DNA from: Desulfarculus baarsii DSM 2075
GTDB lineage: Bacteria > Desulfobacterota > Desulfarculia > Desulfarculales > Desulfarculaceae
Length of the DNA stretch: 64,000 nucleotides
Assembly (NCBI RefSeq): GCF_000143965.1
Contig: NC_014365.1
Location: 399,501 to 463,500, forward strand
Reading direction: 5' to 3'
Below the pieces are notes generated by a model that searched no databases, was not told the DNA's origin, and saw only the letters and a program-made list of their open reading frames with translations. A program made the translations under genes and the position numbers. Shown here piece by piece: positions 1-64,000 of this stretch. The number at the start of each line of letters is the position of its first letter. Position 1 is the first letter of the stretch.

Positions 1-1
1 C

Positions 2-1012
2 TGGTTTGTTCTGGGCCCGGAAGTGGCCCGCTTCGAGCAGGACTTCGCCGCCTATCTGGGCCTAGACCACTGCGCGGGTCTGGCCAACGGCACCGACGCC
101 ATTGAACTGGCCCTCAAGGCCATGGGTGTTGGCCCCGGCGACGCGGTGGCCACCGTGGCCAACGCGGGCATGTACACCACCACCGCCGTACTGGCCAGCG
201 GGGCCGAGCCCTATTTCATGGACGTGGACCAAAAGAGCATGGCCGCGACGCTGGAACAGGTCCGGCTCGCCGTGGAGCACGGGGTCAAGGTCGTGGTGGT
301 GACCCACCTCTACGGTCTGATCATCCCCCAGATAGCCTCCATCGCCGACTTCTGCGCCCAGCACGGCGTGCCGCTGCTGGAAGACTGCGCCCAGATCCAC
401 GGCGCGCGGCTGGACGGCAAGGCCGCCGGCAGCTTTGGCGACGCGGCCTGCTTCAGCTTTTACCCCACCAAAAATCTGGGCGCCCTGGGCGACGGCGGCG
501 TGGTTGCCACCAACAACGCCGACTTGGCCGCCAGGGTGAAGCTGCTGCGCCAATACGGTTGGACGAGCAAATACCGGGCCGAAGTTCCCGGCGCGCGCAA
601 CAGCCGCCTCGATGAATTGCAAGCGGCCATTCTGTCGGCGCTGCTGCCCGAGCTGGACGCGGCCAACGCCAGGAGGCGCGAAGTCGCCGCCCGCCTGAGC
701 CGGGGCATCGCCCACCCGGAGGTGGTCACGCCGCCCGAGGGTGGCCCCGAGTACGTGGCCCATCTCTATGTCGTGCGCTGCCCGCGCCGTGAAGCTCTGC
801 GCCAGCATCTGCGCGCCAATGGCATCGCCTCGGAAGTGCACTATCCCATCGCCGACCACCGTCAGCCCCTGTTCGGCGAGCGCTTCGCCCATGTGCGGCT
901 GGCAACCACCGAACGCCTGGTCGACGAAATCCTGACGCTGCCTTGCTACCCGGAGATGAGCGACGCCCAAGCCGATCAGGTTATCGCGGTGGTGAATAAT
1001 TGGTCAATATAA
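2..1012 (+). CDS. DegT/DnrJ/EryC1 family sugar aminotransferase (5' partial)
   Basis: PLP-dependent nucleotide-sugar aminotransferase. The frame is open from base 2 and reads WFVLGPEVARFE, the normal family N-terminus, so the true start lies outside the window; the GTG at 23 is internal. The Schiff-base lysine is in YPTKNLGALGDGG (codon at 470-472), and the EDCAQIHGA and GDAACFSF motifs precede it. About 335 residues are present of a usual 365-390. It runs into a glycosyltransferase gene by a 13-base overlap, and a WxcM/FdtA-type ketoisomerase lies 1.7 kb downstream. That context suggests a FdtB/QdtB-like enzyme aminating C3 of a dTDP-3-keto-6-deoxyhexose. The family is certain; the exact sugar is inferred from the neighbours. 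Confidence 0.93.
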   Translation, partial: WFVLGPEVARFEQDFAAYLGLDHCAGLANGTDAIELALKAMGVGPGDAVATVANAGMYTTTAVLASGAEPYFMDVDQKSMAATLEQVRLAVEHGVKVVVVTHLYGLIIPQIASIADFCAQHGVPLLEDCAQIHGARLDGKAAGSFGDAACFSFYPTKNLGALGDGGVVATNNADLAARVKLLRQYGWTSKYRAEVPGARNSRLDELQAAILSALLPELDAANARRREVAARLSRGIAHPEVVTPPEGGPEYVAHLYVVRCPRREALRQHLRANGIASEVHYPIADHRQPLFGERFAHVRLATTERLVDEILTLPCYPEMSDAQADQVIAVVNNWSI

Positions 1013-1962
1013 CCTATTCCCTTGTCATCCCGGTTTATCTGAACCAATCATCCATCCCGCGCCTGCTCCAGGCGCTGGAGGAGATGCACCAGCGTCTGGA
1101 CCGGGAGCTGGAAGTTGTTTTCGTCGTCGATGGCAGCCCCGATCAGTCCTACGCGCTGCTGCGCGACGCCCTCCCTTCGCTGCCTTATCCCGCGCAGTTG
1201 CTGGGTCATTCACGCAACTTCGGCTCGTTTCCGGCCGTCCGCAGCGGCTTGCTGGCCGCCCGTGGCCGCTACTTCGCCGTCATGGCCGCCGACCTGCAAG
1301 AGCCGCCCGAGCTGATTTTGGACTTTTTCCGGGCGCTGAAGGCCGACGAGTGCGACGTGGCCATCGGCACGCGCAACTCGCGCAACGACCCGCCCTTGAG
1401 CAGGCTGGCCTCGAGCCTGTTTTGGGGCCTCTACCGCCGCGTTATCGCCCCGGAAATGCCCGAGGGCGGCGTGGACGTGTTCGGCTGCGACCGGGCCTTT
1501 CGTGATCAATTGCTGCAACTGGAGGAGTCGCGCTCGTCGCTGATCGCTTTGATCTTCTGGCTGGGCTTTCGCCGCAAGCTGGTCGGCTACGACCGCCGCG
1601 AGCGCCAGGAAGGCAAGTCGTCCTGGACGCTGCGCAAAAGAATAGACTACATGCGCGACAGCATTTTCGCCTTCAGCGATTTGCCCATCCGTCTGCTGAT
1701 GCGCCTTGGCGTCATCGGTTCGGCGTTGTCGCTGTCCCTTGGCGCGGTGATCATCCTCGCCAAGCTCCTTGGCGTGATTCAGGTGCCTGGCTACGCCGCC
1801 ACCATGCTGGCCGTGCTCTGCCTGGGCGCGCTGAATCTGCTGGGTTTGGGCCTGGTCGGCACCTACGCCTGGCGAGCTTACGAAAACAGCAAGCAGCGGC
1901 CGTTGGCCATCGTGTCCATGCGGATGAGCAACCATCCGCCACGCGAACCGGAGAAAGGCTGA
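1000..1962 (+). CDS. Family 2 glycosyltransferase, GtrB/DPM1-like
   Basis: Polyprenyl-phosphate glycosyltransferase of 320 residues. The GT-A domain (about 1-230) has YSLVIPVY at the N-terminus, a VDGSPD motif near residue 45 and DLQEPPE near residue 100. Two membrane helices follow (about 233-255 and 266-290), the GtrB arrangement. The start is a TTG at 1000, inside the end of the aminotransferase gene, indicating translational coupling. Family members move a sugar from a nucleotide to undecaprenyl phosphate at the inner face of the cytoplasmic membrane. With GtrA-like and GtrII-like genes downstream, this is probably the loading enzyme of a Gtr-type glycan-modification set. The donor sugar is not visible from sequence. 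Confidence 0.92.
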   Translation: MVNITYSLVIPVYLNQSSIPRLLQALEEMHQRLDRELEVVFVVDGSPDQSYALLRDALPSLPYPAQLLGHSRNFGSFPAVRSGLLAARGRYFAVMAADLQEPPELILDFFRALKADECDVAIGTRNSRNDPPLSRLASSLFWGLYRRVIAPEMPEGGVDVFGCDRAFRDQLLQLEESRSSLIALIFWLGFRRKLVGYDRRERQEGKSSWTLRKRIDYMRDSIFAFSDLPIRLLMRLGVIGSALSLSLGAVIILAKLLGVIQVPGYAATMLAVLCLGALNLLGLGLVGTYAWRAYENSKQRPLAIVSMRMSNHPPREPEKG

Positions 1963-1963
1963 G

Positions 1964-2734
1964 ATGACGCGAATTCATCCCACGGCAATCGTTTCGCCCG
2001 AAGCGCAACTTGGCGCCGATGTGGTCATCGGCCCCTTTTGCGTGGTTTACGACAACGTCATCATTGGCGATGGCTCGGTCATTGAGGCTTTTTGCGAGAT
2101 CGGCTATCCCACGCCCAGGGCCGACGGCAAGCCGCTATGCATCGGCAAGGGCGGCCGTATCAGGTCGCACAGCCTATTTTATGAGGGATCGACCTTTGGC
2201 GACAACCTGATCACCGGCCACCGCGTCACCGTCCGCGAAGGCACCACGGCCGGCGAAAACCTGCAAATCGGCACTCTGGATGACATCCAGGGCTCCTGCG
2301 TCATCGGCGATTTCGTGCGTTTCCACAGCAACGTGCACATCGGCCAGCTCTCGACCATCGGCGATTTCGTCTGGATATTTCCCTACGTGGTGCTGACCAA
2401 CGACTCCCGGCCGCCCAGCGAGCACCTGGTCGGCGCGAGCATCGGCGATTACGCGGCCATTGCCACGATGTCGGTCGTCTTGCCCGGGGTGAAGGTGGGC
2501 GCCAACACGCTGGTGGGCGCCCACTCGTTGGTCGGCAAGGACGTGCCCGACGGCATGGCCGTCAGCGGCTCGCCGGCAAAGATCATGTGCGAGGCCAGCC
2601 AGCTAAAGCTCAAAGACGGCACCGGCCGTCAGGCCTACCCGTGGATCAACCATTTCCGCCGTGGCTACCCCGAGGAAGTCGTCAGCCGCTGGCTCGACGA
2701 ACTGCAGGCGCGGCAACAACAGCGCGAGGCGTAA
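1964..2734 (+). CDS. Left-handed beta-helix sugar O/N-acyltransferase
   Basis: 256-residue hexapeptide-repeat acyltransferase. Many [LIV]-G-x4 turns run from residue 5 to about 200 (for example HPTAIVSPEAQLGADVVIG, IGDFVRFHSNVHIG, IGDYAAIATMSVVLPGVKVG), ending in the usual SGSPAKI motif. A helical tail of about 45 residues follows. Its ATG lies 1 base after the previous stop. Related enzymes acetylate or acylate amino sugars on nucleotide carriers. Two candidate acyltransferases occur in a row (this one and the N-terminal half of the next gene), so one may modify a second sugar or a hydroxyl. Confidence 0.88.
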   Translation: MTRIHPTAIVSPEAQLGADVVIGPFCVVYDNVIIGDGSVIEAFCEIGYPTPRADGKPLCIGKGGRIRSHSLFYEGSTFGDNLITGHRVTVREGTTAGENLQIGTLDDIQGSCVIGDFVRFHSNVHIGQLSTIGDFVWIFPYVVLTNDSRPPSEHLVGASIGDYAAIATMSVVLPGVKVGANTLVGAHSLVGKDVPDGMAVSGSPAKIMCEASQLKLKDGTGRQAYPWINHFRRGYPEEVVSRWLDELQARQQQREA

Positions 2735-2736
2735 GC

Positions 2737-3618
2737 GTGCAAAGCTCAAAGCTGTGCCATTTGTGCGCCGGGGCGACGATCGCGGCCTCGGCGCGGCTGG
2801 GCGATCACGTCGTGGTCTATCCCGGCGCGACGGTCGCCGACGATTGCTTGGTGGCCGGATTCACTCAACTGTGGCCCGGAGTCCGCCTGGAGCGAGGCGC
2901 CTGCCTTGGCCCCGGCGTGACCATTCAACCGCCAGACGAAGCTGACGCCAGCACCGTCAGCTTTGGCCCCAACTGCCGGATCGGCGCCAACGCGACGATC
3001 CTGCGCGGCGTGCGCGTGGGCGAGGGGGCGGTGGTGGAGCCCGGCTCGGTGGTTGCCCAATCAGTGCCGCCCCACGCCATCGTTTCCGGCGCGCCGGCCA
3101 GGATCACCGGCTACGTGGACAGCCGCTCGGCCCAACAGGTTCTCGCCTGGCGCGGCCAGGCCGAGGTTCAGGAGACGGGCGCGGTGGTGCGGCTGGACGT
3201 CGGCGATGTGACGTTGCATCGTTTGAGCCTGGTGCACGACCCTCGTGGCGACCTGGTCTTCGGCGAATTCGCCAGGGACATCCCCTTCGCGGTCAAGCGC
3301 TATTTCATGGTTTTCAACGTGCCCAGCGAGAAGGTGCGCGGCGAACACGCCCACCGCGTTTGCCACCAATTCTTGATTTGCGCCAAAGGCGGTTGCGCCG
3401 TGGTTGTCGATGATGGCGCAACCCGCTGCGAGGTTTTTCTTGATTCGCCAGACTTGGGCCTTTACCTGCCGCCCATGACCTGGGGAACACAATATAAATG
3501 CTCCGGCGACACCCTGTTGTGCGTTTTTACTTCCCACTACTACGACCCCGCGGACTACATCAGGGACTACGCCGAATTTTTGGCCCTGGTCCACAAAAGC
3601 CCGAACAATGCGGCTTGA
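2737..3618 (+). CDS. Bifunctional acetyltransferase / WxcM-FdtA-like 3,4-ketoisomerase
   Basis: 293 residues in two domains. Residues 1-135 are a hexapeptide-repeat acetyltransferase (GATIAASARLGDHVVVYPGA, then VSGAPARITG). Residues about 150-290 are a cupin of the FdtA/QdtA/WxcM type, with KRYFMVFNVPSEKVRGEHAH (the metal-free active-site HxH), CAVVVDDG, GLYLPPMTWG and the terminal YYDPADYIRDYAEF. Known relatives convert dTDP-4-keto-6-deoxyglucose to the 3-keto isomer and N-acetylate the 3-amino sugar made from it. I place the start at GTG 2737, three bases after the upstream stop; a start at 2587 would lie inside the previous gene. The adjacent DegT aminotransferase supplies the middle step. 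Fuc3NAc versus Qui3NAc cannot be decided here. Confidence 0.88.
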   Translation: MQSSKLCHLCAGATIAASARLGDHVVVYPGATVADDCLVAGFTQLWPGVRLERGACLGPGVTIQPPDEADASTVSFGPNCRIGANATILRGVRVGEGAVVEPGSVVAQSVPPHAIVSGAPARITGYVDSRSAQQVLAWRGQAEVQETGAVVRLDVGDVTLHRLSLVHDPRGDLVFGEFARDIPFAVKRYFMVFNVPSEKVRGEHAHRVCHQFLICAKGGCAVVVDDGATRCEVFLDSPDLGLYLPPMTWGTQYKCSGDTLLCVFTSHYYDPADYIRDYAEFLALVHKSPNNAA

Positions 3619-4033
3619 ACAGCTGCTCCGACGCACGCCGCGCTGGCTGAGGTTTATCTTTGGCGGAGGTGTCAACACCGTCTTCACCTACGGCGTGTAC
3701 CTGGCCCTGAACCTGATCATGACCTACCGCTGGGCTTATCTCATCGCCTATGTCCTGGGGGTTGTCTTCGCCTATTATTTCAACGCGGTTTTTGTGTTTG
3801 ACGTGCGGTTGTCCTGGAAAGGCCTCTTCGCTTATCCGGTGGTTTACATCGTTCAATATGGCGTTTCGGCCTTGCTGCTGGAAGGGCTGGTGAAGGCGCT
3901 GGACATGAGTCCCAAGCTGGCGCCCCTTGTCGTCATCGTGGTCATGATTCCGATAACCTATTTCTTAAATAAATATGTTTTAAAAGCCTCTGAAAAAACA
4001 GTCGCGCCGAGCGGCAAGATCATCGATAAATGA
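3608..4033 (+). CDS. GtrA-family membrane protein
   Basis: 141 residues with four membrane helices (about 15-35, 40-60, 72-95 and 100-122). The family hallmarks are RFIFGGGVNTVFTYGVYLAL at the start and a basic C-terminal tail after FLNKYVLKAS. GtrA proteins are proposed flippases for undecaprenyl-phosphate-linked sugars. The ATG at 3608 overlaps the upstream gene by 11 bases, so it belongs to the same transcription unit. Its place between a GtrB-like and a GtrII-like gene is the classical arrangement of O-antigen modification clusters. Confidence 0.9.
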   Translation: MRLEQLLRRTPRWLRFIFGGGVNTVFTYGVYLALNLIMTYRWAYLIAYVLGVVFAYYFNAVFVFDVRLSWKGLFAYPVVYIVQYGVSALLLEGLVKALDMSPKLAPLVVIVVMIPITYFLNKYVLKASEKTVAPSGKIIDK

Positions 4034-4130
4034 GTGCGCGCCGGGGCTGTTTTATCCAAAACCGGCCGAATGGATTCTGATTTGCGAAGGCCCGTGCAAG
4101 AGAATAGGTTCCAATTGTTTTTTGGAGACT

Positions 4131-6284
4131 ATGATGACTGGTGGCCCCACGAATTATTCTTTGAGCGATATTCTCGCCCGCATTATCAAGATATCGGCAT
4201 CATTGGCCGCGATCACGGTCGCCTTGTGGTTTGCCTTTTCGTTGTATGGCCAGGTGGTGTTTGTTGTTGACGTAACGTCCGACACTAAAAGCGTGTCTCA
4301 ATTATTCTTTAAAGGCGATGGCGAAGAGTATTCGCAAATAATGTCAGCTACGCTGATCATCAACGTCGAACGACAAGAATTGGCATACAAAGTTGGCGCG
4401 GGGCTGTCTTGCACCGCCTTGCGCTGGGATCCGGCCACCAAAGGTGGCATGTTTATTATCCATGGGGCCTGGATCGAATACCTGGGACGACGTTTTTACA
4501 TCGACATCAAGCGGCCAGCGGGCATAGACCAAATCAAAAGTTATGTCGCACGGCCAGGCGGCATCGTGGTCATCGCCAAAGCCACGGCAACGGACCCACA
4601 AATTCATTTTGACCCGCGGATCCACAGACTCATCGCCTGGCAGCTAGCCTTGAGCACCCTGCCCGTTCTTATCATCGGCGTCGTCGTCTGCCTTCTTCAC
4701 TTTTTCCGGTCGCGCCTCGAGGAATTCGAACAGGCCGGCGTCAGATTGTTTCAAAACTTACTCGACGACGGTCTAACGCTAAAGCGGTTTGGTGTGTTCC
4801 TGGCCATGGCCATGGCCATAAATCTTTATAGCCTCGCCAATTTTACTTTATCGACCGACGATGAGCTGGCGGCCCTCAGGCTTAATCCGGTCGGCTGGGT
4901 CGCCCAGGGACGGTGGTTCGCCTATCTGGTGGAGAAATATCTGCTGCCCCAGCCCGTGCTACCCTATTTGCCGGAACTGATCTTCAACGTCACAATCGCG
5001 TTTTCCTACATGCTCATCGTGCGTGGTCACAACCTCAGCTTCAATTGGCGCGTCTATCTGGCCTTTCCCATCTTCTGCACTTTTCCGACATGGCCGTTTT
5101 TGTCCGGCTTCTGCGCCAACCTGCCTTCGGCGGGACTTGGCCTGTTATTCATTTCGTTGGCGTTTTATATTTTCGTCCGCAGCAACTACAGCTTCACTAA
5201 CGCGGCCAGCGCCCGCTGGACAATACTCTCCATCGCCGTGCAGTCGTTGCTTATCGCCATGGCCTTTGCGGCCTATCAGTCCCTGTTTTTACTCTATGTC
5301 GCCGCTGGCTCTGGGGCCATTTTGCTGCGGCTCATCGCCCCCGACGAACAACCGGATGTCCATGTAAAATTAGCATTCTCCACTTTCATTCGGCTTATGT
5401 TGACCGGCCTGCTCGGCTTCATGCTATATCTTGCCATCAACTTCCTGTTCCAACGCTTTTTCGCCACTGGCTCGGAATATATCGCCGGCTTTTTCCGGCC
5501 TGATCATTTTTTCAATGACCCGTCACGAGTTCTCAAGCTTGTTCTTTCCGAAGCGCTGACGTTTTATTCTGGGTCGGCGCGAAAATTCAGCGACAACCTC
5601 ACCGCGGTCATGGCGCTGTCCGTGGCGGCCTGCGCCTGCGTGGTTCTCAAAAGCCTGCCCCAGCCCAAGAAACTGCTTTCGAGTCTGTTCTTCTTTTCAG
5701 CGACGCTGCTGGCCCCCTTCGCTTTGACCCTCGCCGCCGGTGGGGTCGTCCCCAGCCGAACCTTCGTCTCCCTGCCTTATGTCGTCTGGCTGCTGGCCAT
5801 CGTCACGCTCACGGCCAAAAGGGCCTCCGCCATCTTTATCTGCGCCGCCATCGTCATTGCGGTGACGTTTCAATCCATCAGGACCACGAGTCAATACGCG
5901 GCGGCCAGCTCCATCACCCTGGCCCGCGACAAGGTCCTGGCCGCCGACATTTATCGCCGCATGGCCGAACTGGGCTTCGACCCCAAGCAGCAACTGGTCA
6001 TCGACGTGTTCGGCATCTCCGAGTTCAACAACATTTTTCCGCGCCGGGAGGGGCTGGGCTCGTCGTTTTTCGAATGGAATCAAGTGGGAAACGTCAGGCG
6101 CATCGGTTCCCTGTTGACCATGCTCGGTTACGGCAACGTAAAAGGTCTCGGGAACGACCTACGGCCGAAGTACACGGACGCCTTCAAGAAAATGCGGCCG
6201 TGGCCAGCGGTTGGCTCCGTGGCCAAGGTCGACGGCGTGTTTTTGATCAAGCTTGGTGACACACCCGACAAAATGCACGAGTGA
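4131..6284 (+). CDS. GtrII-like multi-spanning glycosyltransferase
   Basis: 717-residue integral membrane protein. It has one N-terminal helix (about 20-45), a periplasmic region (about 45-165), then roughly ten further helices. The segment LSTDDELAALRLNPVGWVAQ with a following GRWFAYLVE resembles the acidic DD and GRW motifs of the GtrII glucosyltransferase family. GGAG at 4124-4127 supports ATG 4131 or 4134; a TTG at 4122 is too close to it. The gene is visibly less GC-rich and uses more A/T-ending codons than its neighbours, as is common for transferred surface-glycan genes. It would attach the flipped lipid-linked sugar to a polymer in the periplasm. The family call is good but not certain; a Wzy-like or PMT-like role is the alternative. 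Confidence 0.75.
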   Translation: MMTGGPTNYSLSDILARIIKISASLAAITVALWFAFSLYGQVVFVVDVTSDTKSVSQLFFKGDGEEYSQIMSATLIINVERQELAYKVGAGLSCTALRWDPATKGGMFIIHGAWIEYLGRRFYIDIKRPAGIDQIKSYVARPGGIVVIAKATATDPQIHFDPRIHRLIAWQLALSTLPVLIIGVVVCLLHFFRSRLEEFEQAGVRLFQNLLDDGLTLKRFGVFLAMAMAINLYSLANFTLSTDDELAALRLNPVGWVAQGRWFAYLVEKYLLPQPVLPYLPELIFNVTIAFSYMLIVRGHNLSFNWRVYLAFPIFCTFPTWPFLSGFCANLPSAGLGLLFISLAFYIFVRSNYSFTNAASARWTILSIAVQSLLIAMAFAAYQSLFLLYVAAGSGAILLRLIAPDEQPDVHVKLAFSTFIRLMLTGLLGFMLYLAINFLFQRFFATGSEYIAGFFRPDHFFNDPSRVLKLVLSEALTFYSGSARKFSDNLTAVMALSVAACACVVLKSLPQPKKLLSSLFFFSATLLAPFALTLAAGGVVPSRTFVSLPYVVWLLAIVTLTAKRASAIFICAAIVIAVTFQSIRTTSQYAAASSITLARDKVLAADIYRRMAELGFDPKQQLVIDVFGISEFNNIFPRREGLGSSFFEWNQVGNVRRIGSLLTMLGYGNVKGLGNDLRPKYTDAFKKMRPWPAVGSVAKVDGVFLIKLGDTPDKMHE

Positions 6285-6352
6285 ACTTTAAAAAAGCCCC
6301 GAAAGGCGAAAAGCGAGTTGAGCCGCGGCGACGCGGCCAGGCCAAACGCGCC

Positions 6353-7006
6353 TCAGTGCTCCAGCCAGGCCGGGTCTTCCATGAGGTCGTTGATGCGGCG
6401 GACCAGGGGCGTGCCGTCGTTGAAGATGTCGACGACGTTGAGGCAGGCGAAATCCTGGTCGATGCGGAAGATGCGGTCCAGCGGCGCGCCGAGCATGCGC
6501 GTGAGCAAAATGCGGTTGACGCCCGAGTGGGAGACGACGCAGACCTCGCCGCCGCGGTGATCGGCCACGATCTGCTCGAAGGCCGGCATCACCCGCCGGG
6601 ACATCTCCTCCAGCGATTCGCCGCCGTCGATTTTGAAGTTGGCCAGGTCTTCGTAGCGGGCCTTGAGGGCGTCGGGGTATTTCTCCATGATTTCCTTGAA
6701 GGTCAGGCCTTCCCAGACACCCAGGTTCAGTTCGCGTAGTTCGCGCACGGCCACCGGCCGCAAGCGGGCTTTTTGCGCGCGGCCCACGGCCTCGGCGGTG
6801 GTCAGCGAGCGCGAGAGATCCGACGAATAGATGGCGTCCAGGCGCGTTTCGGCCATGCGCTCGGCCACCAGGGCCACCTGGCGCTGGCCGCGCGGGGTCA
6901 GGCCGACATCCATGTTGCCGTAGACCCGGCCATCGGCGACGCCGCGCACTTCCGGGTGCCGCCAGAGGTAGACGCGGGTGTGTTTTCGTTGCTGCCGGCG
7001 TTGCAT
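6353..7006 (-). CDS. Histidine phosphatase family protein
   Basis: 217 residues, phosphoglycerate-mutase/CobC-like fold. The N-terminal catalytic motif is VYLWRHPEV, with RHP where most members have RHG. LTPRGQRQ and YSSDLSRSLTTAEAV follow, then the acid/base segment ELNLGVWEGLT, and VVSHSGVNRILLTRML carries the second catalytic histidine. It is probably a broad-specificity or small-molecule phosphatase; the substrate is unknown. It is transcribed alone and converges on the glycan cassette, with its start about 120 bases from the divergent exported protein gene. Confidence 0.88.
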   Translation of the reverse strand: MQRRQQRKHTRVYLWRHPEVRGVADGRVYGNMDVGLTPRGQRQVALVAERMAETRLDAIYSSDLSRSLTTAEAVGRAQKARLRPVAVRELRELNLGVWEGLTFKEIMEKYPDALKARYEDLANFKIDGGESLEEMSRRVMPAFEQIVADHRGGEVCVVSHSGVNRILLTRMLGAPLDRIFRIDQDFACLNVVDIFNDGTPLVRRINDLMEDPAWLEH

Positions 7007-7051
7007 TTGTGGTCAAAGCTCCCGTGGCGTAGCGGTTTTGTGGGCGACGAG

Positions 7052-7060
7052 TGCTATAAT
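7052..7060 (+). promoter_or_regulatory. Extended -10 promoter for the DUF1573 gene
   Basis: TGCTATAAT: a perfect TATAAT at 7055-7060 preceded by the extended TGn. It is 64 bases before the ATG at 7124, in the divergent gap. No good -35 is seen, as expected for an extended -10 promoter. Confidence 0.5.
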
Positions 7061-7123
7061 TAGGCCCTGAAAAATAACCATGGCTCGTCCAAACATACCA
7101 GAGGATGCCCCAAGGAGAAGTTT

Positions 7124-8098
7124 ATGTCCACGCCCAGCCGCGTAATTTTGCTCTTGCTGGCCATTTTGTCGCTGACGGTCATGCCAGCGCTCGCCAAGCC
7201 GCAGATCGCTTTCGAAAAGACGGAAGTGGAGTTTTCCGACATCGAGGAAGGCTCCCAGCAGGTGGCCAAGTTCAATTTTCAGAACACCGGCGACATGAAC
7301 CTGGTCATCGACGAGGTCAACCCGTCCTGCGGCTGCACCGTGGCCCAGTTTGACAAGGCCGTCAAGCCCGGCGAATATGGCGTGGTGACCTTGAACCTGG
7401 ACACCGAGGGCATTGTCGGCTATTTCCGCAAGACGGCCACCGTCGTCACCAACGACCCCGATCAACCCTTCGTGACCCTGATCATGGTCGGCGAGACCCT
7501 CAGCGCCGTCAAGGTCGAGGGCGGCCGGCGCATCGAGCTCAACGGCTGCCTGGGCCAGGAGGTCACCGCCCAGGCCAGGCTGACCAACCCCAAGGGCGGC
7601 GTGGCCCTGGTCGCCGGCGTGGAAAACCCCATGAAAGACTATTGCCACGCCTGGGTGGAGCGCGACGCCGACGGCAAGAGCTATCTGCTCAAGGTCAAGG
7701 CCATCTCGGACCGGCCGGCCCGCTTCGCCGGCCAGTTGTTCCTGCGCGTGCCCGGCGCGCCCAAGGTCAGCGTGTGGGTGGTTGGCGACATCAAGGGCGC
7801 TTTCGGCATTCGGCCCGAGATCCTGTTCTTTGGCGCGGTGACCGAGGCCAAGCTCAAGGGCGCGGCCCGCAGCATCGAGCTGACCAGGGCCTGCGTTGAC
7901 AAGCTCGAGGAGCCGATCCTGACCTACGACAAAGAGAAGTTCAACCTGGTCAAGTATTGGGAAAAGCCCGGCGAGAAGCTCTTGCTGGTGATCACGCCCA
8001 ACCCCGGCAAGTTGCCCAAGGGCGCGTTCCAGGATACGATCACCATCAGCTCGGGCAAGTTCGTCTTCAAGGTGCCCATGCGCGGGACGATCTACTAG
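7124..8098 (+). CDS. Exported DUF1573-domain protein
   Basis: 324 residues with a clear signal peptide (about 1-24, cut near ALAKP). Residues about 25-125 form a DUF1573 immunoglobulin-like domain: FSDIEEGSQQVAKFNFQNTG, then NPSCGCTVAQ with the conserved SCGCT, and TNDPDQP. The remaining 200 residues look like a second beta-rich region with no recognised motif. AAGGAGA sits 7 bases before the ATG. DUF1573 proteins are periplasmic or surface proteins of unknown function. The gene is monocistronic; its end is 15 bases from the convergent SRPBCC gene. Confidence 0.88.
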   Translation: MSTPSRVILLLLAILSLTVMPALAKPQIAFEKTEVEFSDIEEGSQQVAKFNFQNTGDMNLVIDEVNPSCGCTVAQFDKAVKPGEYGVVTLNLDTEGIVGYFRKTATVVTNDPDQPFVTLIMVGETLSAVKVEGGRRIELNGCLGQEVTAQARLTNPKGGVALVAGVENPMKDYCHAWVERDADGKSYLLKVKAISDRPARFAGQLFLRVPGAPKVSVWVVGDIKGAFGIRPEILFFGAVTEAKLKGAARSIELTRACVDKLEEPILTYDKEKFNLVKYWEKPGEKLLLVITPNPGKLPKGAFQDTITISSGKFVFKVPMRGTIY

Positions 8099-8113
8099 CC
8101 TCCGGCGCGGGCT

Positions 8114-8620
8114 TCAGCCGCCAAACGCCGCCGCTTGGTCTTGCCGGCCGGGCGGCGGCGTCGTTTCGGCCTGATGGCGGCGCTGGGCCTCCACGGCCAG
8201 GGCCTCCAGCCAGCGGCCGACCATGCCGCCCACCCGCCGCGTGGCCCGCAGCAGATGCAGCGGGCCCAGCAGCCAGCCGCTGAGGCGCTCGCGGGTCTGG
8301 ACCAGGGATCCGTCGCCCATGTCGTCGAAGATGTAGCTCTGCCAGCCGGTGACGCCAAGCCAGCGCACGACGATGTCCACCCGCCGGCCCGGCGTGACCC
8401 GGGCCACGTGGGCCCGCAGGCGCACCGGCAGGCCCAGGGGCCTCACGTCCAGCAGCAGCCGCGCGCCAGCGTCGATGGCCGGCGGCCCGCCGTGGCAGTG
8501 GACGCTCTTGGCCTCGGGAATCCACTGGGGCCAGGACATCACGTCGCAAAAGACCTGCCAGACCAACTGGCGCGGCGCGTTGATGCGTCGCACCGCGGTC
8601 AGCTCCACGTCCAGGCTCAT
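8114..8620 (-). CDS. SRPBCC-fold (START/polyketide-cyclase-like) protein
   Basis: 168 residues. It opens with INAPRQLVWQVFCDVMSWPQWIPE, typical of SRPBCC ligand-binding proteins, followed by alternating beta strands (ARLLLDVRPLGLPVRLRAHV, RVDIVVRWLGVTGWQSYIF) and a C-terminal helix. The ATG overlaps the upstream stop as ATGA, so it is translationally coupled to the PP-loop gene. No catalytic residues can be assigned; it probably binds a hydrophobic ligand. Confidence 0.82.
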   Translation of the reverse strand: MSLDVELTAVRRINAPRQLVWQVFCDVMSWPQWIPEAKSVHCHGGPPAIDAGARLLLDVRPLGLPVRLRAHVARVTPGRRVDIVVRWLGVTGWQSYIFDDMGDGSLVQTRERLSGWLLGPLHLLRATRRVGGMVGRWLEALAVEAQRRHQAETTPPPGRQDQAAAFGG

Positions 8621-9606
8621 AAGAGCATCTCCTGGGCCTTGCGGCGATCGATGGCCGCGACTTGCAGGCGGCGGCCGTCGCCCAGGGCCACCAAGGCCCG
8701 TTCACCGGGGGCGCACTGGCCATAGCCGGCGGTGAGGCCGGCGGCCAGCGTGAGGTCGGGGCCGTGCTCGGGCCCGAAATAGAGGGCCAGAGGGCCGTTG
8801 AACTCGGGGGTGTGCATGGCCAGGGCGCCATCCGGCATGGCCTGCTCCAGGGCCTGGTTTTCAGCCTCGTTGCGGCCGACCACCAGCTTGGCCCCGGCCG
8901 GCAGGCGCAGGTGACGGCCCAGCTTGAGCAGGGCGATGCGGTCGGCGCCGGCCTGGGGTTCGTGGCCCCAGAGGTCGCGCAGGCGGCGGCTGAAGCCCGG
9001 CTCGGTGAGCAGGCAGCCGCCGGCCGGGCTGGGAAAGTCGCTCAGGCCCAGCTCGGCGGCCAGGGCCAGTTGGCGCTTGCGGCCCCGGCCCGAGATGTCT
9101 TGCAGCAATTGGCGCTCGACCAGGCCGGCCCGCTCCATGGCCGTGGGCGGCAAAAGCTTGGCCGAAAGGGGCCGCAGCAGGCGATCGGCGTAGCCGCTGT
9201 CGTTGGCCACGGCGTTTAGCGCGCCGCGGTTCTGGCTGAAGGGCCGCTGGCCCAACACCTCGCCGGTAAAGAGAAAATCCAGGCCCAGTTCGTCCATCAA
9301 CCGGCCGGCGCGGGCCAGCATGAAGGCGTGACAATCCACGCAGGGGTTCATTTGCGAGCCGTGGCCCCGGGGCGGGTGCTGGACCATGGCCAGGTAGTCC
9401 TCGCCCAGTTCGACCACGTGGTGGGGCAGGTCCAGCGCCAGCGCCGAACGCCTGGCGGCCTCGGCCGCGAAAAAAGGCGACTGAAAGGTGACGACCTGGG
9501 CCGCCACGCCGGCCCGGCGCAAAACCAGCGCGGCCAGCATGGAGTCGAGCCCGCCGCTGTAAAGGCCCAGGGCCGTGGCCGGATGTTTTGCCGTGATGTG
9601 GTTCAT
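8617..9606 (-). CDS. PP-loop ATP pyrophosphatase, ThiI/MnmA-like tRNA thiolation protein
   Basis: 329 residues. The N-terminal half is an adenylating PP-loop domain with SGGLDSMLAALVLRRAGV at about residues 18-35. NPCVDCHAFML gives a CxxC-type pair, and FLFTGEVLGQRPFSQN resembles the conserved tRNA-thiouridylase region. The C-terminal about 130 residues (after GGCLLTEPGFSRRL) match no catalytic motif I know and look like an RNA- or partner-binding extension. The start is ATG 9606, four-base overlap (ATGA) with the upstream DUF434 gene. Relatives are annotated as thiouridine synthases; the target RNA base is not known. Confidence 0.8.
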   Translation of the reverse strand: MNHITAKHPATALGLYSGGLDSMLAALVLRRAGVAAQVVTFQSPFFAAEAARRSALALDLPHHVVELGEDYLAMVQHPPRGHGSQMNPCVDCHAFMLARAGRLMDELGLDFLFTGEVLGQRPFSQNRGALNAVANDSGYADRLLRPLSAKLLPPTAMERAGLVERQLLQDISGRGRKRQLALAAELGLSDFPSPAGGCLLTEPGFSRRLRDLWGHEPQAGADRIALLKLGRHLRLPAGAKLVVGRNEAENQALEQAMPDGALAMHTPEFNGPLALYFGPEHGPDLTLAAGLTAGYGQCAPGERALVALGDGRRLQVAAIDRRKAQEMLL

Positions 9607-10292
9607 GGCGACAGACTCACGATAAATGGTCGGGGCGTCATTTGCCTGGCCAGGCGGCCGGCCAGGTCCAGCGGTCGCGAGGCCGCTTCGATGACCACCC
9701 GGTCGCCGCTGGCCACCGGGCCCAGATGCCGGGCCAGGCGGCCTGGCGGCCAGACGATGGCCTCGGCCAGGCAAGCCAGGCCGATCTCGGCGGCGATGGC
9801 CCGCGTTTGCCCGGCCAGCCAGCCGCTTTTGGGCAGGCGTTGGTGAAAGAAAAACAGCGCCTCTGCCGCGCCGGCCTCGGCCAGGGCCTCCACGGCCAGC
9901 CGGGCGGCGGCCAGGGCGCGTGGGCCGGGGCGGTGGTTGCGGCCGATGGCGGCGATGTCGCGCAGGGCCCCGTCGTCGGCCCACAGCAGAGGCCCCTCGG
10001 CCAGGGCCGTCTCCAGGGTGATCAACACGTTGTGGCCGTCAATGGCCACCACCGCCCCGCGCAGGTCTTCCAGGCCCAGCAGCTTGCGCCGCCGGGCATC
10101 GGCCTGGCGCGGCGCGTCCACGCCCCGGGCCAGCATTTGGCGGGCCTGGGCGTCGAGGCCATGGCGGTCGCCGACCAGCTCCAGCACCCGGCGGCGGGGA
10201 TAGCCCCGGCCCAGAAACTCCCTGGCGTCGGCGGCGGCGGCCCGCAAGGCCGCCAGCCGCGGCTGATCGATGTGCGCGGCTCCGCTGTTCAC
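9603..10292 (-). CDS. DUF434/DUF5616 family protein
   Basis: 229 residues with a GTG start at 10292. Residues 10-65 are DUF434 (REFLGRGYPRRRVLELVGDR). Residues 80-225 resemble DUF5616, with VVAIDGHNVLITLETAL, then DDGALRDIAAIGRNHRPGP and a small alpha/beta domain. Aspartates at the ID and DD positions could be a metal site, PIN/NYN-like in look, but that is only a guess. It is the first gene of a tightly coupled set with the PP-loop and SRPBCC genes, so a role in RNA modification or processing is plausible but unproven. Confidence 0.8.
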   Translation of the reverse strand: MNSGAAHIDQPRLAALRAAAADAREFLGRGYPRRRVLELVGDRHGLDAQARQMLARGVDAPRQADARRRKLLGLEDLRGAVVAIDGHNVLITLETALAEGPLLWADDGALRDIAAIGRNHRPGPRALAAARLAVEALAEAGAAEALFFFHQRLPKSGWLAGQTRAIAAEIGLACLAEAIVWPPGRLARHLGPVASGDRVVIEAASRPLDLAGRLARQMTPRPFIVSLSP

Positions 10293-10346
10293 AAGCTGAT
10301 TGTAGCCGGCATGGCCGGCAAAGGCAAACGTATTCCGTCGGGCAGT

Positions 10347-13223
10347 TCACAGTTGTGAATCATTTTGCCCAGCCTGACTAACCGCCCGCAGCAGCATGGC
10401 CTTGTCCACGGGCTTGCGGATGATCCGGCGCGGCGGCGGCACGTCGTCGGGCGGGGTCATGGCGGCGTGCTCCAGGCTCCAGCCGGTGATGATCAGCACT
10501 GGCGTGGGCGGCCGGCCGGCGGCGGCGTCGTGGCGGGCCAGCAGGCGGGCCACGTCCCAGGCGTCGCCATCGGGCAGGCCCAGGTCGCAGATCAACAACT
10601 CGGGCGGGCGCTCCTCCAGGGCCTGGCGGGCCTGGGCCACGCCGGCGGCGTGGCGCACGCGGTGGCCGGCCGCTCCCAGCACGGCCTCGGCGCCCATGGC
10701 CACCAGGGCCTCGTCCTCCACCAGCAGGATGTCGCGTCCTGGCGCGGGCGCCTCTTCGATCGGCTCCTCGGGTTGCGTCGCCGCGCCCGGCGGGGCCGGG
10801 GCCAGGGGCAGGCTGACCACGAAGGTGGTCGGCTGGCCGGGGGCCGAATCCAGGCGCAGGCCGCCGCCGTGGGCCTTGATGATGCCCTGGCTGCTGGCCA
10901 GGCCCAGGCCCTTGCCGCGCACGCCCTTGGTGCTGAAAAACGGCTGGAACAGGCGCTCGGCGATGCGCGGGTCCACGCCGGGGCCGTCGTCGCTGACGGC
11001 AAGCTCGGCCATGGCGCCGTTGACCCGGCCGCGCAGCCACACGCGCCCCCGGCCGTCGACGGCGTCGAGGGCGTTTTTGAGCAGGTTGAGGATCACCTCG
11101 GCCAGTTCGCCCCGCGCGCCGCGAACGTAAATACCCGGATCAACTTCGATTTCGAAGCTGACGCCCTTCCTGGCCGCCGGCGCGCCGCGGGCCAGATCCA
11201 GGGCCGTGTGCGCCACGTCGGCCAGTTGCAGCACCTCCTCGCGGGCCGATTCGAACAATCCCGAGACCAAAAAGGCCTCCAGCCGGCGGACCATGTCCTG
11301 GCCGTCGGCGGCGGCGCGAGCCACGTTGTGCAGCAGGGCCCGCTGGTGGCCGGAGCCCAGCCGGCCCCGCAGGGCGTCGCCCAGGGCCTGGGCGTTGCTG
11401 GTGATGGCCATGAGCAGGTTGTTGAAGTTGTGGGCCACGCCGGCGGCCACCTGCTGGACCCGCTCCTGGGCCAGGGTGCGGGTGGTCGAGTCGCGAAAAA
11501 ACATGATCAGGCACGAAACGCCGTCGAGCTCGATGTGGGCGGTGGCCGCGTCGCAATAGATCATCTGGCCGTCCTTGCGCCGGAAGGGCAGGGCCTGGGC
11601 CTGATCGCAGACGCCGCCGCGCATGCCGTCGATGATCGGCAAAACCTGCTGGCGCAGCTCGGGCGGGTGAAACATGAAGCCGAACATGCCCGCCAACTCG
11701 TGGTGCTCGTAGCCCAGGATGGCCGCGGCGGCCTGGTTGGCGTGGAGCACCTCGCCGGTGATCAGGTCGGTGAGGATCATGCCGTCGGGCATGTTTTCCA
11801 GCAGGGTGCGGTGAAAAAGCTCGCTCTGGCGCAGGGCCTGCTCGGCGCGGCGCTGGCTGGTCACGTCCACGCCCGAGGCCACCATGTACTCCACCTCACC
11901 GCCCGCGCCGACGATGGGCGTGGTGCTCCAGGCCACGTCCGCCCGGCCGCCGTCGGCGGTCAGCCACTGGCGCTCGCGGTTGGGCCTGATGGCCGCCGGG
12001 TCGAACTCGGCGAAAAACAGGCGCACGGTTTCACGGTCCTCGGGCGGGATCAACATCTCCCAGACCGGCCGGCCCACCACCTGTTCGGACGAAAAACCGG
12101 TGACCCGCTGGCAGGCCCGATTGAAGCTGACCACCCGCCCGGTGGTGTCGAAGGTCATGATCAGGGCCGGGGCGTTTTCGAGGATGGCCCAGATGAATTC
12201 GCTCTGACGGCGCAGGTTTTCCTGGGCCTGGCGGCTGGCGGTGACGTCGCTGGCCACGCCCCAGGCCCGCCAGCCCTCAATGGGCGCCAGGCCCGAGACG
12301 TCGCTCCAGGCCACGTGCCGCCGCGCGCCGTTTTTGGCGCCGATGACGATCTGGGCGCTGACGGCGCGGCCGGCGCTTTCGGCCACCAGCCGGCGCTGGG
12401 CCTTGTCGGGCAGCAGCAGGGCCAGGGCCTGGCGGGCGTCGCCCAGTTCGTCCATGGCGTAGCCGGTCAGCTCGCGGGCGGCGTTGTTCCACAACACCGG
12501 ACGGCCGTCGTCGCCAAAGGCGTAGACGGCGCTGGGCAGATTGGCCAGGGCGGCCAGCAGGCGGCTCTGATTGCGGGCCAGCTCCTGGCGCGAGCCGATC
12601 AATTCGGCGTGGCTTTTTTGATAAAACAGCACCAGCAAGGCCAGCGCCGTGACCACCTCGCACACCGCCCCCGAGAGCAGGCCCCACACCAGCATCTGGG
12701 GCAGCCAGTGGTGCAACAGCGTCACCACCAGCGTGTGGCCCAGGCCCCAAGTCAGCAGCGCCCCACCGGCCACCAACCGCGAAAGGCCGTCCAGACGGCG
12801 CTCGGCGATGAGGCTCCAGCCGGCCATGGCGTAGACCAACGCCGTGGCGGCCAGCACCGGGGCCATGGCCACGGCGTAATTCTGGTCCAGGCGATAGGCC
12901 GCCAGGGCCCAGGCCAGGCCCAGGCCCAGCATGGCCAACGGCCAACGCGGCGCGGGCCGCTCGGCTAGCAGGCGGCAGCCAACCAGCAGGCTATAGGCCC
13001 CGGCCAGAGCCAGCGCGCCGTAGAGCCAAAAGGCCGGATTGTCGCCCTCGAAACGCGGCGGCAGCCAAAAGGCCAACAGATTGCGGGCCAGATAAGCCCC
13101 CCAGGCCACGGCCCAGGCGCCCAAAAACGGCCGGCGGTGCAGCCAGTAGAGTTGGCCGTAGACGCAGAAGATGATTACCGAGGCCGCCAGCCCCGCCGCC
13201 AGCTTGGGCAGGATCCAATCCAT
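10347..13223 (-). CDS. Membrane PAS-domain hybrid histidine kinase
   Basis: 958 residues from ATG 13223 (MDWILPKLAAG). About seven membrane helices (1-220) are followed by three PAS domains (about 245-570). The phosphoacceptor region is QQVAAGVAHNFNNLLMAI with His near 596; HNFNN replaces the usual HEFNN. The HATPase (about 690-805) has NLLKNALDAVDG, DDGPGVD and GKGLGLASSQG. A C-terminal receiver (about 830-955) has ILLVEDEALV and the phospho-Asp in LLICDLGLPDGD. It should autophosphorylate and relay to its own receiver; the output partner is unknown. The membrane domain matches that of the kinase at 57059. The open frame extends to 13397, but ATG 13223 aligns with that paralogue. Confidence 0.9.
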   Translation of the reverse strand: MDWILPKLAAGLAASVIIFCVYGQLYWLHRRPFLGAWAVAWGAYLARNLLAFWLPPRFEGDNPAFWLYGALALAGAYSLLVGCRLLAERPAPRWPLAMLGLGLAWALAAYRLDQNYAVAMAPVLAATALVYAMAGWSLIAERRLDGLSRLVAGGALLTWGLGHTLVVTLLHHWLPQMLVWGLLSGAVCEVVTALALLVLFYQKSHAELIGSRQELARNQSRLLAALANLPSAVYAFGDDGRPVLWNNAARELTGYAMDELGDARQALALLLPDKAQRRLVAESAGRAVSAQIVIGAKNGARRHVAWSDVSGLAPIEGWRAWGVASDVTASRQAQENLRRQSEFIWAILENAPALIMTFDTTGRVVSFNRACQRVTGFSSEQVVGRPVWEMLIPPEDRETVRLFFAEFDPAAIRPNRERQWLTADGGRADVAWSTTPIVGAGGEVEYMVASGVDVTSQRRAEQALRQSELFHRTLLENMPDGMILTDLITGEVLHANQAAAAILGYEHHELAGMFGFMFHPPELRQQVLPIIDGMRGGVCDQAQALPFRRKDGQMIYCDAATAHIELDGVSCLIMFFRDSTTRTLAQERVQQVAAGVAHNFNNLLMAITSNAQALGDALRGRLGSGHQRALLHNVARAAADGQDMVRRLEAFLVSGLFESAREEVLQLADVAHTALDLARGAPAARKGVSFEIEVDPGIYVRGARGELAEVILNLLKNALDAVDGRGRVWLRGRVNGAMAELAVSDDGPGVDPRIAERLFQPFFSTKGVRGKGLGLASSQGIIKAHGGGLRLDSAPGQPTTFVVSLPLAPAPPGAATQPEEPIEEAPAPGRDILLVEDEALVAMGAEAVLGAAGHRVRHAAGVAQARQALEERPPELLICDLGLPDGDAWDVARLLARHDAAAGRPPTPVLIITGWSLEHAAMTPPDDVPPPRRIIRKPVDKAMLLRAVSQAGQNDSQL

Positions 13224-13408
13224 GGAGCCATCCACCGTTTTGGGCGGTCCGCGCCATCGCCGCCGCCGAGATGATTGTATGGGCCAAACGCGGGCAAAGG
13301 CAAGGCTTCTGGCCGGGTCGGGCGGCGCGGTTTTCCAGCGGGCCGGATTTATGGTAAAACTTGAGCCATCGACCCGGCTTTCCGCGCCCCAGCCCAAGGA
13401 GCAAAAAC

Positions 13409-14068
13409 ATGGTCATGATCGCCCCATCCATCCTCTCGGCCGACTTCGCCGCCCTGGGCGAGGGCGTGCGCCAGGCCGCCGACGGCGGGGCCGACTGGAT
13501 CCACGTCGACGTCATGGACGGCCACTTCGTGCCTAACCTGACCATCGGCCCGCCGGTGGTGGCGGCCATCCGTAAAGTCTGCGCCCTGCCTTTCGACGTG
13601 CACCTGATGATCGAGACGCCCGACAAATACATCGAGGCCTTCGCCGCCGCCGGGGCCGACTGGATCAGCGTCCACGCCGAGGCCTGCACCCACCTGCAAC
13701 GCACCCTGGCCCACATCCGCGACCTGGGCAAAAAGGCCGGCGTGGCCCTCAACCCCCACACGCCCCTGTGCGTGCTGGAAAATATCCTCGACGACCTGGA
13801 TTACGTGTTGTTGATGAGCGTCAACCCCGGTTTCGGCGGCCAGAGCTACATCCCGGCCAACACGCCCAAGACCGCCCGCCTGCGCCGCATGATCGAACAA
13901 AGCGGCCGCGAGATCTTGATCCAGGTCGACGGCGGCGTAAGCCCGGCCACCATCGGGCCGGTGGCGGCGGCCGGGGCCTCGGTGTTCGTGGCCGGTTCGG
14001 CCATCTACGGCGACAAGGACGGCGTGGCCGCGGCCATCGCCAAGCTGCGCGCGGCGGCCACGGCCTAG
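13409..14068 (+). CDS. rpe: Ribulose-phosphate 3-epimerase
   Basis: 219 residues, the usual length. Interconverts ribulose-5-phosphate and xylulose-5-phosphate in the cytoplasmic pentose phosphate pathway. TIM-barrel motifs are [53 protein letters not shown] and QVDGGVSP. The start is ATG 13409, with AAGGAG about 8 bases upstream. It is divergent from the hybrid kinase. The next gene starts 6 bases after the stop, so the two are probably co-transcribed. Confidence 0.97.
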
Positions 14069-14073
14069 CATCG

Positions 14074-14595
14074 GTGACCGTCAGGGCCCGCGACAACCTG
14101 CTGCTGGCCCTGTGGCTGGCCTTCATCGTCTGCTGTTCGCTGTGGGGTCGTCTGGCCGGCCCCTATTTGGAGGGCCCGCAAAACCGCGCCCGCGCCCTGG
14201 GCCTGGTGGCCGTGGCCGGCCTGGCGGGACTGGCCTGGGCCGTGGTCGGCCTGCGGCGGCTGCCGGAGGGCCGCCGCGCCGCCGCCGGCTGGGCGCTGGC
14301 CGGCGGCGCGTTGGCTCTGGGCCTTTTGGCCTGGAGCAGGGCCAACCACATCGAGGCGGTGCATGTGGTCGTTTTCGGCGTGCTGGGGCTGTTGTGCTGG
14401 CGCTGGGCCGGGCATTTCTGGCTGGGCCAGCCACGGCTGTGGGCGGCGTTGATCTTTGGCGCGGCCATCGGCGCGGCCGACGAGTTTTTGCAGCACCTGC
14501 TGCCCTGGCGGGTGGGCGACTGGCGCGACGTCTTCACCAACGGCCTTTCCTCGACCATTGTCTGCCTGCTGGCCTGGCGCGCCCGTCCGGATTAG
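14074..14595 (+). CDS. VanZ-like family membrane protein
   Basis: 173 residues starting at GTG 14074. Five hydrophobic segments; the family signature is in [20 protein letters not shown] followed by TNGLSST (DE-x-Q, D and N of VanZ-like proteins). These proteins are poorly understood and sometimes linked to cell-envelope or glycopeptide resistance. It follows rpe by 5 bases. The start is chosen because the stretch before it overlaps rpe in another frame. Confidence 0.82.
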
Positions 14596-14623
14596 GCTTC
14601 ACCGCGACACGGGGGGCGCGGGC

Positions 14624-14968
14624 ATGGATCAACTCATCGTAATCGTCAAAACGGCCGGGCTGTTCGTCGTCACGGCCCTGGCCGAGATCATCGGCTGCTA
14701 TCTGCCCTATCTGTGGCTGCGCCAGGGGCGTTCGGCCTGGTTGCTCTTGCCGGCGGCGCTGAGCCTTTCGCTGTTCGCCTGGCTGCTGACGCTGCATCCG
14801 GCGGCCAGCGGCCGCATCTACGCCTCCTACGGCGGGGTCTACGTGGTCACGGCGTTGCTGTGGCTGCGTTTCGTCGATGGCGCGCGGCTGACGGCCAGCG
14901 ACTGGCTGGGCGCGGCCATCACCCTGGCGGGCATGGGCGTCATCGTCATGGGCTGGCAAAGGGCCTGA
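14624..14968 (+). CDS. YnfA/UPF0060-family small membrane protein
   Basis: 114 residues and four membrane helices. Family motifs are [40 protein letters not shown] and the terminal [17 protein letters not shown]. Relatives are small multidrug-resistance-like exporters; the substrate here is unknown. It lies 28 bases after the VanZ-like gene in the same direction and is followed by a hairpin terminator. Confidence 0.93.
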
Positions 14969-14973
14969 AAAAC

Positions 14974-15003
14974 GCGGGGCCCCCGCGCGGAGGCCCCGAT
15001 TTG
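14974..15003 (+). terminator. Hairpin between convergent genes
   Basis: CGGGGCC pairs with GGCCCCG across a 10-base loop, followed by ATTTGACTT. It sits between the convergent ends at 14968 and 15024; the T-run is weak. Confidence 0.5.
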
Positions 15004-15023
15004 ACTTGTCGCCGCGGCCGGCG

Positions 15024-16601
15024 TCAGTTGGCCTGGGCCGTCACCCGCAGCAGCTTCAGCATGGCCGCCGGATCCATGGCGCCCAGGTCCATCAGCTTGA
15101 CCGGCTTTTCGGGCTGGGCCTTGACCACCAGCTTCACGGGATTTTTCAGGAATTTGTCCATCGCCTCGGCCAGGGCCAGCATCTCCTGGCCGCCGCTTTG
15201 CTTGGCCATGGCCATCATCGGGGCCGACTGTTGCTCGACAAACTGATCGGCGCTCACGCCGGCTTCCTTGGCCTGGGCGACGATGATCTGGCGCACCAGG
15301 CCGCCGTCTTCGTAGGCGAACTCGCCGCTGGCCATGGTGATGACGTTGGCGCTGGCCTCCAGCGAGCGGCCCACGTCGTTGGGGTCGAGCTTGATCTCGC
15401 CAAAGGCGGCGCGCAGGGTCAGGTGGCCCAGATCCTGGCCCTTGAGCGAAATTTCCTTCACGTCCAGGGTGTTTTTCTTCAGGTCGGCCTCGTAGGCCAT
15501 GGCCGCGTCGAACTTGATCTGCTTGACGCCCATGGCCTCCATCTGGGCGCGTTCGGCCGGGTCCATGGAGTCGGTGGAGATCCACAGCTCGCGCAGGTTC
15601 AGCGAAAAGGCGATCACGCTGTTGTTGTTGGTCGTTTCGCTGTCCAGGCTGGCGATGGAGGCCAGTTTGGCCCCGCCGCCGTGGACGATCACGTTTTCGA
15701 GCTTGCCCGCGCCGAAGTGCCAGGTCTCCGGCTCGTCGAAATCCATCTGGGCCACGCCGGCCAGGCTGAACAGGCTAAACTCCAGGCCGTCGCCCTCGGC
15801 GACGCACTTGAACTCCTTGGCCTCGGCCTTGCCCAGGCGGAAGACGTTTTCCTTGTCCAGGTAGAGGCCTTCGACGTAGGCCCCGCCGATGGCCACGTCA
15901 TAGCCGGGGGCCGTGGCCTTCAGCCCGCCCAGGCCGCCGACGTCCAGCACGAAAAACTGTTCGTCCGAGTGGGTTTGCAGGCCTTCGAAGTTGAGTTCGT
16001 CCAGCCGCAGTTGGCCGCCTTTTTCGGGCTGGCCGCTCAGGTTCTTGAGCGAACCCTTGGATATCTTGACCAAGTTGCCGTTTTCCAACTGAAAGCCGGT
16101 CATTTCGGCCTCGGCCAGGCGCAGGTCCGCGTCGTCGTCGGCCAGGCTCAGATCCTTGGCCTTGAAAGCGGCCATGGTCGCTGACTTGCCGTCGTGGCTG
16201 ACCTTGACCTTGCTCAGTTCGATGACCTGGCCGCGCAGGCCGTTCCGGCCGCCGGGCCCGCCGACGATGTCGTTGAAGGTGGCCGACATGCCCCAGCCCT
16301 CGGTGTCGATGACCAACTCCGAGAGCAGGGCCGTCTTGGCCACGATCTTCTTGTTGGGGTCGGCTTTTTCGGCCAGGGTCAGATCGTGGAGCAGCAGGCC
16401 GTCGGAGGTGTCCTCGGCCTTGGCGTAGGTCAGGGCGATGTCCTTGCCCGTCTCGGCCTTGAGGTAGGCCTCCACGGCTTGCTTGCCTTGGGAATCGAGT
16501 ATGACGCGGATCTTTTTGGCGTCGGGCGTGAGCATCACGGCCAGGCCGGCGGCCACCGCCACCACGGCCAACCCAACGAAAACAATCCATATTTTTTTCA
16601 T
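15024..16601 (-). CDS. Membrane-anchored periplasmic protein of unknown function
   Basis: 525 residues. A single N-terminal helix (about 4-25, uncleaved anchor or signal) is followed by a soluble region rich in short beta strands and polar turns. No cysteine pairs, metal ligands or catalytic motifs stand out. Repeated strand patterns such as LRLDELNFEGL and LTLRAAFGEIKLD recall the AsmA/DUF945 type of periplasmic beta-helical lipid-handling protein, but this is only a resemblance. It is downstream of the large coiled-coil gene in the same direction with a 119-base gap, so co-transcription is possible. Confidence 0.72.
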   Translation of the reverse strand: MKKIWIVFVGLAVVAVAAGLAVMLTPDAKKIRVILDSQGKQAVEAYLKAETGKDIALTYAKAEDTSDGLLLHDLTLAEKADPNKKIVAKTALLSELVIDTEGWGMSATFNDIVGGPGGRNGLRGQVIELSKVKVSHDGKSATMAAFKAKDLSLADDDADLRLAEAEMTGFQLENGNLVKISKGSLKNLSGQPEKGGQLRLDELNFEGLQTHSDEQFFVLDVGGLGGLKATAPGYDVAIGGAYVEGLYLDKENVFRLGKAEAKEFKCVAEGDGLEFSLFSLAGVAQMDFDEPETWHFGAGKLENVIVHGGGAKLASIASLDSETTNNNSVIAFSLNLRELWISTDSMDPAERAQMEAMGVKQIKFDAAMAYEADLKKNTLDVKEISLKGQDLGHLTLRAAFGEIKLDPNDVGRSLEASANVITMASGEFAYEDGGLVRQIIVAQAKEAGVSADQFVEQQSAPMMAMAKQSGGQEMLALAEAMDKFLKNPVKLVVKAQPEKPVKLMDLGAMDPAAMLKLLRVTAQAN

Positions 16602-16720
16602 CTGACACCTCGATGTGGAGTAGAGCCATGCCGGCCTTGGCCGGGCGGCGAGCTTTGCGGTTCAACACCCCTCACGGTAGCAAAGATGCTTACCGGCTGT
16701 AAAGGAAGGGGGCCTCTGGT

Positions 16721-19700
16721 CTAGAGGTTTTGCGCCAAAAACATGGCCAGTTCGCCCTGGCGGCCGGCCACCTTGCCGGCGTAGCTGTCCGAGCCGTTGT
16801 AGGCCTTCATCACCCGGTCCATGTCGATGGTGGCCGGGCGATTGCCCTGGGCCGGGGCGTGGGCCTGCTGCATCAGTTCGCGCAGGTGGTAGGCGGCCAT
16901 GAACACGGCCATGCTGAGGTTCTGTTGCAGGTCGATGGTCTTGGGCGGGGCGACCATGCCGGCGGTGGCCATGCTGTCGATGATGGTCAGCTTGGTGGGC
17001 TGGTAGATCTGGAACGGGCTGGCCGAGAGGTCGTTGTCGCCGAGGATGTTGGCGTACCAGGTCTCCTGATGGCCGATGGCCAGCATGAAGGTCAGCGGCA
17101 CTTGAAACTTGTGGGCGGCGCAATAGATGTCGAAGGCCAGGTTGCGGCCGTAGAGGGCGATGTCGCCGGAGACGGGCATGTCCTTGAGCTTCATGAAAAC
17201 CTTGGCCCGGTCGGCGATGTAGGGGGCCATGCGCTCGACGAACTGCTCCAGGCTCATGGACTCGACCTCGGGCAGGGGCCGCACCTTGCCGTGAAACCAT
17301 TGCGAGGGTTGCCATTGATCTTTCAACCGGCGGACGGCGGTCTCGTTTTGGGTCAGGGCGGCCAGGGCCAGCTCGTCGGTGAAGCCCAGGTCACGATATT
17401 CTCGGTAAAGGCGGTCGAGGAACAGGGCGCGGCCCTCCTCGGCCGCCGGGGTCACCGCGGCCAGGCCCAGGGCTGTTTTGGGCAGGCCGCGCACGGCCAG
17501 CTCCTGGAAGATCAGCGGGTGGCGCTTGGCCAGAACCTGGCTGGCGTCGACAAGTTCGTGCAGGTCGGCGGCGTCGATGACGTCACGGTCGGGGAAAAGC
17601 TGCCGGGCGCTGCGCAGCAGGGCCTTGGGCGAAAGATGGGCCGCGCTGGCCAGGCGGCGGGTCAGGGCCCGCTCCTCCAGGGTCATTTCGGGGTTTGGCT
17701 TGTAGAGCGGCAGGGGCCGCGGGCCGCCGACGGTGCTGTCGGCGAGCACGGCCTGGGCCTGATCGCGCTGGGCGGCCCGGGCGATCTCGGCCGGTTCTTC
17801 GCCATGGTCCAGGGCTCGGCCGGCCACGGAATCGGGGCCGCGCAGGGTGGCCTTACTGGGGTTGTCGGCGGCGAACAGGATCAGGCCGCTGACCAGGCCG
17901 CCGATGAGCAGCAACTGGCCCATGGCCCCCCGGCCGGCGGCGGCCAGCCGTTGGCGCGCGCCGCGCAGGCGCTCCAGCAGGCGGCTCATCTGGGCCGATG
18001 AGAGCTGGGCCCGCTGCCCCTTGGCGGCCAGGGCCAAAAACACGCCAAGCTGGCCCAGGCGCTGGCGCAGATCGTCGGCCTGGCCGGCCAGATCCAGCAC
18101 CTGGCGCTCCAGTTCCTGGTTGCGCTGATGGCCCAGGCCCATGGCCACGACCATGTCGCCGGCCAGAGCGGCCCAGCGACGGGCCTCCTCGCGGGCGGCT
18201 TCCAGTTCGGCCTGGATGCCGCCGGCCTGGGCCTGGCGCAGGTCGTTGGCGGCCTGGGCCGCCTCCACCGCCGCCAGGCGGCTTTGCAGCTCGTCGCGTT
18301 GAGCCGTGGCCCGTTCCAGGCGCTGACGCGAGGCCTGTAGGCGACCTTGGGCCCGCTCCGGGGCCTTGCGGGTGGTTTCCAACTCCAACTGGCGCTGGCG
18401 GCTGATCTCCACGTGGCTCATGGCCGCGGCCAGATCGGCCTGGCTTTGGCGCAGACGACGGTGGCGCTCGAGTGATTTGGCCCGCAGGGCCTCGGCCATG
18501 GTCCGGCTGCGCTCGAGCATCAGCGAGAGGTTTTCGATGTCGCCCACGGCCTGTTCCAGCCGGTGCGAGACCGCCGCGGCCTTGCGGCGCTCCTCGTCGG
18601 CCTGGGCCAGCAGGGCGCTCTGCTGCTGGATGGTCTGACGCTGCTGGTGCGCCACGGCCTTGAGGCGGGCGATGTTTTCTTGCAGATGCCGGCCTTGCAG
18701 GTTGGATTGATCAAGGCTTTGACGCAGTTGGCTGGATTCTTCGCGTGATTGGTCAAGGCTCTGGCGCAACTGGCCGTGATCCTGGGCCAGCAGGCCCAGG
18801 CTGCCGCTGAGGTTGAGGGCCACCTGGCGCAGAGGCTGGCTGACGGCGCGAATCAGGCCGCCCTCGGCCAGGCCCCGCCAACGCCGCGCCGACTTGCCCA
18901 AGGCCTCCAGGCGAGACAAATGCACGTTGCGGCCGCTGATGCGCCGCAGGGGCAACGAATGGGGCTTGAGGGCCATGGGCGGCTTGTTCAGGGCCACGAA
19001 GCCCAGGTCGTTCAGGGCGGCCTCCAGGGTGTCGGCGTCGGCCAGGGCGGCCTTGGCCCGCTGGCGCAACGCGCCGACCGTTTCGATGACCCGGCCCAGG
19101 GCCGGGGCCAACTGGCCGTGGCGCAGCCCGCCCAGGGCCAACAAAACCGGCCGGCCGGCTTCTTGGGCCTGGCTGGCGGCCGCCGCCGCTTGGGCGGCCC
19201 ATTGCCGGGCGCGCTCCAGCCCCTGGCCGGCGGCGTTGCGCTGCTCGCGGCCCAGGCGCACGGCCTCGCGCCAGGCCTCCAGCAGGCCCTTGGCGCGCTC
19301 CAGGCCCAACTCCAGGGCCAGGCGCAGGCGCTCGACCTCCAGCTGGGCCTGGGCCGCCTGGGGCGTCAAATCGTCCAGGCCGGCCAACAAAAGCGACAAC
19401 TCGCTGGCCGCCTTGCCACGGATGGCCGGGTCGGCGGCCTGGGGGCCGTTGAGCGTGGCCACCAGGGCCGGCAGGGCCAGCTCCAGGGCCTCGATCTGGC
19501 GGTTGACGCGGCGCACGGCCTTCAAGGCCTCGCCGCCGCGTCGGGTCAAACGGGCCAGGCGGGCGTCCTGGGCGCGCAGAATCTTTTCCAGGCGCAGGCG
19601 GTGGGCCTGACGCCGCTGGGCCTCGGCCAGGGCCAGGCGGGCGGCGGGCAGGGGATCGTCGGCCGGGGCCTCGACCACGGCGCGCTCCAGCAGCTCCTGG

Positions 19701-20530
19701 GCCAACTGCCGCGTTTTTTGACACAATAGCTTCAGCTCACGGGCCTGCTTTTCGGCCTCGACGGCCTCGATCAGCAGGGCCTTGCGGCCGCTCAGGCCGG
19801 CGGCGGCGGCGCTGAGCTTGGCCTGGGCCAAGGCCTCGGAGCGGGCGGCGTGGCGGTCGGCGCTTTGGGCCAGGGCCAGGTCGCGGGCGGCGGCGGCCCG
19901 TTGGGCCATGGCCTCTTTGAGCTCCAGGCCCAGCATGTGGGCGCGTTCTTCCTCGGCGTTTTGGCGGGCCTCGGCCGCGCGGCGTCTGGCCTCCACCTGG
20001 CGCACGTGATCCCAGTCGACCTGGCGGCCCTGGGCGTCGCGGAAGGCCTTGCGCCCGAGCGGCGTCAGGCCCTGCAACCAGCGGTTGTGGGCCAAAACCT
20101 GTTTGCGATGCTGGCGGGCGGCGGCGGCGGCCTCTTGGGCCATGGCCCGTTGGCGCTCTTCGGCGGCCTGGGCTTTTTGCAGGGCCTGGCCAAAGGCCTC
20201 CAGGCGCTGATCGGCGCCATGGCGCATCTGGTTGATGCGGGCCTGGGCCTTGTCCATGTTGGCGCGCAGGCGCTCCAGTTCGCTCAGGCGCAGGCGGCGC
20301 TCCTGGCCACGGCGGCTCAGATGCAGCGCGGCCAGTTCCTCGTCGACGGCCAGGCCGCTCCAGCCGGCCGCGCCGGGCCACAATTCGGCCAGCCAAGCGG
20401 CCAGCGGCCGGCCGGCCACGGACTCGCCGCCGGCCGGCGCGCCCTGGGGGGCGGCCGCCAGCCAGGCCCGCGACAGTCGCTCGACCAGCGCGGCCAGTTC
20501 GGCTATGCTGTCTGCATGATCATCGGCCAT
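16721..20530 (-). CDS. Giant coiled-coil membrane protein with C-terminal lytic-transglycosylase-like domain
   Basis: 1269 residues. Residues about 1-860 are almost entirely Leu/Ala/Arg/Gln-rich heptads; LRQSLDQS repeats within about residues 585-610. A single membrane helix (GQLLLIGGLVSGLILFAAD, about 867-886) follows. The last 385 residues should be periplasmic. Its final 140 resemble a lysozyme/SLT fold: VPLTFMLAIGHQETWYANIL with a glutamate in the catalytic position, then LSASPFQIYQPTKL and a helical NLSMAVFMAAYHLRELM. The natural reading is a long cytoplasmic rod tethered to a peptidoglycan-cleaving domain. I recognise no characterised homologue of this whole architecture. The start is ATG 20530, divergent from a small secreted protein. 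Confidence 0.78.
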   Translation of the reverse strand: MADDHADSIAELAALVERLSRAWLAAAPQGAPAGGESVAGRPLAAWLAELWPGAAGWSGLAVDEELAALHLSRRGQERRLRLSELERLRANMDKAQARINQMRHGADQRLEAFGQALQKAQAAEERQRAMAQEAAAAARQHRKQVLAHNRWLQGLTPLGRKAFRDAQGRQVDWDHVRQVEARRRAAEARQNAEEERAHMLGLELKEAMAQRAAAARDLALAQSADRHAARSEALAQAKLSAAAAGLSGRKALLIEAVEAEKQARELKLLCQKTRQLAQELLERAVVEAPADDPLPAARLALAEAQRRQAHRLRLEKILRAQDARLARLTRRGGEALKAVRRVNRQIEALELALPALVATLNGPQAADPAIRGKAASELSLLLAGLDDLTPQAAQAQLEVERLRLALELGLERAKGLLEAWREAVRLGREQRNAAGQGLERARQWAAQAAAAASQAQEAGRPVLLALGGLRHGQLAPALGRVIETVGALRQRAKAALADADTLEAALNDLGFVALNKPPMALKPHSLPLRRISGRNVHLSRLEALGKSARRWRGLAEGGLIRAVSQPLRQVALNLSGSLGLLAQDHGQLRQSLDQSREESSQLRQSLDQSNLQGRHLQENIARLKAVAHQQRQTIQQQSALLAQADEERRKAAAVSHRLEQAVGDIENLSLMLERSRTMAEALRAKSLERHRRLRQSQADLAAAMSHVEISRQRQLELETTRKAPERAQGRLQASRQRLERATAQRDELQSRLAAVEAAQAANDLRQAQAGGIQAELEAAREEARRWAALAGDMVVAMGLGHQRNQELERQVLDLAGQADDLRQRLGQLGVFLALAAKGQRAQLSSAQMSRLLERLRGARQRLAAAGRGAMGQLLLIGGLVSGLILFAADNPSKATLRGPDSVAGRALDHGEEPAEIARAAQRDQAQAVLADSTVGGPRPLPLYKPNPEMTLEERALTRRLASAAHLSPKALLRSARQLFPDRDVIDAADLHELVDASQVLAKRHPLIFQELAVRGLPKTALGLAAVTPAAEEGRALFLDRLYREYRDLGFTDELALAALTQNETAVRRLKDQWQPSQWFHGKVRPLPEVESMSLEQFVERMAPYIADRAKVFMKLKDMPVSGDIALYGRNLAFDIYCAAHKFQVPLTFMLAIGHQETWYANILGDNDLSASPFQIYQPTKLTIIDSMATAGMVAPPKTIDLQQNLSMAVFMAAYHLRELMQQAHAPAQGNRPATIDMDRVMKAYNGSDSYAGKVAGRQGELAMFLAQNL

Positions 20531-20581
20531 GATCGCGCCTTTGGAACATTTGTCATGGTCATTTCAGGGAGCTTATCGGAA

Positions 20582-21085
20582 ATGATTGCAAAAAGCCCCG
20601 GCCCAGTCAACAAGTTAAAGGCCCTTTCGCTGGTTTTGGCCATGGTTTTCATTGCCTTGGCCCGGCCGGCCGCCGCCGCCGAACCGTTTGTCATCGCCCC
20701 GCCGACCTCCGGGGCCGACCTGCGGCTGCTGCCGGCCTCGGCCTGGGGCCCGCCGGAATCCGACGGCGGCGACATGCTGCTCAAGCTCTCCTACGTGCGC
20801 GGCATGATCGACGCCCTGGCCTACGCCCAGGTGGCCCCCCGCGGGGCCAGCCAGGCCCTAGAAGGCCTGCGCGGGCTCAACCTGGCCGAGGCCGTGGCGG
20901 CCATCGACCGCTATTACCTGACCGACCCGCGCCGCCGCGACCTGCCGCCGGCGGCCGTGTTGCTGCGCGTGCTGCCCAGCGCCGAGGCCACGCCGACGCC
21001 CAGCCCGTCGCCGGCCCCGCTTCAGGCCCCCGAGGACGCCTGGACGCCCTCCCAGCCGGCGGGCCAGGATGGCCCCACGCCCTAG
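20582..21085 (+). CDS. Small secreted protein of unknown function
   Basis: 167 residues. The signal peptide is residues about 1-30 (KLKALSLVLAMVFIALA, cut after AAAAE). The mature part has a helical middle (MLLKLSYVRGMIDALAYAQ, NLAEAVAAIDRYYL) and a Pro/Ser/Thr-rich tail typical of a disordered envelope segment. I chose ATG 20582 because AGGGAG lies 9 bases upstream; ATG 20555 is an alternative. The gene is divergent from the coiled-coil transglycosylase-like gene, and a shared promoter region may link them. No family recognised. Confidence 0.7.
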   Translation: MIAKSPGPVNKLKALSLVLAMVFIALARPAAAAEPFVIAPPTSGADLRLLPASAWGPPESDGGDMLLKLSYVRGMIDALAYAQVAPRGASQALEGLRGLNLAEAVAAIDRYYLTDPRRRDLPPAAVLLRVLPSAEATPTPSPSPAPLQAPEDAWTPSQPAGQDGPTP

Positions 21086-21099
21086 GGCCGCATTTATTC

Positions 21100-21128
21100 T
21101 TGCCGAAGCGCTTCGTGTCGGGTATAAA
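21100..21128 (+). promoter_or_regulatory. Sigma-70 promoter of the bS22-like gene
   Basis: TTGCCG (21100-21105), 17-base spacer, TATAAA (21123-21128). Transcription would begin near 21135, about 76 bases before the ATG at 21211. Confidence 0.6.
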
Positions 21129-21210
21129 TTGCCTCTCTAAAGCTAATCGGCATTCAACTACAAATCCTTGAATGGCGCGCTTGGGCCCATTCTCGGCAGA
21201 GGAATGTTTC

Positions 21211-21303
21211 ATGGGTAGCGTAATCAAAAAACGCCGCAAGAAGATCCGCAAGCACAAGCACCGCAAACTCCTGCGGCGCACGCGGCATCAGCGTCGCAAA
21301 TAG
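21211..21303 (+). CDS. 30-residue basic ribosomal protein, bS22 / AURKAIP1-COX24 type
   Basis: A very small gene with its own promoter and an AGAGGAA ribosome-binding site. The protein starts MGSVIKKRRKKIRKHK and ends LLRRTRHQRRK: nearly all Arg/Lys/His. This matches the highly conserved small bacterial proteins known as AURKAIP1/COX24-domain proteins, whose mycobacterial member was seen in ribosome structures as bS22 and which are related to mitochondrial mS38. Family members are about 30-35 residues. It is short enough to be missed by gene callers. Expected role: stabilising 16S rRNA in the 30S subunit. Confidence 0.85.
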   Translation: MGSVIKKRRKKIRKHKHRKLLRRTRHQRRK

Positions 21304-21445
21304 ATAGGCGGCCTTGGCCCGCCGGGGCGGCTTGCCCACCCCGTTGCTTCCGACGCGCCTGAACCCGCGTCCGCGCCGTGGCGTCTTTTTCGCGCCACGG
21401 CCGGACGACGGGTTTTGTATTGCCTTTCGCCGGCGCGGCCCAACA

Positions 21446-21476
21446 ACAAAAAAGCCCGCCCAAGGTTTGGGCGGAC
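21446..21476 (-). terminator. Intrinsic terminator of the lytic transglycosylase gene
   Basis: On the minus strand GTCCGCCCAAA pairs with TTGGGCGGGC and is followed by six T, 31 bases after the stop at 21507. A second perfect 9-bp hairpin (21375-21383 with 21393-21401) lies beyond it but has no good T-run. Confidence 0.75.
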
Positions 21477-21506
21477 GGCGGTGGGGCGTCGCTGACGCGC
21501 GGCGGG

Positions 21507-22136
21507 CTAGCGGCTGGCCAGGGCCTGGTGACTGGCCCGGAAGCGTTCGCGCTCGCTGAGCACCAGTTGGACGTATTTTTGGGTCTCCTCGAAGGGCGGC
21601 ATGCCGCCGTGACGGCTGATCATGCCGGGGCCGGCGTTGTAGGCGGCCAGGGCCAGGTTAAGGTCGCCGGAATATTTGCGCTTGAGCTTGGCCAGGTAGT
21701 CGATGCCGGCCCGCAGATTGGCGATGGGGTCCATGGCCTCGGCGGCGCTCTTGAAGCCCAGGCTGGAGGCGGTGCCCGGCATGATCTGCATCAAGCCCAG
21801 CGCGCCGTCGGGGCTGATGGCGTGGGGCCGGAAACGGCTCTCCACCGCCAGCACGGCCATCACCGTGGCCGGCTCCAGGCCGCCCTCCTGGGCCATGCGG
21901 CGCACCACCGGCCAAAGCATGCGCTGGCGCTGTTCGGTGGGCATGTCCCAGTCGGCTTGCAGCTTTTCCAGCTTGGCCACGAAGGATTTTTTGGCCGCCT
22001 TGCCCGCCGGGTCGCGCCAGTCAATGTCCGGCGGCAACGGGGAGCCAAGCAGCAACCACAAGCCAATGGCCGCGATATTTATCACGAAAAACACGCCGGC
22101 CAGCAGCTTTATTTTTTTGTGTATGCTCTGCATCAT
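21507..22136 (-). CDS. Membrane-anchored lytic murein transglycosylase (SLT family)
   Basis: 209 residues from ATG 22136. N-terminal anchor helix (about 10-32). The SLT domain starts near residue 85, with VMAVLAVESRFRPHAIS carrying the catalytic Glu. GALGLMQIMPGTASSLG and NLRAGIDYLAKLKRKY follow, then LALAAYNAGPGMISRHGG. Cleaves peptidoglycan glycan strands at the outer face of the inner membrane. The open frame runs to 22289, but the extra N-terminus has no signal character, and the anchor helix fits the later start. Divergent from the purine salvage operon. Confidence 0.92.
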   Translation of the reverse strand: MMQSIHKKIKLLAGVFFVINIAAIGLWLLLGSPLPPDIDWRDPAGKAAKKSFVAKLEKLQADWDMPTEQRQRMLWPVVRRMAQEGGLEPATVMAVLAVESRFRPHAISPDGALGLMQIMPGTASSLGFKSAAEAMDPIANLRAGIDYLAKLKRKYSGDLNLALAAYNAGPGMISRHGGMPPFEETQKYVQLVLSERERFRASHQALASR

Positions 22137-22256
22137 TAGTGCTTTCTGCTCCCAACTATGAAGGCCAGGTCGAGCCCTGTCAACCTTCCAAAGACCTAGC
22201 AAACGATATGGTTTAGCCATTTGATAATAAATGTGCATGGTTAACGTGAAAAAAAA

Positions 22257-22285
22257 TTGACAGGCCCTTCCCCCGAGATTAGCCT
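22257..22285 (+). promoter_or_regulatory. Promoter of the purine/MTA salvage operon
   Basis: A perfect TTGACA (22257-22262), 17-base spacer and TAGCCT (22280-22285), 38 bases before the ATG at 22323. CATAAT at 22291 is an alternative -10 but is badly spaced. Confidence 0.55.
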
Positions 22286-22322
22286 CCACGCATAATAGAA
22301 AAACCTGACCAGGAGCTGGCCA

Positions 22323-23153
22323 ATGGAGCTAGTCAACAAAGTCAACGCCGCCGTCAACTATCTAGAACCATTGCTTCCGGCCGATTTTCGGCCCATGGTG
22401 GGCCTGACCCTGGGCACCGGGCTCTCGGGCCTGGCCGCCAAGATCGAGCCCGTGCTGAGCGTGGCCTACCAAGACATCCCGCAGTTTCCCGTCTCCACCG
22501 TCGAGAGTCACGCCGGCGAGCTGATCTTTGGCCGGTTGGGCGGGCAAAACGTGGCGGCCCTGGCCGGGCGCTTTCATCTATATGAAGGCTATGGCCCCGC
22601 CGAGGTGACCATGCCGGTGCGGGTGCTGGCCGAGCTGGGCGCGCGCTATTTTCTGTTCAGCAACGCCGCCGGCGGGTTGGATACTTCGTGGCGGGCCGGC
22701 CGGGTGATGCTGGTCACCGACCACATCAACCTCACCGGCCGCAACCCCCTGGTCGGCCCCAACGTCGAGGCCTGGGGCGTGCGTTTTCCCGAGATGGTCC
22801 AGGTCTACGACCCGTGCCTGTTGGCGCTGGCCCGCCAGGTCGCCGCCGAAAAAGACGTGGCCATGTACGAGGGCGTCTACGTGGGCCTGATGGGCCCATC
22901 CATGGAGACGCCGGCCGAGACGCGCATGCTGGGCGTGCTGGGGGCCCAGGCCGTGGGCATGTCCACGGTGCTGGAGGTCATCGCCGCCAGGCACCACGGC
23001 CTGCGCGTGGCCGCCTTTTCGGCCATCAGCAACATCAACGACCCCGCCGACATGCAGCCGGCGCCCATCGAACTGGTCATCGAAAACGCCGGCATGGCCG
23101 GTGACGACATGGCCACGCTGATCGAGGGCGTGCTGGCTCGGCTCACCAATTGA
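22323..23153 (+). CDS. punA: Purine nucleoside phosphorylase (trimeric type)
   Basis: 276 residues of the NP-II family, splitting purine nucleosides with phosphate to the base and (deoxy)ribose-1-phosphate. Motifs: GLTLGTGLSGLA (phosphate loop), VESHAGELIFG, AGRFHLYEGYGP, FSNAAGGL, GLMGPSMETPAETRML and VGMSTVLEVIAARHHGL. The base-contact asparagine lies in AFSAISNIND. It is first in an operon with two MTA/SAH deaminase-like genes, so its real substrate may be methylthioinosine or inosine rather than adenosine derivatives; that is an inference. The sequence alone does not distinguish PunA, XapA and MTIP. Confidence 0.93.
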   Translation: MELVNKVNAAVNYLEPLLPADFRPMVGLTLGTGLSGLAAKIEPVLSVAYQDIPQFPVSTVESHAGELIFGRLGGQNVAALAGRFHLYEGYGPAEVTMPVRVLAELGARYFLFSNAAGGLDTSWRAGRVMLVTDHINLTGRNPLVGPNVEAWGVRFPEMVQVYDPCLLALARQVAAEKDVAMYEGVYVGLMGPSMETPAETRMLGVLGAQAVGMSTVLEVIAARHHGLRVAAFSAISNINDPADMQPAPIELVIENAGMAGDDMATLIEGVLARLTN

Positions 23154-23172
23154 CCACGGAGATATTTCCGCC

Positions 23173-24480
23173 ATGCTTCTGATCCAAAACGGCATGCTCA
23201 TCACCATGGATGGGCCGGCCCAGGCCATCGCCGACGGCGTGGTGCTGGCCGACGGCCCGCGCATCGTCTACGCCGGCCCGCGTCAGGACGCCCCGCCGGC
23301 CCAGGGCGCGCAGGTTCTCGACGCCAAGGGCGGGCTGATCATGCCCGGCCTGATCAACTGCCACGCCCACACGGCCATGACCCTGGTGCGCGGCCTGGCC
23401 GACGACCTGCCCCTGGCCCAGTGGCTGAACGAGCACATCTTTCCCGTCGAGGCCAAGCTCGACGGCCAAGCCGTCCATTGGGGCACGATGCTGGGCTGCC
23501 TGGAGATGATCCGCGGTGGCGTGACCTGCTTCAACGACATGTACCTGTTCGCCCACGACGTGGGCCGGGCGGTGGAGCGCAGCGGCCTGCGCGCGGTGAT
23601 CGGCGAGGTGCTTTACGATTTTCCCAGCCCCTGCTACGGCCCGCTGGAAAACGGCTTCAAGGTCTGCGCCGAGCTGATCGAGCGTTACAAGGATCATCCC
23701 CGCCTCAAGGGCGCGGTGGTTACCCACGCCCTCTACACCTGCTCGCGGCCGCTGATGGAGCGGGCCGGCCGCCTGGCCGCCGACGCCGGGGTGGATCTGG
23801 TGATCCATCTGGCCGAGACGGCCGTCGAAAACGAGCTGGTGCTGGAAAAATGGGGCCAGCGGCCCTACGAGGTCATGGAGGATCTGGGCCTGTGCGGGCC
23901 AAATCTGCTCATCGATCACGCCGTGCACCTCAGCGACGCCGAGATTCGGCGCGCCGCCGCCGCCGGCGTGCGCGTGGCCCACTGCCCCGAATCCAACATG
24001 AAGCTGGCCAGCGGCGTGATGCCCCTGCGGCGCATGTTGGCCGCCGGGCTGACCGTGGGCTTGGCCACCGACGGCTGCGCCAGCAACAACAACCTCGACA
24101 TGTTCGAGGAGATGGACTCCTGCGCCAAGCTGTGCAAGGTCTCCACCATGGACCCCACCGCCGCCCCGGCGGCCCAGGTTCTGGCCCTGGCCACCAGCCA
24201 GGCCGGCGCGGCCATGGGCATGGCCGGCCAGATCGGCGTGTTGAAGGCCGGGGCCCTGGCCGACGTCATCGTCATCGACACCGATCAGCCCCACCTGACG
24301 CCCATGTACAACCCGGTCAGCCACCTGGTCTACGCCGCCCGCGCCGCCGACGTCATGCACACCGTCTGCCACGGCCAGGTGCTGATGCAAGACCGCCAGC
24401 TGACAACCATCGACCAGGATGAAGTGCTGCGCAATTTCCGGCGATGCGCCGACGCCCTCACCGGAGGCAAGCTGCTGTGA
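23173..24480 (+). CDS. mtaD: 5-methylthioadenosine/S-adenosylhomocysteine deaminase
   Basis: 435-residue amidohydrolase of the MtaD/DadD group. Metal and substrate motifs in order: INCHAHTAMTLVRGLADDLP (HxH), GGVTCFNDMYLF, VVTHALYTCSR, VIHLAETAVEN, then AHCPESNMKLASG and the metal aspartate in LATDGCASNNNLDMFEEMD. Deaminates MTA or SAH to the inosine derivative in the cytoplasm. It begins 19 bases after the phosphorylase gene and overlaps the next gene by four bases, so the three are one operon. The family assignment is strong; preference among MTA, SAH and 5'-deoxyadenosine is unknown. Confidence 0.93.
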   Translation: MLLIQNGMLITMDGPAQAIADGVVLADGPRIVYAGPRQDAPPAQGAQVLDAKGGLIMPGLINCHAHTAMTLVRGLADDLPLAQWLNEHIFPVEAKLDGQAVHWGTMLGCLEMIRGGVTCFNDMYLFAHDVGRAVERSGLRAVIGEVLYDFPSPCYGPLENGFKVCAELIERYKDHPRLKGAVVTHALYTCSRPLMERAGRLAADAGVDLVIHLAETAVENELVLEKWGQRPYEVMEDLGLCGPNLLIDHAVHLSDAEIRRAAAAGVRVAHCPESNMKLASGVMPLRRMLAAGLTVGLATDGCASNNNLDMFEEMDSCAKLCKVSTMDPTAAPAAQVLALATSQAGAAMGMAGQIGVLKAGALADVIVIDTDQPHLTPMYNPVSHLVYAARAADVMHTVCHGQVLMQDRQLTTIDQDEVLRNFRRCADALTGGKLL

Positions 24481-25784
24481 GCCAAATCACAGTCATTGCC
24501 GGCGGCCCCTTGATCGCCGACGTCAAAACAGTCTTCGCCAAGGGCCTGCTGGCCTTTGACGATCAAGGCGTCATCTACGCCGGCGAGGCGGCCGGCTACG
24601 ACCCGCCGGCCCACGCCCGCCGCCTCGACGTCCAGGGCGGCCTGATCATGCCCGGCCTGATCAACGCCCACTGCCACGGGGCCATGACCCTTTTTCGCGG
24701 CCTGGCCGACGATCTGCTGCTGGAAGATTGGCTGCATAAGCATATCTTCAAGGCCGAGGCCCGTTTTGTCGGGCCGGCCATGGTCGGGCTGTGCACGCGC
24801 CTGGCCGCCGCCGAGATGCTCCTGGGCGGCACGACCACCGTTTGCGACGCCTATTTTTGCATGGACCAGGCCGCCGAGGCCTACCAGGCCGCCGGCATGC
24901 GCGCCGTGGTGGCCCAGGGCATCCTGGATTTTCCCACCGCCGATTGCCCCGACCCGGCGCGAAACCTGGACCTGGCCCGCCAATTCATCCAGCGCTGGCA
25001 AGGCGTCTCGCCGCTGATCACCCCGGCCCTGTTCGCCCACAGCGTCTACACCTGCTCGCCGCAAACCCTCACCGGCGTGGCCGATTTGGCCCGGGAGCTG
25101 GGCGTGATCTGGATGACCCACCTCAGCGAGACCGTCGCCGAGGTGGCCCTGACCCGTCGGATGCACAATAATACGCCGCCGCGCCACCTGGAGGCCCTGG
25201 GCCTGCTGGACGGCCTGAACGTGGCGGTGCATTGTTCGGCCCTGGCCCCGGGCGAGGCCGAGCTTTTGGCCCAGCGCGGCGTGGCCGTGGCCTCGTGCGT
25301 GGAGTCCAACATGAAGCTGTCCTCGGGCCTGGCGCACATCCCCACCCTGCGCGCGGCCGGTCTGACCGTGGCCCTGGGCACCGACGGAGCGGCCAGCAAC
25401 AACGATCTGAGCATGTTCGGCGAGATGCGCCTCGACGCCCTGACCAGCAAGATCTACAGCGCCGATCCCTCGTGCCTGCCGGCCAGCCAGGCCCTGGACT
25501 GCGCCACCCGCCAGGGGGCCCGGGCCCTGGGCCTGGGCGCGGTCTGCGGCCGGTTGGCCCCGGGCCTGGCCGCAGACGTGGTGATCCTGCGCGGCGACGA
25601 GCCCAGGCTCCAGCCCATGTACAACCCGCTGTCGCTGGTGGTTTACGCCGCCGGGGCCGCCGACGTGCGCCACGTCTTCGTGGCCGGCCGCCAGGTGGTG
25701 GAAAACGGCCGGCTGCTGACCATGGACCTGGCCCAGATCATGGCCGGCGTGCGTCAGCTGGCCGTGGATGTCGGCCGGGCGTAG
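24477..25784 (+). CDS. Second MTA/SAH-deaminase-like amidohydrolase
   Basis: 435 residues, exactly the length of its upstream neighbour and clearly its paralogue. The same landmarks recur with small changes: INAHCHGAMTLFRGLADDLL, GGTTTVCDAYFCMD, LFAHSVYTCSP, MTHLSETVAEV, SCVESNMKLSSG and LGTDGAASNNDLSMFGEMR. GTG 24477 overlaps the previous TGA, with GGAGG 9 bases upstream. All metal ligands are kept, so it should be active, perhaps on a different adenine nucleoside (SAH versus MTA). It arose by tandem duplication and diverged well. Confidence 0.9.
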   Translation: MSQITVIAGGPLIADVKTVFAKGLLAFDDQGVIYAGEAAGYDPPAHARRLDVQGGLIMPGLINAHCHGAMTLFRGLADDLLLEDWLHKHIFKAEARFVGPAMVGLCTRLAAAEMLLGGTTTVCDAYFCMDQAAEAYQAAGMRAVVAQGILDFPTADCPDPARNLDLARQFIQRWQGVSPLITPALFAHSVYTCSPQTLTGVADLARELGVIWMTHLSETVAEVALTRRMHNNTPPRHLEALGLLDGLNVAVHCSALAPGEAELLAQRGVAVASCVESNMKLSSGLAHIPTLRAAGLTVALGTDGAASNNDLSMFGEMRLDALTSKIYSADPSCLPASQALDCATRQGARALGLGAVCGRLAPGLAADVVILRGDEPRLQPMYNPLSLVVYAAGAADVRHVFVAGRQVVENGRLLTMDLAQIMAGVRQLAVDVGRA

Positions 25785-25817
25785 ACTTAAAGCCGGTCCG
25801 GCAGAAATGCGCATAAC

Positions 25818-26855
25818 ATGCTCAAAAAAATGACGATATTTCTGCTGTTGCTGGCGGCTGGCCTGGCGGGGCTGTTTTTCTGGATCGGCTCGGCCAACCT
25901 GCCGGCCGAGCAATGGTCCAGCCTGGAGCATCTGCCCAGCGTGGCGGCGACCGAGTTTCGGCCGGGCCAAGAGCTGGTGGTGGTCAGCTACAACATCGGC
26001 TATTTTTCGGGCATGACCAACAACCTGCCCGTGGCCAGGAGTCGGGAGCTTTACGCCGCCAATCTGGCCCGGGCCGTGGCCGCGCTTGGTCCCTTGCGTC
26101 CCGACGCGCTGGCCCTGCAAGAGGTCGATTTCGCGGCCAGCCGCAGCTTTGACCAAGACCAGGCCGTGCTGTTGGCCCAAGGCCTGGGCCTGGGTTGGCT
26201 GACCAAGGCCGTGGGCTGGGACAAAAAATACGTGCCCTACCCCTATTGGCCGCCTCAACATCACTTTGGCCGGGTGGTCTCGGGCCAGGCCCTGCTGGCG
26301 CGTTATCCGCTTGCCGACCTGGAGCGCCACGCCTTGGCCCCACGCGGCGATACGCCCTTTTATTACAACGCCCTCTACATGGACCGCCTGGTCCAGACGG
26401 CGGCGCTGGAGCTGGGCGGCCGGCGGGTCTGGCTGGCCTGCCTGCACCTGGAGGCCTGGGACCGTCCCACGCGGGAGCGGCAAGCCCGCCAGGCCGCGGC
26501 GATCCTGGCCCGGCTGCGCGAGCGGGGGCCGTTGATCGTCATGGGTGATTTCAACACCACCCCAACCTGGGCCAGGGTCCAGACCGGCTTTGTCGACGAG
26601 CCCGAACAGGATTTTCGGGGCGAGGCGACGCTGGCGGCCATGACGGCCCTGAGCCTGCGCGAGGCCTTCGACCAGGGTGGCTCGGCCGACGAGGCGGCCA
26701 CGCTGACTTTTCCGGCCGATCGGCCCAGCCGCAAGCTCGATCATATTTTCTATGACCCGACGCGTTTGGAGCTGGTCTGGCGGCGGGTGGTCGTCGAGGC
26801 CGGCCAGGCCTCGGACCATCTGCCGGTGGCGGCGGCCTTTCGCCTGAAAGACTAG
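25818..26855 (+). CDS. Endonuclease/exonuclease/phosphatase family protein, membrane-anchored
   Basis: 345 residues. An N-terminal helix (about 5-24) acts as signal or anchor, so the enzyme acts outside the cytoplasm. EEP-fold motifs: VVVSYNIGYFSG, ALALQEVDFA, WLACLHLEAWD, VMGDFNTTPTW, RKLDHIFYD and ASDHLPVAAAF, the full catalytic set (Asn, Glu, His, Asp/Asn, Asp-His). Candidate substrates are phosphodiesters such as lipids, inositol phosphates or nucleic acids; none can be chosen here. It sits 33 bases after the second deaminase and may share its transcript. Confidence 0.9.
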   Translation: MLKKMTIFLLLLAAGLAGLFFWIGSANLPAEQWSSLEHLPSVAATEFRPGQELVVVSYNIGYFSGMTNNLPVARSRELYAANLARAVAALGPLRPDALALQEVDFAASRSFDQDQAVLLAQGLGLGWLTKAVGWDKKYVPYPYWPPQHHFGRVVSGQALLARYPLADLERHALAPRGDTPFYYNALYMDRLVQTAALELGGRRVWLACLHLEAWDRPTRERQARQAAAILARLRERGPLIVMGDFNTTPTWARVQTGFVDEPEQDFRGEATLAAMTALSLREAFDQGGSADEAATLTFPADRPSRKLDHIFYDPTRLELVWRRVVVEAGQASDHLPVAAAFRLKD

Positions 26856-26886
26856 GGTGGCGGGCGTTTTTTGGGGTTGAATTTGC

Positions 26887-26915
26887 TTGACGAGGCCGGG
26901 AGATCGGCGTAGCTT
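26887..26915 (+). promoter_or_regulatory. Promoter of the cobalamin riboswitch transcript
   Basis: TTGACG (26887-26892), 17-base spacer, TAGCTT (26910-26915). Transcription would start near 26922, just before the riboswitch. Confidence 0.5.
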
Positions 26916-26924
26916 TGAAACAGC

Positions 26925-27096
26925 ATAGGCCGGAGTCGGCGCCCGCGAGGGCTCAATAGGGAAGGCGGTGAGAATCCGCCACGGTCCCGCCGCTGTGACC
27001 GGGGACGAAAGTCGCGTGACAAGCCACTGATCCCGCAAGGGATTGGGAAGGCGCGGCAAGTAGGATGATCCGGGAGTCAGAAGACCTGCCGATTCC
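26925..27096 (+). promoter_or_regulatory. Cobalamin riboswitch (AdoCbl aptamer)
   Basis: Shows the conserved B12-riboswitch elements in order. AGGGAAGGCGGTGAGAATCC (about 26958) is followed by CCGCCGCTGTGACCGGGGACG, AAGCCACTG and TTGGGAAGGCG. GATGATCCGGGAGTCAG with AAGACCTGCC ends at 27090 (the B12 box). It senses adenosylcobalamin or a related corrinoid. Unusually, no cobalamin transport or synthesis gene follows on this strand. Confidence 0.93.
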
Positions 27097-27201
27097 AAGA
27101 ACGTTTGCCCATGCCGGCGGAAGACCGGTGTCGCAAGGGGCCACGCGCCCGTGGCGGGACAAACGTTCACGCTGGGGCGGCCAAGTAAGCAGGGTGCAGT
27201 C

Positions 27202-27234
27202 CCCCAGTCCAGACTTGGGCTGGGGTTTTGTTTT
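27202..27234 (+). terminator. Riboswitch expression-platform terminator
   Basis: CCCCAGTCCA (27202-27211) pairs with TGGGCTGGGG (27216-27225, one G-U pair), followed by TTTTGTTTT. The same CCCCAG could instead pair with CTGGGG at 27172-27177, giving an antiterminator. A 9-bp helix GAACGTTTG/CAAACGTTC (27098-27106 and 27160-27168) lies between aptamer and terminator. Confidence 0.75.
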
Positions 27235-27318
27235 GGGAGCCTCGACCCGAGCCGGGCCTGCGCCACTCCTCCCTCCCTGCTTCTCGGGGGCTCGGGCCTG
27301 CTCCCGCAGGGCAAAAAC

Positions 27319-27367
27319 GCGGTGGAAAAGAACGCCATCCCGGCGCGCTTTTCCACCGCATCCTTTT
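27319..27367 (+). terminator. Strong intrinsic terminator downstream of the riboswitch
   Basis: GCGGTGGAAAAG (27319-27330) pairs perfectly over 12 bases with CTTTTCCACCGC (27348-27359), then ATCCTTTTTTG. Confidence 0.85.
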
Positions 27368-27406
27368 TTGAGGCCATTGCCTGGCTAAATCACAAAACGA
27401 GAGTGC

Positions 27407-27606
27407 TGCACGGGGGCGTCCTGTCCCGTGCGCGCCGTCCATGGCGCGTTTCGGCCGCCGCACGGTAGAATGCATGTTTCACCGGTAATTATCTGTTTTT
27501 ACAACATTTGTTGTGTTTCACCGTGCAACGGCCTCAAAACATCAAGCATCAACAAGCTGCTAGCTTCACAAAACATTGCACGGGGGCAGGCGCCCCCGTG
27601 CAACGG
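27407..27606. repeat. Short repeats and hairpins in the non-coding gap
   Basis: TGCACGGGGGC occurs at 27407-27417 and 27577-27587; CCGTGCAACGG at 27521-27531 and 27596-27606; GTTTCACCG occurs twice (about 27476 and 27515). The first copy folds with CCCGTGC at 27425-27431. The stretch 27480-27580 is AT-rich compared with its surroundings. No transposase or coding sequence is seen; it may be a remnant or a regulatory RNA region. Confidence 0.45.
27576..27603 (-). terminator. Hairpin terminator of the GAK operon
   Basis: Perfect 12-bp stem TTGCACGGGGGC/GCCCCCGTGCAA with a 4-base loop, 23 bases after the XXXCH stop codon. On the minus strand it is followed by TGTTTTGTG. On the plus strand T6 lies 7 bases beyond it, so it may work both ways. 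Confidence 0.55.
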
Positions 27607-27626
27607 TCTATTTTTTGTGGCGTAGT

Positions 27627-28151
27627 TTATTTGTATTGCTCGTGGCAGGCCTTTTTGCGCTGGGCCAGGTCTTGGGCCGCCTGGCGGGCCTGATCCAGCG
27701 CGCCGGCCTCCACGGCCGTTTGCAGGGCCTGGACCAGGGCCAGATAGGCCGGGTAGTGCTCGTCGCCCTTGCCGGCAAAGCCGACCATGCGCCGGCTCTG
27801 CTCGACGAAAAGCCGCGTCAGCTCCGGCGATGGCGTTTGCCCCTGGGCCAGGGTTTTTTCGAGCTGACCCCACGACTTGGCCATGGCCTTTTTCAGGCTC
27901 TTGTAACCGCGCGGGGCCGGGCCGGCGCTTTTGGGGGCCGCCTGGGCGGCTGGGCCGCGATATTTCAGCTTCAGCTCCAGGCTGGTCTTGCCGTCTTTTT
28001 CCTTCAGCGCCTGTTTCAGCTCCAGAAGGGCCTGGTCGGCCAGCACGGCCGCGCCCAGGCGACCTTGATCCAACTCGGCGGCCAGGGCGCGCAGCAGCTC
28101 GGCGGCCTGGCCGGCCGAAAGCAGGCGTTTGGTCTGTTCCTCGGAGGCCAT
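27627..28151 (-). CDS. GAK system XXXCH protein
   Basis: 174 residues, mostly helical. The C-terminus ends in RKKACHEQYK, the CH-containing tail that names the XXXCH family of GAK loci: a CxxCH-like motif lacking its first cysteine, so classical haem attachment is unlikely. Residues 10-66 have the layout of an amphi-Trp domain (AAELLRALAAELDQGRLG, then KTSLELKLKYRG). The rest (about 80-170) is a separate helical domain rich in Gln/Ala. It is the last gene of the operon, 24 bases after the amphi-Trp gene. Cytoplasmic, function unknown. Confidence 0.82.
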   Translation of the reverse strand: MASEEQTKRLLSAGQAAELLRALAAELDQGRLGAAVLADQALLELKQALKEKDGKTSLELKLKYRGPAAQAAPKSAGPAPRGYKSLKKAMAKSWGQLEKTLAQGQTPSPELTRLFVEQSRRMVGFAGKGDEHYPAYLALVQALQTAVEAGALDQARQAAQDLAQRKKACHEQYK

Positions 28152-28175
28152 GGCGACTGCTCCCCCGGCGTGGGC

Positions 28176-28601
28176 CTACTTGCGGCCGCCGCGGCCGGCT
28201 TTCTTTTCTTCGTCCTCGGGCGTCTCGGCTTTGGTCAGGCTTTCGGCCGGGGCCTCGACGATCACGGGCGTTTCGCCGGCGGCCACCGGGGCGGCCGGGG
28301 CCTCGGGAGCGGCTTCCTCGACCGGCGGCGGCGTGGGGGCCTCGGCGCTGATCTTGAGCTGGGCGGTCGGTTCGACGTGGCCCAAGCGCCAGCTCAACTC
28401 CAGGCTGATCTTTTGCCGGCCTTTTTTGGCCGCGCCTTCCAACTCCAATTCCAGATTTTGGGCCGGGCACAGCTCCATGAACTCGTCGCCCCGCTGCAAG
28501 ACCACGCGGCCCTGTTCCAGGCAGGCGGCCAGGTCGCGCAGGTAGCCGGCGGCCTGGGCCAGGTTGAGGCTGGATTTGATCTCGATCTCGTTTTTGCCCA
28601 T
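28176..28601 (-). CDS. Amphi-Trp domain protein with disordered tail
   Basis: 141 residues from ATG 28601, with AAGGAG 7 bases upstream. Residues 1-75 form the amphi-Trp domain: helix AGYLRDLAACLEQGRVVLQ, strand LELELEG and the ending KISLELSWR with the defining tryptophan. Residues 80-141 are Pro/Ala/Glu-rich and then basic (GRGGRK), probably disordered. Amphi-Trp domains are small modules frequent beside GAK genes in bacteria and archaea; a partner- or product-binding role is likely but unproven. A start at 28634 would add residues with no conservation. Confidence 0.82.
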   Translation of the reverse strand: MGKNEIEIKSSLNLAQAAGYLRDLAACLEQGRVVLQRGDEFMELCPAQNLELELEGAAKKGRQKISLELSWRLGHVEPTAQLKISAEAPTPPPVEEAAPEAPAAPVAAGETPVIVEAPAESLTKAETPEDEEKKAGRGGRK

Positions 28602-28636
28602 TGCAGGCTCCTTTCGTGGAAAAACACTAGCCAACT

Positions 28637-29836
28637 TTAGATCAATGATAGCAAAACACCCAACAAACAGTCTGGATCAAATGTCTTGGCCGCTGGATCG
28701 GCGACCAGGGGCGCGTCGATGACGTCGACGCCCAACTCGCGCAGTTCCTCGGGCCGCGCCCGGCCGCCGGGATATTCCAGGCGCGAATCGATCAGCACCA
28801 GGTCCAGGGGCCGCGCGCCGGGCGGCTGGCCCTGGCCCAGATAAGCCAAAAGCGTGGCCACCGCGCCGCTCAGGGTCATGCCGATCTGTTCGGGGTCGCC
28901 GGCCAGGTTGGGCACGTAGACCTTGGGGCAAGGGGCCTGGGCCACGGCCTGGCGCACGCCGTCGGGCAGGAGGTTGGCCACCACGCTGGTGTAGAAGCTG
29001 CCCATGGGAAAACAGATCAGCTCGGCCTGGCCGATGAGGTCCAAGAGTTTTTGGCGCACGGCGGCCCGGGCCGGCCGGGGGTCGTCCAGGCCGGCGCAGA
29101 GGTAGAGCCGCTGGATGGGCGCGCTCAGGGCCGGGCCTTGGCGACCGGTGAGCAAATGCTGGCCCAGCACCAGGCGGCCGTCGGCCAGTTCGGCGGCCAG
29201 GTGCAGGTCGGCGTTCAGGACCGGCCGCACCACGCCGCGCACCTCGGCCATTTTGCTGAACATGAAGATGACCGGGTCCAGGTGGCGGTCGTGATCCAGA
29301 TAGCCGCCGCACAGCGTCAGATTGCCCAGGCTGGCCCCGCGCAGGTCGAAATCGGCGGGCAGGGCCTGGGCCAGGCGGGCCAGGTGCTGGCGGATGATCT
29401 TGCGCAGGGGGTCGGGCGTGGCGGCCACCAGGGGATGCCGTCCGGCGACCATCAGGGCCAGGGTCTCGGCCAGGGTCTGGGCGCTTTGGTCGCTGGGCAG
29501 GCGGTGGGCGAACAGGCGGGCCACCTGGGGGTTGCCCTGGATGCCGGGGTCGGCCAGGGACATCAGGCGGTTGCGGATGTCGCCCACGGCAGGCATGCCA
29601 AAGGCCCGGCGCAGCACGGCCGAACTGCCGCCCGAGTCGAAGGTGGTGATGACATGGATGGAGTTGTGGGTGTGATCGATGAGCCGGCGGCAGAGCTGAT
29701 GCAGGGCCGAGCCGCCGCTGAAGAACAACACCCGCGGCCCCAGGTCGGGGGCGCGGCGAAAGCGGGCCAGGCGCACGGGGTCGGGCAGGCGGGCCAGGCG
29801 GCTCAGGCGCGCGAAGGTGACGGGGCGGTCGGTCAT
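28637..29836 (-). CDS. GAK system CofD-like protein
   Basis: 399 residues from ATG 29836. The N-terminus is a CofD/YvcK fold: VLFFSGGSALHQLCRRLI, ITTFDSGGSSAVLRRAFGMP and VGDIRNRLMSLAD. LGNLTLCGGYL and FPMGSFYTSVVANLLPDG follow. CofD transfers a lactyl-phospho group in F420 synthesis and YvcK binds UDP-sugars; the GAK branch has no assigned reaction. It starts within the stop of the kinase gene (ATGA), so the two are translationally coupled. A nucleotide- or phosphodiester-handling role is likely. Confidence 0.88.
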   Translation of the reverse strand: MTDRPVTFARLSRLARLPDPVRLARFRRAPDLGPRVLFFSGGSALHQLCRRLIDHTHNSIHVITTFDSGGSSAVLRRAFGMPAVGDIRNRLMSLADPGIQGNPQVARLFAHRLPSDQSAQTLAETLALMVAGRHPLVAATPDPLRKIIRQHLARLAQALPADFDLRGASLGNLTLCGGYLDHDRHLDPVIFMFSKMAEVRGVVRPVLNADLHLAAELADGRLVLGQHLLTGRQGPALSAPIQRLYLCAGLDDPRPARAAVRQKLLDLIGQAELICFPMGSFYTSVVANLLPDGVRQAVAQAPCPKVYVPNLAGDPEQIGMTLSGAVATLLAYLGQGQPPGARPLDLVLIDSRLEYPGGRARPEELRELGVDVIDAPLVADPAAKTFDPDCLLGVLLSLI

Positions 29837-30948
29837 GGTTGATAGGCCAGGCGGGGGATGGCCGGCGGCAGCAGGCCGTGCAGGGCCTTGGCCGCGGCGG
29901 GAAAATCGGCCCCGCCGCTTAGCTCGTGAACCGGGCAATCGCCGAGCATGGCCAGATAGGCCGCCACGCTCATGTCGGGCCCTTGGCCTTGGGGCGGCAG
30001 ATAAAAAACGCCCGGCGACTTGATGAAGGCCTCCAGCAACTGGGCCTTGCGCTCCGCCGTGACTCGCTCCAGGCAAAACGGGCCACCGCCGTGCCGCCAG
30101 GTCAGCACCACCAGGCCGTCCAGGGGCGCGCCCAGCCGGAAACGGCCCGGCCCGAAGCATTCGTCGAGATAGGCGTCGTATTTGTGCTCCAGGCGCCACA
30201 ACTCGTCCGGCGGCAGGGCGGCGAAGCCGGCCAGGTCGTCGGGCGGGATCACGCCTTGCAGGCCGGGCGTGCCAAGCACGGTGCCGGGGTTGATGCGCGG
30301 CAGCTTGGCCACGCCTTCCATGCGCAGGCCCCGGGCGTCGCGGCCGATGAGCAGGCGGTCGTTGGAGATGAAATCCAGGCCCAGGCCCATCATGTGCAGG
30401 GCCAGGGTCGATTTGCCCCGGCCGCTGAGGCCGGCGATGGCCAGGCCGCCGGCGTGGTTGGCCACGGCCGCGGCGTGGCACAGCAGGCGGCCGCGATCGA
30501 GCAGCCACTGGATGTGCCGGCTGTTGATGAAATTGACCACCTGGTTGTCGTTGGCCTGGCAGGGCCCCACGGCCAGGTTGAGGCCGTCGCCCAGCAAAAA
30601 GACCATGCCGGTCAGGCGCTTGCGCACCACGCGGCCGCCGTCTGGCAAGTCGAGGAATTCTTCCTTGATCTTGTCCTTGCCGGGGTCGGGCGCTTTTTCG
30701 CGGAGGGCCAGGCCCAACTCGGGCGCGGCGGCCTCGATGGCCCGCACGATGATATCGGCCGGGCCCGCCTGGCCATGGGCCAGGAAATCGCTGAAATAAC
30801 GGCGCAGGCCGTTGACCAGCCCCGGCGAATCGCTCTCCAGGCGCAGGCGGCAACCGGCCAGGTTCAAGTCCAGAGCGTGGGCCAGGGGACGGTCGTCCAG
30901 GCCCAGGCGCTGGGCCAACTGGGGCGCGGTGGGCGTCTTGGCGCTCAT
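29833..30948 (-). CDS. HprK-related kinase (GAK type, kinase B)
   Basis: 371 residues from ATG 30948. The kinase core has a Walker A AGLSGRGKSTLALHM (about residues 170-184) and the HprK-like FISNDRLLI just after. IKSPGVFYLPPQG lies near the C-terminus. The N-terminal 150 residues are family-specific. HprK phosphorylates a serine of HPr; HprK-related proteins of GAK loci act on an unknown target, perhaps one of the small amphi-Trp/XXXCH proteins. Four-base overlaps on both sides (ATP-grasp before, CofD-like after). Confidence 0.88.
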   Translation of the reverse strand: MSAKTPTAPQLAQRLGLDDRPLAHALDLNLAGCRLRLESDSPGLVNGLRRYFSDFLAHGQAGPADIIVRAIEAAAPELGLALREKAPDPGKDKIKEEFLDLPDGGRVVRKRLTGMVFLLGDGLNLAVGPCQANDNQVVNFINSRHIQWLLDRGRLLCHAAAVANHAGGLAIAGLSGRGKSTLALHMMGLGLDFISNDRLLIGRDARGLRMEGVAKLPRINPGTVLGTPGLQGVIPPDDLAGFAALPPDELWRLEHKYDAYLDECFGPGRFRLGAPLDGLVVLTWRHGGGPFCLERVTAERKAQLLEAFIKSPGVFYLPPQGQGPDMSVAAYLAMLGDCPVHELSGGADFPAAAKALHGLLPPAIPRLAYQP

Positions 30949-31841
30949 GATCGCAGCTTCTCCAGGATATAGTCGGCGTAGAGTCCGGCCGCGTCGACGC
31001 CTTGCGACTCCAGCAGGCCCCGGAAGCCGCCAAAGGCCGAGACCTCGAAGACCACCGGGCCGTCGGCGGTTTCGGCCACGTCCACGCAGGTGAAGTCCAG
31101 GCCAAAGGGCGCTTGGGCCCGGGCGGCCAGGGCGATGACTTCGGGACCGGGGTCGCAGGCCAGATACTTGCCGCCGCCGGGCTGGGGCCGGCCGTGCACG
31201 GGCTCGAAGCGGGCGGCCCGGGCGTAGGAGGCCAGGTATTGGCCGCCCAGAAAGACCAGGCCCAGGTCGCGGCCGCCGGGGCGCACCATTTGTTGCAGAT
31301 AAAAAAAGCGGTGGCCCTGCTCGCGGAAGGCGGCCAGGGCCGCGGCGCAGCCGTTGCCCGGCTCCAGGACGATCATGCCCCGGGCCTTGGAGGTGTAGAG
31401 CGGCTTGAGCACGCAGGGCCCCAGGCGCTCCAGGGCCTCCAGGGCCACGTCCTGGTCCTCGGTGACCACCGTCGGCGGCATGGGGATGTCGTTTTGGCGC
31501 AGCAACAGCGTGCAACCCAGGCGGTCGATCATCGGGCCCACGCGCGCGGGCGCGGAAAAAATCGGCAGGCCGCCCTCGGCCAGGAAACGCAGCATCTCCA
31601 GGCGGTCCAGCAGATGAGGCGAATAGCTGGCCCCCAGTTTTTTCAGGGCCAGGCCGTCCATTTCGGCCAAATTTTGGCCCAGATGGCGCACCACGCCGCG
31701 CTCCAGGTCCAGTTCCAGCCGGCGCGGGTCGATGATCGGCGCGGTGGCCCCCCGTTGGGTCAGGGCCTGTTGCAGGCGCATGGTCGACCAGCCCTCGGGC
31801 AGGCCCACCACGCCCACCCGTTTTGACGCGTTGGCGCTCAT
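30945..31841 (-). CDS. GAK system ATP-grasp enzyme
   Basis: 298 residues from ATG 31841. RimK-like ATP-grasp ligase: GPMIDRLGCTLLLRQNDIPM, LGPCVLKPLYTSKARGM (ATP-binding lysine loop), FFYLQQMVRPGGRD and the metal region VVFEVSAFGGFRGL. The usual ExN of the metal site reads EVS here, a substitution worth noting. ATP-grasp enzymes join a carboxylate to an amine via an acyl phosphate; RimK relatives add amino acids to proteins. Overlaps its neighbours by four bases on both sides. Substrate unknown. Confidence 0.87.
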   Translation of the reverse strand: MSANASKRVGVVGLPEGWSTMRLQQALTQRGATAPIIDPRRLELDLERGVVRHLGQNLAEMDGLALKKLGASYSPHLLDRLEMLRFLAEGGLPIFSAPARVGPMIDRLGCTLLLRQNDIPMPPTVVTEDQDVALEALERLGPCVLKPLYTSKARGMIVLEPGNGCAAALAAFREQGHRFFYLQQMVRPGGRDLGLVFLGGQYLASYARAARFEPVHGRPQPGGGKYLACDPGPEVIALAARAQAPFGLDFTCVDVAETADGPVVFEVSAFGGFRGLLESQGVDAAGLYADYILEKLRS

Positions 31842-33487
31842 ATGACCTCCAGGCCGACCAGGGCCTGGCCCGGCAGGCGAAACTCCGCCCAGGGCCGGCC
31901 GCGGTGGCCGATGATTTTTTCCATGAGGTAAAGCGATGTCAGATACAGATGATGGGCGAAATCTTCGTTTAGCTCGAAGCGGGTGGAGGTCATCAGCGAG
32001 CGGATCAGGCCCAGGGCCAGGCGGGCCTCGAAGGACGCGTCGTTGTTTTGCTGGGCAAAGGCCAGGGCAAAGGCCAGAATCTCGCGGGCGGCCGCGCCCA
32101 GGCGGCGGCGCAGGGCCGGCTCGAAGACCGGCAGACGCAGGCACGAGGCGATGAAGACGCTGACGTCCTGGGCGTAGTCGCCGGGGTCGGAGCGGTGCAG
32201 GTCCAGGTAGTGCAGGCGCTGCTGCTTGTGGTCGTAGATGATGTTGTTGAGGTTGTAATCACCGTGGATCAGCACGCTGAAAGGGCAACAAAGCTCGGCG
32301 TCGATCTCCTGCACGCGGCGCAACAGCATGCCCACCGAGGGCACCTCCAGCGGGCCGATTTGCACCGCCTCGCCCTCGAAGCGCGGGTGGACCCGGTAGA
32401 CGTCCTCCAGCCGCGACAAGAGCTGGCCGATGAAATTGGCCCGGCCGGGGCTTTCGCAACGGGTGGCCCGCCAGACCGCGCCCATGGTCTCGGTGGTCAT
32501 GAACAGGGCGTTCTGGACCACCTCGTCGGCGGCGGTCAACAGCACCTCCTGCACGGTGCAGCCGCTGAGGTACTCCAGCAACAATGAGGCCTGGCCGTTG
32601 TTTTCCTGAAAGCCGAACAAGCGCGGCGGCAGGCCGGGCATGACCTTTTGCCAGTGCTCGATGGATTGCTTCTCGGCCAGGATCTTGGCCCGGACCCCTT
32701 CCTTGAAGATGACCCGATGGGCCCGCGACGAGTCGCTCTTGTCGGCCACCGCGCCCACCTTGCAGCCCGAGCGGTTGCCCCAGAAGGAGCTGAACTCCAC
32801 CTCGGTCATGGGCGCGCCCAGGCCCGAGGCGGCCAGGGTGTCCTGCAGGGCCTCGTATTGATGAATCTTCAGGCGCTCGCCCACCAGAACGAAGATCAGC
32901 GCCTCGCCGATGTTCAACAGCGAATCGCCCATGCGCTCCAGGTAGCGATAGATGAACAGCGCCGTGACCAGCTCGCCGGTGTGCCGGCCTCGTTGCAGGT
33001 CGGTGAGTATCTGGCCCATGGTCGCCTTGAACAGGTCGTCCAGGCGGAACTCGCATTGACAGATGCCCAGGGCCAGCGACAGATCGCGGCGCTCCATGGC
33101 CGGGACGATCATCTCCAGGCCGGCCAGCACCTCGTCGAAGTAGGGCTGATAATCGTAGCGCGTCAGAAAGCGGGCCTCGCCCAGGTATTGCAGTTGGCCC
33201 ACCACGTTGACGGCGAAATCGGCGATGCGCTCGAGGTTGCTGGCCATGGTGATCAGGCAGCGCAGCAGGTTGGCCGTGGCCCGGTCCACGGGTTGGCCCA
33301 CCAGGCACGAGAACGACTTTTCCTCGATGAGGCCTTTCATCGAGTCGATGTAGTCGTCACGGTTGGTGATTTTTTCGCGCCGGGCCAGGGTCGGTTCGGC
33401 CAGGCAGCTCAGGGTCTCCTCGAGCTGCTTGCGCACCTCCAGGATCATGAAGCGAAAGTTTTCGTCAAGGCCGGCCGGCAGTTGCAT
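31838..33487 (-). CDS. PhoU-like / aminoglycoside-phosphotransferase-like fusion
   Basis: 549 residues. Residues 1-225 are a PhoU-like helical domain, with ITMASNLERIADFAVNVVGQ and, later, YRYLERMGDSLLNIGEALIF, the paired PhoU signatures that bind metal clusters. Residues about 245-549 are an APH/choline-kinase fold: SSSRAHRVIFKEGVRAK-like nucleotide lobe, the Brenner motif VLIHGDYNLNNIIYD (Asp near residue 408) and HYLDLHRSDPGDYAQD for the metal aspartate. It should be a small-molecule or protein kinase controlled through PhoU. It overlaps the ATP-grasp gene by four bases and is 24 bases after the amphi-Trp gene, so it is part of the operon. Confidence 0.85.
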   Translation of the reverse strand: MQLPAGLDENFRFMILEVRKQLEETLSCLAEPTLARREKITNRDDYIDSMKGLIEEKSFSCLVGQPVDRATANLLRCLITMASNLERIADFAVNVVGQLQYLGEARFLTRYDYQPYFDEVLAGLEMIVPAMERRDLSLALGICQCEFRLDDLFKATMGQILTDLQRGRHTGELVTALFIYRYLERMGDSLLNIGEALIFVLVGERLKIHQYEALQDTLAASGLGAPMTEVEFSSFWGNRSGCKVGAVADKSDSSRAHRVIFKEGVRAKILAEKQSIEHWQKVMPGLPPRLFGFQENNGQASLLLEYLSGCTVQEVLLTAADEVVQNALFMTTETMGAVWRATRCESPGRANFIGQLLSRLEDVYRVHPRFEGEAVQIGPLEVPSVGMLLRRVQEIDAELCCPFSVLIHGDYNLNNIIYDHKQQRLHYLDLHRSDPGDYAQDVSVFIASCLRLPVFEPALRRRLGAAAREILAFALAFAQQNNDASFEARLALGLIRSLMTSTRFELNEDFAHHLYLTSLYLMEKIIGHRGRPWAEFRLPGQALVGLEVI

Positions 33488-33511
33488 GATGTTTTATCCG
33501 CCTTGGGCCGC

Positions 33512-33799
33512 TTAACGGCCGTCATCGCCCATGGTCATCGGCCGCACGGCCAGGTCGCCTTCGCCCAGGCTTTCCTCGTTCCAGCGGAACTTGAGGGTCA
33601 GCTTCATCTGCTCGTCCTTGCGCTTGGCCTCCACCTCCAGCTTGATCAGACCTTGGGGTTTGAGCACCAGGCGCTTGTTTTCGGTGCAAAACAACAGCGC
33701 CCCCTGCTTGAGCCCGGCGCTGAGGGCCTCCAGGTAGCCGACGATGGACTGGCTGTCTTGCAGGGAGACGTGCTTGAAGCTGTTGTCCGACGAAGACAT
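33512..33799 (-). CDS. Amphi-Trp domain protein
   Basis: 95 residues, one complete amphi-Trp domain. The helix SIVGYLEALSAGLKQGALLF is followed by strands ENKRLVLKPQGLIKLEVEA and the ending KLTLKFRWNEES with the conserved tryptophan. Cytoplasmic, no enzyme motif. Gaps of 24 bases separate it from genes on both sides. Probably a binding partner or substrate of the GAK enzymes. Confidence 0.87.
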   Translation of the reverse strand: MSSSDNSFKHVSLQDSQSIVGYLEALSAGLKQGALLFCTENKRLVLKPQGLIKLEVEAKRKDEQMKLTLKFRWNEESLGEGDLAVRPMTMGDDGR

Positions 33800-33823
33800 G
33801 GGTTCGTTCTCCAGATTGGTGGT

Positions 33824-34975
33824 TCAGGCCAGGCGGCCGCGATATTGGTCGATGACCCGGTCGCGGTCCATGCCGGCCAGCATCAGGGCCTTGCGGATGG
33901 CCGGGTCGTCCCAGGCCGGTTGCAGGCCCACCTCGCGGGCGGCCTTTTGGCGGTCTTGCAACTCGGGGGGCTTGGCCTTTTCGCTCATGTGCGTATCGTC
34001 GCCCATGAAGACAAGCAGGCGGCGTTCGCCGTGGGCGCGGGATTTGTTCTGGCGGTTGAGCACGCCGATGAGAAACTCGGTGTATTCGCGCGATTGCGGG
34101 TTCCAGACCTCGTAGCCGTCCACGTCGTAGTCGGCCAGCAAGATGGGCCAGAACTGCTCGGGATGGGGGATGACCACGCCGGCCCCCAGGCCGCGCGCCT
34201 CTTCGATGACCTCGCTGGCCCGATAGAAATATTGCAAGGAAAACTCGCGCTTGACGATCTGCTTGACCGCCTTGGCCAGCAACAGCGCCCGGCTGATCAT
34301 GCGCTCCGGTCGCCAGGGGCGCTGGGCGGCGATGAACTCGCTGACCAGCTTGTTCTTGATCATCATCGGCGGGACGTCAGACTCGTGATCGGCCAGCAGG
34401 GCGCGCAGGCGGGCGGCGCAATCGCGGACAAAGGCCACGACCTCGTCGTTGGCCCCGGTCTCGGCGGCGGCCTCTTGCATGCGGGCATCCCAGGCCGGCT
34501 CGACGATGGAGTCGATGAACTCCCACAACTGGCCGCCGCGATATTTGAAGGTGTGCGAAAGCATCGAACGCAGCACGTCGGCCCGCTCCACGGCCTCGGC
34601 GCGCATGTGCAGCAAAAGCTGGACCTTGCGGTTGAAGCCCGACGAATAGCAGTCGATCTCCACGCCGGCCAGTTCGCCCAGGCAGAGCAGCTCGTTGTGC
34701 TGGGTGGGGATGATCAACTGATTCTGGCGGTTGGGGTAGCTGGCCGCCAGGCGGGCCATGGTCAGCTCGATGGGGATCCACTCCGGGTGCCAATGCACGG
34801 CCAGCACCGCGCGCTGGCGCGGATGAACCGCCGGCGGGGCGACCAGCCGCGCCCGCTGCTCGGCGCTCAGCTCCACCGAGACCAGGTCGCGGAAGATCTC
34901 CTCGTCCAGTCGCTCTTGGTCTTCCGGGCCTGGGCCCGCCGCTTTGTTGTCGATTTCGATGTTGGCCGTGGTCAT
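33824..34975 (-). CDS. PHP-like phosphoesterase-type protein, first gene of the GAK operon
   Basis: 383 residues from ATG 34975, with AGGGAG 6 bases upstream; the frame is open to 35071, but that part lacks a ribosome-binding site. Four spaced motifs fit the PHP metal-site pattern: LAVHWHPEWIP (HxH), AGVVIPHPEQFWPIL, DVDGYEVWNPQSREY and LVFMGDDTHMSEK. PHP enzymes hydrolyse phosphoesters such as histidinol phosphate or nucleic acids. This protein is longer and more diverged than typical members, so the call is moderate. Its place at the head of the operon suggests it prepares or removes a phosphorylated substrate for the GAK enzymes. Confidence 0.68.
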   Translation of the reverse strand: MTTANIEIDNKAAGPGPEDQERLDEEIFRDLVSVELSAEQRARLVAPPAVHPRQRAVLAVHWHPEWIPIELTMARLAASYPNRQNQLIIPTQHNELLCLGELAGVEIDCYSSGFNRKVQLLLHMRAEAVERADVLRSMLSHTFKYRGGQLWEFIDSIVEPAWDARMQEAAAETGANDEVVAFVRDCAARLRALLADHESDVPPMMIKNKLVSEFIAAQRPWRPERMISRALLLAKAVKQIVKREFSLQYFYRASEVIEEARGLGAGVVIPHPEQFWPILLADYDVDGYEVWNPQSREYTEFLIGVLNRQNKSRAHGERRLLVFMGDDTHMSEKAKPPELQDRQKAAREVGLQPAWDDPAIRKALMLAGMDRDRVIDQYRGRLA

Positions 34976-35451
34976 GCAAAACTCCCTCGCGACGGGCCGC
35001 TTCCCGGGCCTTTCAAAGCTAGCAAGACAAGTTGTCAGGGGTGTTGCGGCAGTGTTACAAACCGCGCACAACGGGCGGGTTTATTTCATAGTTTGAAGAG
35101 GAAAGCCCGGTCGCGTAAAGCGTTTTTGATTGCCGCCGCTTTGTTTTGGCCGCCGTGGGCCGCGGCGGCCAAGAAACTGGACGATCGGTCAAAAAAATCG
35201 TAATGACCGCACATTTCTGTGTACATGGCGCTTCAGGCGTTATAAATTATTTTTGCATCAAAAACCGTGTTGCGGTCGCTAAACGGCCGTTAATACGTGC
35301 ATGCGCGTGTTTTTGCGCCATTTTGTCAACGGAGAGTCTTGTTTTGGCCTCAATCACCGAGGGCCAATAAAAGCAACCCTTTCGCCAGAGCACCACGACC
35401 CGGCGGCCGGAACTGCCCGCGCCGCGCTGGCCCCCAACGTCGGAGAAAAAA
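34976..35451. other. Divergent intergenic region, no gene
   Basis: 476 bases between the GAK operon and the acyl-CoA ligase operon. It is partly AT-rich (35225-35260, with TATAAAT at 35241) and has a GC hairpin GGCCGCC/GCGGCGGCC at about 35149-35174. Small open frames here have no usable ribosome-binding site. It must hold two opposing promoters, but I cannot place them with confidence. Confidence 0.5.
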
Positions 35452-37104
35452 ATGAACGTCGCTCATCATTCGTCCTGGCCCAATCGCATGCCCAAGAAGC
35501 TCGATTATCCCCAGACGCCCCTGCACGACCTGCTGGCCACCAGCGCCCGCAGGTTTCCCGACAAGCCCGGCGTGATCTACTACGGCCAGGTCATCACCTA
35601 CGCCCAGCTCTGGGATCAGGCCCAGCGGCTGGCCGGGGCCCTGGCGGCCATGGGCCTGCAAAAGGGCGACCGCGTGGCGCTTTACATGCAAAACTGCCCC
35701 CACTATCTGATCGGCTGCTTTGGCGTCTACGCCGCCGGCGGCGTGGTGGCCCCCTTGAACCCCATGCTGGTCGAGCGCGAGCTTTACAACATCGTCGGCG
35801 ACAGCGGGGCCAGGTTTATCATCACCACCACCGAGCTTTACGGCCGGGTGGCGCCCATCGCCGCCGATCTGGGCGTGGAGCGGGTCATCTGCGGCTCGTT
35901 GTGGGACTACATGCCCGAAAACCCGGCCATCCCCGCGCCCGACTTCATGGCCGCCACGCCCAGGGCCATCGACGGCGCCGCCGCCTGGCTGGAGACCCTG
36001 GCCAGCGCCCCTGGCGCGCCCCAGGTCGATATCGACATCAAAGCCGACCTGGCCATGCTGCCCTACACCGCCGGCTCCACCGGCCTGCCCAAGGGCTGCA
36101 TGCACACCCACGCCACGGTCATGTCCAACGTCTGGAGCGCCATGTACTGGACCCAGCTCTCCAGCGGGGCCAACGTGCTGTCTTGCCTGCCCTTTTTTCA
36201 CGTGACCGGTTTCGTGCACAGCCTGGCCGCGCCCCTGGCCGCCGGGGCCACCCTGGTCATGCTCACCCGCTGGGACCGCGAGGCCGCCCTCCAGGCCGTC
36301 GAAAAATACGGCGTGACGCATTTTGTCAACATCACCGCCATGATGGCCGACATCCTCTCGGCCAAGGATATCGAAAGCCGCGACCTTGCCAGCCTGCAAA
36401 TGGTCGGCGGCGGCGGCGCGCCCCTGCCGGTGGCCCTGGGCCAGCGCCTCAAAGACCTCACCGGCCTGGACTACGTCGAGGGCTACGGCATGACCGAGAC
36501 CATCAGCCAGACCCACTTCAACCCCTGCGACAAGGTCAAGCTGGGCTCCATCGGCATCCCCGATTTTGGCGTCGACGCCCGCGTCATCGACATCGAGACC
36601 TTGCGGGAGCTGCCCGCCGGCCAGCAGGGCGAACTGGTCATCCACGGCCCGGAGATCATGCTGGGCTATTGGAACAAGCCCGTCGAGACCAAGGAGGCCT
36701 TCATCGAGCTGGGCGGCAAGCGCTTTCTGCGCACCGGCGACATCTGCCGCATGGACGAAGAAGGCTACTTTTTCATCACCGACCGCCTGAAGCGCATGAT
36801 CAACGCCGCCGGCTTCAAGGTCTGGCCCGCCGAGATCGAGGCCGTGCTCTACAAGCACCCCCATGTGCTGGAGGCCTGCGTGATCAGCGCGCCCGACGCC
36901 AAGCGCCAGGAGACCGTCAAGGCCCTGATCGTGGCCAAGCCCGGCTGCCAGCCCGACCCCGAGGAGATCATGGCTTGGTCGCGCAAGGAAATGTCGGCCT
37001 ACAAGGCCCCGCGCATCGTCGAGATCGTTGCGGCCCTACCCAAAAGCGGCGCGGGCAAGATATTGTGGAGACAGGTCCAAGAGCAGGAAATGGCCAAACG
37101 CTAA
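35452..37104 (+). CDS. AMP-forming acyl-CoA synthetase (fatty-acid CoA ligase type)
   Basis: 550 residues of the ANL superfamily. P-loop LPYTAGSTGLPKGCMHTHAT, adenylate motif GYGMTETISQTH, hinge TGDICRMDEEGYFFITDR followed by LKRMINAAGFKVWPAEIE, and the catalytic lysine in PKSGAGKILWR at the C-terminus. Activates a carboxylic acid to its acyl-AMP and then the CoA thioester; chain length or aromatic preference is not readable. The start ATG 35452 has GGAG 7 bases before it. The phosphotriesterase-like gene follows 23 bases later, so the pair probably acts on one carbon source. Confidence 0.92.
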   Translation: MNVAHHSSWPNRMPKKLDYPQTPLHDLLATSARRFPDKPGVIYYGQVITYAQLWDQAQRLAGALAAMGLQKGDRVALYMQNCPHYLIGCFGVYAAGGVVAPLNPMLVERELYNIVGDSGARFIITTTELYGRVAPIAADLGVERVICGSLWDYMPENPAIPAPDFMAATPRAIDGAAAWLETLASAPGAPQVDIDIKADLAMLPYTAGSTGLPKGCMHTHATVMSNVWSAMYWTQLSSGANVLSCLPFFHVTGFVHSLAAPLAAGATLVMLTRWDREAALQAVEKYGVTHFVNITAMMADILSAKDIESRDLASLQMVGGGGAPLPVALGQRLKDLTGLDYVEGYGMTETISQTHFNPCDKVKLGSIGIPDFGVDARVIDIETLRELPAGQQGELVIHGPEIMLGYWNKPVETKEAFIELGGKRFLRTGDICRMDEEGYFFITDRLKRMINAAGFKVWPAEIEAVLYKHPHVLEACVISAPDAKRQETVKALIVAKPGCQPDPEEIMAWSRKEMSAYKAPRIVEIVAALPKSGAGKILWRQVQEQEMAKR

Positions 37105-37127
37105 CTTAAATATAAAGGGGAGTACTC

Positions 37128-38117
37128 ATGGCCGCCAAAATGGTCAACACGGTCGCCGGGCCGGTCAGCGCCGACGAACTGGGCCTGACGCTCATGCACG
37201 AACACATCGTTTTCGGCTACCCTGGCTGGAACGGCGACGTGACCCTGGGCGCCTTCGACCGCCCGGCCGCGGTCAAGCAGGCGGTGGAGACGCTGTCGGC
37301 GCTGAAACAGGCCTTTGGCCTGGGCACGCTGGTCGACGCCACGCCCAACGAGACCGGCCGCGATCCGTTGCTGCTCAAGGAGGTCTCGGAAAAATCGGGC
37401 GTCAACATCGTCTGTTCCACTGGCTACTACAGCCAGGCCGAGGGCGGCGCGGCCTACTTCGCCTTCCGGGCCAGCCTGGGCGACGCCGTGGCCGAGATCC
37501 GCGAGATGTTTTTGACCGAGCTGACCAAGGGCGTGGCCGACACCGGCGTGAGGCCCGGCGTGATCAAGCTGGCCTCCAGCCAGGGCCAGATCACCGATTA
37601 CGAGAAAATGTTCTTCACCGCCGCCGTGGCCGCCCAGAAAGAAACCGGCGCGCCGATCATCACCCACACCGAGCATGGCACCATGGGCCCCGAGCAGGCC
37701 AAGTTCCTGCTCGAGCTGGGCGCCGACCCCAAGCGGACGATGATCGGCCACATGTGCGACAACCTGGACCTGGACTATCAAGAGGCCGTGCTGAGGCAGG
37801 GCGTCTATGTCTCGTGGGACCGCATGGGCCTGCAAGGCCTGGCCGGCTGCCCGATGGAGGCGACGCGCTACCCGGTGCTTAACGAGCTGATTCAGCGCGG
37901 CTGGGCCAAGCAGCTCATGCTCTCCCACGACAGCATCAACACCTGGCTGGGCCGGCCCCTCAGCATCCCCGAGGCGGCCCTGCCCATGGTCATCGACTGG
38001 CGGCCCGACCACATCTTCAACAAAGTGGCCCCGGCCCTGTTGGCCGGCGGCGCGACCCAGGCCGACCTGGACGTCATCTTGAAAGACAACCCCCGGCGCT
38101 TGTTCGCCGGCGTCTAG
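37128..38117 (+). CDS. Phosphotriesterase-family amidohydrolase
   Basis: 329 residues, TIM-barrel metal hydrolase. Metal motifs: LMHEHIVFG (HxH), the bridging lysine in RPGVIKLASSQGQ, ITHTEHGTMG, IGHMCDN and the aspartate in LSHDSINTW. Members hydrolyse lactones, esters or phosphotriesters; in an operon with a CoA ligase, a lactone or ester feeding the acid to the ligase is the sensible guess. Good ribosome-binding site AAAGGGGAG before ATG 37128. A strong terminator follows. Confidence 0.9.
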   Translation: MAAKMVNTVAGPVSADELGLTLMHEHIVFGYPGWNGDVTLGAFDRPAAVKQAVETLSALKQAFGLGTLVDATPNETGRDPLLLKEVSEKSGVNIVCSTGYYSQAEGGAAYFAFRASLGDAVAEIREMFLTELTKGVADTGVRPGVIKLASSQGQITDYEKMFFTAAVAAQKETGAPIITHTEHGTMGPEQAKFLLELGADPKRTMIGHMCDNLDLDYQEAVLRQGVYVSWDRMGLQGLAGCPMEATRYPVLNELIQRGWAKQLMLSHDSINTWLGRPLSIPEAALPMVIDWRPDHIFNKVAPALLAGGATQADLDVILKDNPRRLFAGV

Positions 38118-38142
38118 CCCGTCAAGCGGCCCAGCCGCGCGG

Positions 38143-38182
38143 CCCCGGCGGAATTGCCTCTCCGCCGGGGCATTTTTTCTTT
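38143..38182 (+). terminator. Intrinsic terminator after the phosphotriesterase gene
   Basis: CCCCGGCGGA (38143-38152) pairs perfectly with TCCGCCGGGG (38161-38170), followed by CATTTTTTCTTT. Confidence 0.9.
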
Positions 38183-38194
38183 ATTGATCAGGAG

Positions 38195-38224
38195 TTGGCC
38201 CAGCGCCGGGCTTTGGGTTACAAT
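38195..38224 (+). promoter_or_regulatory. uvrB promoter
   Basis: TTGGCC (38195-38200), 18-base spacer, TACAAT (38219-38224), 68 bases before the uvrB ATG. No LexA-like box is obvious nearby. Confidence 0.5.
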
Positions 38225-38291
38225 TGGTCGTCTGATTGCTGATTTCGGCCTCGTCGGCCGCTGGCGCGCATTTTTTCCACCGGGACGGCCC

Positions 38292-40331
38292 ATGGACTTC
38301 GGTTCCGAACAGACCTTTCAATATTGGCGCACCGCGCCCAGCCAGGCCCAGTTCAAGCTGGAAAGCGACTACCAGCCCCAGGGCGATCAACCCCAGGCCA
38401 TAGCCCAGCTTACGGCGGGCCTGGCCCAGGGCTGCAAGCGCCAGGTGCTTTTGGGCGTCACCGGCAGCGGCAAGACCTTCACCATGGCCAACGTCATCGC
38501 CGCCAGCGGCCTGACCACCCTGGTTCTGGCCCCCAACAAGACCCTGGCCGCCCAGCTCTATGGCGAGTTCAAGGCGCTGTTTCCCCACAACGCCGTGGAG
38601 TATTTCGTCTCGTACTATGATTATTATCAGCCCGAGGCCTATATCCCGGCCAGCGACACCTATATCGAAAAAGATTCATCGATCAACGAGCGCATCGACA
38701 AGATGCGCCACGCCGCCACCTTCGCCCTGCTCACCCGCCAGGACGTGATCATCGTCGCCAGCGTCAGTTGCATCTATGGCCTGGGCTCGCCCGAGGCCTA
38801 CGCGGGGATGCTTTTATATCTGCAACGCGGCGACCAGGTCGGCCGCGAGGCGGTGCTGCGCAAGCTGGTGGAGATGCTCTACGAGCGCAACGAGTTTTCG
38901 TTTCATCGCGGTGTCTTTCGCGCCCGGGGCGACGTGGTCGAGATCTTTCCGGCCTACGAGGAAGAACGGGCGGTGCGCATCGAGTTTTTCGGCGACGAGG
39001 TCGAGCGCATCTCGTTCATCGACCCGCTGCGCGGCGTGGCCCTGGAACAAACCGACAAGGTGGTGATCTTCCCGGCCAGCCACTACGTCACCACCGAGGG
39101 CGTGCGCGAGGCCGCCATCGCCGCCATCCGCGCCGAGCTGGCCGAGCGCATCAAATATTATGACGACAACGCCCGCTTCATCGAATCCCAGCGCATCCGC
39201 GAGCGCACGCTGTTTGACATCGAGATGATGAAAGAGCTGGGCTGGTGCCACGGCATCGAAAATTATAGCCGCCACCTCACCGGCCGCCAGCCCGGCCAGC
39301 CGCCGCCCACCCTGTTGGATTATTTTCCCAAAAAGTGGCTGCTGATCATCGACGAAAGCCACATCACCGCGCCCCAGGTGCGCGGCATGTACAACGGCGA
39401 CCGCAGCCGCAAAGCGACTCTGGTCGATTTCGGTTTTCGCCTGCCCAGCGCCCTGGATAATCGCCCGCTCAATTTCGACGAATTCAACGCCCTGCTCGAC
39501 AACGTGATCTACGTCTCGGCCACCCCGGCCGACTACGAGTTGGAACAGGCCCAGGGCGTGGTCGTCGAGCAGCTCATCCGGCCCACCGGCCTGATCGACC
39601 CCATCGTCGAGGTGCGCCCGGCCAGCGGCCAGGTCGACGACGTCATGGCCGAACTGCGCCTGGTGGCCGGCCGTGGCGAGCGGGCCCTGGTCACCACCCT
39701 GACCAAACGCATGGCCGAGGAGCTGACCGAATACCTCACCGAGGTGGGCTTGTCGGTCAAATACCTGCACAGCGACATCGACACCATCGCCAGGGTCGAG
39801 CTGCTGCAAGGCCTGCGCCGCGGCGATTTCGACATTCTGGTGGGCATCAACCTCCTGCGCGAGGGCCTGGACCTGCCCGAGGTCAGCCTGGTGGCCATCC
39901 TCGACGCCGACCGCGAGGGCTTCCTGCGCTCGACGCGCAGCCTCATCCAGACCGCCGGTCGCGCCGCCCGCAACGTCGGCGGCAAGGTCATCTTCTACGC
40001 CGATCAGATCACCGACTCCATCGCCCGGGCCATGGAGGAGACCTCGCGCCGTCGCGTCGCCCAGGAGCAATACAACCAAGAACACGGCATCACCCCCGAG
40101 TCGATCAAAAAGGCCATCGGCGCCATGCTGCCCCCGGAGATAGCCGCCGACTACCCGGCCCCGCCGCCGTTGACCGCCGCCGTGGCCGACCCAGGCGAAC
40201 TGCCGGCCATCATCGCCGATCTGCGCCGGCGCATGAAAGAGGCGGCCAAAGGGCTGCGCTTCGAGGAGGCCGCCGAACTGCGCGACCAGATCAAGGCCCT
40301 CGAGGAACAAGACCTGCTCTGGCGCGGTTAG
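38292..40331 (+). CDS. uvrB: Excinuclease ABC subunit B
   Basis: 679 residues (E. coli 673). DNA-damage verification helicase-like subunit of nucleotide excision repair. Walker [27 protein letters not shown], the damage-contacting hairpin [17 protein letters not shown] box, [26 protein letters not shown] and QTAGRAARN all lie in order. The C-terminal UVR motif for UvrA/UvrC contact is [20 protein letters not shown]. The start ATG 38292 precedes the conserved [17 protein letters not shown]; the longer frame to 38154 would include the terminator. Single gene with its own promoter. Confidence 0.98.
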
Positions 40332-40362
40332 GGCCAAACCGGCGCGGCCACGCGGCAAAGCC

Positions 40363-40390
40363 TTGCATCGGCATGGGTTTTTGGCATAAT
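40363..40390 (+). promoter_or_regulatory. Promoter of the HDOD gene
   Basis: TTGCAT (40363-40368), 16-base spacer, CATAAT (40385-40390). The expected transcript start near 40397 makes ATG 40399 nearly leaderless and favours ATG 40429. Confidence 0.55.
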
Positions 40391-40428
40391 CTCCAGGAAT
40401 GGAAAGAAGATCGCGACCAAGGGCGAAA

Positions 40429-41256
40429 ATGAGCTACCTGAGTAAAATAGCCGAAAAAGCCCAAAAAATGCCGCCGCTGCCCACCGTGGTGGCCCGAGTC
40501 CTGGAACTGACCGCCGACCCGGACTACTCCACCGCCGAGTTGATCCGGGCCATCAACATGGATCAGGCCGTCACCGCCCACGTCCTGCGGCGGGTCAACT
40601 CGGCCTTTTTTGGCCTGCGCTATCGCTGCACATCGCTCGAACAGGCCGTGCCCCAACTGGGGGCCGACAACGTGGCCGAGATCGCCCTGGACGCCGGCGT
40701 GGCCAAATTCTTCAAAGGCAGCGCGCCCATCTGGCGGCACTCCATGGCCACCGCCCTGACCGCCCGCGAGCTGGGTAAAGCGCACGGCCACGCCGACCTG
40801 GCCACCTTGCACACCTCGGCCCTGCTGCACGACGTGGGCATGCTCATCATCGCCGAGTTTCTGCGCGATGTTTACGAGGACGTGCAATACTTCGTCAAGA
40901 CCGAAGGCTACAGCCAGACCATGGCCGAACGCGAGGCCCTGGGCATCGATCACGCCGAACTGGGCGCGCGCATCGGCCAAAAATGGAAGCTGGCCCCCGA
41001 GACCGTCGAGGTCATCGCCCTGCACCACGAACCGGCCAAGGCCCGCCTGGCCCGCCAGGACACCAACATCGTCTGCCTGGCCAACCACATCGTCAACACC
41101 ATCGGCTACCGCTGCCTGGACGAGGAATACCTGGTCGACCTGCCATCGACCGTGCTTTTCGAGATGCGCCTGACCCGCCGCGAACTGGACGGCCTCACCG
41201 CCCAGGCGGCCCAATCACTGGAAAAATCCGACGAGATTCTCGAGTTGCTCCCCTAG
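40429..41256 (+). CDS. HDOD-domain signalling protein
   Basis: 275 residues from ATG 40429 (AAGG 6 bases before it; ATG 40399 would add ten basic residues). One HDOD domain: AEKAQKMPPLPTVVARVLEL, DQAVTAHVLRRVNSAFFGL, SLEQAVPQLG, and an HD-like LHTSALLHDVGMLII with ALHHEPAKA. HDOD proteins act in signalling as regulators without always being enzymes; this one keeps an H..HD..HH set, so phosphodiesterase activity is not excluded. Monocistronic, followed by a terminator. Confidence 0.9.
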   Translation: MSYLSKIAEKAQKMPPLPTVVARVLELTADPDYSTAELIRAINMDQAVTAHVLRRVNSAFFGLRYRCTSLEQAVPQLGADNVAEIALDAGVAKFFKGSAPIWRHSMATALTARELGKAHGHADLATLHTSALLHDVGMLIIAEFLRDVYEDVQYFVKTEGYSQTMAEREALGIDHAELGARIGQKWKLAPETVEVIALHHEPAKARLARQDTNIVCLANHIVNTIGYRCLDEEYLVDLPSTVLFEMRLTRRELDGLTAQAAQSLEKSDEILELLP

Positions 41257-41268
41257 CCAAGCGCGCTT

Positions 41269-41319
41269 GGGCGGGGGGCCTTTTTCTCCGGCGTCGAGAA
41301 AAAGGCCCCGCCGTTTTTT
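41269..41319 (+). terminator. Strong hairpin terminator between convergent genes
   Basis: GGCCTTTTTCTC pairs with GAGAAAAAGGCC, flanked by GGCGGGG/CCCGCC, and is followed by GTTTTTT. It ends at the stop codon of the convergent oxidoreductase gene. It may work in both directions, since the stem itself contains T-runs. Confidence 0.85.
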
Positions 41320-43565
41320 CAGGCCACGTCCAGGCGGCAGGGAATGAAGCGGTGGATCGGCGTGCCGACCAGGTCGCGGTTGGTGTTTTTGGTCAAGCGG
41401 TTGACGTTGAGGCCGTGGACCTGGCCGTTGTAATCCAGGCCGAAGCCGTGGGGGATGATCACGGTGCCGGGGCGAATTTGTTCGCTGATTTCGAGTTCGC
41501 CGGTTTCCGAGCCGGCCTGGGTGGTGACGCGGACGGCCTGGCCGTCGGCGAAGCCGAGTTTCTGGGCGTCGGCGGGGTTGACGGCGATGGTGCAGGGGCG
41601 GCGGCCTTGGTTCCACTGGGGGTTGCGCATGAGGGTGTTGGCGTTGTTTTCGGTGTGGCGGCCGGCCTGGAGGATGAGGGGCATGTCGTCTGGCAATTTA
41701 AGGGCTTGGGCCTCGGAGGCGGCGTCGAGGTCGTTGGCCATCCGGGCCAGTTCGGGGATCAGCAGCTCGATCTTGCCCGAGGGCGTTTTGAGCTGGGCCA
41801 TGGGGTCTTGGTCGTCGACGCGGCCGACCCACAGGCCTTGGGGCGTCTCCAGCAGGGCCTGGAAGACGCGGTCGCCCAGGTCGGGGCCGGGGGCGAAGCC
41901 GACGCGGGCGGCGTTGCGGCGAAAGTCCTTGGGCGCGGTCATGAACATGCCCCACATGCCGGCCAGGGCGGCCGAATTCCAGGCGCGGCCCAGGGTCTTG
42001 GCCAGGACAAAGGGCATCATCTTGAGGGCCTTGGGCTCGCTGGCGGCCCATTCCATCAGTTTGAGGCCAAAGGTGAGGCGGTCGTCGTGGTCGGCGGCCT
42101 GGTGCAGGGCCTTGGGGATATCGGGGATGAGGCCCAGGCGGTCGGCGATGAGGGTGAAGATCTGGGCGGCCTCCAGGCATTGGCCGGGCGGCGGGACGAT
42201 GGGCTGGCGGATCTGGAAAAACACCTCGGGGTAGTTGTTGGGAAAGAACGTGCCGTCGTAGGCCTCGTAGTAGGTGCGGCAGGGCAGGACGTAGTGGGCC
42301 AGGCGGGCGGTTTCGGTCAGGGCGATGTCGTTGACCACCAGCAGGTCCAGCTCGCCGAAGGCGCGCTCGTAGGCGCTGGTGTCGGGGTAGGAGCGCAGGG
42401 GGTTGACGGCGCTGACCAGCACGGCGCGCAGGCGGTCGGGCCGGCCGCTGGTGATCTCCTCGGGCATGGCGGCCGGCGGAAACGATCCGGCGGCCACGGG
42501 CGGCAGATTGGTGGCGACGGCGCGCCAGGTCGTGGGGTCGCGCTCGTCGGCGTGGCTGCCCATGGGCATGACCATGCCGAAGATGACGTTGCCGCCGGGC
42601 TGGCAGAGCCGGCCGCAGACGCAGAGCAAAATCGAGAGCATGTAGGAATTTAGCGCGCTGTGGCGGCCCATGTAGATGCCCAGGTCCGGGTGCAGGCACC
42701 AGCGCTTGGTTGTCAGCAGGCGGCAGAACTCCTCGGCCTGATCGAGGCTGACCTCGCACAGCTCCAGGGCCGGGCGATAATCGAAGCCGGCGAACCAGGG
42801 CCGCGCGTCGTCCCAGCCCAAAACGTATTGCCGCAGATAATCATCGTTTTGCCAGCCGCGCTCGAGGATCATGGCCACCAGGGCCTTGACGAAGAGGGCG
42901 TCCGTGCCGGGGCGGAGGGCGATGTGCAGGTTGGCGACGGCGGCGGTTTCGCTCTTGCGCGGATCGACGCTGACCAGCAGGCGCTCGGGATCCTTGGCGA
43001 ACTGGCGCAGCACGATGGGCGCGCGGGGCATCTGGTGGCTTTGCATGCCGTTCCAGCCCCAGGCGACGAGCACTTCGGCGTTGTGCTCGTCGTGGGCGGG
43101 CAGAAGGTATTGCTTGCCCAGCAGCCGGCCGTGGACCCACCACGAGCCGCTGAACTCCTGGCCGGCCGAGGAATAGAGATATTTCGAGCCCAGGGCGCGG
43201 ATCAGGCCCAGGCCAAAGGCCCCCTCCATGTGGCCGCCCTGGGCGCTGGCGCCCATGTAGGCCAGACAGCGCGGGCCGTGGGCGTCGAGCAGGGCGCGCA
43301 GTTTGGCGGCGATCTCGTCGATGGCCTGGGCCCAGCCGATGGGTTCGAACTTGTCGCCCACCCGCTTGAGGGGCTGGGTCAGGCGGTCGGCGGGGTATTG
43401 ATGGTTGATGACGTTCATGCCCTTGCGGCAGGCGTAGCCCTGGCTGCGCGGGTTGTCCTTGTCGGGGCGGACCTTGACCATGCGGTCGTTTGCGACCAGC
43501 ACTTCCAGCCCGCAGTTTTGGGCGCAGAGCACGCACCCGGTTTTGCGCCATTGACCGTCACTCAT
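41319..43565 (-). CDS. Molybdopterin (bis-MGD) oxidoreductase with 4Fe-4S site
   Basis: 748 residues, DMSO-reductase superfamily. N-terminal [4Fe-4S] ligands are Cys11, Cys14, Cys18 and Cys46 (GCVLCAQNCGL and GYACRKG). WAQAIDEIAAKL, YMGASAQGGHMEG, VAWGWNGMQSHQM and SVDPRKSETAAVA are the usual cofactor-domain signatures, and the C-terminal cofactor-capping domain has AGRHTENNANTLMRNPQWN and INPADAQKLGFADG-like text. No twin-arginine signal, so it is cytoplasmic. No electron-transfer or membrane subunits are adjacent. Related proteins include formate dehydrogenase-like and acetylene-hydratase-like enzymes; substrate unknown. A MarR gene lies 101 bases upstream in the same direction. Confidence 0.92.
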   Translation of the reverse strand: MSDGQWRKTGCVLCAQNCGLEVLVANDRMVKVRPDKDNPRSQGYACRKGMNVINHQYPADRLTQPLKRVGDKFEPIGWAQAIDEIAAKLRALLDAHGPRCLAYMGASAQGGHMEGAFGLGLIRALGSKYLYSSAGQEFSGSWWVHGRLLGKQYLLPAHDEHNAEVLVAWGWNGMQSHQMPRAPIVLRQFAKDPERLLVSVDPRKSETAAVANLHIALRPGTDALFVKALVAMILERGWQNDDYLRQYVLGWDDARPWFAGFDYRPALELCEVSLDQAEEFCRLLTTKRWCLHPDLGIYMGRHSALNSYMLSILLCVCGRLCQPGGNVIFGMVMPMGSHADERDPTTWRAVATNLPPVAAGSFPPAAMPEEITSGRPDRLRAVLVSAVNPLRSYPDTSAYERAFGELDLLVVNDIALTETARLAHYVLPCRTYYEAYDGTFFPNNYPEVFFQIRQPIVPPPGQCLEAAQIFTLIADRLGLIPDIPKALHQAADHDDRLTFGLKLMEWAASEPKALKMMPFVLAKTLGRAWNSAALAGMWGMFMTAPKDFRRNAARVGFAPGPDLGDRVFQALLETPQGLWVGRVDDQDPMAQLKTPSGKIELLIPELARMANDLDAASEAQALKLPDDMPLILQAGRHTENNANTLMRNPQWNQGRRPCTIAVNPADAQKLGFADGQAVRVTTQAGSETGELEISEQIRPGTVIIPHGFGLDYNGQVHGLNVNRLTKNTNRDLVGTPIHRFIPCRLDVA

Positions 43566-43629
43566 CGCCGCGCTTCCTTTCCCCCTGGCCCGTGTTGGGC
43601 CGGCGGGCGCCTGGCTTGTTTTGGGCCGG

Positions 43630-43655
43630 GCGATATCTTGTATGCAAGATATCGC
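43630..43655. promoter_or_regulatory. Palindromic operator between marR and the oxidoreductase gene
   Basis: GCGATATCTTG (43630-43640), spacer TATG, CAAGATATCGC (43645-43655): an 11-base perfect inverted repeat, the size and symmetry typical of MarR sites. A related GCATACGAAA-type half site is at about 44115, upstream of marR. Confidence 0.7.
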
Positions 43656-43666
43656 GACAAAAAAAT

Positions 43667-44077
43667 TTAGCTGATCTCCCGCAGCATGCGTTTGAACAAG
43701 ACCCGTTCCTCGTGGGTGAGCGGGGCCAGCACCAGATCGTTGACCTTGTCGCGCTCGGCGATCATCTTGGGCAGCAGCCCGTGCACGTGGTCGGCGACAA
43801 AGACGCGGCTGACGCGCTTGTCCTGGTCGTCGGGCCGTTTTTCGACCAGGCCCTTTTCGGCCAGGCGGTCGAGAATGCCCGAGAGCGTGGCGCTATCCAG
43901 CCGAAGTTTCTTGCCTATTTCGCCAACGGGGCTGCCTTCGGCGTCGGCGGCGGCGGCCAGCACGAGCTGCTGCTCGGGGGTCAGGCCATACTTGCCCAGG
44001 CGTTTTTTGGCCGTGGCGTGGGCCGTCTGGAAGGCCTTGGCCAGCAGAAAGAGTATGCAATCGTCGTGGCCGCCCAT
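43667..44077 (-). CDS. MarR-family transcriptional regulator
   Basis: 136 residues with the winged-helix fold: LTPEQQLVLAAAADAEGS, recognition region KLRLDSATLSGILDRLAEKG and wing LVEKRPDDQDKRVSRVF. It probably represses the downstream oxidoreductase gene through the palindrome at 43630-43655 and may regulate itself. The ligand is unknown. It starts with ATG 44077; the hybrid kinase gene lies upstream in the same direction. Confidence 0.92.
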   Translation of the reverse strand: MGGHDDCILFLLAKAFQTAHATAKKRLGKYGLTPEQQLVLAAAADAEGSPVGEIGKKLRLDSATLSGILDRLAEKGLVEKRPDDQDKRVSRVFVADHVHGLLPKMIAERDKVNDLVLAPLTHEERVLFKRMLREIS

Positions 44078-44149
44078 GGCGTCATCCTTGGCCGGCGCGG
44101 GCCGGCGATAGTTAGCATACGAAATAATTACACGCCGCGCCGCGGCAAG

Positions 44150-47100
44150 TCAAGGGCCGGCGTGAGCGCTCGGCAAGATGCAGGCCTGGTCGCCCTGGCC
44201 GACGGCGGGGTGGTCGAGCACCTGGCGCACGGCGGCGGCCAGTTCGCGGTGGCTGAAAGGTTTGTAGAGGAACAGGCGCACGCCCAGCCTGGCGGCGTCG
44301 TCGGGCTTGAGCGACTCGGAGTAGCCGGTGCAGAGGATCACGGGCAGGTCGGGGCGCAGGGCCAGCATGCGGCGGATGAGGGCCTCGCCGGTGAGGCCGG
44401 GCATGGTCTGGTCGGTGATGAGCAGGTCGAAGGCGCTCGGGTCGTTCTGAAAAGCGTAAAGGGCCTGGCGGCTGTCTTGGAAAACGGCCACGCGATAGCC
44501 CAGGCAACCCAGCAGTTCGCCCATGGTCTGGGCCAGGCCCGGTTCGTCGTCGACGAGCATGATTCGCTCGGGGCCGCGCAGATTGGCCGGCTGGGCCGAA
44601 TCGTCTTGCAGGGACTCGGCGTCGACGGCGGGCAGACGCACGCCAAAGACGCTGCCGCCGCCGGGCCGGTCGGTCACGTTGATCTGGCCGCCCAGCCGGC
44701 TGACGATGCCGTGGACCACCGACAGGCCCAGGCCGGTGCCCTCGCCGGGGGCCTTGGTGGTGAAAAAGGGCTCGAAGATGCGGCCGCGGATGAGCGGATC
44801 GACGCCGGCGCCGTCGTCGGCCACGCTCAGGCGCAGCCAGCCCGGCCCGCCGGCCGGATCGGGCTCGTCGGCCAGGCTCACCTCGATGAAGCCGCCGTCC
44901 TTGGGCAGGGCGTGGGCGGCGTTGGTGCACAGGTTCATCACCACCTGGTGCAGGGCCGTGGAGTCGGCCATGATCACCGCCTCGCTGGCCAGGTTTTGCC
45001 GCAGATCCACGGTGATGGGCAGGGATGCCCGCAGCAGGGCCAGGGCCTCGAGCACCACGGGCAGGGCGCGCAGGGGCCTGAGCTCATAGTCGCTTTCGCG
45101 GCTGAAGGTCAGGATCTGGCGCACCAGGCCCTTGGCCCGCTCGGCGGCGGCCAGCACCTGGGTCACTTCATCCTCGCAGGCGTGGCCGGTGGTCATGCGG
45201 GCCATGGCCAGCTCGGAGTAACCCATGATCGCAGCCAGCAGGTTGTTGAACTCGTGGGCGATGCCGCCGGCCAGGGTGCCCAGGGCCTCCATTTTCTGCG
45301 ATTGGCGCAGTTGTTCTTCCAGGCGCTGGCGCTCCTGTTGGGCCAGCTTCATCTGGGTGACGTCGCGCAAAACGCTGATGGCGCAGCTCTGGCCGTCGAT
45401 ATCGATGCAGCGCGCGGATATGATGATGTTTTTTATCTCGCCGGACTTGGCGCGCATGGCCGTCTCAAACTCGGCGATCTCGTCTTGCTCCTTGACGGCG
45501 GCCAGCAGGGTCAGGCGGTCGGCGTGGTTTTGCCAGGCGGCCAGCAGCAGACGGCGATCGGCCAGGATGTCGGCGCGGTCGTAACCCAGCAGGCGGCAGA
45601 AGGCGTGGTTGACGTCGATGACCACGCCGTCGTTGATGCGGGTGATGGCGATGCTGTTGGGGCTGGCCATGAAGGCGGCCTGGAAGCGCTCCTCGCTCTT
45701 GAGCAGGGCCTCGGCGGCGGCGGCCCGCTCGCTGACGTCCCTGGCGATGGTCAGCAGGCGCTCCTGACCGCCCAGATAGAGCATGGCCCCGGAAAGCTCC
45801 ACGGGGATGATGCGCCCGCCCTTGCAACGCAGGGCGGACTCCATGGCCAGGCAGCGGCCTTCGGCGCGGATGGTGGCCAGAAAGCGCGCGCGGTCGGCCG
45901 GGTCGGCCCACAGGTCGATGCGCAGCGCCGAGACGCCCAGGATCTCCTCGGGCTGATAACCCAGCATGGAGAGCATGCTGTTGTTGACCTCCAGCATGAC
46001 GCCGTCGTGGGGGTTGGAGATGACGATGCTGTCGGGGTGGGAATAAAAAGCCTTCTGGAATTTTTCCTCGCTGCGGGCCAGGGCGTCGCGGGCGTTTTTG
46101 GCCTCGGTGATGTCTTGCAGGATGGTGGCGAAGAGGTCTTCGCCGGGCGAAAACACCGAGACGTTGAACGAGCGGCCCAGCTCTTTGAAATCCACGTCGA
46201 AGGAGACGGGCTGGCCGCTGCGGGCCACTTGGGCGAAGCGTTCGAAGTAGGTCTTGGCGTGGCGGCCCATGGCCTGGGAGCCCCACATGCCCACCACCTG
46301 GCCGCGTCGCAGGTTCATGATCCGCTCGAAGGCGGGGTTTACGTCGAGCACGACGAAATCGTAGGGCCGGCCGCCGGGGTCGGAGACGAGCTGGTGCAAG
46401 GCCACGCCTTCGTGCATGGAGTCGTAGAGCGAGCGATAGCGGGCCTCGCTGCGGCGCAGGGCCAGGGCCGCCTCGCGCTCGCGGCTGACGTCGCGCAGCA
46501 CCATGACCACGCCGACGATTTTCTTGTCGCCGTCGCGCAGGCCCGAGCCGCTGACGGCCACCGGCCGCCGCGAGCCGTCGGCCGAGCGCAAAATCAGGTG
46601 CTCGCCAAAAATATCCAGCCCGCCGGCGATGATCTGGCGGGCGGCGTCGGTGAGGCGCTCGCCGCTCTGGCCGTCTTGCAGCTTGCAGACATCGTCTAGC
46701 TTGGCCCCCACGGCCTTGTGGGCGGGCACTCCGGTCAGGCGCTGGGCCACCGGGTTGAGGCGGGTGACCACGCCGTTGACGTCGGCGGCGATGACCGCCT
46801 CGCCGATGGAGTTGAGGGTGATGGCCAGGTCTTGTTCGCTCTTGGCCAGGGCGCGCTCGGTCTTGCGCCGCTTGGCGTAGGCCGCCACCAACAGCACGAT
46901 GAGCATGGTCTGCATGACCATGAAGCCGGCCACGCCCAAAATCAACGAGCGGTAGCGGGAGATGAAGCTCTCGGGCGCGTTGACCAGCCGGCTGCCCGGC
47001 GGCAGGTCGTCGGGGTCGATGCCCCAGCGCGCCAACTGGCGGTGGTCGAAGCTAAAGCGGTTGGCCGTGCTGGCGATCAGTGGCGCGCCGGCCGGGGCCT

Positions 47101-47980
47101 TGCCGGCCAGCAACGTCAGGGCCAAGCCGCCCACCTGGCGGCCCAGGGCCCGGCCGTCTTCGAACATCCCGCCCACCAGGCCCGGCGCGCGGCCCATGCC
47201 GAACAGGCCGAAAACCGGCGCCGGCGAGGCGTCCAGCACCTGATCGAAAAAATCGGCGGTCGCGCGGTCGCCGTCCTCGCGCCGCCACTGGCCGTAGATC
47301 ACCAGGCTGTCGCGGGAAAGGCCGCGCAGACGCTCGAGCATCTCTTGGCGGGACATCGCGTCGTGATCGAGCAAGACCAGCTTGGCCCCGCGAAAGCCTC
47401 GCAACTCCCGCCGGGCGGCCTCCAGCAGGATGCGGCCTTGGCGACAACCACCCGTAAGGAAATAGATTTCCTTGGCCTGGGGCCGCAAGCGCAACAGGGC
47501 CTGGACCGTGGGCAGGATCTGCTGACCGCGCGTGACGCCGGCGGCGAAATTCGGCGGCCCGTCGGGCAAGCCGCTCAGGTCGCTGGCCCCGCAGAACAGC
47601 ACCCGCGCGCCGGGAAAAAGCTCTCGGCCGTGGGCCATGATGAAATCAAAAGCCGGCTGGCCCGAGGCCACCACGCAGTCAAAGCGCTCGTTGGCGTATC
47701 TGATTTTATATAGCTCGGCCAGGGCGCGCGGGTAGTCGTCCGACGCATGGCGGCGCGTGTCCATGAAGGTGGCCTGGAATTCGACGTCCCGGCGCTGGGC
47801 CAGCGTCTCGGAGAGCCCGGCGATGAGCTCTTCGCTCCAATCGAAGCCTTCGTGGTAGGAATCGATCAGCAGCACGCGCTTGGGCTGGGGCGGCGTGGCG
47901 GCCAAGGCCGGCGGCGCGCAAAAGCAGCACAAGCCCAGCAGCGTGACCAGGGCCAGAATCAGTGGATGGGTGCGGCGCAA
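44150..47980 (-). CDS. Hybrid histidine kinase with ABC-type periplasmic binding domain
   Basis: 1276 residues. A signal-anchor (about 8-27) leads into a periplasmic ABC-substrate-binding-like domain (about 33-340: [31 protein letters not shown]). A second helix (about 348-370), then four PAS domains (to about 885). The phosphoacceptor is [17 protein letters not shown] with His near 908; the HATPase has [23 protein letters not shown] and [15 protein letters not shown]-terminal receiver (about 1137-1255) has [11 protein letters not shown] and [13 protein letters not shown]. The binding domain resembles those sensing aromatic or tryptophan-type ligands, but the ligand is not readable. Transcribed alone, divergent from the MBL-fold gene. 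Confidence 0.9.
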
Positions 47981-48113
47981 AATCCCGTTGTCTCCCCAGT
48001 TGAAAAACGGCGCGGCGCGAAAAGGCGATAAAATTGTTCGGCATTACAACATATCACCCCAGGCCCGGCCAGTAAATGGCCATTATCGCCGCGCGCGGCG
48101 ATGCGCCAATGGC

Positions 48114-48142
48114 TTGCGCGGCAATGACCGACTGAGTATAGT
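48114..48142 (+). promoter_or_regulatory. Promoter of the MBL-fold gene
   Basis: TTGCGC (48114-48119), 17-base spacer, TATAGT (48137-48142), 55 bases before the ATG. Confidence 0.5.
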
Positions 48143-48196
48143 GTTTTCGTCTGTGCGCCATTGCGTCGATAACCATAAACTTATGAAGGAGTTGTC

Positions 48197-49177
48197 ATGG
48201 CCGTGCTGGACAGGTCTTCGATACGTTCGCTGCCCTTGGGCGACCAGTTGCTCGACATCGGCCAATGCCAGGGCCTGCGCGTGTTGTGCGTGTCCGAGGT
48301 GGGCTGGTGGGACGACGCCAAGGTCATAAACGACGTGGTGGCCAACGGCGGCCTGGCCGCCAGCCAGTGGACCGCGCCCTGGCAAAACGACAACGCCGCC
48401 GGGGCCTGCAACCTGGTGGAGGTGGACTACCCCGGCGGCGCCACGCGGCGCTTTTTGCTGGACTGCGGCTGGGATCCGGACTACATCGCCCGGCGCCTGG
48501 CCCAGACCGGCGTGGACCGCATGATCGCCGATGGCCAAGTCGAGTTCCTCTACATGAGCCACGAGCACATGGATCATTTCTTTGGCGTGGAGGCCGTGCT
48601 CAAGCTGCGGCCCGACCTGCCGGTGATCGTCCCCGAGACCTTCAGCCAAAAGGCGTTGGATTTCCTGGCCGGCCGGGGTGACGGCGGCGGCGGCTCGCGC
48701 AATGACGTGGCCCACGCCGGGCCCTTGATCCGCCTGGAGGTGGGCATGATCCACCAACTCATGCCCGGTTGCGCCTCGGTGACCTTCGACGTGCCCATCA
48801 TCCTCGACGTGCGCGGCGAGCAGTCGCTATACTTCCTGGTGGCCGAAAAGGGCCTGGTGGCCATGGCCGGCTGTTGCCACCAGGGCATGCGGCAATTCCT
48901 GGAGCTGCCCGGCCGGCATCTCAACGGCGCGGCCAGGCTCTACGGCCTCTACGGCGGCATGCACATCGCGCCCTTTGGCGAAATGGCCGCCGAGCAGGAA
49001 CAAGCCATCGACTGGCTGGTGGAGCAAAAGCCCTGCGTTGTGGCCGCCAACCACTGCACGGGCCTGGCAGCCATCGAAAAAATGCGCGAAAAGGGCCTGC
49101 CCGTGCTGGGCGGTTCGGGCCGGGACGGCAGCGGGAGCGATCTGTACACCGGCAACGGCGATTGGGTCGATTTTTGA
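48197..49177 (+). CDS. MBL-fold metallohydrolase
   Basis: 326 residues. The metallo-beta-lactamase metal motif is MSHEHMDHFFG (about residue 118). LLDCGWDPD and GACNLVEVDY precede it, while MAGCCHQGM and YGGMHIA carry later ligands. It resembles the group that includes dihydropteridine synthesis-type MBL enzymes (long insertions around SQWTAPW), which are often wrongly named sulfatases. Substrate unknown; cytoplasmic. Good ribosome-binding site GAAGGAG. The receiver gene follows after a 132-base gap with its own promoter. Confidence 0.88.
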   Translation: MAVLDRSSIRSLPLGDQLLDIGQCQGLRVLCVSEVGWWDDAKVINDVVANGGLAASQWTAPWQNDNAAGACNLVEVDYPGGATRRFLLDCGWDPDYIARRLAQTGVDRMIADGQVEFLYMSHEHMDHFFGVEAVLKLRPDLPVIVPETFSQKALDFLAGRGDGGGGSRNDVAHAGPLIRLEVGMIHQLMPGCASVTFDVPIILDVRGEQSLYFLVAEKGLVAMAGCCHQGMRQFLELPGRHLNGAARLYGLYGGMHIAPFGEMAAEQEQAIDWLVEQKPCVVAANHCTGLAAIEKMREKGLPVLGGSGRDGSGSDLYTGNGDWVDF

Positions 49178-49227
49178 GCGTCGGCCGCCTGGCCGTGGCA
49201 AAATAGCGACACGAGAGCCCAGCGCCT

Positions 49228-49236
49228 TGCTATAAT
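49228..49236 (+). promoter_or_regulatory. Extended -10 promoter of the response regulator
   Basis: TGCTATAAT with a perfect TATAAT at 49231-49236, 74 bases before the ATG. A GC-rich hairpin lies in the leader. Confidence 0.5.
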
Positions 49237-49309
49237 TTAAAGGCGCGGCGGTGCGTTTCGCCCGCGTGGGCGAGCGCGCGCCGCCGCGCCGAACGCTTAA
49301 GGAGCCCCC

Positions 49310-49768
49310 ATGGCCAACGGGCTGGATGTGATCATCCTCGACGACGAGCGGCAGATCGCCGAGCACCTCAAGGATCTGACCGAGACGTTCTATTCGTGGG
49401 GCCAGGTCCACGCCTTCAGCGACGCCCTGGAGGCCCGCACCTTCTGCTTCAACCGCGAAAGCAGCCTGGCCATCTTCGTGCTCGACATGTTCCTGGGCGG
49501 CCAGACGGCCTTTGATTTCATCGAGGCGGTGACCATCCACTACCCCATGGCCGCCGAGGACAGCGTGATCATCACCGGCCACGCCGGCAACGACATCGTC
49601 AACATGTGCATGGCCGCCGGCGTCACCCACCTGCTGGAAAAGCCGATCAAGCCCTACGCCTATCAGTTCGCGGTGCGGGCCATCGCCAACAAGTATCTGC
49701 GTTTCGCCAAAAAACTCATGCACGACCCGGAGCTGGCCGGCGACGTGGCGCGCATGGCCCTTTGGTGA
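49310..49768 (+). CDS. Stand-alone response-regulator receiver domain
   Basis: 152 residues, a single CheY-like receiver. Acidic pair in DVIILDDERQIAEHL, phospho-Asp in LAIFVLDMFLGGQTAFD, the Thr in SVIITGHAGND and Lys in THLLEKPIKPY. A C-terminal helix of about 30 residues follows (FAKKLMHDPELAGDVARMAL). No output domain, so it relays phosphate or acts by binding. No kinase gene is adjacent in the same direction; the hybrid kinases in the window are possible partners. Confidence 0.9.
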   Translation: MANGLDVIILDDERQIAEHLKDLTETFYSWGQVHAFSDALEARTFCFNRESSLAIFVLDMFLGGQTAFDFIEAVTIHYPMAAEDSVIITGHAGNDIVNMCMAAGVTHLLEKPIKPYAYQFAVRAIANKYLRFAKKLMHDPELAGDVARMALW

Positions 49769-49950
49769 GCCAGTCGGCGGCGCTGGATTTTTGCGTTGCG
49801 GCGCGAAGGCGATATTGCCGATAAGATTACCAGCCAACGCCGTCGGCCCCCTGGCCGGGGCGTGGGATCGTCAGCCAGCGGCCGCCGGGGAATCGCGCCC
49901 CGACGGCCTTGCCTTAGTGATCACTTGCCAGCGCGCACTGGGAGGATTCG

Positions 49951-51576
49951 ATGAGCAACAAGCGGCAAGACGTGTCGGTCAGCCCCGACGGCGAGGTTTT
50001 CATCCTGCCCGGCGAGGCCGACTATCAGGCCGAAAATCAGCGCTTGGCCGAGCTGGTGGCCGAACACCGCCAGGCCGGCCGCCAGATCGTGGTGGTCATG
50101 GGCGTGGGTTTCGTGGGCGCGGTGATGGCGGCGGTGGTGGCCGACGCGCCGGGCAAGTTCGTCATCGGCATGCAGCGGCCCAGCGAGCGCAGTTATTGGA
50201 AGATCCCCCTGCTCAACCGCGGCCTGGCCCCGGTCACCTCCGAGGATCCCGAGGTGCCGGCCATGATCGCCCGCTGCGTCAACGAAAAGAAGACCCTCAC
50301 GGCCAGCTTTTCCTACGAGGCCCTGGCCCTGGCCGACGTTGTCGTCGTCGACGTGCAGTGCGATTATTCCAAGGACGAGCTGGCCGACGTGACCAAGGGC
50401 AGCGTGGAGATGCGCGCCTTCGAGCAGTCGCTGGGCGTCATCGGCCAGAAGATTCAGCCCCAGTGCCTGGTGCTCATCGAGACCACCGTGCCGCCGGGCG
50501 CCACCGAGTTCGTGGCCTATCCCATCATCAAAAAGGCCTTCCGCGCCAGGGGCGTTGACGACGAACCCCTTCTGGCCCACTCCTACGAGCGGGTCATGCC
50601 CGGCCGCAACTACGTGGCCTCGATCCGCGATTTTTGGCGGGTCTGCGCCGGCGTCAACGAAAAAAGTCGCCAGATGGTCGTCGATTTTCTCAACGACGTG
50701 CTCAACACCGAGAAGTATCCGCTGACCGTCCTGGACAAACCCATCGAGAGCGAGACGGCCAAGATCGTCGAGAACAGCTTCCGGGCCACCATGCTGGCCT
50801 TCATGGACGAATGGTCGCGTTTCGCCGAGCTAAACGGCGTCGATATCGTCAAGGTGATCCAGGCCATCAAGGCGCGGCCCACCCACAACAACATCATGTT
50901 CCCCGGCCCGGGCATCGGCGGCTATTGCCTGCCCAAGGACGGCGGCCTGGGCGTGTGGTCCCATCACCACCTGATGGGCTTTCAGGAGCCCATCTTCAAG
51001 ATGACGCCCATGGCCATCGACATCAACGACAACCGGAGCCTGCACGCCGCCGGCCTGGTGCGCGACGGCCTGCGCAACATGAGCCGCTCGCTGGCCGCCT
51101 GCGAGGTGCTGGTCTGCGGCGCTTCCTACCGCGAGGACGTGGGCGACACCCGCTACAGCGGCTCGGAGCTGGTGGTGCGCAAGCTCACCGAGATGGGGGC
51201 CATTGTCCGCGTGCACGACCCCTACGTCAAGCGCTGGTGGGAGCTGGAAAACCAAGACACCTACCCCGCGCCGGGCCACAGCCGGGGCCGTTTTTTCCGC
51301 AGCCAGCAGGAGCTTGGCCACCTGAAGGTTTCGCAAGACCTGGAGCAGAGCCTCCAGGGGGCCGACGCGGTGGTGCTGTGCGTGCGCCACAAGCAATACC
51401 TGGAGCTGGACCCGGATTGGGTGGTGAAGATGGCCGGCGGCCCGCTGTGCGTGGTCGATTGCTTCGCCCTGTTGGACGACGCCAAGATCCGCCGCTATTT
51501 CGAGCTGGGCTGCGAGGTCAAGGGCATGGGCCGGGGCCACGTCAAGCGGATCAAGGACGCGGTGCGCCGCGCGTAG
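49951..51576 (+). CDS. Nucleotide-sugar dehydrogenase (UDP-glucose/GDP-mannose dehydrogenase family)
   Basis: 541 residues, longer than the usual 430-450 because of an N-terminal extension of about 45. NAD fold VVVMGVGFVGAVMAAVV, TTVPPGATEF, SYERVMPGRNY, the catalytic cysteine in GPGIGGYCLPKD (about residue 328), AKIVENSFRATMLAFMDE, and the C-terminal domain VLVCGASYREDVGDTRYSGS. Oxidises a UDP- or GDP-sugar to its uronate in two steps. A ManNAc- or Glc-type substrate is likely but not fixed. The next gene (ROK kinase) follows 16 bases on, so a shared sugar-activation route is suggested. Confidence 0.92.
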   Translation: MSNKRQDVSVSPDGEVFILPGEADYQAENQRLAELVAEHRQAGRQIVVVMGVGFVGAVMAAVVADAPGKFVIGMQRPSERSYWKIPLLNRGLAPVTSEDPEVPAMIARCVNEKKTLTASFSYEALALADVVVVDVQCDYSKDELADVTKGSVEMRAFEQSLGVIGQKIQPQCLVLIETTVPPGATEFVAYPIIKKAFRARGVDDEPLLAHSYERVMPGRNYVASIRDFWRVCAGVNEKSRQMVVDFLNDVLNTEKYPLTVLDKPIESETAKIVENSFRATMLAFMDEWSRFAELNGVDIVKVIQAIKARPTHNNIMFPGPGIGGYCLPKDGGLGVWSHHHLMGFQEPIFKMTPMAIDINDNRSLHAAGLVRDGLRNMSRSLAACEVLVCGASYREDVGDTRYSGSELVVRKLTEMGAIVRVHDPYVKRWWELENQDTYPAPGHSRGRFFRSQQELGHLKVSQDLEQSLQGADAVVLCVRHKQYLELDPDWVVKMAGGPLCVVDCFALLDDAKIRRYFELGCEVKGMGRGHVKRIKDAVRRA

Positions 51577-51592
51577 CGGGGGAGGCGTGACC

Positions 51593-52516
51593 ATGGCGGC
51601 CTGGTTGGGCGTGGACATCGGCGGGACCAACACCCGCGTGGGTTTGGTGGATGACGGCGGCCTGATCGCCGCGCGTGGCTTTCCCACCCGGCCGGCGGCC
51701 GGGGTGGGGCCTTGGGCCGAGCGCTTGCGGCAGGAGGCCGCCGAGCTGCGCGGGCCCGACCCCCTGGGCGTGGGCGTGGCCTGCGCCGGCGTGCTGGACA
51801 TCAAAACCGGCGTGGTTCTGCACGCGCTCAACCTGCCCTTGTTCAACGGCCAGGCCCTGGTGGGGCTGGTTTCGGAGGCGCTGGGCCTGCCGGCGGTGCT
51901 GGAAAACGACGCCAACCTCTACGCCCTGGGCGAACAGAGCTTTGGCGCGGGCCAGGGCCACGCCGACCTGGTCTGCCTGACCCTGGGCACGGGCGTGGGC
52001 GGCGGGCTGATCATGGACGGTCGGCTGGTGCGCGGGCCGCTGGGCTCGGCCGGCGAGATCGGCCACATCCTGGTTGTCGGTGACGGCCGGCTCTGCGGCT
52101 GCGGGGCCCGGGGCTGCCTGGAGGCCTACGCCTCGGCCACGGGCCTGCGGGGCATGCTGGTCGAGGCCCTGGACGCCGGGCGCCAGACGAGCCTGGGCCG
52201 CGAGGACTCGGTGGCGGCCATGGGCGCGGCGGCCCTGGCCGGCGACGAGCTGGCGCGGGAGCTGTTCGCCGTGGCCGGGATGGCTTTGGGCCGGGCCTTT
52301 GCCGATCTGATTTGCACTTTGGGCCTAGACCTGATAATCCTGGGTGGCGGGGTCTCGCGAAGTTGGGAGATGATGCGCCCGGCGGCCCACGAAGAACTGG
52401 CCCGGCGGCTGCGCGTGCTTGATCCGGCCCGGGTGCGGGTGATTGCCGGCGCGCTGGGCGACGACGCGCCGGTGCTGGGCGCGGCGGCCCTGGCCCGCCA
52501 ACTACTTGCGCGATAA
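51593..52516 (+). CDS. ROK-family sugar kinase
   Basis: 307 residues from ATG 51593, with GGGGGAGG 8 bases upstream (GTG 51587 is too close to it). ASKHA fold: phosphate loop GVDIGGTNTRVGLV, sugar site VLENDANLYALGEQ, TLGTGVGGGLIMDG, LGSAGEIGHI and the ROK zinc motif CGCGARGCLEAYAS. Phosphorylates glucose, ManNAc or GlcNAc; the neighbour suggests an amino-sugar or UDP-sugar pathway. Translationally close to the dehydrogenase gene, 16 bases after it. Confidence 0.93.
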   Translation: MAAWLGVDIGGTNTRVGLVDDGGLIAARGFPTRPAAGVGPWAERLRQEAAELRGPDPLGVGVACAGVLDIKTGVVLHALNLPLFNGQALVGLVSEALGLPAVLENDANLYALGEQSFGAGQGHADLVCLTLGTGVGGGLIMDGRLVRGPLGSAGEIGHILVVGDGRLCGCGARGCLEAYASATGLRGMLVEALDAGRQTSLGREDSVAAMGAAALAGDELARELFAVAGMALGRAFADLICTLGLDLIILGGGVSRSWEMMRPAAHEELARRLRVLDPARVRVIAGALGDDAPVLGAAALARQLLAR

Positions 52517-52549
52517 CGCCTAATTCTAGCAACGAGGGCAAGACCATAA

Positions 52550-53293
52550 ATGGCCAAGGACGACATCAAACAGATCTTGAAAGAGCCCGACGAGTTCATC
52601 ACCTTCACCGACAAGGCGGTCAAGTGGGCCCGGGCCAACGCCAAGGCGTTATTCATCGGCGCGGCCGCGGCGGTGCTGCTGATCGGCGCGGGCGTGGGCC
52701 TGCGCTCCTACGCCAGCCACCGCGACGCCCAGGCCATGGACAAGCTGGGCCCGGTGATGCTGGTGTATGAAAAATACCTCGGCGGCCAGATCGACGGCCC
52801 GGCCCTGCAGACCATGCGGGAGGCCCTGGGCATGATCGCCGACGAATACAGCGCCACGCCGGCCGGCCGCCAGGCCCGCCTGGCCCTGGCCCAGACGCTC
52901 TATGGCCAGGGCGAATACGATCAAGCCGCCCAGGAGTTCGCGGCCCTGGGCCAGGATTCCTCGCTGGAGGCCGAGCTTTTGCCCCTGGCCCTGCATGGCC
53001 TGGCCCAGAGCCAGGAGGCCCTGGGCAAATACGACGAGGCGCAGAAGAGCTATCAGCGGGCCATCCAGGCGGCCGGGCCCGATCTGGCCGCGCTCTACGC
53101 CCTGGACCGGGCCAGGGCCCTGGCCGCCGCCGGCGACCAGGCCGGGGCCATCGCCATCTACGAAAAGGCCCTGCAAGGCGGCCCCGACGACCAAAGCCGC
53201 CAGACCATCGTCGCCGCCCTGGCCCGCCTGGGCCACACCGTGGCCGACGCGCGGCCGGCGGCCGACCCGGCCCAGCCCCAGCCGGCCAAATAA
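52550..53293 (+). CDS. Membrane-anchored tetratricopeptide-repeat protein (YfgM-like)
   Basis: 247 residues. A cytoplasmic start of 30 residues, one helix (about 35-54: LFIGAAAAVLLIGAGVGL), then periplasmic TPRs (ALAQTLYGQGEYDQAAQEF, LAQSQEALGKYDEAQKSY and AGAIAIYEKALQGG) and a Pro/Ala tail. It resembles YfgM-type proteins of the Sec/BAM surroundings, which guide envelope protein folding. Same direction as the ROK gene with 33 bases between. Ends before a terminator. Confidence 0.85.
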   Translation: MAKDDIKQILKEPDEFITFTDKAVKWARANAKALFIGAAAAVLLIGAGVGLRSYASHRDAQAMDKLGPVMLVYEKYLGGQIDGPALQTMREALGMIADEYSATPAGRQARLALAQTLYGQGEYDQAAQEFAALGQDSSLEAELLPLALHGLAQSQEALGKYDEAQKSYQRAIQAAGPDLAALYALDRARALAAAGDQAGAIAIYEKALQGGPDDQSRQTIVAALARLGHTVADARPAADPAQPQPAK

Positions 53294-53312
53294 GCGCCAA
53301 AACGCGGCGATT

Positions 53313-53352
53313 CGCCGGCGGCGGGAGCGACCCTCCCGGCGCCGGTTTTTTT
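53313..53352 (+). terminator. Intrinsic terminator after the TPR gene
   Basis: GCCGGCGGCGGGAG pairs with CTCCCGGCGCCGG (one mismatch), followed by seven T. Confidence 0.8.
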
Positions 53353-53361
53353 CGCGCCGGC

Positions 53362-54408
53362 TCAGAGCCGTTGCATGCTCATGAAGCGCATGTTGCCGGT
53401 TCGCAGCATGGCCCAGGCCATGTCCTGGTGGGCCTTGACCGCCTCCTGGAAACGCCACCAGTCGGTGGTTTGGCGCGAACCCGGATCGCGCCAAGTATAG
53501 ATGTCGGCGACCACCGGGATCTCGCGGCCCAAAAACTCCAGGTTCTGGCCCATCCAGCGGTCCTTGAGGCCGCGCACCTCTTCGTTGACGGCCATGTCCA
53601 GCCACAGCTCCGGGTCGTAGCGCGGGATCGCCTGGCCGCCGAAAAACGGCTTTTCGCCCAGGGCGACGTAGCGTTCGATGCGCTCGTCGCTCATGACGTT
53701 TTGGTCGTCGCGCTTGCCCATGGCCTGGTTGAGCTCCAGGCGCATGGCCGCCAGGCGGCGGCTGGCCTCTTGCGGGCTCATGGCCGGATCGATCCGGCCC
53801 ATGAACATGGTCATGACGGCCTCGGCGGCTTCCAGAAAGCGCTGGCGGTTGTCCACCTGGCCGCTGACCATGCGCGGGTCTTGCCAGACGGCGGTGGGCA
53901 GATCGGGCAGGTGGCCGGCGTCGGCGTGGCCGATGTTGGGCGAAAGTTTTTCCAGGGGCCCATTCATGGCGTTGAAGGCGTCGAAATAGCCCACGAAGTT
54001 TTGGTGGGCCCAGGTGTCGGCAAAGGCGTGGGTGGCCACGCCGATGCGTTGCAAGTCGTCGGTTTGGATAGCGGCGCGCAGCAGCTCCGAGGCGTTTTGG
54101 TTGCCTGGGGTGGTGTTTAGCATGTGCAGGCAGCCGTCGAGGCGCATGCAGGCCTCGCTCATGGGCTCGCCGGGCACGAAGTGAAAAATCGGGTAGATGC
54201 GCATCAGCCGGTCCTTGGGCTTCAAGATGTCCATGGTCTGGCTGATGTAGTTCTGATAGGCCGACGCCTGGCCCTTGTCGATGTCGAACTGAAACTTGTT
54301 GTCGTCGACATATTGGCTGGCGTAGGCGATTTTCAGGGCGTCAGCGGGGGGGTAGCCGGCGGCGGCGGCCACCAGATAGGTCATGTAATAGTGAAACTCC
54401 ACGTCCAT
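53362..54408 (-). CDS. DUF6765-family protein
   Basis: 348 residues beginning MDVEFHYYMTYLVAAAAGYP, the DUF6765 start. Further motifs: IAYASQYVDDNKFQF, VATHAFADTWAHQNFVGYFD and NIGHADAGHLPDLPT. The His/Asp-rich set (HYY, DDN, HAFADTWAHQN, GHADAGH) resembles the zinc sites of phospholipase C/S1 nuclease folds, but no activity is established. No signal peptide. Single gene, converging on the TPR operon. Confidence 0.85.
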   Translation of the reverse strand: MDVEFHYYMTYLVAAAAGYPPADALKIAYASQYVDDNKFQFDIDKGQASAYQNYISQTMDILKPKDRLMRIYPIFHFVPGEPMSEACMRLDGCLHMLNTTPGNQNASELLRAAIQTDDLQRIGVATHAFADTWAHQNFVGYFDAFNAMNGPLEKLSPNIGHADAGHLPDLPTAVWQDPRMVSGQVDNRQRFLEAAEAVMTMFMGRIDPAMSPQEASRRLAAMRLELNQAMGKRDDQNVMSDERIERYVALGEKPFFGGQAIPRYDPELWLDMAVNEEVRGLKDRWMGQNLEFLGREIPVVADIYTWRDPGSRQTTDWWRFQEAVKAHQDMAWAMLRTGNMRFMSMQRL

Positions 54409-54545
54409 GGGGCATGCTCCCGGGGCAGGCGCGGTTTGCTGGGGCGCGGCCGGCCGCGGCCGGCGCGGGTGGCGCGGGCGTCATCAAACCTCCTTTCCGG
54501 GCGCGGGGCCCTGGCCTGGGCGTCGAGGGCCGGCGCGGGGCGGCC

Positions 54546-54911
54546 CTAGCGGTCGCAGGTCGATCGCCTAATACATTCTAGGCCGTTGGCGTTGGCGAAA
54601 TCCTTGAAAATCGGCGCGGCGGCCAGGTTGCCGGCGAAAAGTTCGCGCAGCAAAAAGAGTATCAGGCGGTCTTTTTCGGCGGCGGGCATGACCATGGCGC
54701 CCTCGATGCCCTCGATGCCGCAGGATTGCTCGCCGTATTCGCCGTTGTCAAAACCCTCGATGATCACGTCGCCGTTTTGCTCGACGCCGGCCCAGATGGT
54801 CACGAACCGCACTTCGTCGCGGTCGCCGACCCGGCCGTCGAAAAGCTTGATGGTCAGCCGACCCTTGCCGTCGCGTTGCAGGGGAAACCAGTGGACGTCT
54901 TTTTTGCTCAT
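54546..54911 (-). CDS. Small hypothetical protein
   Basis: 121 residues from ATG 54911, with GGAG 8 bases upstream. Starts MSKKDVHWFPLQRDGKGRL; beta-rich N-terminal half with KLFDGRVGDRDEVRFV, then an amphipathic helix (KDRLILFLLRELFAG). No family recognised. The frame stays open far upstream, but that region is the reverse of the kinase-like gene, so the start here is the natural one. Monocistronic. Confidence 0.65.
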   Translation of the reverse strand: MSKKDVHWFPLQRDGKGRLTIKLFDGRVGDRDEVRFVTIWAGVEQNGDVIIEGFDNGEYGEQSCGIEGIEGAMVMPAAEKDRLILFLLRELFAGNLAAAPIFKDFANANGLECIRRSTCDR

Positions 54912-55025
54912 GAGCGCGCTCCGTTTTTTGTGGCCGTGCCTGGTTGTCGCTGCCTTCAAAGCATAGCACAAGCGCCGCGCTTTTGGCCCCGGCCGGCCGC
55001 TTTGGCCGCGCCAAGGGCCAAAGGA

Positions 55026-55034
55026 TGTTAAAAT
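55026..55034 (+). promoter_or_regulatory. Extended -10 promoter of the kinase-like/UspA operon
   Basis: TGTTAAAAT with TAAAAT at 55029-55034, 37 bases before the ATG at 55071. Confidence 0.4.
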
Positions 55035-55070
55035 AAAAACGCATCGACGAAAAAACGCGGCGGAGCGGCG

Positions 55071-56057
55071 ATGAACATCAAAAAACGGGCCGAGGAACTG
55101 CTGGGGGCCAAGATCGCCGGTCCGCGCATCGTGCGCGACACCAGCGAGTTTTTGCGCATCGACCGGGGCGACGTGCTGGAGCTGGAAGGCCGGCTGTTTG
55201 TGATCAAGGGCGTGATGTTCGAGGGCCGCTTCGGCCTGGACGACGAGCCCAAGCCCTGGGTCAAGACGGGCCTGGACCTGGAAGACGGCGCGCCAAAGGT
55301 GCTCAAGCTGGTTTTTTTCGAGGAGTTCGACCTGCACCTGGGCGGCACGGTGATCCGCCGCTATCGCAGCCCGGCCAAGGAGGCCAGGGTGCTGGAGATC
55401 GTGCGCGATCATCCGTTGTTCATGCACGGCCAGACCCTGCGTGACGCCGCCGGCAACCCCGTGCGGGTCATCGAGCGCATCAGCGGCAAGCCTCTGTTCA
55501 TCGACCTGGAGCCGCTGGGCCTGAGCCATCGCCAATACACCCAGCGCCATCTGCGCGGCGTGCTGGCAAAGGCCGTCGAGAGCATCCGGGCCATCAAGTT
55601 TTTGCACGACCAGGCCCAGCGCCACGGCGACATCAGGCGCGATCACATCTTTGTCGAAAACGACACCGGCCTGTGGCGCTGGATCGACTTCGACTACAAC
55701 TACGACCAGATGGCCAACCCTTTCGGCCTGGACCTGTTTGGCCTGGGCAACGTCTTGTGCCACCTGATCGGCGCGGGCATCCCCACCAGCCAGTCGCTGG
55801 CCCAGAGCGATCCCCAGGCCCTGGCCCGCCTCGACGAGGGCGACATGTCGCTGGTGCTGCCCCACCGGGTGTTCAACCTGCGCAAGGTTTACCCCCACAT
55901 CCCCGAGGAACTCAACCGCGTGCTCATGCATTTCACCTCGTCCACGCCGGTGTTTTACGAGCGGGTCGACGAACTGCTCGACGAACTCTTGCCGGCCATG
56001 GAGAGCCTGCCGCCGGCCACGGAGGAAGCCCAATGCCCCACGGACCGACCGTATTGA
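55071..56057 (+). CDS. Protein-kinase-like protein
   Basis: 328 residues. A kinase fold is indicated by AQRHGDIRRDHIFVEND (HGD near residues 184-186) and WRWIDFDYNYDQ (metal Asp). The N-terminal lobe carries GAPKVLKLVFFEEFDLHLGG, with a VLKL lysine as candidate ATP-binding residue. Resembles lipopolysaccharide-kinase/APH-like proteins more than Hanks kinases. Overlaps the universal stress protein by 25 bases. Substrate unknown; could be the stress protein or an envelope component. Confidence 0.78.
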   Translation: MNIKKRAEELLGAKIAGPRIVRDTSEFLRIDRGDVLELEGRLFVIKGVMFEGRFGLDDEPKPWVKTGLDLEDGAPKVLKLVFFEEFDLHLGGTVIRRYRSPAKEARVLEIVRDHPLFMHGQTLRDAAGNPVRVIERISGKPLFIDLEPLGLSHRQYTQRHLRGVLAKAVESIRAIKFLHDQAQRHGDIRRDHIFVENDTGLWRWIDFDYNYDQMANPFGLDLFGLGNVLCHLIGAGIPTSQSLAQSDPQALARLDEGDMSLVLPHRVFNLRKVYPHIPEELNRVLMHFTSSTPVFYERVDELLDELLPAMESLPPATEEAQCPTDRPY

Positions 56058-56506
56058 TCTGGAACCGCCTGCTGCTGGGCGTCGACGATTCGGAAAAGAG
56101 CCTGGCGGCGGTCAACTACGTGGCCGCGGTGCTGGGCGGCTCCAGCAATTGCCAGATCCGCATCGTCTCCATCCACCAACCGCTCAACCCCGACAACCAC
56201 CCCGACGAGGCGGCGCGCAACGACCGCGACGCCCGCGACGTGGCCGCGCGCCAGGCCATGCTCAAAAACGCCCGCGCCACGTTGCAGGAGGCCGGCATCC
56301 CGGCCGAAAACATCTCGTGCGAGCTGATCGCCGCCAGCGGCCAGACCGTGGGCGAGGCCCTGATGGGCTATCAGAAGCGCCACGGCTTCGGCACGGTGGT
56401 GGTGGGCCGGCGCGGCCTGAGCAAGACCGAGGAATTTCTGTTCGGCTCGGTCTCGGCGGCGGCGGTGCACCAGGCCCAGGACTGCTGCATCTGGGTGGTC
56501 GGCTGA
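56033..56506 (+). CDS. Universal stress protein (UspA family)
   Basis: 157 residues from ATG 56033, with GGAGGAA 5 bases upstream. RLLLGVDDSEKSLAAVNYVA is the start and GTVVVGRRGLSKTEEFLFGS holds the ATP-binding GxxG(9)GS pattern. HQAQDCCIWVVG ends it. Translationally coupled to the kinase-like gene by a 25-base overlap. A cytoplasmic stress or signalling protein. Confidence 0.93.
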   Translation: MPHGPTVLIWNRLLLGVDDSEKSLAAVNYVAAVLGGSSNCQIRIVSIHQPLNPDNHPDEAARNDRDARDVAARQAMLKNARATLQEAGIPAENISCELIAASGQTVGEALMGYQKRHGFGTVVVGRRGLSKTEEFLFGSVSAAAVHQAQDCCIWVVG

Positions 56507-56550
56507 AAAATAGCCACGACAAAACTTTGGCGTGGATGTCCGTCTCGTGC

Positions 56551-56578
56551 TTGCATCGTGTTAACGGCTTGGTATAAT
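56551..56578 (+). promoter_or_regulatory. Sigma-70 promoter upstream of a small ORF
   Basis: TTGCAT (56551-56556), 16-base spacer and perfect TATAAT (56573-56578). Transcription would start near 56585, about 150 bases ahead of the 55-codon ORF and 475 before the next kinase gene. Confidence 0.6.
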
Positions 56579-56736
56579 TCGAGTTTCATCGTCTTTGGTT
56601 GACGGAGCCGTCAAGGTCGGCGACGCCAGGCGCGGCTTTTGCGGCAAGCGTGATCCTCATGGTTTTGGTTCTTTCTGACGTGTTCGGGGCGATAAGCGAA
56701 TGTTCATCACGCCGTGACCCAGGAAAGGATAGCGCC

Positions 56737-56904
56737 ATGAGCAAATCGATATTCCATTTCGGCAGCGCAACCGCGGTGTTTGATGCTCTTTCGGGCTTGG
56801 GGGTCGGCTTGATCGCTGGCGCTCTGCCAACCAAAGACGATGAAAGCCCTTCTCCGCCTCATGCCGCGCAGGTCGGGACGCTTCACGGGCGCCGACGCCG
56901 CTGA
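56737..56904 (+). CDS. Possible 55-residue small protein
   Basis: ATG 56737 has AGGAAAGGA 7 bases before it. The product has a Gly/Leu-rich hydrophobic centre (ALSGLGVGLIAGAL) and a polar, basic end (LHGRRRR). No family recognised; the hydrophobic part is short for a membrane helix. Support is the promoter and ribosome-binding site only, so it may be a leader peptide or chance ORF. It is the only candidate gene in the 552-base gap 56507-57058. Confidence 0.4.
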   Translation: MSKSIFHFGSATAVFDALSGLGVGLIAGALPTKDDESPSPPHAAQVGTLHGRRRR

Positions 56905-57058
56905 GGGAAAAAGCATCGGCTGGAAAATGGGTCGGTTGAAAAAATAGCCACAATACGCGCGTGGCCGCGCCAAGCGCCGCCGGTTGTGCTATCTTGACCA
57001 CAGGCGGCGCCTGGGCTCTTTCGCGCCGCTTCAACGCCTGCTCACACCGAGAGCCCCC

Positions 57059-59500
57059 ATGGATTGGACCGCACCCAGGCTTGTCGCCGGCCTGGCCGTG
57101 ATCATCGTGCTTTTTGCCGCCCACCTGCACCTGTGGGCCCTGCATCGCCGCGCCCATCTGGCCCTATGGACGGCCGCCTGGGGCCTGGCCCTGGCCCGCT
57201 ATGGCCTTTTGGCCCTGCTGCCCGACTCCCTCGATGTCGAAACCTCGCCGGCCTTCGTGGCCTACATCGTCACCTTCGCGGCAGTCTGCCTGCTGCTGAC
57301 GGCCGGCAACTATCTGCTGGTCGGCCGGCGGCCGCCCTGGCGGCTGGCCGCTCTGGTGGCGGCGGCCTACCTGTGGGTGCTGGCCACCAAGCCCCTGGGC
57401 CTGGCTTTCGAGTGGCGCACCTTGCCGCCCTATCTCAGCCTGGGCCTGGTGCTGTTCCTGGGCGGTCGGGTGCTGATCATGGCCCGGGAGCTTGACCGCC
57501 TCACCCGCTGGAGCGCCGGCCTGGCCCTGTTCGCCGCGGCGGTGGCCCTGGCCTTGTTCGCCCCGTGGGTGATGGGCAACCCCTGGTTCGCCCAGTGGGG
57601 TTGGGTCAGCTCGGGGCTTTTGATGTCGTGGGTTGGCGTCAGCTTGCTGATGCTGCATTTTCAGCAGCAAAACAACCTGTTGCGCCGGGCCGAGACCGAC
57701 TTGGCCCAGACGGCCGGGCTTTATCGTTCGCTGGCCGACACCATGGCCGAAGGCATGCTGGTCTTTGACCACGACGAGGTGATCACCTACGTCAACCCGC
57801 GCCTGTGCCAGATCTTCGGCCGCGCGCCCCAGGCCATGTTGGGGGGCCATGTGGAGGCGCTTTTTGGGCCGGCCAACATGGACGAGCGCTCGTGGCAGGC
57901 CTTCACCGCCTTGCGCGAGGGCCGGGGCCGCGACGCCAAGCCGCTGGAAATAGAACGCTTTGCGCGCGATGACGGCGTGGGCCTGGGCCTGCGGATTTTG
58001 GCCGGGGCCCTGCGCGACGGCACGGGGCGTTTTCGGGGCATGGTGCTTTTGGTCTCGGACGTCACCGCGCGGCTGCGCCTCGACGGCGAGCTGGCGCAAA
58101 ACCGCGCCCTGTTGCAGTCGATCCTGGAGGCCATGGACGACGCGGTCTATTCGGTGGCCGTGGCCGACGCCCAGAGCGTGCACTTCAACAAGGCCGCCGA
58201 ACGCCTGCTGGGCTTCGAGCCAGGCCGGCCGGCCCACAACGCCCAACGCCCCATCCTGGCCATCCACCCCGACGACCGCCATCTGGCCCAGGCCAAACTG
58301 CGACGCCTGGCCGAAAATGGCGGCGGACAGTGGGAATACCGCGTCGTGCGGCCCGACGGCCAGACGCGGTGGGTCCGCGACCGGGCCCGCCTGGCCCGCG
58401 ACGCCCAGGGTCGGCCCCTGCGCGCGGTCTCGGTGCTGGTCGACATCACCGAGCGCCTGGAAGACCAGCGCCAGATAGAAGAGCGCCGCCACTTTTTCCA
58501 GGCCCTCTACGAGCAATCCATGAACCCCATCGTCATCCTCGACGATCAACGCCGCGTCATCGAGGCCAACCCGGCCGCCCAGCAGTATTTCGGCTATGGC
58601 CCCGACGAGATCGTCGGCCTGTCCACGGCCGTGGCCCACCTCGACCAGGCCATGTTCGCCGATTTCGCTCGCGAGGCCCACGCCCAGGTGGCCGCCAGCG
58701 GGGCCTGGCGCGGCGAATGGCCCCTGCGGGCCAGGGACGGGCGGCTGCTGCACGTGGAGATGGCCGTCTCGGTGCTGGAGCAGGACGAACAGGGCCGGCC
58801 CAAGACGCTCATGGCCATCATGCACGACACCACCCAGCGCAAGCTCTACGAACAAAAGATCAACGCCGCGCTGGAGGAAAAAGAAGTGCTCCTGCGCGAG
58901 ATCCACCACCGGGTCAAAAACAACATGCAGGTCATCCAGAGCCTGATCTGGATGCAGGCCAGCCAGCTCGACGACGACGGCCTGCGGCGGTTGTTCTCGG
59001 AGGTGGAGCGGCGCATCTCGGCCATGGCCCTGATCCACGAGACGCTTTATCAATCCGACAACCTGGCCCACCTGGACCTGCAACAATACATCCAGCTCCT
59101 CTGCCAGGGCCTGACCGGCCTGTTCGAGGGCCCGGCGGCCCATATCGCCTGGGATATCGATTGCCAGGCCATCCGCCTGGACCTGGACAAGGCCGTCTCG
59201 GTGGGCCTGGTGCTCAACGAACTGGTCACCAACGCCCTCAAGCACGCCTTTGACCAGCGGGGCGGCACGGTGGCCATCAGCGCCGGCCAGGGCGTCGACG
59301 GCCGCATCGCCATCCGCGTGGCCGATGACGGCCGCGGCCTGCCGCCCGGGCAGGACGGCGCGGGCGGCCGTTCGCTGGGCCTGTTTCTGGTGCGCGGCCT
59401 GGTGCAACGTCAGCTCAAGGGCGAGTTGGAGATAACAACCGGCCCCGGCGTCGAGTTCGTCATTCGTTTCGCCGCCGGTCAGGCCCAGGAGCAGCCATGA
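57059..59500 (+). CDS. Membrane PAS sensor kinase with HisKA_2 domain
   Basis: 813 residues from ATG 57059 (MDWTAPRLVAGLAV). About seven membrane helices (1-215), three PAS domains (about 225-595), then the HisKA_2 phosphoacceptor LLREIHHRVKNNMQVIQSL (His near 615) and an HATPase domain with LNELVTNALKHAFDQ and DDGRGLPPG. Family members often pair with response regulators that have no DNA-binding domain. It overlaps the next gene by four bases (ATGA), a receiver-first kinase, so the two probably form one phosphorelay. The membrane domain is paralogous to that at 10347-13223. Confidence 0.9.
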   Translation: MDWTAPRLVAGLAVIIVLFAAHLHLWALHRRAHLALWTAAWGLALARYGLLALLPDSLDVETSPAFVAYIVTFAAVCLLLTAGNYLLVGRRPPWRLAALVAAAYLWVLATKPLGLAFEWRTLPPYLSLGLVLFLGGRVLIMARELDRLTRWSAGLALFAAAVALALFAPWVMGNPWFAQWGWVSSGLLMSWVGVSLLMLHFQQQNNLLRRAETDLAQTAGLYRSLADTMAEGMLVFDHDEVITYVNPRLCQIFGRAPQAMLGGHVEALFGPANMDERSWQAFTALREGRGRDAKPLEIERFARDDGVGLGLRILAGALRDGTGRFRGMVLLVSDVTARLRLDGELAQNRALLQSILEAMDDAVYSVAVADAQSVHFNKAAERLLGFEPGRPAHNAQRPILAIHPDDRHLAQAKLRRLAENGGGQWEYRVVRPDGQTRWVRDRARLARDAQGRPLRAVSVLVDITERLEDQRQIEERRHFFQALYEQSMNPIVILDDQRRVIEANPAAQQYFGYGPDEIVGLSTAVAHLDQAMFADFAREAHAQVAASGAWRGEWPLRARDGRLLHVEMAVSVLEQDEQGRPKTLMAIMHDTTQRKLYEQKINAALEEKEVLLREIHHRVKNNMQVIQSLIWMQASQLDDDGLRRLFSEVERRISAMALIHETLYQSDNLAHLDLQQYIQLLCQGLTGLFEGPAAHIAWDIDCQAIRLDLDKAVSVGLVLNELVTNALKHAFDQRGGTVAISAGQGVDGRIAIRVADDGRGLPPGQDGAGGRSLGLFLVRGLVQRQLKGELEITTGPGVEFVIRFAAGQAQEQP

Positions 59501-62500
59501 CGCCGCCGGCCAAGGCCTCGCTGCTGATCGTCGAGGATGAATTCATCGTGGCCCAGCACCTGCGGGCCAGCCTGGAGTCGATGGGCTACGAGGTGGCGGG
59601 CCTGGCCGACAGCGCCGCCGAGGCCGTGGAGCTGGCCGAGCGGCTGCGGCCCGACCTGGTGCTGATGGATATCTTTCTGGCCGGGCCCAGCGACGGCATT
59701 GAGGCGGCCATGACCATCCGCCGGCGGCTGGGCCGGCCGGTGGTCTTCCTCACCGCCCAGCTCGATGACGACATTATCCCGCGCGCCGCCGCGGCCCAGC
59801 CCCATGGCTACCTGAACAAGCCCTTCAAGATAAAAGAAGTGCAGGCCGTGGTCGAAACGGCCCTGCACAAGGCGGCCATGGAGGCCGAACTGGCCGCCGG
59901 CCAAGAGCGCTTGCGCCTGATCCTCGACGCCACCAGCGATGGGGCCTGGGACTGCGATCTGCGCGCCGACAGGGTCTTCCTCAGCGAAAAAGGCCTGGCC
60001 CTGCTGGGCCGCGATGGCCAGGATCCACATGACCTGGCGGCGTGGCTGGGGCTGGTCCACCCCGACGACCTGCCGTCGCTGGAGGCCGTGGCCCAGGCGC
60101 TACGCCAGGACGCCCCGACCCTGGACGTTCAGCTGCGCCTGCTGGGGGCCGATGGCCAGTGGCGCTTTTTGCACTGTCGGGGCCGGGCCGTGGCTTGGCG
60201 CGCCGACGGCGCGGCCGGCCGCGTGGTCGGCACCCTGACCGACATCACCGCCCAAAAGGCCGACCAGGCCGAGTTGGCCGAGGCCAGGGAACGCTTCATG
60301 CATCTGGCCCGCTTCACCTCCGACGCGTTGCTTTTGATCCACGACGGCAAGATAGTCCACTTCAATCCGGCCCACGGCCAGAGCCTGGGCTACGGGGCCG
60401 CGGACCTGGAGGGCGTGGAGTTCACGCGCCTGCTGGCCCCTCACGACCGCCGGCGCGTGGGCGGCTATCACCGTCGTCGCCTGGCCGGCGAAAGCGCGCC
60501 CGAGGAGTTCGTCGCCGATATCGTCGACGTCGACGGCCAGATCAAACCCATGAGCCTGCGTTCGCAACTGGCGCGCCACCAGGGCCGCCAACTGGTGCTG
60601 ACGGCCATGCGCCCGCTCAAGGGCCACGACGCCGAGACCGCCGACAGCAACGGCCTGACCGGCGCCGTCCTCGACAACCTGCCCGTGGGCCTGGCCGTTT
60701 TCGCCCTCGACAGCGGCCTTTGCATCTACATGAACGACAACTACGGCCGGGTGGTGGGCTGGCCCAAGGCCGAGCTGCCCTCGGTGAGCAAGATCCTTGG
60801 TCGGCTGTTCCCCGACCGGGAAGAACGGCGCAAGCGCCTGGCCGACGTGCGGCCCGGCCCGGCCAGCGACGGCCGCCAGAAGCGCCAGTGGAACAACATC
60901 GCCGTGCAAACCCGCGACCACGGCCGGCGCTACATCTCCACCATGAGCATCGCCGTGCCCGACCACGGCGTGATCATCAGCACCGTCTGGGACGTCGACA
61001 GCCAGCGCCGCGCCGAGCGGGCCCTGGCCGCCAGCGAGGAAAAATATCGTCAGTTGGTGGAAAACGCCGGCGAGGCCATCGTCATCGTCCAGGACGGGGC
61101 CGTCCGCCTGGCCAACCCCAGCGCGGCGCGATTTTTCGGCCTGCCGCCAGCCGAACTGGCCGGCCAGAACATCGCCGGACTGATCCACCCCGACGACCGC
61201 GCCAAGGCCCTGGCCCTCTACGCCCAGCACCAAAGCGCGGCCGCGCCGCCCGCGGCCGGGCCGCATCGCATGCTGCGCCGGGATCTGGGGCCGGGCTGGG
61301 TCGAAAGCCGCGTGGCCCCGGTGGAGTGGGAGGGCCGGCCGGCCGTGCTGGCCTGCCTGACCGACGTCACCGAGGCCGTCCAGGCCCAGGAGTCGCTGAA
61401 AGAGCGCAACGAGACCCTCCAGGCGATGATCAACGCCTCGCCCTTGGCCGTGATCGGACTCAACCATCGGGGCGAGGTGGTCTTGTGGAGCGGCGCGGCC
61501 CAGGCCATGTTCGGCTGGGACGCCGAGGAAGTCCTGGGCCGCTTCAACCCGCTGGCCGCCCCCCAAGAGCGAGCCGAATTCGAGCGACACCTGGCCCGGG
61601 CCAGGGACGGCCGACAGGCCCTGCATCTGGAGATGACCTGTAAGGCCAAGGACGGGCGGCCCGTGGACATGACCGTGCACGTGGCCCCGGTGCGCGGCTC
61701 CGACGGCCGCGCCGGCTCGCTGCTGTGCCTGGTCGAGGACGTCAGCGAGCGGCGGCGGCAAGAGCGGGTCTGGGCGCGCCTCGAGGAGCACCTCAGCCAA
61801 AACCGCCGCCTGGAGGCCGTGGGGGTTCTGGCCTCGGGCGTGGCCCACGAGTTCAACAATATCCTGGCGGCGATCATCGGCTATGGCGAACTGGCCAAGG
61901 AAGATCTGCAAGAGGGCCGGATCGACTCGCCCTTGCATTTTCTGGACAACCAGATGAAGGCCGCCGAGCGTGGCCGCGAACTGGTGCGCCAGATCCTGGC
62001 CTTCAGCCGTCACGGCAGCGGCCGCCGCCGCCGGGTGGACCTGGCCCCGGTCCTGGCCCAGCAGGTCAGGCTGTTGCGGGCGGTGGTCCCGGCCAACGTG
62101 GCCCTGCGCGCCGAATTGTGCGAAGGCCCCTTGTCGGCCGAGGCCGACCCGGCCCAGATCCAGCAGGTTTTGCTGAACCTGACCACCAACGCCGTCGAGG
62201 CCTTTGACGGCGGCGACGGTTCGATCATCTTCCAGACCGACGTGGCGGCCTTCGACGAGGCCGACGCCGCCGCGCCGCCGGGCCTGGCCCCGGGCCGCTA
62301 CCTGCGCCTGCGCGTGGACGACGACGGGCCCGGCATGCCCCAAGGCGTGCTGGAGCGGGCCTGCGAGCCCTTTTACACCACCAAGAAACAAAATCGCAAC
62401 GCGGGCTTGGGCCTGGCCGAGGCCCACGGCGTGATCAGCGCCCATGGCGGCCGCCTGATTTTGCATTCGCGCCTGGAGCGCGGTTCGCGGGTGGAGGCCT

Positions 62501-62970
62501 TCATTCCTCTGTGCGACAAACCCCTGCCCGCCGCCACCGAGCCAGGCCCGGCCCCGGACCAGGGCTGCGCGCGGATCTTGTTTGTCGACGACGAACGCAG
62601 CCTGGTGGAGATCGCCCAGCGCCTGCTGACCAACATGGGCCACCGCGTCGAGGCCTTTGGCGACGCGCGCCTGGCCCTGCAGGCCTTTGTCGACGACCCC
62701 CAGGCCTACGACTTGCTCATCAGCGACCAGAGCATGCCCCACCTCAGTGGCCTGGAGCTGGCCGCCCGGGTCACCGCCCTCCGGCCGGGGCTGCCGGTGA
62801 TCATCTGCACCGGCCACGGCCAGCAGCTCACGCCCCAGAGCCTGGCCCGGGCCGGCGTGGGCCAGTTGCTCTACAAGCCCGTGGACAAGCGCGAACTGGC
62901 CGCGGCCATCGGCCGGGCCATGGCCGGCCGCGCCGCGCCGCTCAGCACGACTGGCCCTCTGCCATCTTGA
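59497..62970 (+). CDS. Receiver-PAS-kinase-receiver hybrid protein
   Basis: 1157 residues, cytoplasmic, no membrane helix. N-terminal receiver (about 5-125, LLIVEDEFIVA, phospho-Asp in LVLMDIFLAGPS, Lys in YLNKPFKI); five PAS domains (about 130-760); HisKA VLASGVAHEFNNILAAI (His near 783); HATPase with NLTTNAVEAFDGGDG and DDGPGMPQ; and a second receiver (about 1023-1140, ILFVDDERSLV, LLISDQSMPHLSG, LYKPVDKRELA). The first receiver is likely to take phosphate from the overlapping kinase upstream. No DNA-binding output, so the final target is elsewhere. Confidence 0.91.
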   Translation: MTPPAKASLLIVEDEFIVAQHLRASLESMGYEVAGLADSAAEAVELAERLRPDLVLMDIFLAGPSDGIEAAMTIRRRLGRPVVFLTAQLDDDIIPRAAAAQPHGYLNKPFKIKEVQAVVETALHKAAMEAELAAGQERLRLILDATSDGAWDCDLRADRVFLSEKGLALLGRDGQDPHDLAAWLGLVHPDDLPSLEAVAQALRQDAPTLDVQLRLLGADGQWRFLHCRGRAVAWRADGAAGRVVGTLTDITAQKADQAELAEARERFMHLARFTSDALLLIHDGKIVHFNPAHGQSLGYGAADLEGVEFTRLLAPHDRRRVGGYHRRRLAGESAPEEFVADIVDVDGQIKPMSLRSQLARHQGRQLVLTAMRPLKGHDAETADSNGLTGAVLDNLPVGLAVFALDSGLCIYMNDNYGRVVGWPKAELPSVSKILGRLFPDREERRKRLADVRPGPASDGRQKRQWNNIAVQTRDHGRRYISTMSIAVPDHGVIISTVWDVDSQRRAERALAASEEKYRQLVENAGEAIVIVQDGAVRLANPSAARFFGLPPAELAGQNIAGLIHPDDRAKALALYAQHQSAAAPPAAGPHRMLRRDLGPGWVESRVAPVEWEGRPAVLACLTDVTEAVQAQESLKERNETLQAMINASPLAVIGLNHRGEVVLWSGAAQAMFGWDAEEVLGRFNPLAAPQERAEFERHLARARDGRQALHLEMTCKAKDGRPVDMTVHVAPVRGSDGRAGSLLCLVEDVSERRRQERVWARLEEHLSQNRRLEAVGVLASGVAHEFNNILAAIIGYGELAKEDLQEGRIDSPLHFLDNQMKAAERGRELVRQILAFSRHGSGRRRRVDLAPVLAQQVRLLRAVVPANVALRAELCEGPLSAEADPAQIQQVLLNLTTNAVEAFDGGDGSIIFQTDVAAFDEADAAAPPGLAPGRYLRLRVDDDGPGMPQGVLERACEPFYTTKKQNRNAGLGLAEAHGVISAHGGRLILHSRLERGSRVEAFIPLCDKPLPAATEPGPAPDQGCARILFVDDERSLVEIAQRLLTNMGHRVEAFGDARLALQAFVDDPQAYDLLISDQSMPHLSGLELAARVTALRPGLPVIICTGHGQQLTPQSLARAGVGQLLYKPVDKRELAAAIGRAMAGRAAPLSTTGPLPS

Positions 62971-63481
62971 AGGCCCTGAACAGCACGCCGCCCTGGATCA
63001 TGCTGGCCCCTTGGGCGGCGGCGTCGAGGATGTCGGAGTCGGCCCAGCCCAGGGCGCGCAGGCCGTCCACGTCGGCCTGCTCCACCGCCTCGGGGCTCTT
63101 GCAGGCCTTGAGCACGAACAGCAGCATGGCCTTGTCTTTTTCGTCCAGGGGCGCGGTGGTGGGGTCGGCCAGGATCGCGCCCAGTTGATCGTCGCTGATC
63201 ACGCCCACGGTTTTGAGGATCTGGGCGTTGAACGAGATGCAATAGTCAAAGCCCAACTCCTCGGAAACCAGCATGCGGATCAGGGCCATCAACGCCGGCT
63301 TGAGGGTGGGGTGTTTCATGTAGTAGCCGATGATCTGCTTGTTGATCGACTGCAACGCCGGGCTGGCCGACCACATCTGGAACGGCTGGGGCACCGTGCC
63401 GATGGTCTTGGTGAACATCTCGTAGTTGGCTTTGACTTCGCCCTGGGCCTGGTCCACCGGCACGATTTTCAAAAGAGGCAT
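62942..63481 (-). CDS. AhpD-like/carboxymuconolactone decarboxylase-family protein
   Basis: 179 residues, all-helical AhpD fold (VPQPFQMWSASPALQ, LKPALMALIRMLVSEELGFD, KDKAMLLFVLKACKSPEAV). The usual E-x-x-x-C-x-x-C-x-x-x-H active site reads GFDYCISFN: one cysteine and the histidine are missing, so peroxidase chemistry of the AhpD kind is doubtful. It overlaps the end of the hybrid kinase by 29 bases on the opposite strand. Function uncertain. Confidence 0.8.
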   Translation of the reverse strand: MPLLKIVPVDQAQGEVKANYEMFTKTIGTVPQPFQMWSASPALQSINKQIIGYYMKHPTLKPALMALIRMLVSEELGFDYCISFNAQILKTVGVISDDQLGAILADPTTAPLDEKDKAMLLFVLKACKSPEAVEQADVDGLRALGWADSDILDAAAQGASMIQGGVLFRAFKMAEGQSC

Positions 63482-63663
63482 GGTTTTCTCCCGTGAGTTG
63501 GGGTTGATCGCGCGTGGCGACGGACGCCGCGCGTTTTTTTCAGCATAAAGCGGCCGTGCCGGCCGGTCAACGGCCCGGCGTTGGCCCCTGGCCGTGGGCC
63601 CGCGCCTTGGGCTACAATGCCGGCAAAGCCCGTGAACGCCCGCGTCAAAAACAAGGAGAAACC

Positions 63664-64000
63664 ATGGCCCGCCGCATTATCGACCTGGCCGTCTGCCTCG
63701 AGCCAGACCTGCCCAGCGACCCGCCGATGATGATCCCCCGCATCGACTACTTCGACCATCAGGCCGGCGCGGTCCAGATGCAAGAGTTTTTCCCCGGCCT
63801 CCGGCCCGAGGATCTGCCCGGCGGCCTGGGCTGGGCCGTGGAGTCGGTCAGCCTGGGCACGCACAGTGGCACCCACCTGGACGCGCCGTTTCATTATCAC
63901 CCGACCATGGACGGCGGCCGCCCGGCCCTGACCATCGACCAGGTGCCCCTGGAATGGTGCCTGGCCGACGGCGTGCTGTTGGATTTCAGCGACCGACCGG
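63664..64000 (+). CDS. Cyclase-family (kynurenine formamidase-like) protein, 3' partial
   Basis: The first 112 codons are in the window. ATG 63664 with AAGGAG 7 bases upstream. The metal motif HSGTHLDAPFHYH (HxGTHxDxPxH) is complete and identifies the cyclase/formamidase family, which hydrolyses N-formylkynurenine or related amides. MARRIIDLAVCLE is the usual start. The end lies beyond the window. Confidence 0.92.
   Translation, partial: MARRIIDLAVCLEPDLPSDPPMMIPRIDYFDHQAGAVQMQEFFPGLRPEDLPGGLGWAVESVSLGTHSGTHLDAPFHYHPTMDGGRPALTIDQVPLEWCLADGVLLDFSDRP

Follow-up and report, generated by a model that had tools for sequence, protein, structure and literature searches.

The GAK operon of Desulfarculus baarsii: redrawn membership and a candidate modification site on a small amphi-Trp protein

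The GAK genes of Desulfarculus baarsii represent one conserved unit in which the catalytic motifs have been kept, and a single residue of a small protein, Ser12 of the 95-residue amphi-Trp protein 1, tracks a layer of three enzymes (ATP-grasp, HprK-B and a YvcK-like protein). This serine is likely to be the place where the GAK enzymes act. The complete system may be a reversible, phosphorylation-based modification cycle on amphi-Trp 1, probably tied to phosphate and carbon status, a reading to which we assign a probability of roughly 0.4. GAK is a widespread system that already had a name, without a known function, and a literature search found no paper dedicated to it. New here are its true membership, including a minimal trio of genes and a variant with exchanged phosphatases, and the candidate site, which narrows a puzzle of eight proteins to one residue of one of them.

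Gene order and extent of the operon

The window is the whole 64,000-nt stretch of DNA that was analysed. Within it, eight collinear genes with clean reading frames occupy the minus strand from 34975 to 27627. The first encodes a PHP-family metallophosphoesterase of 383 aa (33824–34975), and is followed by the system's universal small protein, amphi-Trp 1 (95 aa, 33512–33799; TIGR04354, 71 bits), with its Ser12 codon at 33764–33766, and by a PhoU-APH fusion kinase of 549 aa (31838–33487). Further downstream are the LysX/RimK-like GAK ATP-grasp enzyme (298 aa, 30945–31841; TIGR04356, 432 bits), HprK-related kinase B, or HprK-B (371 aa, 29833–30948; TIGR04355, 534 bits), and the ‘CofD-like’ protein (399 aa, 28637–29836; TIGR04357, 535 bits). 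The last two genes encode amphi-Trp 2, an accessory protein with a charged tail (141 aa, 28176–28601; TIGR04354, 69 bits), and the XXXCH protein (174 aa, 27627–28151; TIGR04358, 110 bits). The earlier note had described an eight-gene GAK operon with all core parts, and the profile search of the operon proteins bears this out, with five NCBIfam GAK families above cut-off in the one operon. It had also placed four ATGA overlaps in the core; three are found, at the junctions of PhoU-APH and ATP-grasp (31838–31841), ATP-grasp and HprK-B (30945–30948), and HprK-B and the CofD-like gene (29833–29836), while the other junctions are gaps of 24–35 nt. A terminator-like hairpin (14 pairs and TTTT; 27574–27605, minus strand) lies directly 3' of the last gene, the background frequency of such sites being high. 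An acyl-CoA-ligase gene adjoining the operon was rejected as a possible partner, since few of the 80 relatives have it.

Membership, distribution and variants

The GAK gene arrangement is far beyond chance, since dozens of loci across a range of phyla repeat it. Among 84,980 species genomes scanned, 507 relatives of the GAK ATP-grasp gene were found. In the readable loci this gene is adjoined by PhoU-APH in 72 of 75, by HprK in 68 of 75 and by PHP in 62 of 70, and in the home family both PHP and PhoU-APH are present in 14/14 GAK genomes, while 0/6 GAK-less genomes carry either. These counts strongly support the earlier proposal that PhoU-APH and PHP are system members, and they contradict a circumstance that the earlier note gave as refuting its reading, that the two genes are not conserved neighbours. 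In the locus comparison both vary less in their presence than CofD and XXXCH, which are among the named genes. The NCBIfam definition (TIGR04354–TIGR04358) omits them, although in constancy they equal or surpass the genes it names, and in annotated plasmid records PhoU-APH, the histidine phosphatase and the metallophosphoesterase described below carry generic names. We propose that the system be extended to include PHP and PhoU-APH as constant members, PHP being replaced in alpha- and gammaproteobacteria.

The five enzymes have correlated distance matrices (r 0.58–0.80), and a natural full-length fusion of HprK to CofD in one genome likewise speaks for a single unit. Against the view of a single unit, the ATP-grasp gene occurs without PhoU-APH and PHP in two loci (L050, L070) where upstream sequence is present. 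The sister family f3 has retained PHP, amphi-Trp and PhoU-APH alone, with HprK-B and ATP-grasp each in 0/37 and CofD_GAK in 0/7 sampled. Because this family keeps only the trio, the trio, and not the set of named genes, is the minimal module.

The phosphoesterase is itself replaceable. None of 19 genomes from alpha- and gammaproteobacteria has PHP, and alphaproteobacteria have a histidine phosphatase and a calcineurin-like phosphoesterase instead. Their loci show the order PhoU-APH, ATP-grasp, HprK, histidine phosphatase, metallophosphoesterase, amphi-Trp in 20/20 cases, one of them with the two phosphatase genes swapped.

The component proteins

The locus holds three amphi-Trp domains, and the genome has no others. 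Amphi-Trp 1 has the motif F-x-x-E-S-x-Q-D, which is conserved in Desulfobacterota, Planctomycetes and Alphaproteobacteria; amphi-Trp 2 lacks the S-x-Q-D portion. The serine of this motif, Ser12, is Ser in 57 of 58 full systems versus 0 of 17 trio-only loci, a contrast that amounts to essentially one evolutionary change, since the trio-only loci form one clade. Asp15 is conserved in both groups alike, and alphaproteobacterial amphi-Trp proteins also have Ser at the position of Ser12. Ser12 is predicted to lie at the N-terminus of helix 1, where it could instead serve to cap the helix structurally or to contact some other partner.

In HprK-B the P-loop (GxxGxGKS[TA]) with the Asp that follows it, and the NDR motif, are each present in 69/69 sequences. 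Similarity to HPr kinase/phosphorylase is confined to the surroundings of the P-loop, and comprises the P-loop kinase core, a preceding His and the Asp after the P-loop. HPr-kinase homologues phosphorylate a serine of HPr, and Ser46 of HPr lies at a helix start. Amphi-Trp 1 resembles HPr as a small protein with a serine at a predicted helix start, and thus as a candidate substrate, but the sequence searches run gave no homology between the two. Another precedent is found in phosphorylated lasso peptides, where HPr-kinase homologues phosphorylate a serine of the precursor and, for pseudomycoidin, a kinase is combined with a nucleotidyltransferase that acts on the phosphorylated Ser (PMC8498205). 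The GAK operon differs in having no lasso cyclase or peptidase gene, and amphi-Trp is a folded, conserved protein rather than a secreted peptide.

The PhoU-APH fusion is real, as the earlier note had it: Pfam domains PF01895 and PF01636/PF02958 are joined by PDB matches to PhoU and APH(3'). The PhoU part resembles solved PhoU proteins and has conserved motifs, and the APH-type catalytic loop HGDxNxxN is present in 73/73 sequences. The call of a PHP-like protein was likewise right. It has no Pfam or NCBIfam match and no sequence match in the PDB, but it has the PHP motifs (HxH, TQHN, GVE, PHPE and GDDTH), 61 columns are invariant across 51 relatives, and the predicted model (pLDDT 93) matches the PHP phosphoesterases 3e0f/3o0f (BAD_1165) and 9etk (RNase AM). 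Metal-binding motifs and predicted fold are shared with RNase AM/YciV and other PHP phosphoesterases, at TM-scores of only about 0.4 (query) to 0.5 (target).

The closest PDB matches of the ATP-grasp enzyme are LysX and RimK, and it matches the MptN model (115 bits) as well as the RimK/LysX models. In place of the metal-binding E-x-N of LysX and RimK, its C-terminal motif is E-x-S in 81/81 sequences, with EVN or EIN in 0/81. Because this replacement is invariant, its chemistry may differ. As with LysX and its carrier LysW, the gene adjoins one for a small protein, but the C-termini of amphi-Trp 1 and 2 are highly variable and offer no conserved acceptor.

Two labels prove misleading. The ‘CofD-like’ protein has a PF01933 domain (141 bits), a family that also covers YvcK. 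Its only significant PDB matches are to UPF0052/YvcK, and no CofD or FbiA structure was matched up to E=1, so that it is not CofD, as first labelled, but YvcK/GlmR-like. It has the YvcK/GlmR motifs GG-[ST]-x-L, D-x-GGSS-x-x-LR, GDxRxRL and GSFYTS; the GAK protein differs by an insertion between two conserved blocks and by its partners. YvcK/GlmR binds UDP-sugars, is linked to carbon use and acts as an accessory uridyltransferase (PMC5482804, PMC10128056). Of its UDP-sugar-binding residues, Tyr265 and Arg301 in Bacillus subtilis numbering (PMC5482804), the second appears to be Asp in the GAK protein and the equivalent of the first is ambiguous, both being mapped by numbering offset. All alphaproteobacteria with the ATP-grasp gene (31/31) have CofD_GAK, whether linked or not. 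It also occurs in 21/56 alphaproteobacteria that lack the ATP-grasp gene, which counts against the cycle favoured below. The unlinked gene adjoins a glycerate 2-kinase gene in 18/18 alphaproteobacterial loci, and sugar uptake genes are present.

The second label concerns the XXXCH protein, which has a degenerate amphi-Trp domain (TIGR04354, 24.6 bits versus a cut-off of 31). By PDB profile matches (E=4e-4) and by the predicted model, its XXXCH domain forms a four-helix bundle of the cytochrome c' type. It shares with cytochromes c' and b562 the bundle and a C-terminal CHxxYK (here CHEQYK), but differs in the fused amphi-Trp domain and in having only the second Cys of the CXXCH used for covalent haem. 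Profile-profile alignment with cytochrome b562, using an approximate b562 sequence, gave a weak C-terminal match only. His170 is invariant and Met90 nearly so, the latter an unproven candidate for an axial haem ligand. The protein is unlikely to be a universal substrate, because it is a lineage-restricted accessory (34/81 loci).

Proposed cycle and alternatives

The earlier note had suggested a carrier-protein or peptide-modification cycle with a phosphorylated intermediate. The phosphorylation cycle has gained indirect support from the invariant Ser that tracks HprK-B, the conserved catalytic motifs and the phosphatases swapped for PHP; a LysW-like C-terminal carrier is rejected, as the amphi-Trp C-termini are not conserved. 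In the cycle we favour, amphi-Trp 1, the PhoU-APH kinase and the phosphoesterase would be the true core, with ATP-grasp, HprK-B and the YvcK-like protein as a second layer. Amphi-Trp 1 would be the shared partner and substrate. HprK-B would phosphorylate Ser12, at a helix-start position like that of HPr Ser46, and PhoU-APH may contribute to this cycle as a kinase gated by phosphate or metal. Extending or reading the modification would fall to the ATP-grasp and YvcK-like enzymes, and removing it to PHP, or to the histidine phosphatase with the calcineurin-like phosphoesterase. If true, environmental bacteria would possess a new cycle of small-protein modification that connects phosphate status with carbon status and perhaps with that of haem.

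Somewhat unlikely, to our mind, is a purely regulatory phosphate/carbon sensor, in which PhoU, the YvcK-like binder and the HprK-type kinase control proteins through phospho-amphi-Trp, with phosphate as the sole modification. Its model is the Bacillus HprK/HPr-Crh system with YvcK. The YvcK/GlmR motifs and carbon-use link, the conserved PhoU motifs, the Ser specificity of the HprK family and the carbon-uptake neighbours of unlinked CofD_GAK are all in its favour, but it has no need of an ATP-grasp ligase that is invariant in every full system, and the apparent Asp at the UDP-sugar Arg position does not suit it. F420-type cofactor synthesis was dropped as the main reading, given the YvcK-like transferase and F420 adjacency in two loci. 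As an alternative it becomes an unlikely small-molecule pathway whose product would be a phosphorylated cofactor conjugated to amino acids, resembling the tails of F420 or tetrahydromethanopterin, made with the kinase, a CofD/YvcK-type transferase and a CofF/MptN-type ligase, amphi-Trp only binding the product. The MptN, RimK and LysX matches, the glycerate 2-kinase neighbourhood and the F420 genes that adjoin GAK in two loci (L086, L163) are consistent with such a pathway. These are, however, just 2 of ~100 loci, probably close relatives, the core has no FO-synthase-like gene, the transferase does not match CofD/FbiA, and the trio-only loci are left unexplained.

Very unlikely is a haem- or redox-responsive arm, in which the enzymes maintain XXXCH and amphi-Trp proteins for redox or haem sensing in anaerobes. 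The cytochrome c'/b562-type bundle with Met90 and His170 fits this, but most lineages have no XXXCH protein, its first haem Cys is absent, and periplasmic covalent haem attachment is unlikely because no export signal is apparent on reading its sequence. An anti-phage or stress-defence module, suggested by the patchy distribution and a few plasmid-borne copies, such as that of Tritonibacter, is highly improbable and was rejected: PADLOC matched 0/8 proteins, none were found in phage records or a viral-contig scan, inheritance is congruent, and no defence neighbours were seen.

We consider it quite doubtful that amphi-Trp 1 is a new type of carrier protein, on which Ser12, once phosphorylated by HprK-B, would receive a phosphodiester or nucleotidyl group from the YvcK-like protein and then an acid from ATP-grasp, to be removed by PHP or its replacements, the trio being the ancestral half. 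The acid added by ATP-grasp would be an amino acid or another acid. Seeming gene fusions among the automatically mapped ORFs (for instance long ‘grasp’ or ‘HprK’ frames) were mostly alternative-frame extensions in GC-rich DNA and were set aside. Two full domains in one frame occur in a single genome, a Zixibacteria MAG (L035, 3874–6213), where HprK-B is naturally fused at full length to the YvcK-like protein, the transferase of the carrier scheme.

Organization and conservation of the GAK operon

In the window, which spans 399501-463500 of one 3,655,731-bp contig, eight genes run collinearly on the minus strand from 34975 to 27627, in the order PHP, amphi-Trp 1, PhoU-APH, ATP-grasp, HprK-B, 'CofD-like', amphi-Trp 2 and XXXCH, with a terminator-like hairpin directly 3' of the last. 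The named GAK models are matched well above their cut-offs, bearing out the eight-gene GAK operon of an earlier note; of the four ATGA overlaps it had claimed, only three were counted (PhoU-APH/ATP-grasp, ATP-grasp/HprK-B and HprK-B/'CofD-like'). The three amphi-Trp domains within the operon are the only ones in the whole genome. A divergent long-chain acyl-CoA ligase gene adjoining it (35452-37104) is probably unrelated.

Scanning 84,980 species genomes for the GAK ATP-grasp gave 507 relatives, and the best 80 loci were taken with flanks of up to 10 kb. These cover Desulfobacterota, Phycisphaerae, Zixibacteria, Nitrospina, Nitrospirae, Gemmatimonadota, Atribacteria, and Alpha- and Gammaproteobacteria, and usually show the order PHP, amphi-Trp, PhoU-APH, ATP-grasp, HprK-B, 'CofD-like', amphi-Trp, with XXXCH at either end. 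Among loci with sufficient sequence, ATP-grasp is adjoined by PhoU-APH in 72 of 75, by HprK-B in 68 of 75 and by PHP in 62 of 70, while in the home family (Desulfarculaceae, 20 genomes) ATP-grasp, PHP and PhoU-APH occur together in the same 14 genomes and the other six have none of the three. PhoU-APH and PHP are therefore conserved neighbours, contrary to the outcome that the earlier note had named as part of a refutation. Distance matrices of five GAK enzymes correlate (r 0.58-0.80), to which shared species history contributes, and in one Zixibacteria MAG a single uninterrupted frame of 779 residues encodes HprK-B and 'CofD-like', each as a complete domain. The window locus is not a new system, because GAK is already named; as far as the literature searched shows, the novelty lies in counting PHP and PhoU-APH as members, and in the minimal trio, the variant with exchanged phosphatases, the revised family assignments and the candidate site described below.

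Loci fetched from several other genomes (L044, L061, L066, L082, L100, L101, L104) have a recurrent glycosyltransferase-related gene of up to ~800 aa, no more than 10 kb from GAK. Extra amphi-Trp proteins, up to five in all, occur outside the GAK locus in the genomes of L038, L041, L091 and L106, and the control, Haloferax volcanii, also has an amphi-Trp match.

A minimal trio and a phosphatase swap

In a sister family from the same class, represented by 37 genomes, PHP is present in 33 and PhoU-APH in 31, with ATP-grasp and HprK-B each in 0 of 37 and 'CofD-like' in 0 of 7 sampled. PHP, amphi-Trp and PhoU-APH are consecutive there, and in many cases dnaX-ybaB flanks them on one side and acetate kinase on the other (neighbours named by reading); in three genomes PHP lies elsewhere and the other two are still adjacent. 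Since this family keeps only the trio, with kinase and PHP motifs largely retained, the heart of the GAK system is a small protein, a kinase and a phosphoesterase. By reading, the unlinked PHP follows a protein resembling a metallo-beta-lactamase-fold hydrolase (L221 9752-10678, L223 10297-11226).

PHP was found in 8 of 8 Desulfobacterota genomes and in 0 of 19 alpha- and gammaproteobacterial genomes tested alongside. All 20 alphaproteobacterial loci fetched carry PhoU-APH, ATP-grasp, HprK-B, a histidine phosphatase (PF00300), a calcineurin-like phosphoesterase (PF00149) and amphi-Trp in a row, the two replacement phosphatases being reversed in one; annotated Rhodobacterales plasmids share this layout. 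A SixA-NUDIX fusion is added at two Marinobacterium GAK loci, and some alphaproteobacteria have a similar gene (L093 11986-12972, L110 and L158-L162 taken together). F420 biosynthesis genes (CofD, CofC, FbiC) and a luciferase-like oxidoreductase directly adjoin GAK in two alphaproteobacterial genomes (L086 15592-19729, L163).

Conserved motifs and a putative modification cycle

HprK-B keeps its P-loop and NDR in 69/69 and PhoU-APH its HGDxNxxN in 73/73, while the GAK ATP-grasp has E-x-S (81/81) where its relatives have E-x-N. The modelled PHP protein matches PHP phosphoesterases, RNase AM included. Amphi-Trp 1 carries the motif F-x-x-E-S-x-Q-D (Val for Glu in the window copy), which amphi-Trp 2 lacks. 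Position 12 is Ser in 57 of 58 full systems and in 0 of 17 trio-only loci (Phe, Leu, Thr or Ala), although the latter represent one clade, the weak point of a link between Ser12 and HprK-B; Asp15 is conserved in both sets. The Ser12 equivalent recurs in alphaproteobacterial amphi-Trp proteins, whose systems have HprK-B. By homology with the amphi-Trp domain of the XXXCH protein, modelled with modest confidence, Ser12 is predicted to lie just ahead of the first helix. Homologues of HPr kinase are Ser kinases of small proteins. Such enzymes also phosphorylate Ser in peptides (PMC8498205). The simplest reading of the sequences is that HprK-B modifies Ser12, as a candidate site.

With the conserved unit, the motifs, the phosphatase swap, the trio and the Ser12 pattern directly supported, a reversible modification cycle on amphi-Trp 1 is a tentative reading, at roughly 40%. 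Amphi-Trp 1 would be the substrate, HprK-B would act on Ser12, PhoU-APH might be a gated kinase within the same cycle, the ATP-grasp and YvcK-like enzymes could extend or read the mark, and PHP would reset it. A fuller version, with amphi-Trp 1 as a carrier protein, is improbable.

XXXCH and 'CofD-like' proteins

XXXCH was found in 34 of 81 loci (about 40%). Its profile matches cytochrome c' (E=4e-4), also the first structure match of the modelled four-helix bundle (best E 2.4e-3, probability 1.0). Among its residues His170 does not vary, and Cys169 and Met90 hardly do. Because the protein lacks the first haem Cys of cytochrome c' and seems to be cytoplasmic, it may bind haem non-covalently or do something unrelated.

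The gene labelled 'CofD-like' in the earlier note is indeed a GAK member, but its family needs correction, as its structure matches are YvcK-type only; it also bears YvcK motifs. YvcK/GlmR binds UDP-sugars and, in Listeria, has an accessory role as a uridyltransferase (PMC5482804, PMC10128056). The UDP-sugar Arg of YvcK appears to align to Asp in the GAK protein, and the ligand is therefore probably different. In Alphaproteobacteria the gene is often unlinked from GAK, yet present in 31/31 ATP-grasp-positive genomes, and also in 21/56 ATP-grasp-negative ones. Unlinked copies adjoin glycerate 2-kinase in 18/18 loci, which are not 18 independent events since the genomes are related; RbsD, a LacI regulator and a sugar ABC transporter are the usual further neighbours. 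In one alphaproteobacterial genome that lacks the GAK ATP-grasp, the 'CofD-like' gene has as its neighbour an HprK-B relative whose P-loop is degenerate (L212 10652-11701). At loci without the GAK core (L198-L205, L211, L212) the 'CofD-like' gene adjoins a FadD-like acyl-CoA ligase, with arginine deiminase and uronate catabolism genes, by reading, nearby.
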